Origin: Candidatus Moraniibacteriota bacterium
GTDB taxonomy: Bacteria > Patescibacteriota > Minisyncoccia > Moranbacterales > GCA-2747515
Length of the DNA: 54,286 nucleotides
NCBI GenBank assembly: GCA_947311515.1
Contig: CAMZLB010000016.1
Span: 1-54,286 of the forward strand
Direction of reading: 5' to 3'
In this document: positions 1-54,286 of the stretch, piece after piece
Position numbering within the stretch: the stretch's first letter is position 1
Layout of the letters: every line of letters starts with the position of its first letter
The notes under the pieces: model-generated
The model's database searches: none
What the model was told of the DNA's origin: nothing
Seen by the model: the letters and a program-made list of their open reading frames with translations, nothing else
Program-made: the position numbers and the translations under genes

Positions 1-2
1 AT

Positions 3-896
3 TCTAACTCTGATGGAGATTATGAAGTGCAAGTTAAGGTTAGTGATGGTTCTTTATATGATACGCAAAACATAACTGTTACAGTTACTGATGTTAGCGA
101 AAATGGGTATCCTGTTATTTATTCTGACGGAGGAGGAGATACAGCCTTTGTTGTAATTGATGAGAACGAAGTTGTAGTAACTACTGTTTTAGCACTAGAT
201 TCAGATATTGATAATGTATTAAAATATTCAATTTCAGGAGGATCGGATAAGGATTTATTCATAATAGATTCTTTGACTGGAGTTTTAAAATTTTATACAG
301 TACCAAACTTTGAAGGGCCGTCAGACTTAGATATGGATAATATGTATGAAGTTGAGATCACTGTAAGTAATGGTAAATTGACAGATGTACAAATTATAAG
401 TGTTCTAGTTAAAGATGTTACTGAAATTGGAGTTACTATTCCCATGTATCGCTTATTTAACACAAGAACTGGAGCTCAACTATACACAAAAGGAGAAAAA
501 GATAGAGATAAAATATTAGTTAAGTGGCCAGAGTTTGAATTTACAGATAATGGACCTGCTTTTTACGCTACCGGTCCAAGTGACATGAATGATTTAGTTC
601 CAATCTATAGGCTTTATAACACTAGAACTGGAGTACATCTTTATACTAGGGGAGCAGAAGATAGAGATAAAATCTTATCCAAATGGTCAGATTTTGAGTT
701 CACAGATGAGGTTCCAGCATTTTATGCAAGCTTAACTAATGATGGCACTACACCAATATTTAGGCTTTATAACACTAGAACTGGAGTACATCTTTATACT
801 AGAGGAGCAGAAGATAGAGATAAAATCCTATCTAAATGGTCAGATTTTGAGTTCACAGATGGGGTTCCAGCATTTTATGCAAACGTGACATCATAA
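3..896 (+). CDS. Cadherin-like repeat protein with three C-terminal DUF5648-like repeats, 5' truncated by window edge
   Basis: Frame is open upstream of the listed GTG start (SNSDGDYEVQVKVSDG, typical cadherin-repeat end); three tandem 'YRLFNTRTGxxLYTxxxxDRDKIL..W..FEFTDxxPAFYA' units. Confidence 0.75.
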   Translation, partial: SNSDGDYEVQVKVSDGSLYDTQNITVTVTDVSENGYPVIYSDGGGDTAFVVIDENEVVVTTVLALDSDIDNVLKYSISGGSDKDLFIIDSLTGVLKFYTVPNFEGPSDLDMDNMYEVEITVSNGKLTDVQIISVLVKDVTEIGVTIPMYRLFNTRTGAQLYTKGEKDRDKILVKWPEFEFTDNGPAFYATGPSDMNDLVPIYRLYNTRTGVHLYTRGAEDRDKILSKWSDFEFTDEVPAFYASLTNDGTTPIFRLYNTRTGVHLYTRGAEDRDKILSKWSDFEFTDGVPAFYANVTS

Positions 897-1041
897 AAAT
901 CTAGGTTTTGATTGTAATTAATATATTATTTATATAGATGTATGCAAATAAATATTTTTATGATAGACTATTTATGTAAAAATTTAAAGTTTGTATAGAT
1001 TTTGAATTTAACTAAAAAGATTTTAAAAATAATTATAACTC

Positions 1042-1743
1042 ATGAAAGCAGTAATACTTGCAGCAGGGCGTGGCACTAGAATGGGAGAACTAACAAAAAA
1101 TACTCCAAAACCATTACTTAAAATTAATAAAAAACCAAAACTTGCTTATACTGTAGAGCAATTACCGAGTGAAATAACTGAGGTCGTTTTTATCATTGGG
1201 TATTTAGGTGAGCAAATAAAAAATTATTTCGGAAATGAATATGCTCATAAAAATATTTACTATATAGAACAAACAAAATTAAATGGTACAGGTGGAGCTG
1301 TAATGTTAGCTAAATCTATTATAGGAGATTCAAAATTTTTAGTACTAATGGGAGATGATTTATATTTAAAATCTGATTTAGAAAAAATGCTTAAGTATAA
1401 TTTTGCTGCACTAGCTTATAAGTCTAAAGATTCCTCAAATTATGCAATATCGAAAACTGATAGTAACGGATTTTTGACTGAAGTAATAGAAGTTCCGCAT
1501 AATGAGAAAAGTGGATATGCAAATACCGGTGCATATATGCTTTCATCTGAGTTTTTCGATTGGAAATTAATTCCTAAACAAGAAGGTAGCGATGAATATG
1601 GACTACCTCAAACATTAGTAAAAAATAAAGGTGATAATAAAATTAAGGTTATCCCTACAGAGAAATGGTTCCCCATAGGAGATCCGCAGGCACTTGAAAA
1701 ATCACAAAATATAATTCATGAATTCACAGAAACTAATAAGTAA
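1042..1743 (+). CDS. Sugar nucleotidyltransferase (NTP_transferase family)
   Basis: N-terminal MKAVILAAGRGTRMGELTKNTPKPLLKI signature; no left-handed beta-helix domain. Confidence 0.85.
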   Translation: MKAVILAAGRGTRMGELTKNTPKPLLKINKKPKLAYTVEQLPSEITEVVFIIGYLGEQIKNYFGNEYAHKNIYYIEQTKLNGTGGAVMLAKSIIGDSKFLVLMGDDLYLKSDLEKMLKYNFAALAYKSKDSSNYAISKTDSNGFLTEVIEVPHNEKSGYANTGAYMLSSEFFDWKLIPKQEGSDEYGLPQTLVKNKGDNKIKVIPTEKWFPIGDPQALEKSQNIIHEFTETNK

Positions 1744-1751
1744 AAAATCTC

Positions 1752-2792
1752 ATGAATAGAAAAAAAATAGTCACTTTAGGAGGTGGAACTGGATCTTATA
1801 TGCTATTGAACGGATTGAAGGAGTATTCTTACGATTTAACTGCTATAGTTACTATGGCAGATGACGGTGGTTCTACAGGAGTTCTTAGAGATGAGTTAGG
1901 TGTGTTACCGCCTGGAGATATTAGGCAGTGCTTAGTAGCCTTATCAGATTCCTCAGTTATTATGCGTGATCTCATGACTTACAGATTTGAAAAAGGTGAT
2001 TTAAAAGGACATAGTTTTGGAAATTTATTATTAAGCGCACTAGAAAAGATAACTGGAAACTTTTCTACTGGAGTAGAAGAGGCAATAAAAATTTTAAATG
2101 TAAAGGGTGATGTGTTGCCCATAAGCGAGGATGATATGCGATTAGAAATTATTCTTCAAGATGGTACTATTTTGAATGGCGAAAAAGAATTAGATGATAA
2201 TCAAGACATACGTAAAAAATGTATTAAAGATGTTAAATTATCTAAGGAGGTTATAGCTAATAAAAAAGCAATTAAAGCAATATTTGATGCTGATTACATA
2301 ATAATTGGACCAGGGGATCATTATGGTAGTATTTTACCAAATTTACTTGTTAAACAAATCTCAGAATCTATTAAAAAGTCTGATGCTCTAGTATTTTTTG
2401 TGTCACCTCTCACAAATAAAATGGGACACTCAGATGGTTATGATATGCTAGATTATGTAACTAGGATTGAAAAATATATTGGAAAAAATAGAGTGGATAA
2501 TGTATTTTATAACTCAAAAATCCCAAACAAAAAAGTACTTATTCAATATGAAGAAAAAGAAGGACCTAATTCTTTTGTACTTTGTGATGAGAAAAGCACT
2601 GAATTTAAAAAAAGAAAATTTAAAGTTGTAAAAGGGGATTATCTACAAAATAAATCTATAGATAAGAAATTTAGTGATTCCATCGCACATACACGTTCCT
2701 TTATACGACATGATAGCCACAAGATTGCTCATGCAATTTCATTTACTATTAATAATGATGACAATAAGTTGAATTCTATTGAAATTATTTAA
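1752..2792 (+). CDS. yvcK: YvcK/GlmR (CofD-like) family protein
   Basis: KKIVTLGGGTGSYMLLNGLK, TMADDGGSTGVLRDELGVLPPGDIRQCLVALS motifs. Confidence 0.88.
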   Translation: MNRKKIVTLGGGTGSYMLLNGLKEYSYDLTAIVTMADDGGSTGVLRDELGVLPPGDIRQCLVALSDSSVIMRDLMTYRFEKGDLKGHSFGNLLLSALEKITGNFSTGVEEAIKILNVKGDVLPISEDDMRLEIILQDGTILNGEKELDDNQDIRKKCIKDVKLSKEVIANKKAIKAIFDADYIIIGPGDHYGSILPNLLVKQISESIKKSDALVFFVSPLTNKMGHSDGYDMLDYVTRIEKYIGKNRVDNVFYNSKIPNKKVLIQYEEKEGPNSFVLCDEKSTEFKKRKFKVVKGDYLQNKSIDKKFSDSIAHTRSFIRHDSHKIAHAISFTINNDDNKLNSIEII

Positions 2793-2801
2793 ACAAATAT
2801 T

Positions 2802-3464
2802 ATGAATATATTTTTTGACTTTGATGATGTATTATTTGATACGCGTGCATTTAAAAAAGGATTTTTAGATTTATTTATAGGTAAATTTAACTTAACAGTA
2901 GAAAATTTTGAAACATCCTATAAAAAAGCTAGAGAAAGGGATGGAATTTCTAATTACATATTTGAAAATCATTTAAAAATTCTAAATTTAGAATTTGGAT
3001 TAAGTAAAGATCTTGTTGAGCAAGAAGTTAAATATTTTGCAAAAGATTTAAGCAAATATGTAATAGAAGATGTTAAAAAATCTCTTGAAACCTTGAATGA
3101 TATGGGTCATACACTATATATAGTTACATTTGGATCAAAATTCATACAAGATATCAAAATTTCTGGTAGTGGACTAGCTCATCTATTTAAGGATATAATA
3201 GTAACAGAAGGTGATAAGGGTGAAGCTGTTAGTAGGCTATTTAAAAAAAATGGATATAATAAAAAAAAATCAATATTTGTAGATGATAGAATTAATCATT
3301 TGCAAAAGATAACTACATTACATCCGAATATGAATTGCGTTGTGATGATACGACCGGAAGGACGATACACAAAAAAAATGATAAAAGATAAAAATTTCAG
3401 TAATTATTTGAGCGTAGAAAATATGAATGATTTAGTTGAGTTTATAGCTACTGATATATATTAA
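2802..3464 (+). CDS. HAD-superfamily hydrolase
   Basis: N-terminal FFDFDDVLFDT motif I, later FVDDRINHL motif IV. Confidence 0.75.
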   Translation: MNIFFDFDDVLFDTRAFKKGFLDLFIGKFNLTVENFETSYKKARERDGISNYIFENHLKILNLEFGLSKDLVEQEVKYFAKDLSKYVIEDVKKSLETLNDMGHTLYIVTFGSKFIQDIKISGSGLAHLFKDIIVTEGDKGEAVSRLFKKNGYNKKKSIFVDDRINHLQKITTLHPNMNCVVMIRPEGRYTKKMIKDKNFSNYLSVENMNDLVEFIATDIY

Positions 3465-3576
3465 ATATAATAGTAGTACTATCTCGAAATAATTTCATTT
3501 TTTTATTTTTAGTAACATTGTTTTAGCTGTGAAATAGTTTTTATAAAGAATTATATAATTTGTTAATATTAATTAT

Positions 3577-5400
3577 ATGTGTGGAATTGTAGGATATATT
3601 GGAAAAAAAGATGCATGTGAGATTTTAATTAAAGGTTTACGAAGATTGGAGTATAGAGGATATGATAGTTCAGGAATTGCATTACATAATGGAAGGAAAA
3701 TAAATAGCACTAAATCAACTGGAAAAATAGTAAATTTAGAGGAAAAACTTACTGAAAAGAATTCTGTTGGTACTCTAGGTATAGCTCATACAAGATGGGC
3801 AACACATGGTAAGCCAACAGAGGTAAATTCTCATCCTCACTCAGCTGGAGACATAACACTTGTACATAATGGAATAATAGAAAATTATCAAAAGTTGAAG
3901 GAGGATTTGATAAAAAAAGGACATAGCTTTCTTTCAGATACTGATTCTGAGGTAATTGCTCATTTGATACAAGAGGAGAATATTAAATTTGATTTTGAAA
4001 GATCTGTACAAAGTGCAATTAAGAAAGTAAAAGGAGCTTATGCATTAGCTATAATACACAAAGAGCATCCTGATAAGCTTATAGTTGTTAGAAACTCTTC
4101 TCCATTAGTTATTGGAGTGGGAAATAATGAATTTGTAATAGCCTCGGACGCAAGTGCTATAATAGCTTATACAAATAAAGTTGTGTATTTAGATGATGGA
4201 GAATTAGCAATTATTACACCTACTGATTATGTAGTTAAAACTATTTCAAATAAATTACAAAAAAAACAAGAACAACAACTTGAATGGAATGATGAACAAG
4301 CAAAAAAAGAAGGTTATGAACATTTTATGCTTAAAGAAATTCACGACCAGCCACATGCAATACAGGATGCTATACGTGGACGAATAGATATGGAGAATGG
4401 TATGGCTATACTAGGAGGTTTGACCTCTGTAGATAAGCGTTTACGTTCAATTAATCGTGTTATCATCATCTCTTGTGGAACATCATATTTTTCTGGGCTT
4501 GTTGGAGAATATATGATTGAGGAATACGCTGGGATACCTACAGAAGTTGAATATGCTAGTGAATTTAGATACAGAAAACCATTATTAGACAAAAATACAG
4601 TAGTTATTGCTATCTCACAATCAGGAGAAACAGCTGATACGCTAGCAGCTATAAAAGAAGCGAAAAATAAGGGAGCTCTTACGCTTGGTGTTGTAAATGT
4701 TGTTGGCTCAAGTATTGCTAGAGAAACAGATGCTGGAATATATAATCATGCTGGACCAGAAGTGAGCGTTGCTAGTACGAAAGCATTTACATCTCAGCTT
4801 ACCATACTTACGCTTATAGCAGTTTATTTAGGTAGACAGAGAGATATGTCTATGATTATGGGAAGGCGTATACTATCGGAATTACAGAAAGTTCCATTTC
4901 TAGTAAGTAAAATTTTAGAAAATGAAGAAAAAATTAAAAAAATTGCATACAAATACGCTAAATTTGAAAATTTCTTTTATCTAGGAAGAAAATACAACTA
5001 TCCCATAGCATGTGAGGGAGCTTTAAAAATAAAAGAGATTGCATACATCCATGCAGAAGGATATCCTTCTGGAGAAATGAAACATGGACCTATTGCATTA
5101 ATAGATAAACACTTTCCTTCAGTTATTTTAGCTCCAAAAGATAGTGTTTATGAAAAAACACTAAGTGCTATAGAAGAAATTAGAGCACGTGAAGGAAAAG
5201 TTGTAATTATAACTACTAAAGACGTAACTGAACTACATTCAGATAAATATGACATAATTTATATACCAAAGACGCTAGAAATTCTTATGCCTATAATAAC
5301 TGCTATACCTCTGCAGTTATTGGCCTACTATGTAGGAACAAAGCGTGGTCATGACGTAGATCAGCCAAAAAATTTAGCAAAAAGTGTTACTGTGGAATAA
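3577..5400 (+). CDS. glmS: Glutamine--fructose-6-phosphate aminotransferase (isomerizing)
   Basis: MCGIVGYIG N-terminal Cys glutaminase, two SIS domains, C-terminal DQPKNLAKSVTVE. Confidence 0.97.
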   Translation: MCGIVGYIGKKDACEILIKGLRRLEYRGYDSSGIALHNGRKINSTKSTGKIVNLEEKLTEKNSVGTLGIAHTRWATHGKPTEVNSHPHSAGDITLVHNGIIENYQKLKEDLIKKGHSFLSDTDSEVIAHLIQEENIKFDFERSVQSAIKKVKGAYALAIIHKEHPDKLIVVRNSSPLVIGVGNNEFVIASDASAIIAYTNKVVYLDDGELAIITPTDYVVKTISNKLQKKQEQQLEWNDEQAKKEGYEHFMLKEIHDQPHAIQDAIRGRIDMENGMAILGGLTSVDKRLRSINRVIIISCGTSYFSGLVGEYMIEEYAGIPTEVEYASEFRYRKPLLDKNTVVIAISQSGETADTLAAIKEAKNKGALTLGVVNVVGSSIARETDAGIYNHAGPEVSVASTKAFTSQLTILTLIAVYLGRQRDMSMIMGRRILSELQKVPFLVSKILENEEKIKKIAYKYAKFENFFYLGRKYNYPIACEGALKIKEIAYIHAEGYPSGEMKHGPIALIDKHFPSVILAPKDSVYEKTLSAIEEIRAREGKVVIITTKDVTELHSDKYDIIYIPKTLEILMPIITAIPLQLLAYYVGTKRGHDVDQPKNLAKSVTVE

Positions 5401-5425
5401 TAATGTGAAATAATTAATATTTTTG

Positions 5426-5460
5426 AAAACCACTTCAATAAAATAAGAAGTGGTTTTTAT
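5426..5460 (+). terminator. Rho-independent terminator downstream of glmS
   Basis: AAAACCACTTC-(N10)-GAAGTGGTTTT followed by T-rich tract. Confidence 0.8.
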
Positions 5461-5470
5461 TTTTTCTCTA

Positions 5471-6178
5471 TTATCCATTACATATTACACTTCCTTCAAA
5501 TTTTTCATTATTTAAATAATTTTCTAAATTTTGTAGATTTTCACCACTCATAGTGACAACTTCTAAATCTTCTTTATTTGCAAATTTTGCAGCAACTGGA
5601 TCAAAAGGGGCGTGCATTCCAGGGGTCCATTTATCACCAACCATAGCACAAAATTCATACCAAGACATCTCTTCCACTATTTCAGCGTCTGAATACTTTT
5701 TTGGGTCTTTGTTGTATATGTATGAGATATTTGATAAATTTATTATTTTTTTTATTCCTAAAAACTTCGAAATTAAAGCTGTGTCGTAATCTGTAGAAAA
5801 TCCTGGCTTCCATCCAGCTGCAATCATTATAGGATTATCACAAGAATAAAAATCTTCTAGGTCATAGGGATTAGTATTTATCTTAGGATGTGCATATTTT
5901 CTAAATATTGTTCTTATCAGTTGAGCATTTAATCGTGTTGAATGAATTCCAAGCCAATCTTTATCTTCATCTGAAATTGATTCACTGACTTCTTCTGCAG
6001 AACTTTGATATTTTCTAGCAGTAGCTCCTCCACCTGTTATGAATACGAATTTTTTATTGTGATTTTCTATTTGATTTACAATTAAATCACGAAATTTTTT
6101 CAAAAAATCGACATCTATCTCATCTGGCATAATAAGCGAGCCTCCTAAATTAATAACGAAAGTATTTTCTTTGTTCAT
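5471..6178 (-). CDS. pyrH: UMP kinase-like amino acid kinase, resembling the archaeal type
   Basis: FVINLGGSLIMP and FVFITGGGATARKYQ amino-acid-kinase motifs; overall layout like archaeal-type UMPK. Confidence 0.7.
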   Translation of the reverse strand: MNKENTFVINLGGSLIMPDEIDVDFLKKFRDLIVNQIENHNKKFVFITGGGATARKYQSSAEEVSESISDEDKDWLGIHSTRLNAQLIRTIFRKYAHPKINTNPYDLEDFYSCDNPIMIAAGWKPGFSTDYDTALISKFLGIKKIINLSNISYIYNKDPKKYSDAEIVEEMSWYEFCAMVGDKWTPGMHAPFDPVAAKFANKEDLEVVTMSGENLQNLENYLNNEKFEGSVICNG

Positions 6179-6187
6179 AAATTATGA

Positions 6188-6565
6188 TTAATATTTACAT
6201 GATTTTGTGCGTGTATATCCCTTATCTAAAGCATCTTTTTCTGATATAAAGCATGTTAGATTTTTTGGATTTATTTTATTTACACTTGGACAAGTTGGTG
6301 GATAAAACTTTTCTCCATTTACACTCCCTACATAAGAACATCTAGTATTTTCTTTAGGATTGGCATTAAATAACTTTTCCTGTGCACAAATAATAGCTTT
6401 GGAATTATTCTCATTGATCTGTAAAGGACTTTTTTTAAACTCAGCACCTTTTATTAAACCAAATGAAAAACTAGACCAACCAATAACAATAAAAGCCACT
6501 ATAGATATAATTAGAAACTCATTCTTTTTAAAGAATATCTTAATACCATCAATTTTCTTTTTCAT
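6188..6565 (-). CDS. Membrane-anchored protein with C-terminal Ada/Sunset-like Cys domain
   Basis: One N-terminal TM; C-terminal CSYVGSVNGEKFYPPTCPSVNKINPKNLTCFISEKDALDKGYTRTKSC. Confidence 0.55.
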   Translation of the reverse strand: MKKKIDGIKIFFKKNEFLIISIVAFIVIGWSSFSFGLIKGAEFKKSPLQINENNSKAIICAQEKLFNANPKENTRCSYVGSVNGEKFYPPTCPSVNKINPKNLTCFISEKDALDKGYTRTKSCKY

Positions 6566-6646
6566 ATTCTTTTAAATAGTTGACTTTTTCTATCCCTTTG
6601 ATATAATAACACAAGAACGTTATTTTTGTAAATATTTAAAAAGAAT

Positions 6647-6925
6647 ATGTCTACAAGTAAAGCAGGTGGATCCACTAGGTTGGGTCGAGATTCGATTTCA
6701 AAGCGTTTAGGCGTTAAACTTTTTGATTCTCAGGAGGTTAAGTCAGGAAATATCATAGTTAAGCAAAGAGGAACAAAATTTCATCCAGGAAAAAATGTAA
6801 AAATTGGTAAAGATGATACTTTGTATGCAGTAACTGACGGTATTGTAAGGTTTACTAAAAAGAAAGAGTATACTTTTACAGGTAAACTTAAAAAAAGACG
6901 TTATGTTAGCGTTATTAGTAACTAA
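6647..6925 (+). CDS. rpmA: 50S ribosomal protein L27
   Basis: [24 protein letters not shown]...[18 protein letters not shown]. Confidence 0.95.
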
Positions 6926-6946
6926 TTACTTTATTAAGTTTTCTAA

Positions 6947-6982
6947 ACAAAACCACATATATAGAACATATGTGGTTTTTTG
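6947..6982 (+). terminator. Rho-independent terminator downstream of rpmA
   Basis: AAAACCACATAT..ATATGTGGTTTTTT hairpin plus T tract. Confidence 0.8.
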
Positions 6983-7112
6983 TAAATTAATTAAAGTTCT
7001 CTCAAAAACTTTTATAAATTTATTCTCTTTTAAATTTTCAAATCCCTATTTGGCGTTATTATAGTGTGTATTTTCTAAAATGGTAGTTTTTACTAGTCTG
7101 TTTTTTTAAAAT

Positions 7113-7883
7113 TTACATTAGTACCCATCTTGAAGTAAATAACAACATAAAGAGTAAACTTAATCCTATTATAATATTATTAAGAACTCTTTTTTTAGAT
7201 AAAGTTATTGTAAAAACCATAATAAACATATCCCATATTATGTAGTAAAATAACACAATAACTGATGCATTTGTTAGATATCCAAATGGCCAAAAATTCA
7301 TCATCCACATAATTTGAACTATTAAAAAGGATATAATAGCACTTCCTAAGAAAGCTCTATAGATATTTTTTGAATACACTTTAAGAGAAGCAAATGTTAT
7401 AAAAAATAAAAATACCACACTAATTGATAAAAAAAACCATAGAGGTATTTCAAAATTAATATAAACACCATAAAAAGCGGCAAAAAAGAAAAATATTGTG
7501 GATATTATGGATATAGAAAAGAAAGTTTTTGCTGTTATGTCTCTGGAATTATTTTTCATTCTGTTAATTCCTAATAATGCTGAGTAATATACAATACCGA
7601 CACCAATTGCAAAAAAACTTCTTTTAAAGTTTGAATCAATAAAATAAAGTAAAGCAAGAGAAGATATTATAATTCCAATTGGTATTATAGTAAATATAAA
7701 GTTCCTTCCGATTATGTGTGTTGTATAAAACGTTACGATTAAAAGACCTCCTATTACAAATAATCCACTTTTTTCTGAAATATCTAAAACATTATTAGCG
7801 AATAATAATAAAATTATGGATACAAGTACAGTAAAAACAATACTTCTAAAATGGATAATTAGTACATTCATAACTGTTATCAA
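7113..7883 (-). CDS. Polytopic membrane protein, unknown function
   Basis: 256-aa ORF with about 7-8 hydrophobic segments. Confidence 0.6.
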   Translation of the reverse strand: MITVMNVLIIHFRSIVFTVLVSIILLLFANNVLDISEKSGLFVIGGLLIVTFYTTHIIGRNFIFTIIPIGIIISSLALLYFIDSNFKRSFFAIGVGIVYYSALLGINRMKNNSRDITAKTFFSISIISTIFFFFAAFYGVYINFEIPLWFFLSISVVFLFFITFASLKVYSKNIYRAFLGSAIISFLIVQIMWMMNFWPFGYLTNASVIVLFYYIIWDMFIMVFTITLSKKRVLNNIIIGLSLLFMLLFTSRWVLM

Positions 7884-7894
7884 GTTTATAAAAT

Positions 7895-8923
7895 TTACTC
7901 AACATTATTATCTGCTGATACTAACGCATACTCAAACTCTACTAAAGAAGGATCTTTAAATATAACTCTGTTCTTAGAAGAATCCCATGTGTAATCAGGT
8001 GAATTTATTTGAATTTTCATTTTCCCTATCAAATTATCAAAGTATTGAGCAAAGTTTTTCTTCTTGATAAGTATTTGTTTAATAGAGACCATCATAGGTC
8101 TTCCTGAATCATCATTCAATACATCATTTATATAAATTATATGAAAACCCAGATCGCTTTCTATAATGTCACTCACTTCTCCTTTTTTCATAGTAAAAGC
8201 TTTGTTTTCAATTTCTTTTTCTAATTGACCTCGTTGAAAAAAACCTGACTCTCCCCCATTTGATGCTGTAATGCCTTCGGAATACTTTTTAGCTACAGCA
8301 GAAAAGTTCGTTCCTGATTTTAGAGCTTGTTCTACTTGTTTTATTTTGTCTATTGTATTTTTATCAGCTGTATTATTTTTTCTATAGTAATCTTCTAGTT
8401 TATTTATATAGAGTTCTCTACGAACTACATGTTTTGCAAATTCTTTTTCTGTAAAATTATAGAGTTCAATTCTTTTTTTTGCAAATTCAGGATCACTTTT
8501 GTCTATAGCTCTTTTCAATGCCATATTAATTTCATCATCCAAAACTGAAATACCTTTACTGTGCGCTATATTTTCAATAGCCCTACCTTCTATTAAATTA
8601 TTGAGTACCATTCTCTCTAAAACTTTTAATCTCTTTTTTCCTTCTGGAGTAGAAAAGTCAATTCTTACCCCAACTTTTTCAAAATTTTGTTTTTCAAAAA
8701 AACTTTTAGACGCTAATGTTCTAAGTTCTAAGTCGCTAAAAGATATATTATTTCCATCTACAGATGCGATAGACATTCCTATTTTATTTCTAACCTTTTT
8801 TGAGATAGTCGAGTTTGATTTTTTTACAAAAATGAATACTAATACAATAGAAAGACTTAATATTAACATTATACTGATTAGTAGTAGTAAATTATTTTTC
8901 TTTTTTAGCATATTTTTTAACAT
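7895..8923 (-). CDS. Membrane-anchored peptidyl-prolyl isomerase (PrsA/SurA-like parvulin)
   Basis: N-terminal TM; parvulin core FSAVAKKYSEGITASNGGESGFFQRGQLEKEIENKAFTMKKGEVSDIIESDLGFHIIYINDV. Confidence 0.85.
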   Translation of the reverse strand: MLKNMLKKKNNLLLLISIMLILSLSIVLVFIFVKKSNSTISKKVRNKIGMSIASVDGNNISFSDLELRTLASKSFFEKQNFEKVGVRIDFSTPEGKKRLKVLERMVLNNLIEGRAIENIAHSKGISVLDDEINMALKRAIDKSDPEFAKKRIELYNFTEKEFAKHVVRRELYINKLEDYYRKNNTADKNTIDKIKQVEQALKSGTNFSAVAKKYSEGITASNGGESGFFQRGQLEKEIENKAFTMKKGEVSDIIESDLGFHIIYINDVLNDDSGRPMMVSIKQILIKKKNFAQYFDNLIGKMKIQINSPDYTWDSSKNRVIFKDPSLVEFEYALVSADNNVE

Positions 8924-8932
8924 ATTATTTAA

Positions 8933-9319
8933 TTATTTATTCCCAAAAAATACATTATACCATGCCAAAATAGGTTGTTTGATTATGTATTTTTCTGAAG
9001 CATGAGTTTTTTGTTTTTCGTCTGCAATTTTTGGAGTTTTGATTATAACAACCTTTTCACCATCTGCATAATAGCCTCTCTCATGTGCGTCTCTTTCTTT
9101 TGAGATGGTTGTTTTTTTATATTCTACTAATTTTTCTGCTAATTTTTTATTTTTCGTCACCTCTTCATATTGCTCCTTTTTCTCAGCTATCATTATATCA
9201 ATTTGTGATATTCTTTTATGCTCTTTTATTGTAAAGTATAATATTATTACTATTATAGAAATGCTGACTATTATAAAAATGTATGAAAAAGTATTTCTTA
9301 TAACTTGTGCTTTTTCCAT
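8933..9319 (-). CDS. FtsB/DivIC-like septum formation initiator
   Basis: N-terminal TM, coiled coil, then ERDAHERGYYADGEKVVIIK resembling the FtsB/DivIC 'ARe.GY..pGE.vv' motif. Confidence 0.5.
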   Translation of the reverse strand: MEKAQVIRNTFSYIFIIVSISIIVIILYFTIKEHKRISQIDIMIAEKKEQYEEVTKNKKLAEKLVEYKKTTISKERDAHERGYYADGEKVVIIKTPKIADEKQKTHASEKYIIKQPILAWYNVFFGNK

Positions 9320-9328
9320 ATGTTAGTT

Positions 9329-9439
9329 TTATGCATAAAGAAATGGGAGTAATAAAAATCCAATCATAGCAAAAATCATAAGAGTTCCAAAAAATATCCA
9401 AAAAATTCTAAGATTTTTATTTCTTTTTGATAACCACAT
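9329..9439 (-). CDS. 36-aa single-TM small protein (not in ORF track)
   Basis: ATG to TAA: MWLSKRNKNLRIFWIFFGTLMIFAMIGFLLLPFLYA; basic N-terminus then one TM; 9 bp upstream of the FtsB-like gene, same strand. Confidence 0.5.
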   Translation of the reverse strand: MWLSKRNKNLRIFWIFFGTLMIFAMIGFLLLPFLYA

Positions 9440-9587
9440 AAAAAATATATTTTATAACTTACTTAAAATATCTTTTAAATAAAGATACATTATATATATT
9501 ATACATCAAAAACATAAATAACACTATTAATACTATCTTTAATCACCTAAAATAACATTGTGTTGAATTAGTTTTATCAAACTTATT

Positions 9588-9737
9588 TCTAAATAACCTC
9601 AACTAAATAATAAGATTATTCTTTAAAGATAAATTACAAAACTCTAATTATAAAAACCTTATGATTGAAGGCTTTTGAAAATAATATTTCAGATTTATTT
9701 TCTTAGTTCTTTACTTTGGTTTTGTTAGATTTTTTTC
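9588..9737 (+). repeat. Copy A (diverged) of a dispersed MITE-like intergenic repeat
   Basis: TTATAAAAACC..GATTGAAGGCTTTTGAAAATAATATTTCAGATTTATTTTCTTAGTTCTTTAC aligns to copies B and C; left boundary uncertain. Confidence 0.5.
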
Positions 9738-9799
9738 TAAAGGAGAGATTTTAAAGAAGTTTTGAAACTAGAAGAAAGAGACAAGATCTTTACTTTCTA

Positions 9800-10702
9800 T
9801 TATGATTCTAAATTACCTTTCTTTTCTGATTCAAAGGACTTTAGTTTATACACTAGCTTTTCACCATATCTAGTATCTATAAACAACAAATCATTTCTAT
9901 CTTTTCCTATGTCAGTATGATTAAATATTTGTCTAAGTCTTAACAGTACCTCTTCCATGTTTTGAGTAAAATCTACTCTGAGCTCCCAACCGTCATTAGT
10001 AAGTAAATAAAAATTATGCATTCCAATAGTTTTTGCATGATATTCATTTGAAATTGTTGTGTCTATATTGTAAGTTATATTTTTATAAAAATACATAACT
10101 TGCTCAAGTATCTTAGGTGTTATAATTACTTCTTCAAAAGATAATTCATTTTGTAGAATTATATACAACACATCATTTTTAGTAATAAAGTCTGAAGTTA
10201 AATCAACATTTTCCTGATGAATCTTGCCAGTTTCAATATCTACAACACTACAGTTACCTGTTTTTTTCTCATATTCACACATAACTATTAAAGTATCGTA
10301 ATTGATTACTTTAATTTTTAATTTATTTGGAAATTTTTTTTTGACTGTTACTTCTTTTATCGTAGGTAAATTTATTATCTTATTCTTTAAGTCATCTTTA
10401 TTAACTACTAATAAATTTTCCTTTTTTATATAAAATAAATTTTTTCCACTAATTTCTTTTTTAAAAATAGCTTTAATTTGCTCTTCTTCTATTTCTGTTG
10501 CAGCAGATATTTGGACATCTTCAATAAGTAAAAGATTTGTATAAAACATTACATAAAAAACTGTAAGTAGATACAAAGCCCAAATTAAAATAATTAACAT
10601 AATATTACTTTTTTTCCTTGATTTCACAGAAGATCTGCGTTTTTTGATTTTTACATCTTTTCTTTTTATAATTTTTTCCTTTTTTTTCCTTTTTTTAAAC
10701 AT
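9800..10702 (-). CDS. ftsQ: FtsQ/DivIB-like cell division protein with POTRA domain
   Basis: Lys/Arg-rich cytoplasmic tail, one TM, then POTRA-like domain (IEDVQISAATEIEEEQIKAIFKKEISGKNLFYIK...LPTIKEVTVKKKFPNKLKIKV). Confidence 0.65.
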   Translation of the reverse strand: MFKKRKKKEKIIKRKDVKIKKRRSSVKSRKKSNIMLIILIWALYLLTVFYVMFYTNLLLIEDVQISAATEIEEEQIKAIFKKEISGKNLFYIKKENLLVVNKDDLKNKIINLPTIKEVTVKKKFPNKLKIKVINYDTLIVMCEYEKKTGNCSVVDIETGKIHQENVDLTSDFITKNDVLYIILQNELSFEEVIITPKILEQVMYFYKNITYNIDTTISNEYHAKTIGMHNFYLLTNDGWELRVDFTQNMEEVLLRLRQIFNHTDIGKDRNDLLFIDTRYGEKLVYKLKSFESEKKGNLES

Positions 10703-10720
10703 GAATATATATCAGTATAG

Positions 10721-11593
10721 TTATAAATGTAGTAATAAATTTTCTATTCGAAGTCGCTTATTTACATTACTAAATTTAACATCGTAAAGTGCATCATTAA
10801 TTTTTTCAGACAATGATAATAGTTGATATTTCTTTGTGTTTATTGCAATATTTCTAATTATTGAGCTCCAGAGTATAAGAGTTACATTCAACAAGCAAAA
10901 ATCTTTTGATAGCTTATCTGCTAAATCTATCTTTTCAGATAGGGACATTTTTTTAAAATTTTTAAGAATCTCTAATGCTTGTTTGTATTCTCTAGAGAGC
11001 TCAGTATTTTTTGAAAATCTTTTTAGTAATTCAGGTCTACCCATAGCAATTTTTACATCTTCTTCATTTACATTATCAATTAGTAAGAGTTCCTCATCAG
11101 AAACTAATCCAAAATTTATCCGTAAAACTCGCGAAGAGATAGTCGGTAATAGTTTATTTGTGTCTGAAACTATTAATATGATTATAGTATTTTCATGGGG
11201 CTCTTCTAATAGTTTAAGTATGGAATTTTGAGCCGAAATACTAGATTTATGAAAGTTATCAATTATCACAACTCTCTTATCACCATCAGACGTCAAAGTT
11301 AATTGTTTTTTGAGCTCTCTTATTTGTTTTATTGAAATATCTTTTGTTATTTCTGCTCCTTTTTTTATTTCTTTTTCAGGTTCTATTAATAAAATATCCC
11401 TCCATGCGTTCACATTTTTTTGATATTTTTTTGATAATTCTGTTTCCAAGACTAGAGCTTGACCAAAAGATTTTGCAATTAATCGTTTACCTATAAGTTC
11501 TGGGCCAACAAAAAGAAATGCATGATGAAAGACATCATTTTTAAGTAAGTGATTTAAAAATTTCAACTGTTTGCTGTGTCCATAAATTTGCAT
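10721..11593 (-). CDS. holB: DNA polymerase III delta' subunit-like protein
   Basis: HAFLFVGPELIGKRLIAKSFGQAL, VVIIDNFHKSSISAQNSILKLLEEPHENTIIILIVSD, SRVLRINF. Confidence 0.75.
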   Translation of the reverse strand: MQIYGHSKQLKFLNHLLKNDVFHHAFLFVGPELIGKRLIAKSFGQALVLETELSKKYQKNVNAWRDILLIEPEKEIKKGAEITKDISIKQIRELKKQLTLTSDGDKRVVIIDNFHKSSISAQNSILKLLEEPHENTIIILIVSDTNKLLPTISSRVLRINFGLVSDEELLLIDNVNEEDVKIAMGRPELLKRFSKNTELSREYKQALEILKNFKKMSLSEKIDLADKLSKDFCLLNVTLILWSSIIRNIAINTKKYQLLSLSEKINDALYDVKFSNVNKRLRIENLLLHL

Positions 11594-11613
11594 AAAAACC
11601 TCTTAAATTTAAA

Positions 11614-12753
11614 TTAATATTTGATTGAAGTATCTATGATTTTTTGGAGCTTTTCTTTAAATCGAGCTTTAGAAAATTTTTCAGCTCTTTCTTTTAATTT
11701 GTTAAAATCGAAATAATCTTCTTGTAAGATAAATCTACGAAATCCATCAGCTATAACCTCAAGTGTTGGTGCTCCAAAAAGTATACCATCAACATTTGGT
11801 CTTATGATCTCTTTTGCTCCACCTCTTCCTAGTGCGATAACAGGTATTCCAGCACTTAATGCTTCAATACAAACTATTCCAAAATCATCTTCACAAGGAA
11901 ATACAAGTGCTCTAGATTCATTTAAGAGTTTCCACTTCTCTCTTTCATCGACCCAACCTCGCATAGTCACAGTTTCTCCTGCTATTTTTTTAAGATTATC
12001 ATATTCAGGCCCCTGACCTACTACCGTAAGTGATAACTGTAATTTATTACAGGCCTCTATAGCAAGTGCAACATTTTTGTATTTATTTAGTCTTGAAATT
12101 ACTAAAAATGACTTTTCTTTTTTATTACTAATTTTCTTTTTTAAATTTTGTTTAAATTTTTCACTTATATTAACTGGTGGATACACAACTTCTGATTTTC
12201 TTCTATAATATTTATGAATTCGTTTTTGCGTATATTCAGAATTTGCTATAAGTACATCTGGTCTTTGAGAAGCTTGATAATCCCATACTCTCAAATAACT
12301 AAGAAGTTGTCTTATGAAAAAATTTCTTTTTTTGATAATTCGTTTCATGTATCTCTCATTTTCATCCCATACATATCTCATAGGAGAATGTATATATGCA
12401 ATATGATTAGTGTTTAGTCGTGTAACAATTCCTTTAGTCCATGCACTTGAGCTAGAAATCACTAAGTCAAATTCTCTAAAATCCATAGATTCTGTAGCAG
12501 GACCAAAAAATGGCAATAAGTATCTATAATACTTCTTACAAATTTGTGGCCAATAATTTAAAAAACTAGTTTTTATATCTCTATTTTCAAAATTTTTTCC
12601 AATAGTATTTCTATCATATAATAGTGTATAAATTGGAGCATTTGGAAACATTTCTGATAAAACTTCTAGTACTTTTTCGGCTCCTCCTGGATACAATAAA
12701 AAGTCATGTACTAGTGCAACCTTTAGTTTTTTTTTATTTCCTTTTTCTTTCAT
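11614..12753 (-). CDS. Glycosyltransferase family 4
   Basis: VALVHDFLLYPGGAEKVLEVL; VFPCEDDFGIVCIEALSAGIPVIALGRGGAKEII. Confidence 0.85.
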   Translation of the reverse strand: MKEKGNKKKLKVALVHDFLLYPGGAEKVLEVLSEMFPNAPIYTLLYDRNTIGKNFENRDIKTSFLNYWPQICKKYYRYLLPFFGPATESMDFREFDLVISSSSAWTKGIVTRLNTNHIAYIHSPMRYVWDENERYMKRIIKKRNFFIRQLLSYLRVWDYQASQRPDVLIANSEYTQKRIHKYYRRKSEVVYPPVNISEKFKQNLKKKISNKKEKSFLVISRLNKYKNVALAIEACNKLQLSLTVVGQGPEYDNLKKIAGETVTMRGWVDEREKWKLLNESRALVFPCEDDFGIVCIEALSAGIPVIALGRGGAKEIIRPNVDGILFGAPTLEVIADGFRRFILQEDYFDFNKLKERAEKFSKARFKEKLQKIIDTSIKY

Positions 12754-13134
12754 TTAATTATTCTTATAACTTCTACCTTATTTGCCATTATATTGGATTT
12801 TTTGCAGTCTGTAAATCCTGTAATAACTTATTGTCAATAGTCAATAGAAATGTATGGATGATTTTTGGGTAGAAACAACACCTTTCTAACTTTATTAATT
12901 GTTAAATTTTTACTTTTTATGTAATGACTTTTTCCATAAGTAGGAAAATATGAGATAATTAAGGTATAAAAAATAAAAATGAAAGAGTTTGTAAGATAGT
13001 TTTTGGGATTAGTTATAAATAAATTAAAAATCATTGATTGTATTTGATAATAATTTATTTGAATTGTAATCATAAACTCCAGCAAGATGTTTTTTGGATA
13101 ATTCTTTTTGTGGTATAATTGTAAATAAACTTAT

Positions 13135-14037
13135 ATGAGAATTGTACAAAATACAAATATTACTTGGATTGACTTTCCTGAAACAACTGAAGAGGACTTT
13201 TTGTATTTGAAAAAAAATTTTGATATTCATCCGCTTGCGATAGATGAATTTTCAACACCGACATATAGACCTAGAGCAACAAAATATCCAAATTGTTTAT
13301 TTCTGAGTATACATATACCCTTATTTGATAGAGATAAAAGAACAACTTATTCTAGTGAAGTTGATATAATAATAACTTCTACATATATAATCACGGGACA
13401 TAAAAAATTGATATTTCAAATAAAAGATTTTATGCAATCTTTAGAAAAAGAATCTCAAAAGAAGTTATTTATGAGTAAAACACCTGCTCATTTATTACAT
13501 GAATTACTTAGAATTCTCATAGAATCCTGTTTTCCTAGATTGGATCATATAGCTAAAAAAATAGATATAGTAGAAAATAAAGTTTTCCAAGGAGAAGAAC
13601 ATGAGATGGTAAGAGAAATTAGCATATTGAAAAGAGATGTGTTAAATTTTAGACGTGCTATAATGCCACAAAAAACCGTTTTAGAGTCAATATTGAGACA
13701 ACCAGAAGATATTGTAGCACAGGATATACGAGCATATTATGATGATTTACTTGGTACGAATATACGTCTTTGGAACACGCTTGAAAGTTCTCTTGAAATA
13801 ATTAAATCATTGGAAGAAACTAATAATTCATTATTATCTCAAAAAATTAATAAAAAAATGAAAGTTTTGACTATTTTTTCTGTTACAACACTTCCAGTAT
13901 CTTTATATGTAAGTGTATATGCTATATCTCAAGACCCTTTTATGGATAATCCTTACAAATTCTGGATTCATGTGTGCATCATGCTTATACTTTCTCTAGG
14001 TACTCTATCATTTTTCAAAATTTCTAAGTGGTTTTAA
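13135..14037 (+). CDS. CorA-family (Mg2+ transporter-like) protein, atypical TM1-TM2 loop
   Basis: CorA-like helical cytoplasmic domain and two C-terminal TMs; expected GMN replaced (VSLYVSVYAISQDPF). Confidence 0.75.
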   Translation: MRIVQNTNITWIDFPETTEEDFLYLKKNFDIHPLAIDEFSTPTYRPRATKYPNCLFLSIHIPLFDRDKRTTYSSEVDIIITSTYIITGHKKLIFQIKDFMQSLEKESQKKLFMSKTPAHLLHELLRILIESCFPRLDHIAKKIDIVENKVFQGEEHEMVREISILKRDVLNFRRAIMPQKTVLESILRQPEDIVAQDIRAYYDDLLGTNIRLWNTLESSLEIIKSLEETNNSLLSQKINKKMKVLTIFSVTTLPVSLYVSVYAISQDPFMDNPYKFWIHVCIMLILSLGTLSFFKISKWF

Positions 14038-14045
14038 ATTAATTT

Positions 14046-15473
14046 ATGCTAAAAATTTACAATACTCTCTCAAATACAAAAGAGGAATTTAAGTCAATAA
14101 ACTCTGGAAAAGTTAGTATGTATACATGTGGACCCACTGTATATGACTATATTCATATAGGAAATTTACGATCTTATATTACAGCGGATTTACTTAATAG
14201 ATGGCTCACAAGACTTGGTTATGAAGTGAGAAGTATTAAGAATATCACAGATGTTGGACATCTTACTAATGATGATTTATTTCAGGGTGATAGTGGTGAG
14301 GACAAAATGATAAAAAAAGCAAAAAAAGAAAAGAAAACTCCACTTGAAATTGCAAAATTTTATGAAAATGCAGCAAAAGAATCAGAAGATGCTATAAATA
14401 TTAAAACTGTTAGTTTTATGCCCAGAGCCACTGAACATGTTTCTTACATGATAAAAATGATTGAAAAAATAATTTTAAATGGTTTTGCATATGAAAAAAA
14501 TGGTAATGTTTTTTTTGAAGTAGACAAGATGAAAAGTTATGGAGTTCTTTCTGGTAATACTCTTGAAAATTTGGACATAGGTAGTAGATTACATATACCA
14601 CATCCAGATAAAAAAAATCAATGGGATTTTGCACTTTGGTTAAAAGCTCCAAAAAATCATATTATGAAATGGAATAGTCCATGGAGTCTAGGTTATCCAG
14701 GATGGCATATAGAGTGTAGTGCTATGAGTTTGGAATATCTAGGTAATACAATTGATATACATACTGGCGGAGAGGATAATATTTTTCCACATCATGAAGC
14801 AGAAATAGCCCAAAGTGAATGTGTAACTGGTGAAAAATTTGTAAATTACTGGATACATACTAGATTTTTATTGGTAAATGGCAAAAAAATGTCAAAATCT
14901 AAAGGAAATTTTTACACATTGTCTGATATAATAAAAAAAGGTTATGCAGCAAGTGATCTCCGTATGTTATATCTCATGTCTCATTATCGTTCTCAAATGA
15001 ATTTTACATTCAGTAGTTTAACTCAAGCAAAGAAAAATAAAGAAAGGCTTGTAAATACTATAATTAGATTGAAGGAGTCTGTAAGTAATGAAGTGGCTGT
15101 GAAATTAACTTTTGATAAATTTAAAAACGATTTTGTAAATGCTATGAATGATGACTTAAACACTCCTAAAGCCATATCGGTTTTATTAAAATTATCAACA
15201 AAAATAAATAAAACCTTAGATAAATATACTATATCAAATTCTGAGGAAATTTTATGTTTTTTAAATAACTCAATTCAAAAAGTTCTTGGTATTAAAATCG
15301 AAGTTAAATCAGTGATAAAAATTCCAGAAAAAGTAATGAAAATTTTTAAAAAAAGACAGATATCTAGAGAAAATAAAGATTTTCAACTTTCAGACAAGTT
15401 AAGATATGAACTAAAAAATTTAGGCTATATTGTAAAGGATACTCCTACTGGTCAAAAGTTAACACGAATTTAA
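14046..15473 (+). CDS. cysS: Cysteinyl-tRNA synthetase
   Basis: TCGPTVYDYIHIGNLRSYI, GWHIECSAMS, HHEAEIAQSE, KMSKSKGNF. Confidence 0.96.
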   Translation: MLKIYNTLSNTKEEFKSINSGKVSMYTCGPTVYDYIHIGNLRSYITADLLNRWLTRLGYEVRSIKNITDVGHLTNDDLFQGDSGEDKMIKKAKKEKKTPLEIAKFYENAAKESEDAINIKTVSFMPRATEHVSYMIKMIEKIILNGFAYEKNGNVFFEVDKMKSYGVLSGNTLENLDIGSRLHIPHPDKKNQWDFALWLKAPKNHIMKWNSPWSLGYPGWHIECSAMSLEYLGNTIDIHTGGEDNIFPHHEAEIAQSECVTGEKFVNYWIHTRFLLVNGKKMSKSKGNFYTLSDIIKKGYAASDLRMLYLMSHYRSQMNFTFSSLTQAKKNKERLVNTIIRLKESVSNEVAVKLTFDKFKNDFVNAMNDDLNTPKAISVLLKLSTKINKTLDKYTISNSEEILCFLNNSIQKVLGIKIEVKSVIKIPEKVMKIFKKRQISRENKDFQLSDKLRYELKNLGYIVKDTPTGQKLTRI

Positions 15474-15497
15474 AAACCTAGTAAATTTACTAGGTTT
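15474..15497. terminator. Bidirectional terminator between convergent genes
   Basis: Perfect 24-nt palindrome AAACCTAGTAAATTTACTAGGTTT. Confidence 0.6.
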
Positions 15498-16677
15498 ATA
15501 TAGTTTCTTGAAGTTTTAAAATACCTCCTAATTGTCCTTCTGTAGGACCATGTTTGGCTGGAGCAAGTTTTACTCCTAAGACCTTGTTATTATGATCTAG
15601 TTTTAGAACTACTATAAATCCAGGAACGTCTGGAATATCTTTTCTAACGTTTGGATTCTGTAGATATCTCCTCACTTTAGTAATGAGTGACTTATTAAAA
15701 GTTTCATCTAAAGGCTTATTGGTATAAAAACATCTCCATAGTTCCCCTAGGTTTTTTTCTAGTTCTGAAACTGCAAATAGCACAATTTCAATACTTTTTG
15801 CTTTTTTAAATTTAAAATCAAATCTAATTTGATTAAACAAGTCTTTAGAGTTTTCTGTTGAAATAACCTTTACGTCTTCAACTATCCTAAAGCTATTTTT
15901 AATCAGAGCTGAAAGTTGTTTTTTTAAAGTCCCTGCTAGTATTAGGTATGTGTTTAAATACATACTTTTTTGACTATTAGTAGGAACCACCTTCCTTATA
16001 GTAGGTTTTTCCGCCACAACATATGCATGCATATGTATAGTAGCAAGACTTTGGCAATTTGCCAATTTATGTCTCTCTCCATTATAACCAATAGCTATGG
16101 AAATTTTTACATTTCCAAATTGGTTTAAAAAAAATAAACTATTTGTCAGTTTTTCACTGAATCTACGTAATACCGTCATTTTTTTTACTGTATTAAATTC
16201 CCTAAAGTTCACCCAGTTGATAACTTGGTCTTTTTCTAACATCCATATCACATGATGTGGAGGCACACTTTCTCCTTCATTGTTTCTGAAAGTACTGTCT
16301 AAAAGACTTAATACGTTAGTACCGAAGTACTTGTCATGTTTTTTGAAATATTCTAAGATAGAAATCTCTGTCTCCATGGGTATATGTGGCCTAGATCCTA
16401 ATGAAGTAAAAAAATAAGCTCCTTCTTTTTGAGATATATTTTCTATAGGAAATATTCCAAAGGACTGTTTTAAAATCGTTCTGTATACCTCACTTATGAT
16501 ATTAAAATCGAAATAATTCAAAACAAAATTTAATAAAATTAATTTATTGGTATTGTTTTTTTTAAAATGGGAATATAGTTTATTTAGTTTTGCACTATGG
16601 TCTACGCCTATTATTTCTGGCATCACTGGATGCATTGCTTTTCTTATTTTAAGTTCTTTTAATATATTTGTAGGCAT
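15496..16677 (-). CDS. Uncharacterised 393-aa protein, possible divergent HIT/GalT-like superfamily member
   Basis: Motif GYNGERHKLANCQSLATIHMHAYVV resembles HIT 'AGQS..H.H.H..' with third His replaced. Confidence 0.6.
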   Translation of the reverse strand: MPTNILKELKIRKAMHPVMPEIIGVDHSAKLNKLYSHFKKNNTNKLILLNFVLNYFDFNIISEVYRTILKQSFGIFPIENISQKEGAYFFTSLGSRPHIPMETEISILEYFKKHDKYFGTNVLSLLDSTFRNNEGESVPPHHVIWMLEKDQVINWVNFREFNTVKKMTVLRRFSEKLTNSLFFLNQFGNVKISIAIGYNGERHKLANCQSLATIHMHAYVVAEKPTIRKVVPTNSQKSMYLNTYLILAGTLKKQLSALIKNSFRIVEDVKVISTENSKDLFNQIRFDFKFKKAKSIEIVLFAVSELEKNLGELWRCFYTNKPLDETFNKSLITKVRRYLQNPNVRKDIPDVPGFIVVLKLDHNNKVLGVKLAPAKHGPTEGQLGGILKLQETI

Positions 16678-16741
16678 TTTTACCCCTTTTTTTTATTTTA
16701 TTTTTAAATAACTATATGTAGTATATCATTTTTTTGAAATA

Positions 16742-16770
16742 TTGTAAAAAAATTCTATTTAATGTATAAT
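16742..16770 (+). promoter_or_regulatory. Sigma70-type promoter for the thrS leader
   Basis: TTGTAA - 17 nt - TATAAT. Confidence 0.65.
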
Positions 16771-16776
16771 AAAAGT

Positions 16777-16975
16777 ACTTTTGATTGATGTGATTACCAA
16801 CCACATTTCATATCTATGAAGCCTGTATTCAGGACTAAGAAAGAAAATTAAGTGATTTTTGTAAGTATTCAATAATGAATTATGCAAAAATAATTTGGGT
16901 GGAACCGCGGAACATAACCTTTCGTCCCAAAGATATTTAGATTATCCTAAATATCTTGAGGGGGATTGGTTTTTT
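16777..16975 (+). promoter_or_regulatory. T-box leader (predicted tRNA-Thr responsive) of thrS
   Basis: TGGGTGGAACCGCGG at 16896-16910 with TTCGTCCCA partner at 16921-16929, ACC specifier candidate at 16796-16798, terminator hairpin plus T6 just before thrS. Confidence 0.85.
16918..16975 (+). terminator. Intrinsic terminator of the T-box leader
   Basis: CCC..AAGATATTTAG-ATTATC-CTAAATATCTT..GGGG..GG then TTTTTT. Confidence 0.7.
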
Positions 16976-16997
16976 AAATAGTTAATATATATGAATT

Positions 16998-18755
16998 ATG
17001 TCAGAAAAAAAAGAGTTATCATTAACTGAGAAGCGTCATACACTCGCTCATTTGCTAGCTGCTGCAGTAGAAAAATTATATCCAGATGCTCTTATAACAA
17101 TAGGTCCCGTTGTAGAAAATGGATTTTATTATGATATAGCTTTTTCAGAACAACCATCAGAGAAAGATTTGAAAAAAATCGAAAAACAAATGAAGAAACT
17201 TATAAATAGTTGGATTGAGATGAAAAAAGAAACTGTAACTTCGAAAAAAGCTAAAGAAATATTTAAAAACAATAAATATAAATTAGAACTTATAGAAGAA
17301 ATAGAAAAAAGGGGTGAAGAAATAGATTTATATACTTCAGGAGACTTTACTGATTTATGCAGAGGAGGTCATTGTTCAAATCCAAAAAAAGACTTAGACA
17401 TGAAAGCTTTTAAACTTGTTAAAATTGCTGGAGCATACTGGAGAAGTAATGAAAAAAATGATATGCTTACAAGAATTTATGGCTATGCATTCAACACAAA
17501 AGAAGAGTTGGATACTTACATGAAAATGTTAGAAGAAGCAAAAAAAAGAGATCATAGAAAACTAGGAAAAGAATTAGATTTATATGTGAATAGTGAAACT
17601 GTTGGTTCTGGATTACCTCTTCTTACTGAAAAAGGTTCAACTATCAGAAGAATTCTTGAGAGATTTATAGTTGATGAAGAAATAAAGAGAGGCTATAAAC
17701 ATGTTTATACTCAAGATATAGCAAAGGTGGATTTATACAAAAAATCAGGTCATTATCCATACTATAAAGATTCAATGTACCCTCCTATTAATATTGATGG
17801 AGAAGAATTTATGTTACGACCAATGACTTGTCCACATCATTTTGAATTATTTTTGAGTAAATCTCATAGTTATAAAGAGTTACCACTCAGATACGCTGAA
17901 ATTGCAAAGCTTTACAGGTATGAACAGTCAGGTGAATTATCTGGACTTATGAGAGTTAGATCATTTAATTTAGCGGATGCTCACATATTTTGTACAGGAC
18001 CCGAGCAAGCAGGTTCTGAAATTCATAAAGCTCTTGATTTAATAGAATTTGTAGCAGATAAATTTAATCTAAAAATGGGTAAGGACTATTGGTATAGTTT
18101 ATCACTTGGTGACCGAAATGAAGAAAAAAAGTATTTTAAAAATGATATTGCTTGGAATGAATCTGAATCTATTCTTAGAAAAGTTCTCAAAAATCGTAAT
18201 TGTAAGTTCATAGAAGAAAAATCTGAAGCTGCTTTTTATGGTCCAAAAATTGACGTACAAATGAAAAATGTATTAGGTAAGGAAGATACTGCCTTTACTG
18301 TTCAGTATGACTTTGTAATGCCTAAGAGATTTGATTTAGTTTATACAGATAAAGATGGTAAAAAAAAGAAGTGTGTAGTAATTCATCGCTCATCGATAGG
18401 TGCAATAGAGAGAATAATGGCATTTCTTATAGAAAGATATGCTGGAGCCTTTCCTTTGTGGTTATCTCCTGTTCAAATAATTATAATACCCGTATCTGAT
18501 AAATTTAATGATTATGGAGAAAAGGTAAAGGAAACTTTATTGAAAAAAGGTTTTAGGACTGAATTAAATAATGATTCTGAGACGCTTGGAAAACGTATTA
18601 GAGAGGCACAGAAAGAAAAAGTCCCTTATATGTTAGTGGTTGGTGAAAAAGAAGTGAAATTGGGTACTGTAGCTGTTAGATCTAGGGAAACTGGTGATGA
18701 AGGCGTACTGAAACTTGAGGATTTCATATTAAAAGCATCTAAAGAAAATGAGTAA
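16998..18755 (+). CDS. thrS: Threonyl-tRNA synthetase lacking the TGS domain
   Basis: RHTLAHLLAAAVEKLYPDA, FMLRPMTCPHHFELF, C-terminal anticodon-binding domain. Confidence 0.97.
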   Translation: MSEKKELSLTEKRHTLAHLLAAAVEKLYPDALITIGPVVENGFYYDIAFSEQPSEKDLKKIEKQMKKLINSWIEMKKETVTSKKAKEIFKNNKYKLELIEEIEKRGEEIDLYTSGDFTDLCRGGHCSNPKKDLDMKAFKLVKIAGAYWRSNEKNDMLTRIYGYAFNTKEELDTYMKMLEEAKKRDHRKLGKELDLYVNSETVGSGLPLLTEKGSTIRRILERFIVDEEIKRGYKHVYTQDIAKVDLYKKSGHYPYYKDSMYPPINIDGEEFMLRPMTCPHHFELFLSKSHSYKELPLRYAEIAKLYRYEQSGELSGLMRVRSFNLADAHIFCTGPEQAGSEIHKALDLIEFVADKFNLKMGKDYWYSLSLGDRNEEKKYFKNDIAWNESESILRKVLKNRNCKFIEEKSEAAFYGPKIDVQMKNVLGKEDTAFTVQYDFVMPKRFDLVYTDKDGKKKKCVVIHRSSIGAIERIMAFLIERYAGAFPLWLSPVQIIIIPVSDKFNDYGEKVKETLLKKGFRTELNNDSETLGKRIREAQKEKVPYMLVVGEKEVKLGTVAVRSRETGDEGVLKLEDFILKASKENE

Positions 18756-19710
18756 AGTAATTACAATTATAGGACCAACTGCATCAGGCAAGTCAGAAAT
18801 AGCAATTAAAATTGCAAAAGATTTTAATGGTGAAATTATATCTACAGATTCAAGACAAATTTACAAGGGTATGGATATAGGTTCAGGGAAAGAGTTTGGG
18901 AGAATTGAAAGATTAGGTAAAAGAGAAAATATTACTAGATACGCTTATATTTCTAGTGGTATTCCTCACTATATGATAGATATTTTGCACCCAAATACAG
19001 AGTATAATGTATCTAAATTCGTGAATAAGGCTCAAAAAATAAGAGCTGATATTTGGAAGAGGGATAAGAATCCCATAATCGCAGGAGGTACTATGTTTTG
19101 GGCACAAGCACTTGTAGAAAATAATACTTTTACTAAGGTTCCTCCAAATTATAATTTAAGAAAAAATTTAGAAATGAAGAGTGTGGAAGAACTTTTTGAA
19201 ATACTTAAAGATAAAGATTTGAGAAGAGCTAAAGAAATAGAGGGTAAAAATGAAATAAATAATAAAGTTAGACTGATAAGAGCATTAGAAATAATTGATA
19301 CTTTGGGGTACGTACCAGAACAAAAAAAAATAGAAATTAATTATAAGCATAATTTAATAATTGCAATCTCCCTGCAAAAAGAGATACTTTATAAAAAACA
19401 AGAGAAAAGAATGGATAAATGGTTTAGTAATGGGATATTTAATGAAATAAATACATTGCATACAGAAATGAATGTTCCTTGGTCTAGATTAGAAAGTTTT
19501 GGACTTGAATATAAATGGTGTACAAAATATATCAGAAACCAAATATCTTATGAAGAAATGAGAAAAAATACAATACATGATTTAAAAAAATATACCAAAA
19601 GACAACTTACTTGGATTAAACGATGGGAAAAACAATATACTAATATAAATTATGTAAAAAATTATGACGAGGCACAACAGTTAGTTAAAAATTTCTATTC
19701 TAATTCTTGA
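18748..19710 (+). CDS. miaA: tRNA dimethylallyltransferase
   Basis: TIIGPTASGKSEIAIKIAKDFNGEIISTDSRQIYKGMDIGSGK. Confidence 0.95.
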   Translation: MSKVITIIGPTASGKSEIAIKIAKDFNGEIISTDSRQIYKGMDIGSGKEFGRIERLGKRENITRYAYISSGIPHYMIDILHPNTEYNVSKFVNKAQKIRADIWKRDKNPIIAGGTMFWAQALVENNTFTKVPPNYNLRKNLEMKSVEELFEILKDKDLRRAKEIEGKNEINNKVRLIRALEIIDTLGYVPEQKKIEINYKHNLIIAISLQKEILYKKQEKRMDKWFSNGIFNEINTLHTEMNVPWSRLESFGLEYKWCTKYIRNQISYEEMRKNTIHDLKKYTKRQLTWIKRWEKQYTNINYVKNYDEAQQLVKNFYSNS

Positions 19711-20846
19711 ATTTTCTGCAAAAAAGTATCTACAACCTTTTCCCATGAAAAATTACTATCGATATGTAATTTAGAATCTCTCATGATGATATCCCTTAAT
19801 TCCTTTCGTATTGCTAGCTCTTGCAAGACATGTGCTATCTCTTGAGGACGATTAGGATCTATTAAAATAGCATGCTTATTTACCACTTCAGGAAGGGATG
19901 AATTATGAGATGTAATTACTGGAGTATTAGTTAAAATTGCTTCTAGTGGTGGAAATCCAAAGCCCTCATAAAGAGAAGGGTATACAAAAATATCTGCTAA
20001 CAGATATAGTGATTCCTTATCTTCTTCTGGAACATCTGTTATTCTTATAATATCCTTTCTATACTTTGATGAGGTTATTTTTTTTTCTATAGCTTCACTT
20101 TGCCAACCTGAAGATCCTGCTATAACTAATTTATAAGAACTACCCTTTCCAGAAATTTTAAATTCTTCAAAAGCTCTTATTATATGTACTAAATTTTTTC
20201 TAGGTTCTATTGTTCCAAAAGATAATATGAATTTATATGGTAGGTCATATTTCTCTTTTACTGTGATTATTTTCATATCATTTCTAGATAAGCAACCTTT
20301 TATACCTGTTTTTCCATTAAGGGCTACTACTATTTTTTTTGAATTAATTTTATAAGTACAAATTAAGTCATTTTTAGTTGCTTCTGAAATTGCTATTATT
20401 TTATCTGACTTAGATGCAAGTGCACGTGGATTTACAAACCAATGCCAGAAACGTCTCTTGAGGGAAAAAGTTTCTTTGTAATGTTCAAAGGAAAGATCAT
20501 GAATAGTTAATATGAGTTTACATTTTTTTGATAGCGCTAAAAAGTTATTATTAGGCATAAAAAATACATCTATTCCACCTAAAAGACTGTCTATTTTTGG
20601 ATAATTAAAATACCAAAACATTAAATTTAATGCTTTATTTGGAATATGAAATTCTTTCAATTCTACATGCGAGTAACTTGTAGCCCATGTAAAATCAATA
20701 TCAATTCCTTTGTAAGAATTATAAAATAATATATATTTATGTTCAGTTTTTCGCAAAAAAAGTGTTTTTAGAAAATTTTTAGTGTATTCCTCAACTCCTG
20801 TTCTCTTTCCTCCTGCAAAAACTCGTGCATCAATTCCGATTTTCAT
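19695..20846 (-). CDS. Glycosyltransferase family 4 (mannosyltransferase-like)
   Basis: MKIGIDARVFAGGKRTGVEEYTKNFL; FVYPSLYEGFGFPPLEAILTNTPVITS. Confidence 0.88.
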   Translation of the reverse strand: MKIGIDARVFAGGKRTGVEEYTKNFLKTLFLRKTEHKYILFYNSYKGIDIDFTWATSYSHVELKEFHIPNKALNLMFWYFNYPKIDSLLGGIDVFFMPNNNFLALSKKCKLILTIHDLSFEHYKETFSLKRRFWHWFVNPRALASKSDKIIAISEATKNDLICTYKINSKKIVVALNGKTGIKGCLSRNDMKIITVKEKYDLPYKFILSFGTIEPRKNLVHIIRAFEEFKISGKGSSYKLVIAGSSGWQSEAIEKKITSSKYRKDIIRITDVPEEDKESLYLLADIFVYPSLYEGFGFPPLEAILTNTPVITSHNSSLPEVVNKHAILIDPNRPQEIAHVLQELAIRKELRDIIMRDSKLHIDSNFSWEKVVDTFLQKIQELE

Positions 20847-20856
20847 AGTAAATTTT

Positions 20857-21489
20857 TTAATTTTCTTCTTTGATATAGTGAATTAATATAATAATAACAA
20901 AAGATGTAAAAAATCCAAGTGCTAATGATAAGGATAATGTAAATATTAAGCTTTTTTCATAAAAATAAATCACAGGCTCCTCTACTATTACCTTAAACCA
21001 AGAACTTGTAGATTTTTCAATAATCATTGCTTTTAGGAGCTCATTTAACTTTTTATCTATCGAATCAACCTGTTTTTTTCCATCTAATTTATTATTAGTC
21101 ATGAATTTTATATTCACAATCTGAGAAGATGCTTTATTTACATTATAAATAGATACTAAATCATCGTTATTATTATACTCAGATAAATTCTGACCAGAAG
21201 TTTTTAATATATCTAAAACAATACTAGGTGATTTTAACCAAGCGACAATTGAATCAGCTATTTTTTCATCAGCTTGTAATCTGTAGAAAGAAGAAAAATC
21301 ATTTCCAAAATTTAGACTTTTTTTATAATTTTCTGAAATTGAACGAGTAATATGTAATGTCGTTGCTACACTAAATTTTTTTGGTTGTGATACATAATAA
21401 ATACAGCCTATTACTATAAATACTATCATTATACTCCAAAATAGTTTTTTATATTTTATAAAAATTTTAATAAGTATCTTTAACTCCAT
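20857..21489 (-). CDS. Wzz/YveK-type chain-length determinant-like membrane protein
   Basis: Two terminal TMs flanking a central periplasmic region; located among glycosyltransferases. Confidence 0.65.
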   Translation of the reverse strand: MELKILIKIFIKYKKLFWSIMIVFIVIGCIYYVSQPKKFSVATTLHITRSISENYKKSLNFGNDFSSFYRLQADEKIADSIVAWLKSPSIVLDILKTSGQNLSEYNNNDDLVSIYNVNKASSQIVNIKFMTNNKLDGKKQVDSIDKKLNELLKAMIIEKSTSSWFKVIVEEPVIYFYEKSLIFTLSLSLALGFFTSFVIIILIHYIKEEN

Positions 21490-21504
21490 AATTACTATTT
21501 ATAA

Positions 21505-22614
21505 TTAATTATTATACATTTTTTTAAATTCTTGAAAGCTAGTGTATACGTATTCCTTAATTTTACTTTCAAATATATTTTTATCAAATTGCTCAGCTTT
21601 TGCTCTTATTTTAATAGGATCAAATTCCAGCTCATTAAATCTTTCTATAGCATTCTTTAAAGAAGTTGCAGTCTGTTCTGGGAACAATATTCCATGTTCA
21701 CCATCAGTCATGTGTTCCACAATATCCCCTCCTTTAAATGCAATGAGAGGTCTTCCTGATGCTAATGCCTCTATAGCCACAATACCAAAATCTTCTTCTT
21801 GTGGAAATATAAAACCTTTACTCTTTGAATAATACGTTGCAAGCTCATTATCGTCAACTCTTCCTAAAAATTCAATGTTAGATTTCGCTTTCTTCCTGAG
21901 TTTTTCGATTTCAGGTCCACGTCCAATTATTTTTAATGGTAATCCTAGCTCATTAAATGCTTCTATCGCTATATCATGTTTTTTATAAGTTATAAGACGA
22001 CCTACCATGAGGAAATAATCTTCTTGCGTTTCACTTATAAAAAAGTTATCCATTGAAACAGGAGGATGAATAATTGTAGCGTTCTTATCCCAATACTTCT
22101 TAATTCTATTTGCTACAAATTGTGAATTTGCCACACATTTATCAATTCTATGTGCACTGTATTTGTCCCATAAACGAATAGGATTCATGAGAAAAGGTAC
22201 TATTTTTTCAAGTTTGAGTGGCCATCCAAAATCTTGAGTGTATTTTTGACAATCATCCCAGGCATATCTCATAGGAGTATGTACATATGAAATGTGCAAT
22301 GTTTCAGGTCTAGTTATAATACCTTTTGCAAAACTTGAAGAATCAGACAATACAACATCGTATATAGATAAATCAAATTCTTCAATAGCACTTGGCATAA
22401 GTGGCGGAAAAATTCTATGATATTTAGACGCTAATGCTTTATGTTGCAGAGAAGATGTTATTATGTTTTTGCCTTCAAAGGATCCTTTCATAGTCTCTCT
22501 ATTATGTAAGAGGGTAAAAATTGGAGCATCAGGAAAAACTTTGCAAAAAGATTCAAGAACTCTTTCTGCTCCTCCATACTGTACTAGATAATCATGAACA
22601 AGTGCAATTTTCAT
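21505..22614 (-). CDS. Glycosyltransferase family 4 (paralogue of 11614-12753)
   Basis: KIALVHDYLVQYGGAERVLESF; FPQEEDFGIVAIEALASGRPLIAFKGG. Confidence 0.88.
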   Translation of the reverse strand: MKIALVHDYLVQYGGAERVLESFCKVFPDAPIFTLLHNRETMKGSFEGKNIITSSLQHKALASKYHRIFPPLMPSAIEEFDLSIYDVVLSDSSSFAKGIITRPETLHISYVHTPMRYAWDDCQKYTQDFGWPLKLEKIVPFLMNPIRLWDKYSAHRIDKCVANSQFVANRIKKYWDKNATIIHPPVSMDNFFISETQEDYFLMVGRLITYKKHDIAIEAFNELGLPLKIIGRGPEIEKLRKKAKSNIEFLGRVDDNELATYYSKSKGFIFPQEEDFGIVAIEALASGRPLIAFKGGDIVEHMTDGEHGILFPEQTATSLKNAIERFNELEFDPIKIRAKAEQFDKNIFESKIKEYVYTSFQEFKKMYNN

Positions 22615-22958
22615 AGTTTTTTCTTTTGTGTTAAGCTGTCAGTCAATAATTTTACAATACTTACAATTATTGAGCCTAATAAGGCTGAGATAAAACTCTT
22701 CACAGAAACTCCTTCTATAAATGTTAGTGTCCAAAAAACCCAAGCATTTATCACAAAAGTAAATAGACCTAGTGTTATAAAGTTGATTGGTAATGTTATG
22801 AGCTTAAGTATAGGTTTAATTGTAGTATTTAAGATTCCAAATATTATTGAAGCTAGAATTGCTGTAGGCCAAAATGCTTCAATGGTAATACCAGGAACAA
22901 TATAAGCAGCTATCAGAATTGCACCAGCTACAAAAAGAATTTTTAATACTAGTTTCAT
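22611..22958 (-). CDS. Phage-holin-family / YvlD-like membrane protein
   Basis: Four TMs; FWPTAILASIIFGILNTTIKPILKLITLPINFITLGLFTFVINAWVFW. Confidence 0.8.
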   Translation of the reverse strand: MKLVLKILFVAGAILIAAYIVPGITIEAFWPTAILASIIFGILNTTIKPILKLITLPINFITLGLFTFVINAWVFWTLTFIEGVSVKSFISALLGSIIVSIVKLLTDSLTQKKKL

Positions 22959-23024
22959 AATATTTCAATTAAGTTATTATTTATAAAGTTTAACACAAAT
23001 CAGGAAAAGGTAAAATATTTTTAT

Positions 23025-24446
23025 TTAATTTTTGCGGATTTTTAACACTGCTGGAATTGTTTTGAGTAAAATTATGAAATCTAGATAAAGCGACCAGTTT
23101 TCTATATAATAGATATCTAACCGATATTCATCTTCAAAATTCAAATCACTCCTACCAGATACTTGTGCCATACCAGATATGCCAGGCTTTATAGTAAGAA
23201 GTCTCCTATGGTATTCTTTGTAATTATCAACCTCTCTTCTTTGGTGTGGGCGTGGACCTACTAAACTCATCTCTCCTTTTAAAACATTAAAAAATTGAGG
23301 AAATTCATCAATGGAAAGTTTCTCAAGTATTACACCTACTTTCGTTTTACGAGGATCGTTTTGAATTTTATATATAGGACCTATCCTTATGGAATTTTTT
23401 TTAATCAATTCTTTTTCATATGCAATAGCTTCCTCGTAATTTATATTATCTTTGGTAGTACACCACTTCCACATCATATACCTTATTTTATAGACAAAAA
23501 ATTCTTTACCTTGGGAACCAATTCTAGCATTTTTGAAAAAAATTGGTCCATCAGGATCTTCTATTTTTACAGCAGCAGCTGCAGCAATCACTATAGGAGA
23601 CGTCAAAATAATAAGAATCAAAGAAATGATTATGTCAATGATTCTTTTTAAAACTCTCCCCCAGCCTTCTAGCGGCGTGTGTCTTAGGACTATAAGAGGT
23701 TCATCTGCAAAAAAATCCATATCAAATTGAGTTTTTTGTCTAGACGTAGGAATTAATTTATAAGTAATGTCTTTTATTTCACAGTATTCATATAATTTTT
23801 GAATAGAAATCTCTTCAAATCCTGATTCATTTATAATTATTTCGTCTATTCCCTTTTTTTCTTCAATTTTTTTTATTTTGTCAACATTTAAAGAATTTAT
23901 AGATGCCACTATATCATAACCCATATGTGGTTTTTTTGCGATTATTTTTGAAATTTGTTCTAATTTTTTATCTTTTCCTACAAGTAGAACTCTATGTTTA
24001 CCTATTCCCTTAATTACTAAGAGATACTTTTGAAAATATCTAGTTATATCGTGTGAAAGAACAACAGCAATAATTATAAAGAACCAAGCAGAAACTATAA
24101 CAAAACGAGATGAAAACCATTCTCTTTGTAAGAAAAAACCAATAATTACTACCATTAGAACAATTGTTGTAGCTTTCATTATAGAATAGACTTCATTTTT
24201 TGCACGTCTAGTAACACGAACTTGATATAATCCTTCAATTGCATAAAAAATCAAAATTAAAAAAGAGATAAATAATACTCTAATCATGTACTCCTCAAAA
24301 GTAAAATTATATATCCCTTGTTTCTCTATTAGTTCTTGAACAGTTCCTATGTGACGCACATGATATGCTAGAGCTGCAGCAAGTATTATAACGCACCAAT
24401 CAAAAAATACCTGAATTATACTAAAAATTATTTCTGACTTCTTCAT
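23025..24446 (-). CDS. Exopolysaccharide sugar-phosphate transferase (WcaJ/bacterial sugar transferase)
   Basis: Multiple N-terminal TMs; KRIIDIIISLILIILTSPIVIAAAAAVKIEDPDGPIFF, LVGPRPHQRREV, KPGISGMAQVSGRSDL. Confidence 0.93.
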   Translation of the reverse strand: MKKSEIIFSIIQVFFDWCVIILAAALAYHVRHIGTVQELIEKQGIYNFTFEEYMIRVLFISFLILIFYAIEGLYQVRVTRRAKNEVYSIMKATTIVLMVVIIGFFLQREWFSSRFVIVSAWFFIIIAVVLSHDITRYFQKYLLVIKGIGKHRVLLVGKDKKLEQISKIIAKKPHMGYDIVASINSLNVDKIKKIEEKKGIDEIIINESGFEEISIQKLYEYCEIKDITYKLIPTSRQKTQFDMDFFADEPLIVLRHTPLEGWGRVLKRIIDIIISLILIILTSPIVIAAAAAVKIEDPDGPIFFKNARIGSQGKEFFVYKIRYMMWKWCTTKDNINYEEAIAYEKELIKKNSIRIGPIYKIQNDPRKTKVGVILEKLSIDEFPQFFNVLKGEMSLVGPRPHQRREVDNYKEYHRRLLTIKPGISGMAQVSGRSDLNFEDEYRLDIYYIENWSLYLDFIILLKTIPAVLKIRKN

Positions 24447-24497
24447 AAGATTATTTATTTATAGCTATATTAATAGTAAGCTTTAAGGAAGGTTGAT

Positions 24498-24634
24498 AAA
24501 GCTCTAAAAATTACTCTTTTTATTTTTTTTTTAAAATACAACTTACAAAAACCCTATAAATAAAGGCTTTGGGAAATATATTTTAGATCTATTTTCTTAA
24601 TTTTTACTAGTAAGTTAGTTTTGTAGTTTCTTCT
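24498..24634 (+). repeat. Copy B of a dispersed MITE-like intergenic repeat
   Basis: AAATAAAGGCTTT(N)nATATTTTAGATCTATTTTCTTAATTTTT core shared with copy C; inverted-repeat-like ends. Confidence 0.65.
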
Positions 24635-24640
24635 TAATAG

Positions 24641-24985
24641 TAATGATCACCAAGAGATGAGTTATAAGCCGGATTCTGTCGTGAGTGATAATCTGTCTTG
24701 TTTTTATATTGCTATAAAAATCTTTGCAACTCTCTTTGATAATTCAAAGCACGGTCTTGCACTTAGGTAAGGATTTAGCCGTTTCACTCTCCTTGTTACC
24801 AAGGAGACTTATCCTTTAAGGATATGCCTTCCTTTTCAGAAAAACACGTCTCTGCTCGCACCTCATGTATCACTACAGACGGGAGTTACCCGCTACCCTT
24901 CTGCTAATTTATAGCAAGTGTCCGGACTTTCCTCTCTACTCAAAACTGAGTGAGCTATCACTTACAAATCTCTTAGTGATCACTA
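24641..24985 (-). ncRNA. rnpB: RNase P RNA
   Basis: Minus strand reads GAGGAAAGTCCGGACA ... AGAAGGGTAGCGGGTAACTCCCG ... GAATCCGGCTTATAACTCATC; termini form an extended P1 helix. Confidence 0.93.
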
Positions 24986-25392
24986 ATATTAATTTTAAAA
25001 TTATATTATATATTGTAACTTTTTAAGAACACTTTAAAAAGAATCCTCATAAATTATACCAAAAAATAAAGAAAGTGTCAATTTTTTTTAGACTTATCCT
25101 GAAGATATATCTGAAATCTTTATGTAAGTGTGGCCATGTAGTACGTGAAGAAGAAAATAATCATTCAGTAGAATAAATAATATTTATATAACATGTAAAA
25201 AATTAAAAAGTTATTACATGTAAAACTTTTAATGAAATTATGAATAAGTACTGCAAAAAGCATCTGTTATCAGAAGATTTAAGAAAAATTATATTAAAAG
25301 TGTTACCTATCAAAAGTTATTAAACAATTAGCAGAAGCATAAAAAGGAAGATATAAAATATTTGTAAAATCTGACATTTGCTCAATATTTTT

Positions 25393-26718
25393 TTACTTTT
25401 TTACAATTTTAGTGTTCTTATTTGGCATAAATGGGATAAGAACCTTTGGAATTAGTACGCTACCATCTTTTTGTTGAAAGTTCTCAAGTATAGCAATAAG
25501 TGGTCTAGGTGATGGTAATACCGTATTATTTAACATATACACATACTTTTTTTCTCCATTTTTATCTTTATATTTTACATTAAGCCTTCTTGACTGCCAA
25601 TCTAAAAAACATGAAGCGCTTCCAGTTTCCCCCCATCTTTCAAGTCCTGGCATCCAGGCCTCTAAATCATACTGTCTATATTTACCAGTACTTAAATCCC
25701 CTGTACAAATCTTTAATTTTCTATACGGTAATCCTAAATCTGCGTGAATTTCTTCTGAAATCGCAACCATTTCTTCTTGTAATTTATCTACTACACTTTT
25801 TTTAGCACTTGCAATCACGATTTGTTCAATTTTCATAAATTCATGTACTCTATAAAATCCAGTTGTATCTCTTCCATGACTTCCTATTTCACTACGATAA
25901 CATTGTGAATACCCATAAATTTTAATAGGTAATTCTTCTTCTTCTAGAGTCTTGTCCATATAATACGCAAGAAGTCCAGGTTCAGCAGTTCCTACTAAAA
26001 ATTTCTTTTCCTTTTGCGAATCCATATTTAGATCTTCTTTTGAAGAGACTACTTGGTAAATTTCATCTGTATCTGGATTATATTTAGTTCCTGAAAAATA
26101 ACCAGTACCAAATAAAGCTCTTTCTTTAACTAATGTAGGTGGAATCATAGCACGATATCCTTTACTTGCCATTTTCTGCATAGCATACATCATAAGAGCC
26201 ATTACAATATCCACACCTTGATTTTTTAGGTAATAACCTCTATATCCTGAAACCTTTGCACCCTGTTTGAAATCTATCAAATCTAAATCTTGTGCAATTT
26301 CTACATGAGTTTTTGGTTTAAAATCAAACTTTGGCTTATGTCCTATTTCATACACTATCACATTCTCATCCTCAGTCTTACCAATGGGCACATCCTCTGC
26401 TTGTACAGTTGGTACCTTTACCATTAAATCATTAAATTTCTTTTTTACACTTTTTAAAAGTGGCTCTTTAACTTCTAATTTTTCCTTAAATATCCTTCCC
26501 TTTGCTATTATTTCTTGTCGCTCCCTGTCATTTTTGACAGTCTTTATCATATCATTCAAATCATTTCTGAGAGAATTTAACTCTTCTATGCTCTTTATAA
26601 GAGAAACTCTTTCTTTGTCAATTTCAATAAGTTCTAATAAATCTAAATTTATATTTTTATCTTTTATGGTTTGTTTTATTTTTTCCTTATTTTCACGAAT
26701 ATATTTTATATCTAACAT
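25393..26718 (-). CDS. serS: Seryl-tRNA synthetase
   Basis: MLDIKYIRENKEKIKQTIKDK; FYRVHEFMKIEQ; GETGSASCFLDWQSRRLNVKYK. Confidence 0.96.
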   Translation of the reverse strand: MLDIKYIRENKEKIKQTIKDKNINLDLLELIEIDKERVSLIKSIEELNSLRNDLNDMIKTVKNDRERQEIIAKGRIFKEKLEVKEPLLKSVKKKFNDLMVKVPTVQAEDVPIGKTEDENVIVYEIGHKPKFDFKPKTHVEIAQDLDLIDFKQGAKVSGYRGYYLKNQGVDIVMALMMYAMQKMASKGYRAMIPPTLVKERALFGTGYFSGTKYNPDTDEIYQVVSSKEDLNMDSQKEKKFLVGTAEPGLLAYYMDKTLEEEELPIKIYGYSQCYRSEIGSHGRDTTGFYRVHEFMKIEQIVIASAKKSVVDKLQEEMVAISEEIHADLGLPYRKLKICTGDLSTGKYRQYDLEAWMPGLERWGETGSASCFLDWQSRRLNVKYKDKNGEKKYVYMLNNTVLPSPRPLIAILENFQQKDGSVLIPKVLIPFMPNKNTKIVKK

Positions 26719-26939
26719 AATATTAACTTTATTTTTTTAATTATTTTTCTGATGTAATTGTATGATTATCGAATTTATGTTCAACTTTTTTAGTGTGTTT
26801 TGCAAAAACTATTTCAAAGATTAAATATACAAAGCATTCTTTTTATTCCTTGAATTAATTATTAAATTCTTAATATTTTCTAATGTATATTTAGAATTAA
26901 GTAGTATTATCTTTATTTTCTTAATAGTATTTTTCATAG

Positions 26940-27965
26940 TTACTGAATGCTTTTTATAATAGGTAATCCATCAGAACCTGTTGGTATATAAATCGTCCCT
27001 TGTCTATCTTTAAGTTCACTAATATATAGGTATTGTAAATATTTAGGAGTTATTGTTTTGTTTAATATATTTTGTGCATCACTTTGACCTTGAGCTTCAA
27101 TTCTCTTTCTTTCTGCTTCCTTCTTTTCTTTTTCTAATACAAAGTCTAGTCTTTGTGCATCCTGTTCAGCTTGTAATTTCTGCTGAATACTTCCAGCAAG
27201 TCCAAGTGGCAAAATAACATTTCTGAGGAGTACTTGTTCAATGATTATCCCACGAGATTCAACTGCTTTTATTAAATGATCTTTTATGTCACTTGCTACC
27301 TCACCTCTCTTCTCCGAGTAAATTGCTTTTGCATCATACTGAGCAATAATTCCTCTTATAGCACTTCTTATCTCTGGTCTTATAATTTTTTCCTCAAAAT
27401 CAAGTCCTAGATCCCTATACACATCTGACGCCATATGTTCTTCCAATTTATAAAATATTGTTATATCTAAATCTAATTTAAGTCCTTCATTTGTAAGTGC
27501 TGATATCTGATCTGAACCTCTTCTCTGACCTTCACCATTTGCAATACTCATTGTGTACTCCTCAGTACGAATAGACATTTCCTCAATCTGTTCAAATGGA
27601 TTTATAATGTGAATTCCCGAGGATAACTCGTCATCTTTAACCTTACCAAAAAGCGTTCTTACTCCCGTATGGCCTGCAGGTATAGTTATAACTATATTAA
27701 GAAATATTATAATAATAACGATAATTACAATAAGAGTAAAAAATATTTTTCCTATATTTGAAGATAGTTTATGCATATTATTTTTAGTTGAATTAGTAAA
27801 TTTAAATTTATTTTGAAATATTGAATTTAGTAAATTTTTTAAGGGATTACCTCCTACTTTGATAATGGGTCTTTTTGCATTTTTCGAGACTACCTTTTTT
27901 ATAATAGCTTTAAATATAGCTGGAAATATAAAAAATAACATAATTATCCACAAAACAGGTTCCAT
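26940..27965 (-). CDS. SPFH/prohibitin-family membrane protein
   Basis: N-terminal TMs; VVITIPAGHTGVRTLFGKVKDDELSSGIHIINPFEQIEEMSIRTEEY. Confidence 0.88.
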   Translation of the reverse strand: MEPVLWIIMLFFIFPAIFKAIIKKVVSKNAKRPIIKVGGNPLKNLLNSIFQNKFKFTNSTKNNMHKLSSNIGKIFFTLIVIIVIIIIFLNIVITIPAGHTGVRTLFGKVKDDELSSGIHIINPFEQIEEMSIRTEEYTMSIANGEGQRRGSDQISALTNEGLKLDLDITIFYKLEEHMASDVYRDLGLDFEEKIIRPEIRSAIRGIIAQYDAKAIYSEKRGEVASDIKDHLIKAVESRGIIIEQVLLRNVILPLGLAGSIQQKLQAEQDAQRLDFVLEKEKKEAERKRIEAQGQSDAQNILNKTITPKYLQYLYISELKDRQGTIYIPTGSDGLPIIKSIQ

Positions 27966-28117
27966 ACAAAATATTTAAAAAATGATATAGCAAAATAGTT
28001 AATATTATAATAATAACATATAATACAATAAATAAAAATGTAAGCTTACAAAGCTATTTATAGTCTATATCATTAATGTTGTAATTCCATATCATGAAAT
28101 CGACAAATATTTTTTAA

Positions 28118-28253
28118 GGAGAGACTGCAAAATTAACTTATTTGCAAAAATTAAGAAAATAAATCTAAAATACATTTTTAAAGCCTTTATTTGCAGTGTT
28201 TTTATAAATTATATTTTACAAAGAAGAATATGAGGACAATTTTTACAGACTTT
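28118..28253 (-). repeat. Copy C of a dispersed MITE-like intergenic repeat (inverted relative to B)
   Basis: Reverse complement AAATAAAGGCTTTAAAAATGTATTTTAGATTTATTTTCTTAATTTTT; 136 bp versus 137 bp for B; inverted-repeat-like ends. Confidence 0.65.
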
Positions 28254-28331
28254 CTTTAATTAAAAACAAAACTCAGCAGTTTGTTCTTTGTAAGAGTCAT
28301 AAATAATACAAAAACTAAACCCTGTAGGTTT

Positions 28332-29423
28332 TCATTTTTTTAAATTAAATGTTTTTTGTATAATACCTCCACCTAAACATAAATTACCTGAATAAAACAC
28401 TGCAAACTGACCTGGTGTAAGTCCTTGTTCTTTATTTTCTAACTTTATCGTTATTTCAGAATTATTTAAAATTGCACTACATTTAAGTCTAGTGGGTCCA
28501 TGACGTAATTTTACTTCTAAATCTTTTTTAGTAAAAATATCTTTTTTATCAAGTGAGATATCTTCTGGAGTTAAATTTAAATTATTAATTTTAAAGCTAT
28601 TAAGTCTCTGGTCATCTCCACCAAATCCATGTGTTAGATATACTATATTTTTTTTAATATCTTTTTCACATACATACCATGGACCTCCTCCGAGACTGAT
28701 CCCTTTTCTTTGACCTATTGTATAAAAATACGCACCATTATGTTTCCCTAATATTTTATCGGTTTCTTTTTCTATAAACTCACCTATTTTTTCTCCTAAA
28801 TGATGTTTTATAAAATCTACAAAAGAAATTTTGCCTAAAAAGCAAATTCCTTGTGAATCTTTTCTACGTGCTGTTGGTAAATCAAATTCATGAGCATATC
28901 TTCTAACTTCATCTTTTTGTAAGTGACCTATTGGAAACATGGCTTTTTTTAATTGACTATTACTAAGCATTGCTAAAAAATATGTTTGATCTTTTATTAA
29001 ATCTGGTGCACATTTTAAATTTATATTATTTTTAAATTCTTCAATTTGAGCATAATGACCAGTTGCAACTTTATCATATTTACTTCCATATTTATCTAGA
29101 AATGCTCCGAATTTTATCTCTCTATTGCAAAGCATATCAGGATTAGGTGTCAATCCATTTTTGACAGAATCTATAGTATAGGAAACAATTATTTCATGAT
29201 ACTCTTTTTGAAATGGTACTACTTTCAATTCCACATCAAGTAAATCACAAACCTGATTTGCATAAGACAAATCTTCTTTCCATGGACAATTTCCCATATA
29301 AGACATTTCGTCCTCTAACCAAATTTTTAAATAATATGCAGTAACATCATATCCCTGTTTTTTTAGAAAAGCTAAAGCAACAGAACTATCTACGCCGCCA
29401 GAAAGAAGTAGTGCTATTTTCAT
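28332..29423 (-). CDS. mnmA: tRNA-specific 2-thiouridylase
   Basis: MKIALLLSGGVDSSVALAFLKKQGYDVTAYYLKIW; start reassigned from 29471 to the internal Met; NPDMLCNREIKFG; DSQGICFLG. Confidence 0.94.
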   Translation of the reverse strand: MKIALLLSGGVDSSVALAFLKKQGYDVTAYYLKIWLEDEMSYMGNCPWKEDLSYANQVCDLLDVELKVVPFQKEYHEIIVSYTIDSVKNGLTPNPDMLCNREIKFGAFLDKYGSKYDKVATGHYAQIEEFKNNINLKCAPDLIKDQTYFLAMLSNSQLKKAMFPIGHLQKDEVRRYAHEFDLPTARRKDSQGICFLGKISFVDFIKHHLGEKIGEFIEKETDKILGKHNGAYFYTIGQRKGISLGGGPWYVCEKDIKKNIVYLTHGFGGDDQRLNSFKINNLNLTPEDISLDKKDIFTKKDLEVKLRHGPTRLKCSAILNNSEITIKLENKEQGLTPGQFAVFYSGNLCLGGGIIQKTFNLKK

Positions 29424-29533
29424 TATAGTCCCATAGTAGTAAATAATGACATATCTAGAAAAACTCTCCACATTATAGAAAGAATTATAAGAAATAAAGC
29501 AATATATATTAACATTTTGAAAAAAAGTTTCAT
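29423..29533 (-). CDS. 36-aa single-TM small protein overlapping the mnmA start (not in ORF track)
   Basis: ATG to TAA: MKLFFKMLIYIALFLIILSIMWRVFLDMSLFTTMGL; TAATG overlap with mnmA. Confidence 0.45.
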   Translation of the reverse strand: MKLFFKMLIYIALFLIILSIMWRVFLDMSLFTTMGL

Positions 29534-29536
29534 AAT

Positions 29537-30511
29537 TTAGTAATTTTCTTTTATAAAATTAAATGTAATTTCCCTTACTTCTTCATAAGACTTAGAGGAC
29601 ATTAGTTTATTTCTAAGGATTGTTGCATTTGGAAAATCATTTGCATACGCCTTGTAGTGTTTCTTCATTATAGCAAAGTTTTTAATTCCATCAAAGAGCT
29701 CTTGAAATACTTTTGTATGTTCCACCATGACTTTTAATTTTTCAACAGTATCTGGTTTGTAGTTATCATGACGAAATAGCCAGGGATTTCCGAATACCGC
29801 TTTACCCATCATTATACCATCACATCCATAACTTTTAACTTTTTCCTTAGCATCTTTTATATTTTGAATATCTCCATTACCTATTATTTTTATACCTGAA
29901 CCTTTTGCCATGTTCACAATTTTAGTCATATAGTCCCAGTTAGCTGGAACTTTGCTGACTTGTGCACGAGTCCTTAAATGTACTGTAAGAGCCTCTATAT
30001 CCTGTTGAAGTAGTAATCCAATCCAATTATCAATATTTTCCTCGCTATAACCAATTCTAGTCTTTACGCTAACTGGAATTTTATTGCCCGTTCCACTGTT
30101 TACTGCATGTATTACGTCAATTGCCTTCTCTGGTATAGTTATAAGTTTTGCACAAGCATTTTGTTTTTCTGCACTTTTTTCTGGACATCCCATATTTATA
30201 TCCACACCAGCAAAGCCAAGTTCCACGCACATTTTTGCAACTTCTTCGTAGTTTTTAACTTCATTGCCCCAAATTTGTGCAACTACGTTTCCTTCTAAAT
30301 TATCTTTCCATAAATGAGGCATTAATTTATCTCTGCCTACTTTATGACATAATCCATCAACATTTACAAATTCTGTAAAAATAGCATCTGGAGAACTATA
30401 TTTTGCAATTATTTTGCGAAAAGCAGCATCTGTAACGTCATACATAGGAGCTAATACAAAAAAAGGATTAGGTAAATCATTCCAAAAATTATTCTTGTGT
30501 TTATTTTTCAT
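29537..30511 (-). CDS. dus: tRNA-dihydrouridine synthase
   Basis: FVLAPMYDVTDAAFRKI, GVDINMGCPEKSAEKQNACAKLI, VSVKTRIGY, GNGDIQNIKDA. Confidence 0.94.
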   Translation of the reverse strand: MKNKHKNNFWNDLPNPFFVLAPMYDVTDAAFRKIIAKYSSPDAIFTEFVNVDGLCHKVGRDKLMPHLWKDNLEGNVVAQIWGNEVKNYEEVAKMCVELGFAGVDINMGCPEKSAEKQNACAKLITIPEKAIDVIHAVNSGTGNKIPVSVKTRIGYSEENIDNWIGLLLQQDIEALTVHLRTRAQVSKVPANWDYMTKIVNMAKGSGIKIIGNGDIQNIKDAKEKVKSYGCDGIMMGKAVFGNPWLFRHDNYKPDTVEKLKVMVEHTKVFQELFDGIKNFAIMKKHYKAYANDFPNATILRNKLMSSKSYEEVREITFNFIKENY

Positions 30512-30778
30512 ATTTTAAAATTCTTACTTAATGTAAATTTTATGAATCTATTTAAAAACTACTCCATTTCTGAAGTAATTTTAAAGTTTTTTTGATTAGA
30601 AAACATTTTATATATAATACCTACCAAGCAAAGCTCATTAGACTCTTGCAAAATAAAATTTTTACATATAAAGTTTATATCGTCTTTCTAGGATTTTTTA
30701 ATAAGTTTATCCATTAAATATATGAATATGCTCAGTCCTCTTTTCTTTGTGGAGTCTAAATAATATAATTAAAACTTA

Positions 30779-31087
30779 TTAACCAATTTTTGTTATTTCT
30801 ACTTCAGTGTATGTTTGCTTATGACCAAACTTCATCTTATATCTTTTTTTGGCTTTGTGCTTTATACCCCATACCTTTTTGTATCTTCCTTGTTCTAATA
30901 CTTTTGATTCAACAACTGCACCTTTTATAGTTGGTTCTCCAATTTTTACGTCTTTAACATCTCCAGTAAAAAGAACCTCTGAAAAAATAAAATTATCACC
31001 TACTTCAGCATCTATTTTTTCTATTTTAATTTTATCACCTTCACTAACTTTATACTGCTTTCCTCCAGTTGAAATAATTGCAATCAT
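30779..31087 (-). CDS. rplU: 50S ribosomal protein L21
   Basis: MIAIISTGGKQYKVSEGDKIKIEKIDAEVGD; KAKKRYKMKFGHKQTYTEVEITKI. Confidence 0.95.
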   Translation of the reverse strand: MIAIISTGGKQYKVSEGDKIKIEKIDAEVGDNFIFSEVLFTGDVKDVKIGEPTIKGAVVESKVLEQGRYKKVWGIKHKAKKRYKMKFGHKQTYTEVEITKIG

Positions 31088-31515
31088 TGTTTTTTATTAT
31101 CTATTTAAATAAATTTATCAATTAATAATATAATTCTAAAGAATTAATAAAAATCTACATATTTCTGTAACAATAGCTCAAGAGCCTATCTAAAGACATA
31201 TTACTAAGAAAACACGGAAATTTCAACAAATATTAATAAGTTCTCATAAGAATTATAGCATGTAATAAAATCTTGTCAAACAAAATTTTATACCACTAGA
31301 GCAAAGATATATTCTGTATAGAATATTCAATGCTAAACTCAAATATACAAATTCTTAAAATAAAAGTATATACATTGTTTAGGTAATTTAGCTAGAGAAC
31401 AATTTAAAAAAACCTAAGTTTAGAATGCTAAAACTAAAATAAGGAGATTTTAGACAAATTCTCATAGTATAATGTTAACGTATCATTTTAAAAAAATTCT
31501 CATTGAATCATATTG

Positions 31516-31589
31516 TGGGCATGCCAAGACTTGAACTTGGGACCTCGTCATTATCAGTGACGCGCTCTAACCAGCTGAGCTACACGCCC
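31516..31589 (-). tRNA. tRNA-Ile(GAT)
   Basis: GGGCGTGTAGCTCAGCTGGTTAGAGCGCGTCACTGATAATGACGAGGTCCCAAGTTCAAGTCTTGGCATGCCCA cloverleaf; anticodon loop CTGATAA; CCA not encoded. Confidence 0.95.
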
Positions 31590-31625
31590 TCACAAGCTAT
31601 GATTTCGACAAATATTGTCAAAATG

Positions 31626-31698
31626 TGGACCAGACAGGACTTGAACCCGCTACCTCCTCAGTGCAAATGAGGTGCTCTACCAGATGAGCTACTGGCCC
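31626..31698 (-). tRNA. tRNA-Ala(TGC)
   Basis: GGGCCAGTAGCTCATCTGGTAGAGCACCTCATTTGCACTGAGGAGGTAGCGGGTTCAAGTCCTGTCTGGTCCA cloverleaf; anticodon loop TTTGCAC; CCA not encoded. Confidence 0.95.
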
Positions 31699-31770
31699 AT
31701 AAACCTAATTATTTTAGACTTATAAAACTATTATAACAGGTTTAAAAATAAATGCAAATTTTATTTAAGT

Positions 31771-32649
31771 TCACTTATTATTACGAGATTTTTTAGGTGA
31801 AATAATATCCTTTTTACTATTAAATATAGATAATTCTACTAAATTTTCCAAAAGACAAGCGACTGTAACAGGACCAACTCCACCAGGCACTGGAGTTAAA
31901 TAACTAGCTTTTTCTTTGACCTCATCAACATTTATATCCCCTATGGTTTTTTTGTCTACTATACTTATTCCGCCATCTATTATTATGACACCTTCTTTTA
32001 TTGAATTATTGCTAAGCATGTTAGGAGTTCCACAGGCTGTGAAAATTATATCAGCATTTGAAATAATATGCTTATTTTCTTCTATTTTAGTACATGAAAC
32101 TTCTACTATATCAAGTCCTATTCTGGCACCTGTAGCCACTAAAGCTTTTGTAAATATATCAGATTTACCTATTATAACTGCTTTTTTCTTGGTTGTATTA
32201 TTAATAACGTTTTCAGCAAGTGTCATAAGAGCTTTTGGAAACACAGGGTGAATCACATTTTCATCACCACTTATAAAGTTTTCTATATTTTCTTTTTTAA
32301 ATCCATCGACATCTTTATTTTTATCTATAGATGCAATAATTTTATCTCTATCTATGTGATTAGGTAATGGTAATTGCACCAAAATTCCATCTATTTCTTC
32401 ATCAGAATTTAAAAAAGTAATAAGCTCAATAATTACCTCATCAGTCACATTTTTATCTATTTTATATAAATGAAAATCAATTCCAACTTTTTCCGCTTCT
32501 TTCTTTTTTAGATTTACATACAACTGAGAAGATTTATCATCTCCTACAAGTAAAACAGCTAAACTTGGTGAAAATGATAAATTCTTAATTCGTTCTTTTG
32601 TAAGTTCAAGCATTTTTACTGCTATTTTTTTTCCATTTACTAATTTCAT
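31771..32649 (-). CDS. folD: Bifunctional methylenetetrahydrofolate dehydrogenase/cyclohydrolase
   Basis: SPSLAVLLVGDDKSSQLYVNLKKKEAEKVGI, GILVQLPLPNHI, PVPGGVGPVTVACLLENLV. Confidence 0.95.
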   Translation of the reverse strand: MKLVNGKKIAVKMLELTKERIKNLSFSPSLAVLLVGDDKSSQLYVNLKKKEAEKVGIDFHLYKIDKNVTDEVIIELITFLNSDEEIDGILVQLPLPNHIDRDKIIASIDKNKDVDGFKKENIENFISGDENVIHPVFPKALMTLAENVINNTTKKKAVIIGKSDIFTKALVATGARIGLDIVEVSCTKIEENKHIISNADIIFTACGTPNMLSNNSIKEGVIIIDGGISIVDKKTIGDINVDEVKEKASYLTPVPGGVGPVTVACLLENLVELSIFNSKKDIISPKKSRNNK

Positions 32650-32744
32650 AAAATATTTAATTTATATTTAAAATTATTTTACCTCTGTCTATATAATAGA
32701 GCTTGCAAAACAAAATAAGTTATGCTATACTTTAATTAAAATAT

Positions 32745-32817
32745 GGCGACTATCGTTCAACGGTTAGGACACCGGTTTGTGGTACCGGGAATGAGGGTTC
32801 GATTCCCTCTAGTCGCC
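32745..32817 (+). tRNA. tRNA-His(GTG)
   Basis: Cloverleaf with anticodon loop TTGTGGT; encoded G-1 paired to C73; CCA not encoded. Confidence 0.95.
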
Positions 32818-32942
32818 CACTTTAATATACATAACAACATTCGGTGTTTTTTGTATAATCAATCTTTACTATTATGATATTTTATAATATTTCTTTAGTT
32901 TTTGTTTTGTTTATCAAAAAAAATAACGATAAATAAAGTAGA

Positions 32943-33629
32943 TTATGTCCATCCTTTAATTTCTAGAGCCTTTTTTGCTGCCTCTCTTTGTGCTTCTTGT
33001 TTACTAGAACCTTCACCTTCTGATATTTTTTCTTCATTCAAAAATACACCTATTATAAATACACGATCATGATCTGGTCCAGATTCAGATACAACTTCAT
33101 AATGAGGAGTTATGCTTAAATTTTCCTGAGATTTTTCTTGAAAATAACTTTTTGGATCGACATATAATTTTTTTTCCAAAACTTCATCAAGGTGAACAAT
33201 AACATTGTCTATTATAAAATCATAAGCATGTTTATATCCTCTATCCAATTGAATAGCGCCTATAATTGCTTCAACTGCATTTGCTAATAAATAGTTTCTG
33301 GCTCTACCAGTATCTTTCGCCTCACCTTTACTCATCATAAGAAATTCTTCAATTCCAATTTCTCTTGCGACTTTTGCAAGCATTTCACCATTAACTAAAG
33401 AAGCTCTCCACGCAGTGAGATCGCCTTCAGAATTATTAAAGGTATCAAATAAATATTCTGTAATAGCTAACTCTAGAACTGCATCACCTAAAAACTCTAA
33501 ACGTTCGTTATGTTCTCTGGAAGAGTCATTTTGCTCATTCAAAAACGAACGATGTGTCATCGCTTTTATATATAAATCTGCATCACCTACAGAAATATTA
33601 CATACTTTTTCAAATTTTTTTATATCCAT
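32943..33629 (-). CDS. rnc: Ribonuclease III
   Basis: NERLEFLGDAVLELAITEYLF signature; C-terminal dsRBD EGEGSSKQEAQREAAKKAL. Confidence 0.96.
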   Translation of the reverse strand: MDIKKFEKVCNISVGDADLYIKAMTHRSFLNEQNDSSREHNERLEFLGDAVLELAITEYLFDTFNNSEGDLTAWRASLVNGEMLAKVAREIGIEEFLMMSKGEAKDTGRARNYLLANAVEAIIGAIQLDRGYKHAYDFIIDNVIVHLDEVLEKKLYVDPKSYFQEKSQENLSITPHYEVVSESGPDHDRVFIIGVFLNEEKISEGEGSSKQEAQREAAKKALEIKGWT

Positions 33630-33819
33630 ATATTAATGTTTTTGAGATATATAAAAGTATTGTCAAATATAAATAATATTTTAAATATTTGTTTATATTA
33701 ATACCAAAATACATTTCAAAAATAATTATTTTTTTTGTAAATTTTTTCAACATTAAAAATTTTAAATCAGATAGTATTTATATTTATAGAAATAAGTTAT
33801 ATGTAACTATTTTTTAGAA

Positions 33820-34296
33820 TTAACCTTTCTGATTTTTTCTTTTTTTAGCTTTAGCCGCATCATCATTTTTCATAGGTTCCCCCATCTCTCTATAAATTGT
33901 TCCTAAAACCCCATTTACAAAACGTGGTGAGCTATCGCTCCCATATGACTTTGCAATTTCTATCGCCTCATTGATAGCTACCTTTGGAGGCGTCTCTTTG
34001 TAGTCTCCAAAGAGTAATTCATAAGTGCCAATTCTCAGAATATTTCTGTCAACTGGAGTAATTTGATCTAGTGGCCATTCTGGTGCACATTTAGATATCA
34101 ATTCATCAATTTCATTTATATGCTCAGATGTTCCTTTTACTATACGAACTGAAAAATTATTATCTTTTGATCCTGGCGCAAACTCTTCACAATTATGTGC
34201 AACTATAGCATCTAATCTAGATATGTCATTCTTGTGAAAATCCCATTCAAAAAGTGATTGCATTGCTATTGAACGCTGTAAGTGTCTATTAGACAT
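33820..34296 (-). CDS. nusB: Transcription antitermination protein NusB
   Basis: R..AMQSLFEWDF; PLDQITPVDRNILRIGTYELLF; PPKVAINEAIEIAKSYGSDSSPRFVNGVLGTI. Confidence 0.95.
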   Translation of the reverse strand: MSNRHLQRSIAMQSLFEWDFHKNDISRLDAIVAHNCEEFAPGSKDNNFSVRIVKGTSEHINEIDELISKCAPEWPLDQITPVDRNILRIGTYELLFGDYKETPPKVAINEAIEIAKSYGSDSSPRFVNGVLGTIYREMGEPMKNDDAAKAKKRKNQKG

Positions 34297-34318
34297 AATA
34301 TAACTAATAATTTAAAAT

Positions 34319-34513
34319 TTATCCAGCCTTCTGAACAATTTCTTTATATTGAACTCCTCTATATACTCCACATTTATTACATACTCTATGTGACATTTTT
34401 TGCTCTCCACAAGAAGAACATTCAACTGTTTCAATTTGTTTCAATTTCTTTATGTTATGATTTCTTCTCCTTCGACTTCTCGAACTATTTTGTCGTTGTT
34501 TTGGTACTGCCAT
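34319..34513 (-). CDS. rpmF: 50S ribosomal protein L32
   Basis: MAVPKQRQNSSRSRRRRNH; CSSCGEQKMSHRVCNKCGVYRG zinc ribbon. Confidence 0.95.
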   Translation of the reverse strand: MAVPKQRQNSSRSRRRRNHNIKKLKQIETVECSSCGEQKMSHRVCNKCGVYRGVQYKEIVQKAG

Positions 34514-34761
34514 AATATCTAATAAAATATCTTAAAATTATATTAAATAAGTAAAATTTACCAAAAAATATTTCAAATAAATTAACTTACTTAATAAAAC
34601 TATTATAACAGAATATCTAATTTTTAGCAAATATTCCTTTGATCTAGTGTTAAAATTTCTATTTTTTTATATTTTGTGCATTAATCTTTAGACTAAATTC
34701 TACTTAAAAGACTTTATTCCTAGGGTTTTATAGTCTTTTATTAATAAACTTGTCTAAAAAT

Positions 34762-35508
34762 CTACTGTGCTATTTCAATTTTTTTTGTTGCGTCAAAATT
34801 AACAAAAAATACAACTGAAGCCACCATAAAAAATATCCTTATAATTCCAGAAACCGTACTGGGTATGACAGAAAACCAAATATTATTTGGTAAAAAAGCA
34901 AATAGCACCTCTATCAGAGAACTAATAACAAATGTAATAATTGAAAATACAAATACATACATAAATACTGTGAGCCATCTACCCTTTACAATTTCCTTGC
35001 TATATTTAAATGCATTTTTAAATTTACCTTCTAGTACAAATGTATGGAATACAAAATACCAGAAAATACCAAAAATAATTGCTGGAACAACTAATAATAA
35101 AAATAAAATAAATTCAAACAAGGTGATAGTAATTACTAAACCGATGGATGGTAGTAATTTAGAAAATGTTTTTTTAGCAATGTTTTGAACATCTACTACT
35201 CGTCCATCAATCTTATCCTTGATCAAAAGGGTGGTTGCTATCCATGAAATACCGAGAACTACTGTAGCTATAATAGTTAAACTCAAGGCTAAACTTGATT
35301 GAAGTACTGTACTTTTACCAAAAAAAGAAGCTATTTTTATAGCATATTGTAGATTTTGTGCAATTATCCAGAGAATTCCTGAAAGAATAGTAAGAGGAAT
35401 ATTTATAATCAAAATTAACTCAATATTTTCTATAAATACTTTCCAAGATTTTGAGAAAATTTCTCCAAGAGAAAATTGTTTTTGGTAAATTTCTTGTGTC
35501 GCATCCAC
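34762..35508 (-). CDS. Polytopic membrane protein (glycerophosphoryl-diester-phosphodiesterase membrane-domain-like)
   Basis: About 6 TMs; FSLGEIFSKSWKVFIENIELILIINIPLTIL; VVPAIIFGIFWYFVFHTFVLEGK. Confidence 0.6.
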   Translation of the reverse strand: MDATQEIYQKQFSLGEIFSKSWKVFIENIELILIINIPLTILSGILWIIAQNLQYAIKIASFFGKSTVLQSSLALSLTIIATVVLGISWIATTLLIKDKIDGRVVDVQNIAKKTFSKLLPSIGLVITITLFEFILFLLLVVPAIIFGIFWYFVFHTFVLEGKFKNAFKYSKEIVKGRWLTVFMYVFVFSIITFVISSLIEVLFAFLPNNIWFSVIPSTVSGIIRIFFMVASVVFFVNFDATKKIEIAQ

Positions 35509-35630
35509 AACGCCATCTGTCTATTTATCGCCCGCGTAATTATCTTGTTGAAATGTATTCATAGTTTTTCTACTTGTATTTATATTTTAATTATAGCATT
35601 TTAACAAATTAATTGCACAATTTCAAAAAT

Positions 35631-35665
35631 AAAAAATCACCTAATATTTCAGGTAAGTGATTTTA
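35631..35665 (-). terminator. Putative terminator downstream of the AhpD-like gene
   Basis: AAAATCAC..GTGATTTT inverted repeat adjoining A/T tracts. Confidence 0.5.
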
Positions 35666-35686
35666 TTTATTTGCTATCTGTGCTCA

Positions 35687-36211
35687 TTATTTAACTTCTG
35701 GCAAAATTCTCAAAGCATCGTTAAATCTATTCATAAAGTTAAATGTCCCAATTACAGCAGTTATTTCTACAATTTCTGCATCACTAAAAGTTTCTTGCAT
35801 TCGTTTAGTAAGTTCTGGATCAATGTTATAAGCATGTTCTGTAGTAGCTCGTGCATATTCAATAGCTAGAGCCTCTTTTTCATTTTTAGGCTGGTCTATA
35901 TTTTTAAGATCTTCCTCACTTATATTCATGCTTGTAAGCTTTGTCTTTGTTGCTCCTATGCAAAACTCACATTTATTGATATCTGATACCACATAAGCGA
36001 CTTTCCATTTAAGCTTACTTGACACCGGCTCATTATCCATCACTGACTTAAATAGTGCAAAAAAACCAACCATTGTATCCTCACAGTTTCCCATAACTTG
36101 TAACCATTTTGGTACTTTGCCACCACCCTCCAAAAATCCCTCAAAAACCTTTCTTGCATCACCGTGCAAATCATCACAAGAAACACACTTCACAATTGGT
36201 TCTGTGTTCAT
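35687..36211 (-). CDS. Carboxymuconolactone decarboxylase / AhpD-like family protein
   Basis: NKCEFCIGATKTKL CxxC motif in an all-helical family context. Confidence 0.8.
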   Translation of the reverse strand: MNTEPIVKCVSCDDLHGDARKVFEGFLEGGGKVPKWLQVMGNCEDTMVGFFALFKSVMDNEPVSSKLKWKVAYVVSDINKCEFCIGATKTKLTSMNISEEDLKNIDQPKNEKEALAIEYARATTEHAYNIDPELTKRMQETFSDAEIVEITAVIGTFNFMNRFNDALRILPEVK

Positions 36212-36500
36212 ATTAATTTTGTTTATAATATTACACTATGTATTATATAATAATTTCAAATTTTTGAATAGTATTTTACTTTACAGCCATATAATATATT
36301 CTCTGTTTTTAAAGAAGTTTAATAGACGAAATTGAAATTTTTCTACTACTCTCAATAATTTAAAATATTTTTTACTTACTAATTTATTACACTTCATTAC
36401 TATTTTTTATATATAACGCTCACCTTTAATAATTCATTACACTTTATATAAATATAGTTATAACTTTTCTTTTTTTGGGATTTATGAAATAATACTTAAT

Positions 36501-37610
36501 ATGATAAACAAAGACTATTTATATTTACATGCACTTAATTCAGTGCATGGAATTGGCTCACAGAAACTTGAGCTTTTACTTGATTATTTTAACACATCAG
36601 AAGATGCATGGAATTGCACGGAAATAAATAATTTTAAAGATGCAGGTCTTTCAGAAAAGCTTTCGCATAAATTGTTATTAGATAAAAAAAATATTAATCT
36701 AGACAAAGAATTAAATATGTTGGAAAAAAATAATATTTCTATTCTAACAAAGATTGATACTGACTATCCAAAACATTTAAAAAACATTTATAATGCACCA
36801 ACACTGCTTTATACAAAAGGAAATGTAAGTATCATGAATGAACCCTCTGTAACAATTGTCGGTTCTAGAAAATTTACTTCTTACGGAAAACAAGCTACAG
36901 AAAAAATAGTAACTGATTTAGTGAATGCTGGTATACATATAGTAAGTGGACTTGCTCTAGGTATAGACGCTATATCTCATCACACTTGTCTTAAGTCAAG
37001 TGGTAATGGTAAAACTATAGCAGTCCTTGGTGGTGGGATTGATGAAACATCTATTGCACCACGTACAAATTTAAATTTATCAAATTATATTTTGAATAGT
37101 GGTGGAGTGATTATAAGTGATTTTGTTCCATACACAAAACCCAGTAAAGGCACTTTTCCTGCAAGAAATAGAATTATGACTGGCATAACTGATATTACTC
37201 TAGTTATAGAAGCTCATGTAAATTCTGGAACTCTTATAACAGCACAACTTGCCATTGACTATAATAAACATTTATTTGCTGTTCCAGGATCAATTTTTTC
37301 ACAAGCATCAACTGGAACGAATAATTTGATAAAAAAAGGACATGCTAAAATCTTACAAGATGCAAGTGATATATTAAACTTATTAAATATAGATAAAAAA
37401 AATGATGCGATAAACGATTATATACCTTCATCAGAAGAGGAAATAAAAATCTTTGAAATTTTACTTAAGAATCCTGATGGATTACCTATTGACAAAATTA
37501 TTCAGAGTAGTAATCTTAAAGAATCAGATGTCGGAAGTACACTAGTACTCATGGAGCTAGACGGTGGAGTAAAAAATCTAGGTGGTAATATATTTACAGT
37601 TCATACATAA
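36501..37610 (+). CDS. dprA: DNA processing protein DprA
   Basis: VTIVGSRKFTSYGKQATEKIVTDLVNAGIHIVSGLALGIDAISHHTCL; FPARNRIMTGITDITLVIEAHVNSGTLITA; C-terminal winged-helix-like domain. Confidence 0.95.
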   Translation: MINKDYLYLHALNSVHGIGSQKLELLLDYFNTSEDAWNCTEINNFKDAGLSEKLSHKLLLDKKNINLDKELNMLEKNNISILTKIDTDYPKHLKNIYNAPTLLYTKGNVSIMNEPSVTIVGSRKFTSYGKQATEKIVTDLVNAGIHIVSGLALGIDAISHHTCLKSSGNGKTIAVLGGGIDETSIAPRTNLNLSNYILNSGGVIISDFVPYTKPSKGTFPARNRIMTGITDITLVIEAHVNSGTLITAQLAIDYNKHLFAVPGSIFSQASTGTNNLIKKGHAKILQDASDILNLLNIDKKNDAINDYIPSSEEEIKIFEILLKNPDGLPIDKIIQSSNLKESDVGSTLVLMELDGGVKNLGGNIFTVHT

Positions 37611-37692
37611 ATAATTTATAAAGAAATGATTTTCAATTTTTTTCAAAATTTAACATGAAAATAATTAATTGTAAATTGTATCAAATAATAAA

Positions 37693-39951
37693 ATGAATCT
37701 TCTTATAGTAGAGTCCCCTACAAAAATAAAAACGATTGGAAAATATCTAGGTGATACTTATAAAGTAATATCATCAATTGGACATATTAGAGACCTACCA
37801 AAATCGAATAAAAAAGCTATTAATATAGAGGCTGGTTTTGTGCCAAACTACGAAATATCACCAGATAAACACAAGGTAGTTAAGGAATTAGTATCTTCTG
37901 CTAAAAAATCAAATATTATTTATTTAGCGATGGACCCTGACCGTGAAGGAGAGGCTATTGCATGGCACATAGCCGAACTTCTAAAAGAAGCTAAGATAGA
38001 CCCTTCTAAAATAAAAAGAGTTAGTTTTAATGAAATCACAAAAAGTGCTATAGAAGAGGCTATTAAAAATCCAGGTGAAATAGACCAAAATCTACGAAGA
38101 GCACAAGAAGCCAGAAGAATTTTAGATAGACTTGTAGGGTATGATTTATCTGGAATAATATGGAAAAAAGTGAGATATGGGTTATCTGCTGGGAGGGTTC
38201 AATCGCCTGCTCTTAGAATCTTGGTTGCGAGAGAAAAACTTATTCAAAGCTTTGTTTCAGATGTATTTTGGAAAATTTCTGCCAATCTTGAGTCTAATTC
38301 ATCTGATTTATTAACTTTTGTATGTAAAGAAGAGCCAAAAGCTCTCATGGAAGGAAAAGATGAGAGTGAACAAAAATCAGAAATTTATAAAATTGAAAAA
38401 TATGTAAAAAATATAGTATCTGATGGGAAAAGGGGGACTTGGAAAATTAAAGACATAAAGGAAACTGCTAAAAAAAGAAAACCAAAAGCACCATTTACTA
38501 CATCCTCTCTTCAACAAACTGCAAGCTCTAGAATTGGATTCTCTCCGTCAAAAACTATGCAAATTGCGCAAAAACTTTATGAAGCTGGTCATATAACTTA
38601 TATGAGAACTGATTCAGTAACTCTATCTAAAGACGCTTTAATTTCTATTAAAAAAATAATATCTGATGAATTTGGTATTAACCAATTTAAGAGTCGAATA
38701 TATAAATCACGAAGCAAGAATTCTCAAGAAGCTCATGAAGCTGTTAGACCTTCAGATATCAAAAAGAAAATAGCAGGCACAACAGAAGATCAAAAAAAAC
38801 TATACACTCTAATAAGATCTAGAACACTAGCTAGTCAAATGATAGATGCTTCCATAAAAAGCACAAGAATTGTTACAAATATAGAAGAAGATAAAATTCC
38901 AGATTTTAAACTTACTGGCTCAAGAGTTATCACAGAAGGTTGGCTACAAGCTGATCCTCAGGCTCGTACAGAGGACGTTGATTTACCAAAATTAAATATT
39001 GGCGATAAGTTGAATTTGATAAATATTTCATCTGAACAAAAAGAAACTACACCTCCTTCTAGATATACTGAGGCAGGATTAGTTAGAGAATTAGAAAGTA
39101 GAGGAATTGGGAGACCTAGTACTTATGCATCAATTATTAAAACAATTCAAAATAGGGGCTATGCAGAAAAAGAAAATAGTTCACTTAAGCCTACTGATAC
39201 TGGTGAAGTTGTGAGTGATTTTTTAAGTGAGCAATTTAAAGAATACATTTCTGATGACTTTACTGAAAAAATGGAAAATGAATTAGATGAGATAGCAAGA
39301 GGTAAAAGAGATTATAAAAAAACATTAGAAGATTTTTATAAACCTTTTCAAAAAGTTGTAAAAAGTAAAGAAAAATTAGAAAAAGTGACAGATTTAGGAG
39401 AGGCTGATCCTGAGATAAAGTGTCCGAAATGCGAAGGGATTATGCTTGTAAAACTTGCAAAAGCTGGTAAATTTCTATCATGTAAAAAATTCCCAAATTG
39501 TACTGGTGCTAGAACTTTAGAAGGCAAAGAACTAGAAGGACCAAAAGAAACTGGGGAGGATTGTCCTAAATGCAAAAAAGGACGATTACTTGAACGTGAA
39601 GGAAAATTTGGAAAATTTATATCATGTAATAATTATCCTAAATGTAAATTTATAAAAGAAGACCCTAATGAGGTGAAGAAGAAAAAAACAGATGTAAAAT
39701 GCCCAATATGCAACAAAGGATATATGATGGAAAGAAATGGAAGGTTTGGAGTGTTTTATAGCTGTACAGAATATCCTAATTGTAAAAATGCTATCAAATC
39801 AAAACCTACTGGAAGATATTGTGAATATTTAAAAGATAATGAAAAATGCGGCAATCTAATGATGGAAGGAACTAAAACAATTCCAGAAAGATGCTCAAAT
39901 AAATCATGTCCAAATCATAGACCTGATAAACTATTAAAAGAGAAAGTTTAA
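37693..39951 (+). CDS. topA: DNA topoisomerase I
   Basis: MNLLIVESPTKIKTIGKYLG; TYMRTDSVTLS; multiple C-terminal 4-Cys zinc fingers. Confidence 0.97.
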   Translation: MNLLIVESPTKIKTIGKYLGDTYKVISSIGHIRDLPKSNKKAINIEAGFVPNYEISPDKHKVVKELVSSAKKSNIIYLAMDPDREGEAIAWHIAELLKEAKIDPSKIKRVSFNEITKSAIEEAIKNPGEIDQNLRRAQEARRILDRLVGYDLSGIIWKKVRYGLSAGRVQSPALRILVAREKLIQSFVSDVFWKISANLESNSSDLLTFVCKEEPKALMEGKDESEQKSEIYKIEKYVKNIVSDGKRGTWKIKDIKETAKKRKPKAPFTTSSLQQTASSRIGFSPSKTMQIAQKLYEAGHITYMRTDSVTLSKDALISIKKIISDEFGINQFKSRIYKSRSKNSQEAHEAVRPSDIKKKIAGTTEDQKKLYTLIRSRTLASQMIDASIKSTRIVTNIEEDKIPDFKLTGSRVITEGWLQADPQARTEDVDLPKLNIGDKLNLINISSEQKETTPPSRYTEAGLVRELESRGIGRPSTYASIIKTIQNRGYAEKENSSLKPTDTGEVVSDFLSEQFKEYISDDFTEKMENELDEIARGKRDYKKTLEDFYKPFQKVVKSKEKLEKVTDLGEADPEIKCPKCEGIMLVKLAKAGKFLSCKKFPNCTGARTLEGKELEGPKETGEDCPKCKKGRLLEREGKFGKFISCNNYPKCKFIKEDPNEVKKKKTDVKCPICNKGYMMERNGRFGVFYSCTEYPNCKNAIKSKPTGRYCEYLKDNEKCGNLMMEGTKTIPERCSNKSCPNHRPDKLLKEKV

Positions 39952-40086
39952 GAAATAACAAAAGTCTATTTTATGTTGATTTGAGGTTTAAAAAATAATT
40001 TAGATTTCCATATGTAAATATAACATAAGTTATAAAACCATACTAAGCTTTACTTTTCTTCTCAAAAAAAATATCATAAGTTAAAT

Positions 40087-40112
40087 AAACCAACCTCTTT
40101 TGAGATTGGTTT
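40087..40112. terminator. Bidirectional terminator between topA and the 61-aa ORF
   Basis: AAACCAACCTC-TTTT-GAGATTGGTTT hairpin. Confidence 0.6.
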
Positions 40113-40116
40113 GGAT

Positions 40117-40302
40117 TTATCGCCATAATCGGCAGATAGTGCTTGCTATAATAGCTCCTGTTAACATTTTAATGAGTCCATAATTTGCTACAAGCTGCAT
40201 ATCTTTTTCGCTGATATTTCCATGAATCATGGAAAATGAAACCGAGGAAGCAACTCCTATGAATAATATTAATAATATTATTAAAAAGAACGCTCTTATC
40301 AT
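40117..40302 (-). CDS. 61-aa membrane protein, unknown
   Basis: Two hydrophobic stretches; followed by a terminator hairpin. Confidence 0.45.
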   Translation of the reverse strand: MIRAFFLIILLILFIGVASSVSFSMIHGNISEKDMQLVANYGLIKMLTGAIIASTICRLWR

Positions 40303-40471
40303 CTTTACCTCCTTTTATTTTATTTGAACCTTATTTTTTCCGTCAATAAAGAACAGTTATTATATTTAACTTGTATAGAATTCTTCTCAGAAAAGTGTTA
40401 AATTAATAGTATAGTTCATAAAAACTCTACAATAAGATTCTTTATAAGAATAGCACTAAAATTCTAAATGG

Positions 40472-41506
40472 TCAAAATTGTCTTCCAAATCTTATATCTC
40501 CTGAATGAAATAATCTGATATCATCAATTTTGTATTTCATCATTGCAAGTCTTTCTAATCCAAATCCCCATGCAAATCCAGTATATTTATCTCTTTCATA
40601 CCCTCCTGAAACGAGTACATTTTGATGTACCATGCCAGCCCCACCAATTTCTAACCATCCTGTGTTCTGACACGTGCTACATCCATCTCCACTGCAATTA
40701 GTGCAAGAAATGTCAAATTCAAAACCAGGTTCCACAAATGGAAAATAACTAGGTCTAACTCTAACACTCATTTCTTTACCAAAAAAAGAAGAAAAAAATG
40801 ATTTAGCAACTGATAAAAAATTTGCAACACTCACATTTTTACCCACAACTAGAGCCTCAAATTGATGAAATGTGTGTTCATGAGATGCATCTGTGGCCTC
40901 TTGTCTAAATACACGACCTGGAGCAATTATTCTAAAGGGTGGCTTATGTGACTGCATATATCTCAACTGACAATTTGTAGTATGAGTTCTAAGTACTTGA
41001 CCATCGCCCATACCATCATTACAACCCTCTTTTATCCAAAAAGTATCCTGCATATCACGTGCTGAGTGATTTGGTGGCATATTAGCACCATCAAAATTAA
41101 AAAATTCTGTTTCAATTTCTGGTCCATCTGCTATTTCAAATCCCATAGAAGTAAATATATCCTCAATATCTCTTTGTACCAAGGTGAGTGGATTCAAAGA
41201 ACCTTTTTTAATCTTTTTTCCTGGAGCTGTTACATCTATCCATTCAGTTTCTGCATCAAAGTTTAATTCTATAGTATGTTTTTTGTTTTCGATTTTTGCA
41301 TAAACACTTTTCTTTGCTTCGTTTGCAAATGGTCCAATTTCTTTTTTTTCATCTTGCGTTAAATCTTTTAAAGATTTCAAAATTTTGTTAAACTCACTTT
41401 TTTTACCTAAATATTTTATACGAATATCTTCAATGTCTTTTAGTGTTTTTGAATTATTTAATAATTCTTCTATCTCATTCTTTAATTGTTTAATTCTTTC
41501 TTTCAT
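40472..41506 (-). CDS. pheS: Phenylalanyl-tRNA synthetase alpha subunit
   Basis: GFEIADGPEIETEFFNFDGANMPPNHSARDMQDTFW; FHQFEALVVGKNVSVANF; FAWGFGLERLAMMKYKIDDIR. Confidence 0.96.
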   Translation of the reverse strand: MKERIKQLKNEIEELLNNSKTLKDIEDIRIKYLGKKSEFNKILKSLKDLTQDEKKEIGPFANEAKKSVYAKIENKKHTIELNFDAETEWIDVTAPGKKIKKGSLNPLTLVQRDIEDIFTSMGFEIADGPEIETEFFNFDGANMPPNHSARDMQDTFWIKEGCNDGMGDGQVLRTHTTNCQLRYMQSHKPPFRIIAPGRVFRQEATDASHEHTFHQFEALVVGKNVSVANFLSVAKSFFSSFFGKEMSVRVRPSYFPFVEPGFEFDISCTNCSGDGCSTCQNTGWLEIGGAGMVHQNVLVSGGYERDKYTGFAWGFGLERLAMMKYKIDDIRLFHSGDIRFGRQF

Positions 41507-41514
41507 AATATTCC

Positions 41515-42714
41515 CTATTTAATAACGATTTTTCTAAAAAATTTTTTACCTATCTTCAAAACTAAACCATTATCAATAAGTGAAATTTTGTAGTCAGTAT
41601 CTTTAATTTTTTTGTCATCTATTGAAACAGCGTCTTGTTTGATTTTTCTCCTTGCATCTCCTTTACTTTTTGCTCCTTCTATGTCCACCATAACATCTAT
41701 CAATTTCGAGTTAATATCTAATTCAACCTTGTTAATAACTGTCTCAATATTTTTTTTAGTTATAAATTTATTATTTAGATGCTTCTTTTTCTTCAAAGCT
41801 TCTTCTTTCCCATGGTACAGTTTAATTATAGTATAAGCTAATTCTAATTTCTGAATTCTCTTATCTTCTATTTTTAAAATCTTTTCTAAATCACTATTTG
41901 ATATCCTGGTACAATGTTCAAAATAGGTCTTTATTTGATCATCTGGCAAATTCATGAGTTTTTCTCCCATGTCATCTGAGCTATCTGTGAGAGCAATTAC
42001 ATTACCCCAACTACTACTCATTTTTCTACCATCAGTTCCCAATATTAAGTTTGTCATTATGATACCTTGGGGTTCTTGATTGAATTTCTCCTGTAATTTA
42101 CGACCAGCTAAAAGATTGAATCTTTGGTCTGATCCACCAAGTTCAACATCTGCTTTAACTGCAACACTATCATACCCTTGCATCAAAGGATACAAAACTT
42201 CTCTTAGGCTAATTCTTTTTCCTGCATCTAATCTTTTTTTTATATTTTCTCTAGATATAAATTCATGTAAAGAAAATACATCAGCATGACTACCTATTTC
42301 TTTGTATCCTAGCTTATCTAACCAGTCAGCATTATATACAACTTCTACTTTATTCATATCTAGTATTTTTGAAATCTGTTGTATGTAGGTTCTCATATTT
42401 AAATCTATATCTTCATGTGTAAGCATGGGTCGTTCTGCGTCTTTGTCTGACGTATCACCTATTACTCCAGTAGCATTTCCTACAAGTAGTACGATATCAT
42501 GTCCTAATTGTTGAAAATCACGTAATTTTAAAAGTGGCACAGCTCTACCTAAATGTACATTTGGACTTGTAGGATCCATTCCAAGCTTTATTCTCAATTT
42601 CTCACCAGCAAGCATTCTTTCTTTTATTCTATTTTCTCCTATAATTTCACATACGCCTCCTCTATGGAGTAATTCTTCAATTTTCTCCTTATCTATTGTA
42701 ATCTGCATATACAA
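41515..42714 (-). CDS. tyrS: Tyrosyl-tRNA synthetase (TyrRS type 2-like)
   Basis: KLRIKLGMDPTSPNVHLGRAVPLLKLRDFQQLGH; GSDQRFNLLAGRKLQ; KMSSSWGNVIAL; S4-like C-terminus. Confidence 0.94.
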   Translation of the reverse strand: MYMQITIDKEKIEELLHRGGVCEIIGENRIKERMLAGEKLRIKLGMDPTSPNVHLGRAVPLLKLRDFQQLGHDIVLLVGNATGVIGDTSDKDAERPMLTHEDIDLNMRTYIQQISKILDMNKVEVVYNADWLDKLGYKEIGSHADVFSLHEFISRENIKKRLDAGKRISLREVLYPLMQGYDSVAVKADVELGGSDQRFNLLAGRKLQEKFNQEPQGIIMTNLILGTDGRKMSSSWGNVIALTDSSDDMGEKLMNLPDDQIKTYFEHCTRISNSDLEKILKIEDKRIQKLELAYTIIKLYHGKEEALKKKKHLNNKFITKKNIETVINKVELDINSKLIDVMVDIEGAKSKGDARRKIKQDAVSIDDKKIKDTDYKISLIDNGLVLKIGKKFFRKIVIK

Positions 42715-42736
42715 ATATTATTAAATTATATTTTCA

Positions 42737-43570
42737 TCAACAACCGCAAATATCGTTAGCCTCATTTATGATTCTGTTTAGTTTATCACCTCTTATACCA
42801 ATTTTTTCCAATAAGTATTTTTTTTGTCTTACTTCACGACAAACCACAAGTCCATAACTTATAATATGTCTCTTCTGCTTTCTAGTTAAAGATGTTATAG
42901 CTGTCACTGGATGAAGTCCTGTTTCTTCTATTAAGTTAGCTAGACTACCACCACCTTCTGGATATCTCCAAGATATTAATCCCATACCAATACATTTTGC
43001 ATATTTTCTAGCGTCTGTTGTAAATTTTGTATTAGTAACAATCCAAACTTTATGTAAATGTTTTTTATTTTCCAATTTATCCCATCTAGATCTAATATCT
43101 TCATATCTAGACTTCATGTACAAAACAGTTTGAATGCTACTTTTATATCCAGTTTTATTATGAAATTTACATTCAAATAGATAATGCTTTTTACCCTTAA
43201 ATCCTACAACGTCAGCTTCATGCGAAACACACTCTCCTTGTAAAATTTGATTCGTTTTTACAGAATATCCTTTGGCTGTAAGTAATCTAGCTACAAACTG
43301 CTCAAAAGGATATCCACTTGGCCCTAGGTGAGTTATTGCTCGTCTCAAATTATACTTTGCAGCATATACAGTTTTTTTCTTTTTTAACCTTTCGAAAACT
43401 GCATGATGTAAATCGTCTGTAGATGTTATAATCGATGTTTTAATAACATCTGATACTATTTCTTCTGCTGTGTTTCTATCAATGTCCGCACGATACAACG
43501 ACTCAAGTAACTTTTGTCTCGAAAATAATTGAGTATCTCCTGCTGATTTTAGAATATTCTTTGGAGTCAT
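42737..43570 (-). CDS. ATP-cone domain fused to Mrr-like restriction endonuclease
   Basis: N-terminal ATP-cone layout (KSAGDTQLFSRQKLLESLYRADIDRNTAEEIV); nuclease core GYPFEQFVARLLTAKGYSV...HEADVVGFKGKKHYLFECKFHN. Confidence 0.8.
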   Translation of the reverse strand: MTPKNILKSAGDTQLFSRQKLLESLYRADIDRNTAEEIVSDVIKTSIITSTDDLHHAVFERLKKKKTVYAAKYNLRRAITHLGPSGYPFEQFVARLLTAKGYSVKTNQILQGECVSHEADVVGFKGKKHYLFECKFHNKTGYKSSIQTVLYMKSRYEDIRSRWDKLENKKHLHKVWIVTNTKFTTDARKYAKCIGMGLISWRYPEGGGSLANLIEETGLHPVTAITSLTRKQKRHIISYGLVVCREVRQKKYLLEKIGIRGDKLNRIINEANDICGC

Positions 43571-43578
43571 ATTTCTTT

Positions 43579-44322
43579 CTATCGAATTGATTCATTTATA
43601 AACTTATGAGCCTCCTCAGCTGTGTCAAATAAATGAAACAAGTCTAAGTCTTTTTCTGAAATAGAGCCATTTTTTTCATAAAATGATGTTCTTATCCAGT
43701 CTACTAATGGACTCCAGAATTCTTTATTAATTAATATGATTGGAGTAGGTGACGCTTTACCTGTTTGAACAAGTGTTAGCATTTGAAAAAGTTCATCCAT
43801 TGTGCCAAAGCCACCCGGAAATGCTATATAAATCTGAGAGGCAAATGATAGTATAACCTTTCTAGTGAAGAAATAGTCAAATGACTCGGCTTCAGTAACA
43901 TATTGATTTTTTCGTTCTGTTGCCTTTTCTCCTCCTGAAAGATTTATATTTATACCTACACTTTTGCCTCCAGCTTCTTTTGCTCCCTTATTTGCAGCCT
44001 CCATTATCCCAGGTCCGCCTCCAGTAAATATAGTAAATCCATCCGTCGCTAAAAGCGATGCAATTTTTGTAGCTTCCTCATAAACACTATTTTCAAATCC
44101 ATTTCTCGCACTTCCAAAAATTGTAACAGCTTTATCGTAGCCTCTTAAAAAATCATGGCCCTTTACAAATTCTGACTGAATCTTCAATATTCTCCATGAA
44201 AGTTCATCTTTACACTCTACCCCATGTCCAGTAACTCCTTTAAATATTTCTTTTTCTCTATCTATAGCTATCATGTCTTCATTTCCCTGTATACAAACTG
44301 TTAACTTTTTATCTCTATTCAT
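43579..44322 (-). CDS. LOG-family (TIGR00730-like) Rossmann-fold protein
   Basis: FTGGGPGIMEAANKGAKEAGG; IAFPGGFGTMDELFQMLTLVQTGK. Confidence 0.92.
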   Translation of the reverse strand: MNRDKKLTVCIQGNEDMIAIDREKEIFKGVTGHGVECKDELSWRILKIQSEFVKGHDFLRGYDKAVTIFGSARNGFENSVYEEATKIASLLATDGFTIFTGGGPGIMEAANKGAKEAGGKSVGININLSGGEKATERKNQYVTEAESFDYFFTRKVILSFASQIYIAFPGGFGTMDELFQMLTLVQTGKASPTPIILINKEFWSPLVDWIRTSFYEKNGSISEKDLDLFHLFDTAEEAHKFINESIR

Positions 44323-44392
44323 ATTTTTTAAAATTATTATCTACCTATCTGCAATATATATCAATGTACATTTAACGAACTTATGTAAAAAA

Positions 44393-46255
44393 TTATAACA
44401 TTTCTTTTACAGTTCGTACAATAGCACTAGCATTTATTTCCTCATAATCCAACAATTCTTCAGGAGATCCACTGTGTGGCATCTTTCGTACGCATAAATG
44501 TCTAATATCAGAGCTACTACCACTGAGAAATGATTTAACAGCTTCGCCTAAGCCTCCCTCTTCAAAATGATCTTCTACAACAACTATTTTTCCCATAGTA
44601 TTTGCTATACTTGACAATGTAGATTCATCTAGTGGCTTTATGGAATACATATCAATTATTCTAACTTTTATACCATCACCAAATAAAATTCGTGTTGCCT
44701 TAATTGCTTCATGAACATTTATACCTGATGCTACTATTGCAACTTTATCATCATCACTGCCCATGAGTGTCTTACTTCCTCCTGCTGGAAAGTCTTCTGA
44801 TTCATCATATAAGACAGGAACACTTTCTCTAACTATTCTGAGATAAGATATACCTTTATGATTATTTAATTCTCTAGTTATTGATCTTGTGCTAGTAATG
44901 TCTGATGGCGAAAATACAACACTATCCATTATAGAGCGAAAAAATGCCACATCTCCCAATCCCATCTGCGAAGCTCCATCGTATCCAATAGAAACTCCAG
45001 CATGTGTTCCAACACAAACTAAATTAATATCATCATTAAATTGTGTCATACGTATCTGATCATAAGCTCTAGTCATAAAAGCAGCGAATGTTGAAATATA
45101 TGGCTTAAATCCACTTCTAGAAAGTCCAACTGCAACGCTTGCCATATTTTGTTCAGCTATAAACATCTCAAAAAATCTATCTGGAAAATTATCTTTTGCA
45201 TACCCTGCTCTAGTGGAGTTGCTAGTTTCTGCATCAAGAACAACGACTTTTGAATCTTTATGCATCACATCAAGTAAACCCTCTCCATAACCATCTCTCG
45301 GACTACATATTTCCCCTATTATTGGTGGATTTATATATTCTGTTTCTGGGAATATCACTTTTTTTTCAATTTCTGCCTTATTTGGAGCAATTAATTCACA
45401 TCTTATATCTGTATCAACTTGACCTATTTCAGATAGAGCTTTTTCAAGACTCTCGTAATCCAATATCTTTCCATGCCAACCATTCTCATCTTCCACAAAT
45501 GAAACTCCCTTACCTTTGATTGTGTTTGCAATAATCATAACTGGTTTTTCTGTTTCTTGTATAGCTTCAGAATATGCATTTTGCACAGAATTTATATCAT
45601 GACCATTAATCACAATAGCTCTCCAGCCAAAACTTCTTGCTCGCCAAGCGTATAAATCTGTAGCATTTCCAAGTATCGTTTCACCGCTTTGTCCAAGTCT
45701 ATTCACATCAACAATCGCAACTAAATTGTTACATTTGTAATAACTAGCAATTTCCATTGCTTCCCAAATTTGTCCTTCTGCCATTTCACCATCACCCAAA
45801 AGTACCCAAGTTCTTGCATTAAGTTTATTCATTTTTTGTTGAGCAATTGCTATTCCTAGTCCAACTGATAGACCTTGACCTAAAGAACCCGTAGTTACTT
45901 CAGTAAAGGGAAATAAATTCGTAGGATGTCCTTCTAGTCTAGAGCCAAATTTTCTAAAAGTCATTAACTCTTTTTCATCAATTCCTCCTGCTACAGCCCA
46001 AACAGAATAAAATAAAGGTGATGCATGTCCCTTTGAGAAAATAAGTCTATCATTTGAAGCACTTTCTTTATTATTTTTGTCAAATTTAAAGAAACTTTCT
46101 TGATTATCTTTAGTAAACATAAGTGTACTTACAAGCTCTACAGCACTAAGTGAAGAAGTTAGATGACCAGAGCCTGCATTAGTTGTCATATTTAAAATCC
46201 AATACCTAAGAAGTTTATTAATTTCTTTTAATTTATTTATATTTTTATTTTCCAT
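44393..46255 (-). CDS. tkt: Transketolase (single-chain)
   Basis: FSKGHASPLFYSVWAVAG; EGHPTNLFPFTEVTTGSLGQGLSVGLGIA; GDGEMAEGQIWEAMEIA; C-terminal Pyr domain. Confidence 0.95.
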   Translation of the reverse strand: MENKNINKLKEINKLLRYWILNMTTNAGSGHLTSSLSAVELVSTLMFTKDNQESFFKFDKNNKESASNDRLIFSKGHASPLFYSVWAVAGGIDEKELMTFRKFGSRLEGHPTNLFPFTEVTTGSLGQGLSVGLGIAIAQQKMNKLNARTWVLLGDGEMAEGQIWEAMEIASYYKCNNLVAIVDVNRLGQSGETILGNATDLYAWRARSFGWRAIVINGHDINSVQNAYSEAIQETEKPVMIIANTIKGKGVSFVEDENGWHGKILDYESLEKALSEIGQVDTDIRCELIAPNKAEIEKKVIFPETEYINPPIIGEICSPRDGYGEGLLDVMHKDSKVVVLDAETSNSTRAGYAKDNFPDRFFEMFIAEQNMASVAVGLSRSGFKPYISTFAAFMTRAYDQIRMTQFNDDINLVCVGTHAGVSIGYDGASQMGLGDVAFFRSIMDSVVFSPSDITSTRSITRELNNHKGISYLRIVRESVPVLYDESEDFPAGGSKTLMGSDDDKVAIVASGINVHEAIKATRILFGDGIKVRIIDMYSIKPLDESTLSSIANTMGKIVVVEDHFEEGGLGEAVKSFLSGSSSDIRHLCVRKMPHSGSPEELLDYEEINASAIVRTVKEML

Positions 46256-46307
46256 TATTTTTATTTTATTTTATTACTCTCAATATAGCTAATGTTTATA
46301 AATAGAA

Positions 46308-47249
46308 TTACACTCCAAGTAAATTATCTCTATAGGTTTTTATGGTTTTTATCCACCTATTCACACCCTCATCTGAATGACCTTCACAACTACTTCCACA
46401 TTTCCATATAATCATTTTATCTGGAGTTTTTCTATTATATTTATACACAAGATCGTGAATTCTTTTTCCTACTGTCTCAACTGCATCTTTTTTTGAATTA
46501 AAACACGTGTGTCCTCCAGAACCCATCTTCTCACGTTTTCCTCTGTATCCCCAATAATTGTAACATTCCTTCCCATTTAATACTGGCTTTCTTTTGCCCC
46601 AAGCACTTTCCTGCTTTGCAATTGCTAATAAGTATACAGCTACCTCTAAATCTTGCTCAAAAATATATGGAAGCATTTTTTCTATAGGATAGCCTTTTAC
46701 GATATTTTTTGCACGTTTTTCAAAAGCTAACTGCTCTTCATTTTTATTATCATTAGAAAGAGGTAATTTACCATATTGAATATTTTTCTCAACTTTATCT
46801 TTTTCCTCATATTTATTTATACTATTACTTTCATCTTTCTTTACTTCTGTATTATCTTCCAATATATTTTCTGTAATATCTATAACATGATCTGAAGCTT
46901 CAACCGTTTGTCCTAAGTTTTTATAAATAAGACTCATAGTAATCATGCCAAAAAACATAGCTCCTACCATCGAAAATTTCCATATTTTAAATGGAAAAAT
47001 TCTCTTATTTTCTTTTTTGAAATTATGAACTTCTGCGTTCAAATTTTTACTCTCTTTTTCCTTTGAATTACAGTGTGATAAACTATCTATCGAATGTCTA
47101 TTTTGACTTATATTCTCCTTAAAAAACTTACTGTCTACAGTTCTATGTTTTTTTACAACTCTAATACCATCTGATTTATGTATTAAATTATTTCTACGCT
47201 TACTAGCGCCAAAAGAATCTATCGATTTTATACTTTTTTTACGTTCCAT
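46308..47249 (-). CDS. Membrane-anchored lysozyme/glucosaminidase-like protein
   Basis: One TM after a basic cytoplasmic tail; C-terminal AVYLLAIAKQESAWGKRKPVLNGKECYNYWGYRG...GGHTCFNSKKDAVETVGKRI. Confidence 0.6.
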   Translation of the reverse strand: MERKKSIKSIDSFGASKRRNNLIHKSDGIRVVKKHRTVDSKFFKENISQNRHSIDSLSHCNSKEKESKNLNAEVHNFKKENKRIFPFKIWKFSMVGAMFFGMITMSLIYKNLGQTVEASDHVIDITENILEDNTEVKKDESNSINKYEEKDKVEKNIQYGKLPLSNDNKNEEQLAFEKRAKNIVKGYPIEKMLPYIFEQDLEVAVYLLAIAKQESAWGKRKPVLNGKECYNYWGYRGKREKMGSGGHTCFNSKKDAVETVGKRIHDLVYKYNRKTPDKMIIWKCGSSCEGHSDEGVNRWIKTIKTYRDNLLGV

Positions 47250-47333
47250 TACTTTTTTTAAATTAGTTCAAAAAAATTATATAAGTTTCTGTTTACAGTA
47301 TACCATAATTTATACATGCCGTAACATTGACAC

Positions 47334-47474
47334 TTAGGATAATGACTTTATTATTATAGATAGAGTCAGTATAACAATAAGAATTGCTATCACAAAAACA
47401 AGTGTAGACTCTAATTTTGTGTGTAGTATTCCGTGTGTCACATCTACTAAAAATTCTTGAAATTTCTCAATCAT
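47334..47474 (-). CDS. 46-aa single-TM small protein (not in ORF track)
   Basis: ATG to TAA: MIEKFQEFLVDVTHGILHTKLESTLVFVIAILIVILTLSIIIKSLS; directly downstream of the pilin-like gene. Confidence 0.5.
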   Translation of the reverse strand: MIEKFQEFLVDVTHGILHTKLESTLVFVIAILIVILTLSIIIKSLS

Positions 47475-47492
47475 ATATTTTATATTACAAAA

Positions 47493-47990
47493 TTATAATC
47501 CTGCACGCGTAACACATGTAAATCCATTTACCGCACCTCTATACTGTTCGCTACATCCAATATCACTACAGCAAATTATATTACCATCATCAGATATTCC
47601 ATCCATATTTTTATCACGAAATACTCCAAAAGAATATTTACCTAATCTTTTATCATATATCGCAAAACCAGCATAAACATAATTGTTTTTTTCCACATTT
47701 GGCCATTTTTCCGAATCAAAACAAATTGAAGTGTCTGATAAAGGTTTGGCACTAGAACTACCATCGCACCCAAAAGGATTTGTAACGCAAAGAATATCAG
47801 AATTATCTGTAAAACAAGATTTAAAAACTGGTAATACTTCTCTAAGTTCAGTTAGTACAGTATTCTTTTGCACACTATATTTAATTGTGCTAATATTAAC
47901 TAATATTATACTAGTAATTAAAATTAAAATTACTAAAATCAACAATATTTCAATTAGGGTAAAAATAGGCTTTTTATTTTGTTTTTTCAT
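47493..47990 (-). CDS. Type IV pilin/pseudopilin-like protein
   Basis: KKQNKKPIFTLIEILLILVILILITSIILVNIS prepilin-like N-terminus; internal Met start preferred over 48002. Confidence 0.7.
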   Translation of the reverse strand: MKKQNKKPIFTLIEILLILVILILITSIILVNISTIKYSVQKNTVLTELREVLPVFKSCFTDNSDILCVTNPFGCDGSSSAKPLSDTSICFDSEKWPNVEKNNYVYAGFAIYDKRLGKYSFGVFRDKNMDGISDDGNIICCSDIGCSEQYRGAVNGFTCVTRAGL

Positions 47991-47993
47991 ATT

Positions 47994-48905
47994 ATGACAC
48001 AATCTTTAAATAAATCAATTTCAATCAAAGAAGTTCAAGAAATCTACTCAAAACAACTTCCACATACAGAATTAAACTTAATATTAGAATTAATTCTAAA
48101 CAAGTCTTCACTGTATTTTATCACAGAACCTTATAAAAAGATAGCTTATTCAGATATAAAATTATTAGAAAAGTTTATAAAAAGACGATTAAATGGGGAG
48201 CCTATTGCATATATATTAGGGAAAAAAGAATTTTATGGACGAGAATTTAAAATCTCATCAGATACACTGGTACCTAGACCTGAATCAGAATTAATAATCG
48301 ATATAATAAAAAAAGATTTAAACAACAATCATGAGACTTTTATTTTTTTAGATATTGGAACTGGGTCTGGAAATCTTATAACAACTCTATATTGTGAATT
48401 TTTAAATAAAAAAAATATAATTAATTACATTGCTACCGACATTTCCAATGATGCTTTAGAAATTGCTAAAAATAATTTCAAAAAATACACCACCAAAGAA
48501 TTAAAATTTTTTAATTCAGATTTATTAACTGATAAAAAACTTTTCAAATATTTGATAAATTCTTGTTCTAATGTTGAAAATTTAGTAATAGTAGCAAATC
48601 TCCCATACGTTGATATATTACTAAAAGAAGAGCTTTTAGTAAAACAAGAGTCTTGCGGATTAAAATTTGAGCCAGATATAGCTCTTTGGTCTAAAGATAA
48701 TGGACTTTGGCACTATAAACAATTAATTTCACAAATATTCAAGTTAAGAAGTTATCTTTCAAAAACAAAAATAACTTCTTTTTACGAAATAAATCCTGAC
48801 CAAAATATTTTATTAAAAGAAATTATAAAATCTCATAGTTATAAAAAAATAACTACTTATAAAGATTTGTCTAAAAAAAATAGAATAATAAAACATTCTT
48901 TTTGA
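47994..48905 (+). CDS. prmC: Peptide chain release factor N5-glutamine methyltransferase
   Basis: EPIAYILGKKEFYGREFKISSDTLVPRPESELII; DIGTGSGNL; VANLPYV (NPPY variant); internal Met start preferred over 47979. Confidence 0.85.
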   Translation: MTQSLNKSISIKEVQEIYSKQLPHTELNLILELILNKSSLYFITEPYKKIAYSDIKLLEKFIKRRLNGEPIAYILGKKEFYGREFKISSDTLVPRPESELIIDIIKKDLNNNHETFIFLDIGTGSGNLITTLYCEFLNKKNIINYIATDISNDALEIAKNNFKKYTTKELKFFNSDLLTDKKLFKYLINSCSNVENLVIVANLPYVDILLKEELLVKQESCGLKFEPDIALWSKDNGLWHYKQLISQIFKLRSYLSKTKITSFYEINPDQNILLKEIIKSHSYKKITTYKDLSKKNRIIKHSF

Positions 48906-48992
48906 AAAGTGTTTATAAAACTCCAAAAATTGTTCTTTTGATATTTTTTATAAAAGATAATTCATAAAAACCTAGTTATATGTCACACTTAG

Positions 48993-50042
48993 TTATTTAG
49001 TTAATACCTCTAGTCCGGGCATACCTTGTGATGATAAAAATGAAAGCATTGCCCCTCCACCTGTTGAGACAAATGAAATTTTATCAAAATTTCCAGTTTG
49101 ATTCAAAGCTTGCACACTTTCACCTCCTCCAACAATTGAAAATACTTTTTTATTTTTTGCAATAGCATTTGCTATAAAAACAGTACCTTTATCAAAGGGC
49201 TTTTCTTCAAACTTTCCAAGAGGTCCATTCCAAATAATAGTTTTTGCATCTTTTATATAACTCACAAATTCTTCAATAGTTTTTTCCCCTATGTCAAATT
49301 TATTTTCAGCATAATCCACAGGTAAAACGATTTTATTACTAAATTCTATTTTTGCATCCTCTGCTTCTATAGAAATCCTTCCTCCAACTAATATTTTATC
49401 ATATGATTCCTCAAATTTCTTTATAAGTGGCAATTTAGTTTCTATTTTTGCTCCTCCTATTATAGCTATAGCTGGGTGATTTACTGCCTTTTTTGCTTCT
49501 TCTAATATACTAATCTCCTTTATTAATCTAATTCCAGCATATGATGGTAAATATTTAGTAATTCCACAAATTGAAGCATGTTCTCTATGAGAAACAGAAA
49601 ATGCATCATTTACATACACATCAAATGGTTCTGAGAGTTTTTTTGCAAAATCTTTATCATTTTTCTTTTCTTCTTTGTAAAAACGAACATTTTCCAAAAG
49701 AATGACCTCGTCATCTTCCACAATATTTAATTCATTACTTATTTTTTCTCCAATGCAATCAGAAACAAATTTAACTTTCATATCTAAAACTTTCTGCAAA
49801 TCATCTATTAAATATTTCATAGAAAACTTCTCATCATCCTTATTGGAGGGCCTCCCTCTATGACTTATAAGAGCAAGTTTTACATTTGAAAAAGATAGAA
49901 TGTAGTCAACTGTTTTAACTATAGATTCTAATTTATACGTATCCATTATATTTCCGTCAATATCCACAGAAACATTAAAATCTGTTCTAACCAGAACTCT
50001 CTTGTTATCAAAATTTACTTCTCTAATTGTTTTTAAATTCAT
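48993..50042 (-). CDS. pgk: Phosphoglycerate kinase (short)
   Basis: KRVLVRTDFNVSVD; LISHRGRPSNKDDEKFSMKYL; VNDAFSVSHREHASICGI; SFVSTGGGAMLSFLSSQGMPGLEVL. Confidence 0.95.
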   Translation of the reverse strand: MNLKTIREVNFDNKRVLVRTDFNVSVDIDGNIMDTYKLESIVKTVDYILSFSNVKLALISHRGRPSNKDDEKFSMKYLIDDLQKVLDMKVKFVSDCIGEKISNELNIVEDDEVILLENVRFYKEEKKNDKDFAKKLSEPFDVYVNDAFSVSHREHASICGITKYLPSYAGIRLIKEISILEEAKKAVNHPAIAIIGGAKIETKLPLIKKFEESYDKILVGGRISIEAEDAKIEFSNKIVLPVDYAENKFDIGEKTIEEFVSYIKDAKTIIWNGPLGKFEEKPFDKGTVFIANAIAKNKKVFSIVGGGESVQALNQTGNFDKISFVSTGGGAMLSFLSSQGMPGLEVLTK

Positions 50043-50065
50043 TTTTTTAAAAAATTAAACTATTA

Positions 50066-51160
50066 TCATCCCATGCCTATTATACCAACTAATACTCCTA
50101 TTGTAGCTGTTATAGCAGTAAAAATCCATGCTCTCATTACAATCTTTGGTTCAGGCCAACCCAAAGCTTCAAAATGATGATGGATAGGTGCAGCCAAAAA
50201 TACCTTTCTACCAAAATATTTTTTGGATATTATTTGAATTCCTGCACTTCCAGTTTCGAGTATGTATACAAATACTATAATAAAAAATACTATTACAGAA
50301 TTTGTAAGCAGGGCGACAACTCCAAGTGTCGTACCAAGTGACATAGCTCCTGTATCTCCCATAAAAAATCTTGCAGGATGAATATTAAACCAGAGAAATG
50401 CAAGTAATGCTCCTGATATAGCTATACAAAAAGCGGATAAATCAACCTTATTTTGAAAAAAAGCAATAAGTCCAAATGCACTAAAAGCCATGAGTAATAT
50501 TCCTCCATTTAAACCATCTAAACCATCAGTTTCGTTTGATGAAAAAGCACTAAAAAGTATAACAGATATAAATAAAGGAATATACCAAATACCTATAGTA
50601 AAATCTCCAGATGCTGGAATATGAATTGTATCCCAACCAAGTTTATGATAAAACCACCAAGATCCAAGTCCTGCAATTATTGTAAGCCACATCACTCTTA
50701 CAATAAATCTCATACCTCCTCCTTTATTACTACCAAATCCTCTAATGCTCATATAATCATCCATAAGTCCCAATATTCCAGCAGCAACAAGTGCAAATAG
50801 TGGTAAATAGGTCTGACGAGATAAAAAGTCCAGTTTTGCTATAAAATTTGTATCAAATATTGTAGCCACAAAGGGTAGAAAATATTGAGAGATGAGCATA
50901 AAAAATAACACGCTAGCCCATACTATGACGCCACCCATTGTAGGAGTTCCATTTTTTTTTGCATGCAATTTACTTATAATTTTTAATTTATCACCTGATA
51001 CTGATTTTTTTTTAATCTTAATACCAATTTTATTTTTATATAAAAAATGTGTCCAAAATGGAGTAAAAACAAATGCAATAATGAAAGCTATAACTCCAGT
51101 TATTAATACCTTGAACACATTTACTATCTCTGGTATTGTGTGTAATTCTGCGATTTCCAT
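50066..51160 (-). CDS. mraY: Phospho-N-acetylmuramoyl-pentapeptide-transferase
   Basis: KKNGTPTMGGVIVW; GLMDDYMSIRG; NETDGLDGLNGG; FMGDTGAMSLG; HHHFEALGWPE. Confidence 0.95.
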   Translation of the reverse strand: MEIAELHTIPEIVNVFKVLITGVIAFIIAFVFTPFWTHFLYKNKIGIKIKKKSVSGDKLKIISKLHAKKNGTPTMGGVIVWASVLFFMLISQYFLPFVATIFDTNFIAKLDFLSRQTYLPLFALVAAGILGLMDDYMSIRGFGSNKGGGMRFIVRVMWLTIIAGLGSWWFYHKLGWDTIHIPASGDFTIGIWYIPLFISVILFSAFSSNETDGLDGLNGGILLMAFSAFGLIAFFQNKVDLSAFCIAISGALLAFLWFNIHPARFFMGDTGAMSLGTTLGVVALLTNSVIVFFIIVFVYILETGSAGIQIISKKYFGRKVFLAAPIHHHFEALGWPEPKIVMRAWIFTAITATIGVLVGIIGMG

Positions 51161-51170
51161 ATAATTTATC

Positions 51171-52232
51171 TTAATGCCAATTATAATTTTCAAAAGCCCA
51201 CTTTATCATCTTCTTTCCATCCAAAAATCTATCTTTATCATCTAAAACAACTGCTACAACTTTATGTTTTTTATTTGAACTTCTACCTGCTATAACCAAT
51301 GAATATCCTGCTCTTGGAGTAAATCCTGTTTTTGCTCCCAAAATATGAGGATTTTCTTTGAGTAGTTTATTTGTATTTTCTAGCTTATGTGTTATCTTAC
51401 CATCTTTTGACTTAATCTCCAATTCTTTAGTTTTCATAATTCTCCAAATCTCATCATATTTGTCATTTCTTAATAAATGAACCATTACTCTGCCAATATC
51501 ATAAGCAGAAGAATAACACTCTTCTTCTTTCCGTGGAGGGTCCACCTCAAGTCCAGAAGGCCTACAAAAATTACTATCACCCAATCTTAACTCTTTTACA
51601 CGTAAATTCATAAGTTCAGCAAATTGTCTTTCACTTCCTGAAATGTAAATTCCTAACACAGTAGCTGCATCATTTGCACTATTCATAAGCATGGCATACA
51701 ATAAATCTCTTACTTTAACTTTTTCACCAGCTTTTAACTTTTCATATCTACATATTACAGATGTTATACATCCTATCTTAGTCCCTTCTATGTTTAATGC
51801 CTCTTTTGGTATAGTGACATATTCATCCAAGTTTTTAACTCTGTCAATAACAATCATAGCAGTCAATAATTTTGTAGTAGATGCAATCCCCCTATGTTCT
51901 GTAGCATTTTTTTTATATAATATATTTTCAGATTCTGCATCTATAATTACAGCTGAGTGAGCATTTGGTAAATTTAATTCTGAAAAGCTTTCTTTCCTAA
52001 TAGGTATTAATGTTTTGGTAAATAATTCAGACTTATACGAATCTGGCTTCCATGTGGAAACTCTATCTATTTCACTTTTCGTAGTAATAGACAAAGAATC
52101 AATATTTGCATCAATACTTTTATTTACTATAAATAATGCACCAAATGAAATCATCAAAATCATAGTAATAGCTATTAAAACATATTTATGATTTACTATT
52201 AAATCCTTTATTGAATTCATTTTATTATTCAT
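51171..52232 (-). CDS. D-alanyl-D-alanine carboxypeptidase (peptidase S11)
   Basis: N-terminal TM; ASTTKLLTAMIVID (SxxK), MLMNSANDAATVL (SxN), LGAKTGFTPRAGYS (KTG). Confidence 0.93.
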   Translation of the reverse strand: MNNKMNSIKDLIVNHKYVLIAITMILMISFGALFIVNKSIDANIDSLSITTKSEIDRVSTWKPDSYKSELFTKTLIPIRKESFSELNLPNAHSAVIIDAESENILYKKNATEHRGIASTTKLLTAMIVIDRVKNLDEYVTIPKEALNIEGTKIGCITSVICRYEKLKAGEKVKVRDLLYAMLMNSANDAATVLGIYISGSERQFAELMNLRVKELRLGDSNFCRPSGLEVDPPRKEEECYSSAYDIGRVMVHLLRNDKYDEIWRIMKTKELEIKSKDGKITHKLENTNKLLKENPHILGAKTGFTPRAGYSLVIAGRSSNKKHKVVAVVLDDKDRFLDGKKMIKWAFENYNWH

Positions 52233-52258
52233 TTTATTTTAATTTATTCAATTCTCTA

Positions 52259-52867
52259 TTAGCTAATTCTTTTTTTATTATTACCATCTTTTTCATTATA
52301 TAAAATAGCATCAATTCTATAATCTTTTGCAAGATTTTCAAAATCAGGAAGCTCCTTTTCATTTGAAATACCTAAAAACCTATAGAAATCTAATGTTACT
52401 TTATAAATTTGAGTCCTAAAATCTGTAGGATGTGGTTTTTTTGAAATTAAGCTACGAAGTAGTAGGTTTCTAATAGCAAAAGAACAGTTAACTCCTCTAA
52501 TTGCCTCTATATCAGGCTTAGCTATAGGTCCTCTATAGGCAATAATAGCTAAAACTTCCAGTGATGATTGGGACAAACTACCTTCTAATTCTTTTTTTGT
52601 AAATTTTTTTATTATTTCATACTGATCTTTACTTGTTACGATTTGTACTTTTTCATCAATGTGCATTATTGATAAGCCTGATTCTCTATTAGTGTAGCTA
52701 ATCTTCAATGATTTTATACCTTCTCTAATATTTTCAATAGATTCGTCTAAAATTTCTGCAAGTCTTCTCTCCTTTACTGGAACTCCATACATAAAAATAA
52801 CTGCTTCAATCATGGATAATAATTTTTTTTCAATATTTCTCCCTACTTCTTTATTTTCTCCTGTCAT
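52259..52867 (-). CDS. scpB: Segregation and condensation protein B
   Basis: IEAVIFMYGVPVKERRLAEIL; LSQSSLEVLAIIAYRGPIAKPDIEAIRGVNCSFAIRNLLLRSLI. Confidence 0.92.
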   Translation of the reverse strand: MTGENKEVGRNIEKKLLSMIEAVIFMYGVPVKERRLAEILDESIENIREGIKSLKISYTNRESGLSIMHIDEKVQIVTSKDQYEIIKKFTKKELEGSLSQSSLEVLAIIAYRGPIAKPDIEAIRGVNCSFAIRNLLLRSLISKKPHPTDFRTQIYKVTLDFYRFLGISNEKELPDFENLAKDYRIDAILYNEKDGNNKKRIS

Positions 52868-52874
52868 ATTTTAT

Positions 52875-53609
52875 CTAAATTTTGTTATTTATTCTTTCTC
52901 TTTGATGCTTTGCTGAAGTTAATTCTATTTCTTGAAAAAATTCATCCTGATTTGCAAATATTATTTTTTGCTTAACTAATTCTAAGAGAGCTAAAAATGA
53001 AACAATAACTTCACTCGGATTATCTGCATTTTTTATAACTTCAGAAAAAGCTACTTTTACCTTAATTGTAACTATGTTTTGTATATATGTAATTCTTTTT
53101 TCCAGAGAAACTATGTCAGTTATTACCTTTTCCTCCAATTTATCCAATTGTGGTATTGAATTCAAAGACACAAGAAAAGCATTTCTCATGTCCTCAAGTG
53201 AAATTTTTGGTGGTGGCGTAAACTGAGGAATCATTCCCCACAAACCCTTTCTTGCAAATTGAGAATTTGAATTTTCAAATAACTCACCAAATTCAGAAAT
53301 TACATCTTTTACAGCTTTCAAAGCTGCTAACTGCTTTTCTAATTCTTCTATATCAGATTCTTCTTCTTCATCAAATTTCAAAAGAGGAAGTAGTGCTTTT
53401 GATTTAATAAGAACAAGTTTTGTTGCAATGGATAAAAAATCAGCTAAGTGTGTAAGTGATATTCGTTCTCTATCCTGAATGTACTCAATATACTGATCAG
53501 CTATAGTTGCAAGGGAAATTCTTGTCACATCCATTTTTTGATTTTCTATCAAATTTAATAATATATCAAACGGACCTTCATATTGTTGTGTTTTTACGGT
53601 ATAATTCAT
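52875..53609 (-). CDS. scpA: Segregation and condensation protein A
   Basis: YEGPFDILLNLIENQKMDVTRISLATIADQYIEYI; FLSIATKLVLIKSKALLP. Confidence 0.93.
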   Translation of the reverse strand: MNYTVKTQQYEGPFDILLNLIENQKMDVTRISLATIADQYIEYIQDRERISLTHLADFLSIATKLVLIKSKALLPLLKFDEEEESDIEELEKQLAALKAVKDVISEFGELFENSNSQFARKGLWGMIPQFTPPPKISLEDMRNAFLVSLNSIPQLDKLEEKVITDIVSLEKRITYIQNIVTIKVKVAFSEVIKNADNPSEVIVSFLALLELVKQKIIFANQDEFFQEIELTSAKHQRERINNKI

Positions 53610-53616
53610 TTTATTC

Positions 53617-54231
53617 TTATTTTTCTATTATATTAGTATCCTTAAGGATTATAGCTGGATACAAACCTATCAATATTATAATTACAATAGATAGAAAGAC
53701 TACTTTAAATCCAAAGTGCATTTGCATTATACCACCTATTACAGCTCCCGCAAGATATGCTAGAGGACGTGATGATCGAAAAAAATTACCAATTGCTATA
53801 TCGTCACTATCAATTTTTTTATAAAAGTAAGTATCAGACATAGATTCTACAAAGGCAGCTCCTACATGGACAGACATCAAAAGAAATAACCAGAAAATGA
53901 ACGAATTGGAATTTGTGTAATAAATAACCATCATAAAAATAGCCATTATAGCCAATCCGATTATTAACATCTCTTTTTCTCCATATTTATTATCAGCTAA
54001 AACCCCTAACTTGTACTCAATAAGTATAAAAGGTATGAACGTAGCTGTAAATATAATTCCAACTTGGCTAATACTAAGTCCAATAGAGATTAAATACAAA
54101 GGAAAAAATATTGTACCCACTGAATAAAAAATTCTAAGTACTAGCGATATCCAATATATATTCCATATATCTTTATTAAGTCTCATACGTTTAAACAATT
54201 TCAATATTGGCTGATTTTCTTTCTTTTGCAT
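53617..54231 (-). CDS. MFS transporter, apparently only the C-terminal half (6 TMs)
   Basis: TM pattern with GVLADNKYGEKEMLIIGLA loop; 5' region falls inside the terminal palindrome. Confidence 0.65.
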   Translation of the reverse strand: MQKKENQPILKLFKRMRLNKDIWNIYWISLVLRIFYSVGTIFFPLYLISIGLSISQVGIIFTATFIPFILIEYKLGVLADNKYGEKEMLIIGLAIMAIFMMVIYYTNSNSFIFWLFLLMSVHVGAAFVESMSDTYFYKKIDSDDIAIGNFFRSSRPLAYLAGAVIGGIMQMHFGFKVVFLSIVIIILIGLYPAIILKDTNIIEK

Positions 54232-54286
54232 ACTTACTTTTCGAAAAGTAAGTATGCAAAAGAAAGAAAATCAGCCAATATTGAAA
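54199..54286. repeat. 88-bp perfect palindrome at the window end
   Basis: 44-nt arm TTTCAATATTGGCTGATTTTCTTTCTTTTGCATACTTACTTTTC followed directly by its exact reverse complement. Confidence 0.98.

Follow-up and report, generated by a model that had tools for sequence, protein, structure and literature searches.

A predicted tRNA-Thr-responsive T-box with a four-way-junction decoding domain upstream of thrS in a Patescibacteriota genome

The analyzed stretch of DNA (54,286 bp, hereafter the window) corresponds to contig 16 in a Candidatus Moraniibacteriota genome of 1.2 Mb (96% complete). It carries a threonine--tRNA ligase gene, thrS, followed by miaA, which overlaps the end of thrS and is probably on the same transcript. 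On the opposite strand, a divergent open reading frame of 393 aa (15496-16677, minus strand) adjoins the thrS promoter; searches of Pfam and NCBIfam returned no family match for it. The promoter described in the initial annotation of this DNA was found in its entirety, and the RNA is expected to start at about 16776-16778. The features of the locus are as follows.

16742-16770, + strand: sigma70-type promoter, TTGTAA-17-TATAAT (sequence)
16778-16843, + strand: four-way-junction decoding domain, P0 to P3 (covariance model R1, 53.4 bits; covariation)
16778-16787, + strand: 5' strand of P0 (CUUUU, bulge GA, UUG), pairing with 16836-16843
16788-16806, + strand: P1 specifier hairpin, AUGUGA-UUACCAA-CCACAU, with an A-C mismatch at the final stem position in this leader
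16796-16798, + strand: ACC specifier (Thr codon) with A as the next base (sequence; matches the thrS amino acid)
16807-16820, + strand: P2 hairpin, UUCAU-AUCU-AUGAA (structural alignment)
16822-16833, + strand: P3 hairpin, CCUG-UAUU-CAGG (structural alignment)
16836-16843, + strand: 3' strand of P0, UAA and GAAAG (structural alignment)
16850-16894, + strand: AAGUG (RRRNG), Stem III (16855-16891) and AA (sequence, fold, RF00230 alignment)
16895-16930, + strand: antiterminator, A1 UUGGG/CCCAA and A2 GCGGAA/UUUCGU with G-U at the base (RF00230 alignment, sequence)
16900-16906, + strand: T-box bulge, UGGAACC (RF00230 alignment, sequence)
16916-16975, + strand: intrinsic terminator, AACC..AAGAUAUUUAG/CUAAAUAUCUU..GGUU plus U6 (folds; overlaps the 3' strands of the antiterminator)
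16998-18755, + strand: thrS (Pfam match; TIGR00418, 648 bits, cut-off 384)
18748-19710, + strand: miaA (TIGR00174, 174 bits)

The 3' half of the leader is canonical, since RRRNG, Stem III, the AA and the G-U pair at the base of A2 are all present, and the T-box region TGGGTGGAACCGCGG...TTCGTCCCA lies at 16896-16929. The Rfam check suggested in the initial annotation did give a match to RF00230 at 16844-16929 (39.7 bits; E = 2e-7 for a search space of 501 nt), but it covers the 3' half only (model positions 153-216) and stays far below the gathering score of 93; a scan of the whole window at this curated threshold did not report the thrS leader. The 11-bp AT-rich hairpin that had been described (AAGATATTTAG/CTAAATATCTT) is present and is followed by GGGGG and T6 (16970-16975), but the stem of the terminator extends further than had been described: beyond the 11 bp, UCCC pairs with GGGG/GGGA and AACC (16916) pairs with GGUU (16971), immediately 5' of T6. 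As the terminator takes the 3' strands of the antiterminator (shared positions 16916-16930), the two folds are mutually exclusive. In computed folds without tRNA, the terminator reached -41.6 kcal/mol and the antiterminator -25.2 kcal/mol, a difference of 16 kcal/mol that corresponds to the usual OFF default. Overall, the Rfam match, the exclusive folds and the gene assignment bear out the initial proposal of a T-box leader of thrS with antiterminator and terminator.

A search of 97 relatives found thrS in 93, and some fifty of the leaders were read. Two kinds of thrS T-box were found among them, a class III-like kind with an ultrashort Stem I and a K-turn, and the junction kind seen in the window. 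Leaders of the latter kind have in common GAUUG, a hairpin with an nnACCaa loop, two more hairpins and CUAA. The flanks of GAUUG and CUAA, though differing, are complementary in nearly every leader (CUUUU/GAAAG, GUGAU/AUCAC, AUAAC/GUUAU, UCAGC/GCUGA) and therefore form a helix, P0, which makes a four-way junction. Across 28 thrS leaders the domain measures 60-80 nt, with P0 (carrying a 2-base bulge) enclosing P1, P2 and P3, and P1 is a 6-bp hairpin with ACC in a 7-base loop, mostly YUACCAA. The small hairpin TGATGTG-ATTACCAAC-CACATTTCA, initially taken as the site of the specifier, contains the real P1 but is not a stand-alone minimal Stem I. Similarly, the idea of a compact Stem I was correct insofar as there is no canonical long Stem I, but P1 is one arm of the covarying junction. 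In 25 of 26 aligned leaders a -10-like box ends 5-18 nt 5' of P0, so that the leader RNA begins with or near P0, and most of the 26 carry a perfect TTGACA as -35.

The fold goes back to a hand drawing based on 11 leaders, which preceded the search tests. MAFFT alone left P2 and P3 unaligned; we used structure-based, N-padded alignments and cross-checked them with a model-made alignment, two of the three alignments used for counting thus following the hand drawing. Among eight hand-aligned leaders, two-sided changes were found in 20 of 25 pairs and 93.5% of cells paired, compared with 69% after shuffling of the 3' letters and 32-50% in slid-partner controls; none of 500 shuffles reached the observed covariation score, and all slid controls scored far lower. 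Two-sided changes occurred in 22 of 25 pairs both in 14 model-aligned leaders and in a set of 23, and the proposed check by covariation across relatives therefore came out in favor of the fold. The inner P0 pairs UUG:UAA offer little proof, as they hardly vary and two of them never do. Roughly one leader in three fails to form the two outermost P0 pairs, P0 is weak in leader L160, and G10 may pair with C67 instead of U68 (L036 has A and U there). Plain RNAfold yields the junction as the minimum free energy structure for L036 and L062; for the isolated 66 nt of the window the junction has -7.9 kcal/mol versus a minimum of -11.8, so that here the fold rests on comparison.

To survey the domain, we built a covariance model (R1) from P0-P3 of eight leaders, without T-box or gene; L039, L108 and all leaders from the other order lay outside the training set. 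R1 gave significant matches in 10 of 132 genomes of the order and in 11 of 86 genomes of an order in another class, with more elsewhere in the class and phylum. Overall, the domain occurs in at least two classes, and in several orders, of this phylum of bacteria with very small genomes. These counts are lower bounds because the large searches used strict filters; L038 fits the domain by hand and was missed by R1. All matches below E = 5e-4 show ACC in a 7-nt loop and are followed by a T-box with UGGA. The first or second gene downstream is thrS, except at L164, where the contig ends before thrS, and at L163, where thrS is not reached within 1.5 kb and an acetyltransferase comes first, as it does before thrS in L162, L169 and L171. 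The acetyltransferase is of the GNAT type; in L156, as in these three, its gene separates the T-box from thrS, and in L163 it is found 3' of the T-box, apparently in one operon. The weak matches L153, L158 and L159 had neither T-box nor thrS and were discarded. Against 60 loci with other T-boxes R1 had no match at E<=0.1, and against class III-like thrS, ileS and aspS leaders none at E<=1. A codon-masked model (R2) returned only ACC/thrS leaders, adding L172 (a match to L173 was judged false); within the scope of these searches, threonine is thus the only amino acid for which the domain is used.

The ThrS tree departs from the grouping of the organisms, and leader type needs several changes on it. 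For example, the window ThrS groups with that of L167, from a genome of another class (56% identical, support 99). This pattern suggests that thrS, with its leader, probably moved between lineages. At L037 (genome G080), ThrS is 60% identical to that of the window, and no T-box motif was found upstream.

All 28 leaders carry the ACC specifier in the P1 loop, in agreement with the threonine codon first assigned, and all 28 have a UGGA T-box. The anticipated pairing of UGGA with the UCCA end of tRNA-Thr is likewise matched in sequence, as both tRNA-Thr(GGU) and tRNA-Thr(UGU) of the same genome have U73. Among the 32 tRNA genes of this genome that were read, U73 is restricted to Thr, Gly and Cys tRNAs, and the combination of UGGA and ACC therefore indicates tRNA-Thr(GGU). 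At ileS and aspS, the T-boxes of this genome carry UGGU as opposed to the UGGA of thrS. U73 was also found on tRNA-Thr(GGU) in the other domain-bearing genomes read, where some of the tRNA-Thr genes encode CCA and the U precedes it; the exception is an odd second "Thr(ggt)" gene in L192 with G at position 73. We also considered an extended loop pairing. UUACCA of the window is complementary to UGGUAA (positions 33-38) in the anticodon loop of tRNA-Thr(GGU), but most relatives have CUACCA, which is only partly complementary to these bases, and A37 is normally modified in tRNA-Thr; the extended pairing is therefore not claimed.

As to the host range, initially regarded as potentially noteworthy, T-boxes are common in the phylum. 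They were found in 83 of 97 relatives, nearly all below the Rfam cut-off, and at E<=1e-5 in 87 of 288 genomes across the phylum. Only 9 of these 87 genomes have one above the cut-off, and annotation based on it therefore misses most. The genome of the window itself carries two class III-like T-boxes. One (L001, C2:13700-13865) lies 5' of ileS, with a short Stem I, the loop AUC, an S-turn Stem II and IIA/B, as well as a terminator-like hairpin and T-run, and may represent class III architecture serving transcription. The other (L002, C21:248-419) lies 5' of aspS and has the loop UCAACA with AAC (Asn) at the place of the specifier; its UGGU would form a U-G pair with G73 of tRNA-Asn, and the AAC suggests a non-discriminating AspRS serving tRNA-Asn. 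A genus of the same family has class III-like thrS T-boxes whose loops measure 8-9 nt (L042, L044, L045, L046 and L049), the specifier of L044 seemingly being ACU, not ACC. Within the junction kind, ten of the 28 leaders (L162-L166, L168, L169, L171, L154 and L155) have no Stem III, and almost all of these ten belong to the other order. These leaders mostly keep the flanking purines (e.g. GAGUGAAAC), and the distance from P0 to UGGN is 86-95 nt.

We consider it highly probable (about 0.85) that the leader is a tRNA-Thr T-box riboswitch which acts by terminating transcription and whose decoding domain is a four-way junction. The sequence elements, the covarying fold, the link to thrS, the codon and U73 are established by the analysis, and from them we infer that the leader binds tRNA, senses its charging state and permits read-through, and that the junction has a geometric role. 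The first 66 nt would fold into P0-P3 as RNA polymerase leaves the promoter, and P1 would offer ACC in its 7-nt, anticodon-loop-like loop to the GGU anticodon of tRNA-Thr. This loop-loop complex may resemble the one between tRNAs with complementary anticodons, which could help to explain why three codon-anticodon pairs suffice where no elbow clamp, S-turn or K-turn was recognized. The junction, and not a K-turn with Stem II or an elbow clamp, would position the codon loop for the 3' domain, setting the angle that a K-turn sets elsewhere. The 3' half of T-boxes senses the tRNA end (PMC7583486). If the tRNA is uncharged, its UCCA end, with U73, would pair with the UGGA bulge and hold the antiterminator, so that thrS-miaA is transcribed; the 3' end of charged tRNA could not dock, the terminator would form and transcription would stop.

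Alternatively, the leader could be a class III-like T-box of the usual sort, diverged in its 5' half beyond what Rfam recognizes, with the junction a mistake of drawing. This idea gains from the presence of class III-like T-boxes at ileS and aspS in the same genome and at thrS in relatives. We regard it as improbable, given that the class III-like leaders tested were unmatched by R1 and that P0 encloses all three hairpins and covaries. The K-turn and S-turn Stem II of that class argue in the same direction, as neither was recognized here. At the place of a K-turn there is a 2-nt bulge with UUG:UAA and an opposite strand without GA, P2 directly abutting P1 so that no GA strand is available. P2 is a hairpin of 3-6 bp in 26 leaders, too short for an S-turn Stem II, while AGUA/GAA is present, together with a K-turn, in the ileS and aspS leaders of the same genome. 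As for the IIA/B pseudoknot, which carries no weight in this comparison, the P3 loop is variable and a look by eye revealed no partner.

Two other explanations are very unlikely. The E. coli thrS operator is a protein-bound anticodon mimic acting on translation, and our leader resembles it in being a tRNA-Thr-related RNA that controls thrS. The cloverleaf-like outline and the 7-nt loop resembling an anticodon arm would also suit such a tRNA-like operator, recognized by threonyl-tRNA synthetase; the loop, however, displays the codon ACC rather than the anticodon GGU, and the 3' part is a T-box with a terminator and a base matching U73, not a ribosome-site operator. A decayed, non-working relic would be in keeping with the sub-threshold Rfam score and the small genome, but codon, T-box and four helices have been kept by compensatory change over several orders.

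Four T-box classes are defined by Stem I/II architecture (PMC10482949). As neither IDTM, K-turn nor S-turn Stem II was recognized in the thrS junction leaders, the decoding domain, judged from its sequence, fits none of the published classes I-IV. Our literature search, outside of which most subscription papers fell, returned no paper on T-boxes in Patescibacteria or candidate phyla, and none that describes a four-way junction in a T-box leader. It is likely that these leaders are the founding set of a fifth class, co-transcriptional, with junction decoding and an anticodon-like codon loop, without IDTM, K-turn or S-turn Stem II, and in some members without Stem III and with a sensor of 86-95 nt from P0 to UGGN. 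In known T-boxes, codon-anticodon pairing is helped by an elbow clamp (IDTM), a Stem II S-turn or both (PMC10482949), transcriptional T-boxes generally need a long Stem I and Stem III has been called indispensable (PMC10482949, PMC7583486), and the question has been posed whether a T-box can function without a K-turn (PMC7583486). With a natural family of this kind, the requirements for IDTM or S-turn, long Stem I, K-turn and Stem III could be tested using RNAs of only 90-160 nt. The family would further reveal T-box control in the phylum that has for the most part gone unlisted, nearly all copies lying below the Rfam cut-off, and give a shorter part for tRNA-sensing designs.

Compared with class I (B. 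subtilis tyrS) and RF00230, the thrS leader shares the antiterminator, T-box bulge, RRRNG-Stem III-AA and terminator, but its entire Stem I/II half is replaced. Like class II (B. subtilis glyQS), it is transcriptional and lacks a Stem II domain; class II, in contrast, is glycine-specific, with a K-turn. The IDTM-bearing long Stem I of classes I and II, with its specifier in a side loop, is absent; instead, a 6-bp hairpin lies within the 66 nt that precede the linker. Nor does it match class IV, which has an intermediate Stem I and displays the specifier in a side bulge flanked by two helices, as the P1 loop is a closed apical loop of 7 nt. With class III (Nocardia farcinica ileS; PMC10482949, PMC7583486) it shares the absence of IDTM, the apical-loop specifier and the 3' discriminator logic. 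In class III, however, the specifier loop measures 5-6 nt, a K-turn, an S-turn Stem II and the IIA/B pseudoknot are present, and control is mostly translational (PMC10482949, PMC7583486), whereas the thrS leader has a 7-nt loop, a four-way junction and a terminator, with those motifs unrecognized. Also comparable are the class III-like thrS T-boxes of relatives (for example L106, L054 and L109), which serve the same gene with the same ACC, UGGA and loop ending in ACCAA, and in which, as drawn by hand, a K-turn (UUGA/CGAG type) and an IIA/B-like pseudoknot replace P0, P2 and P3.
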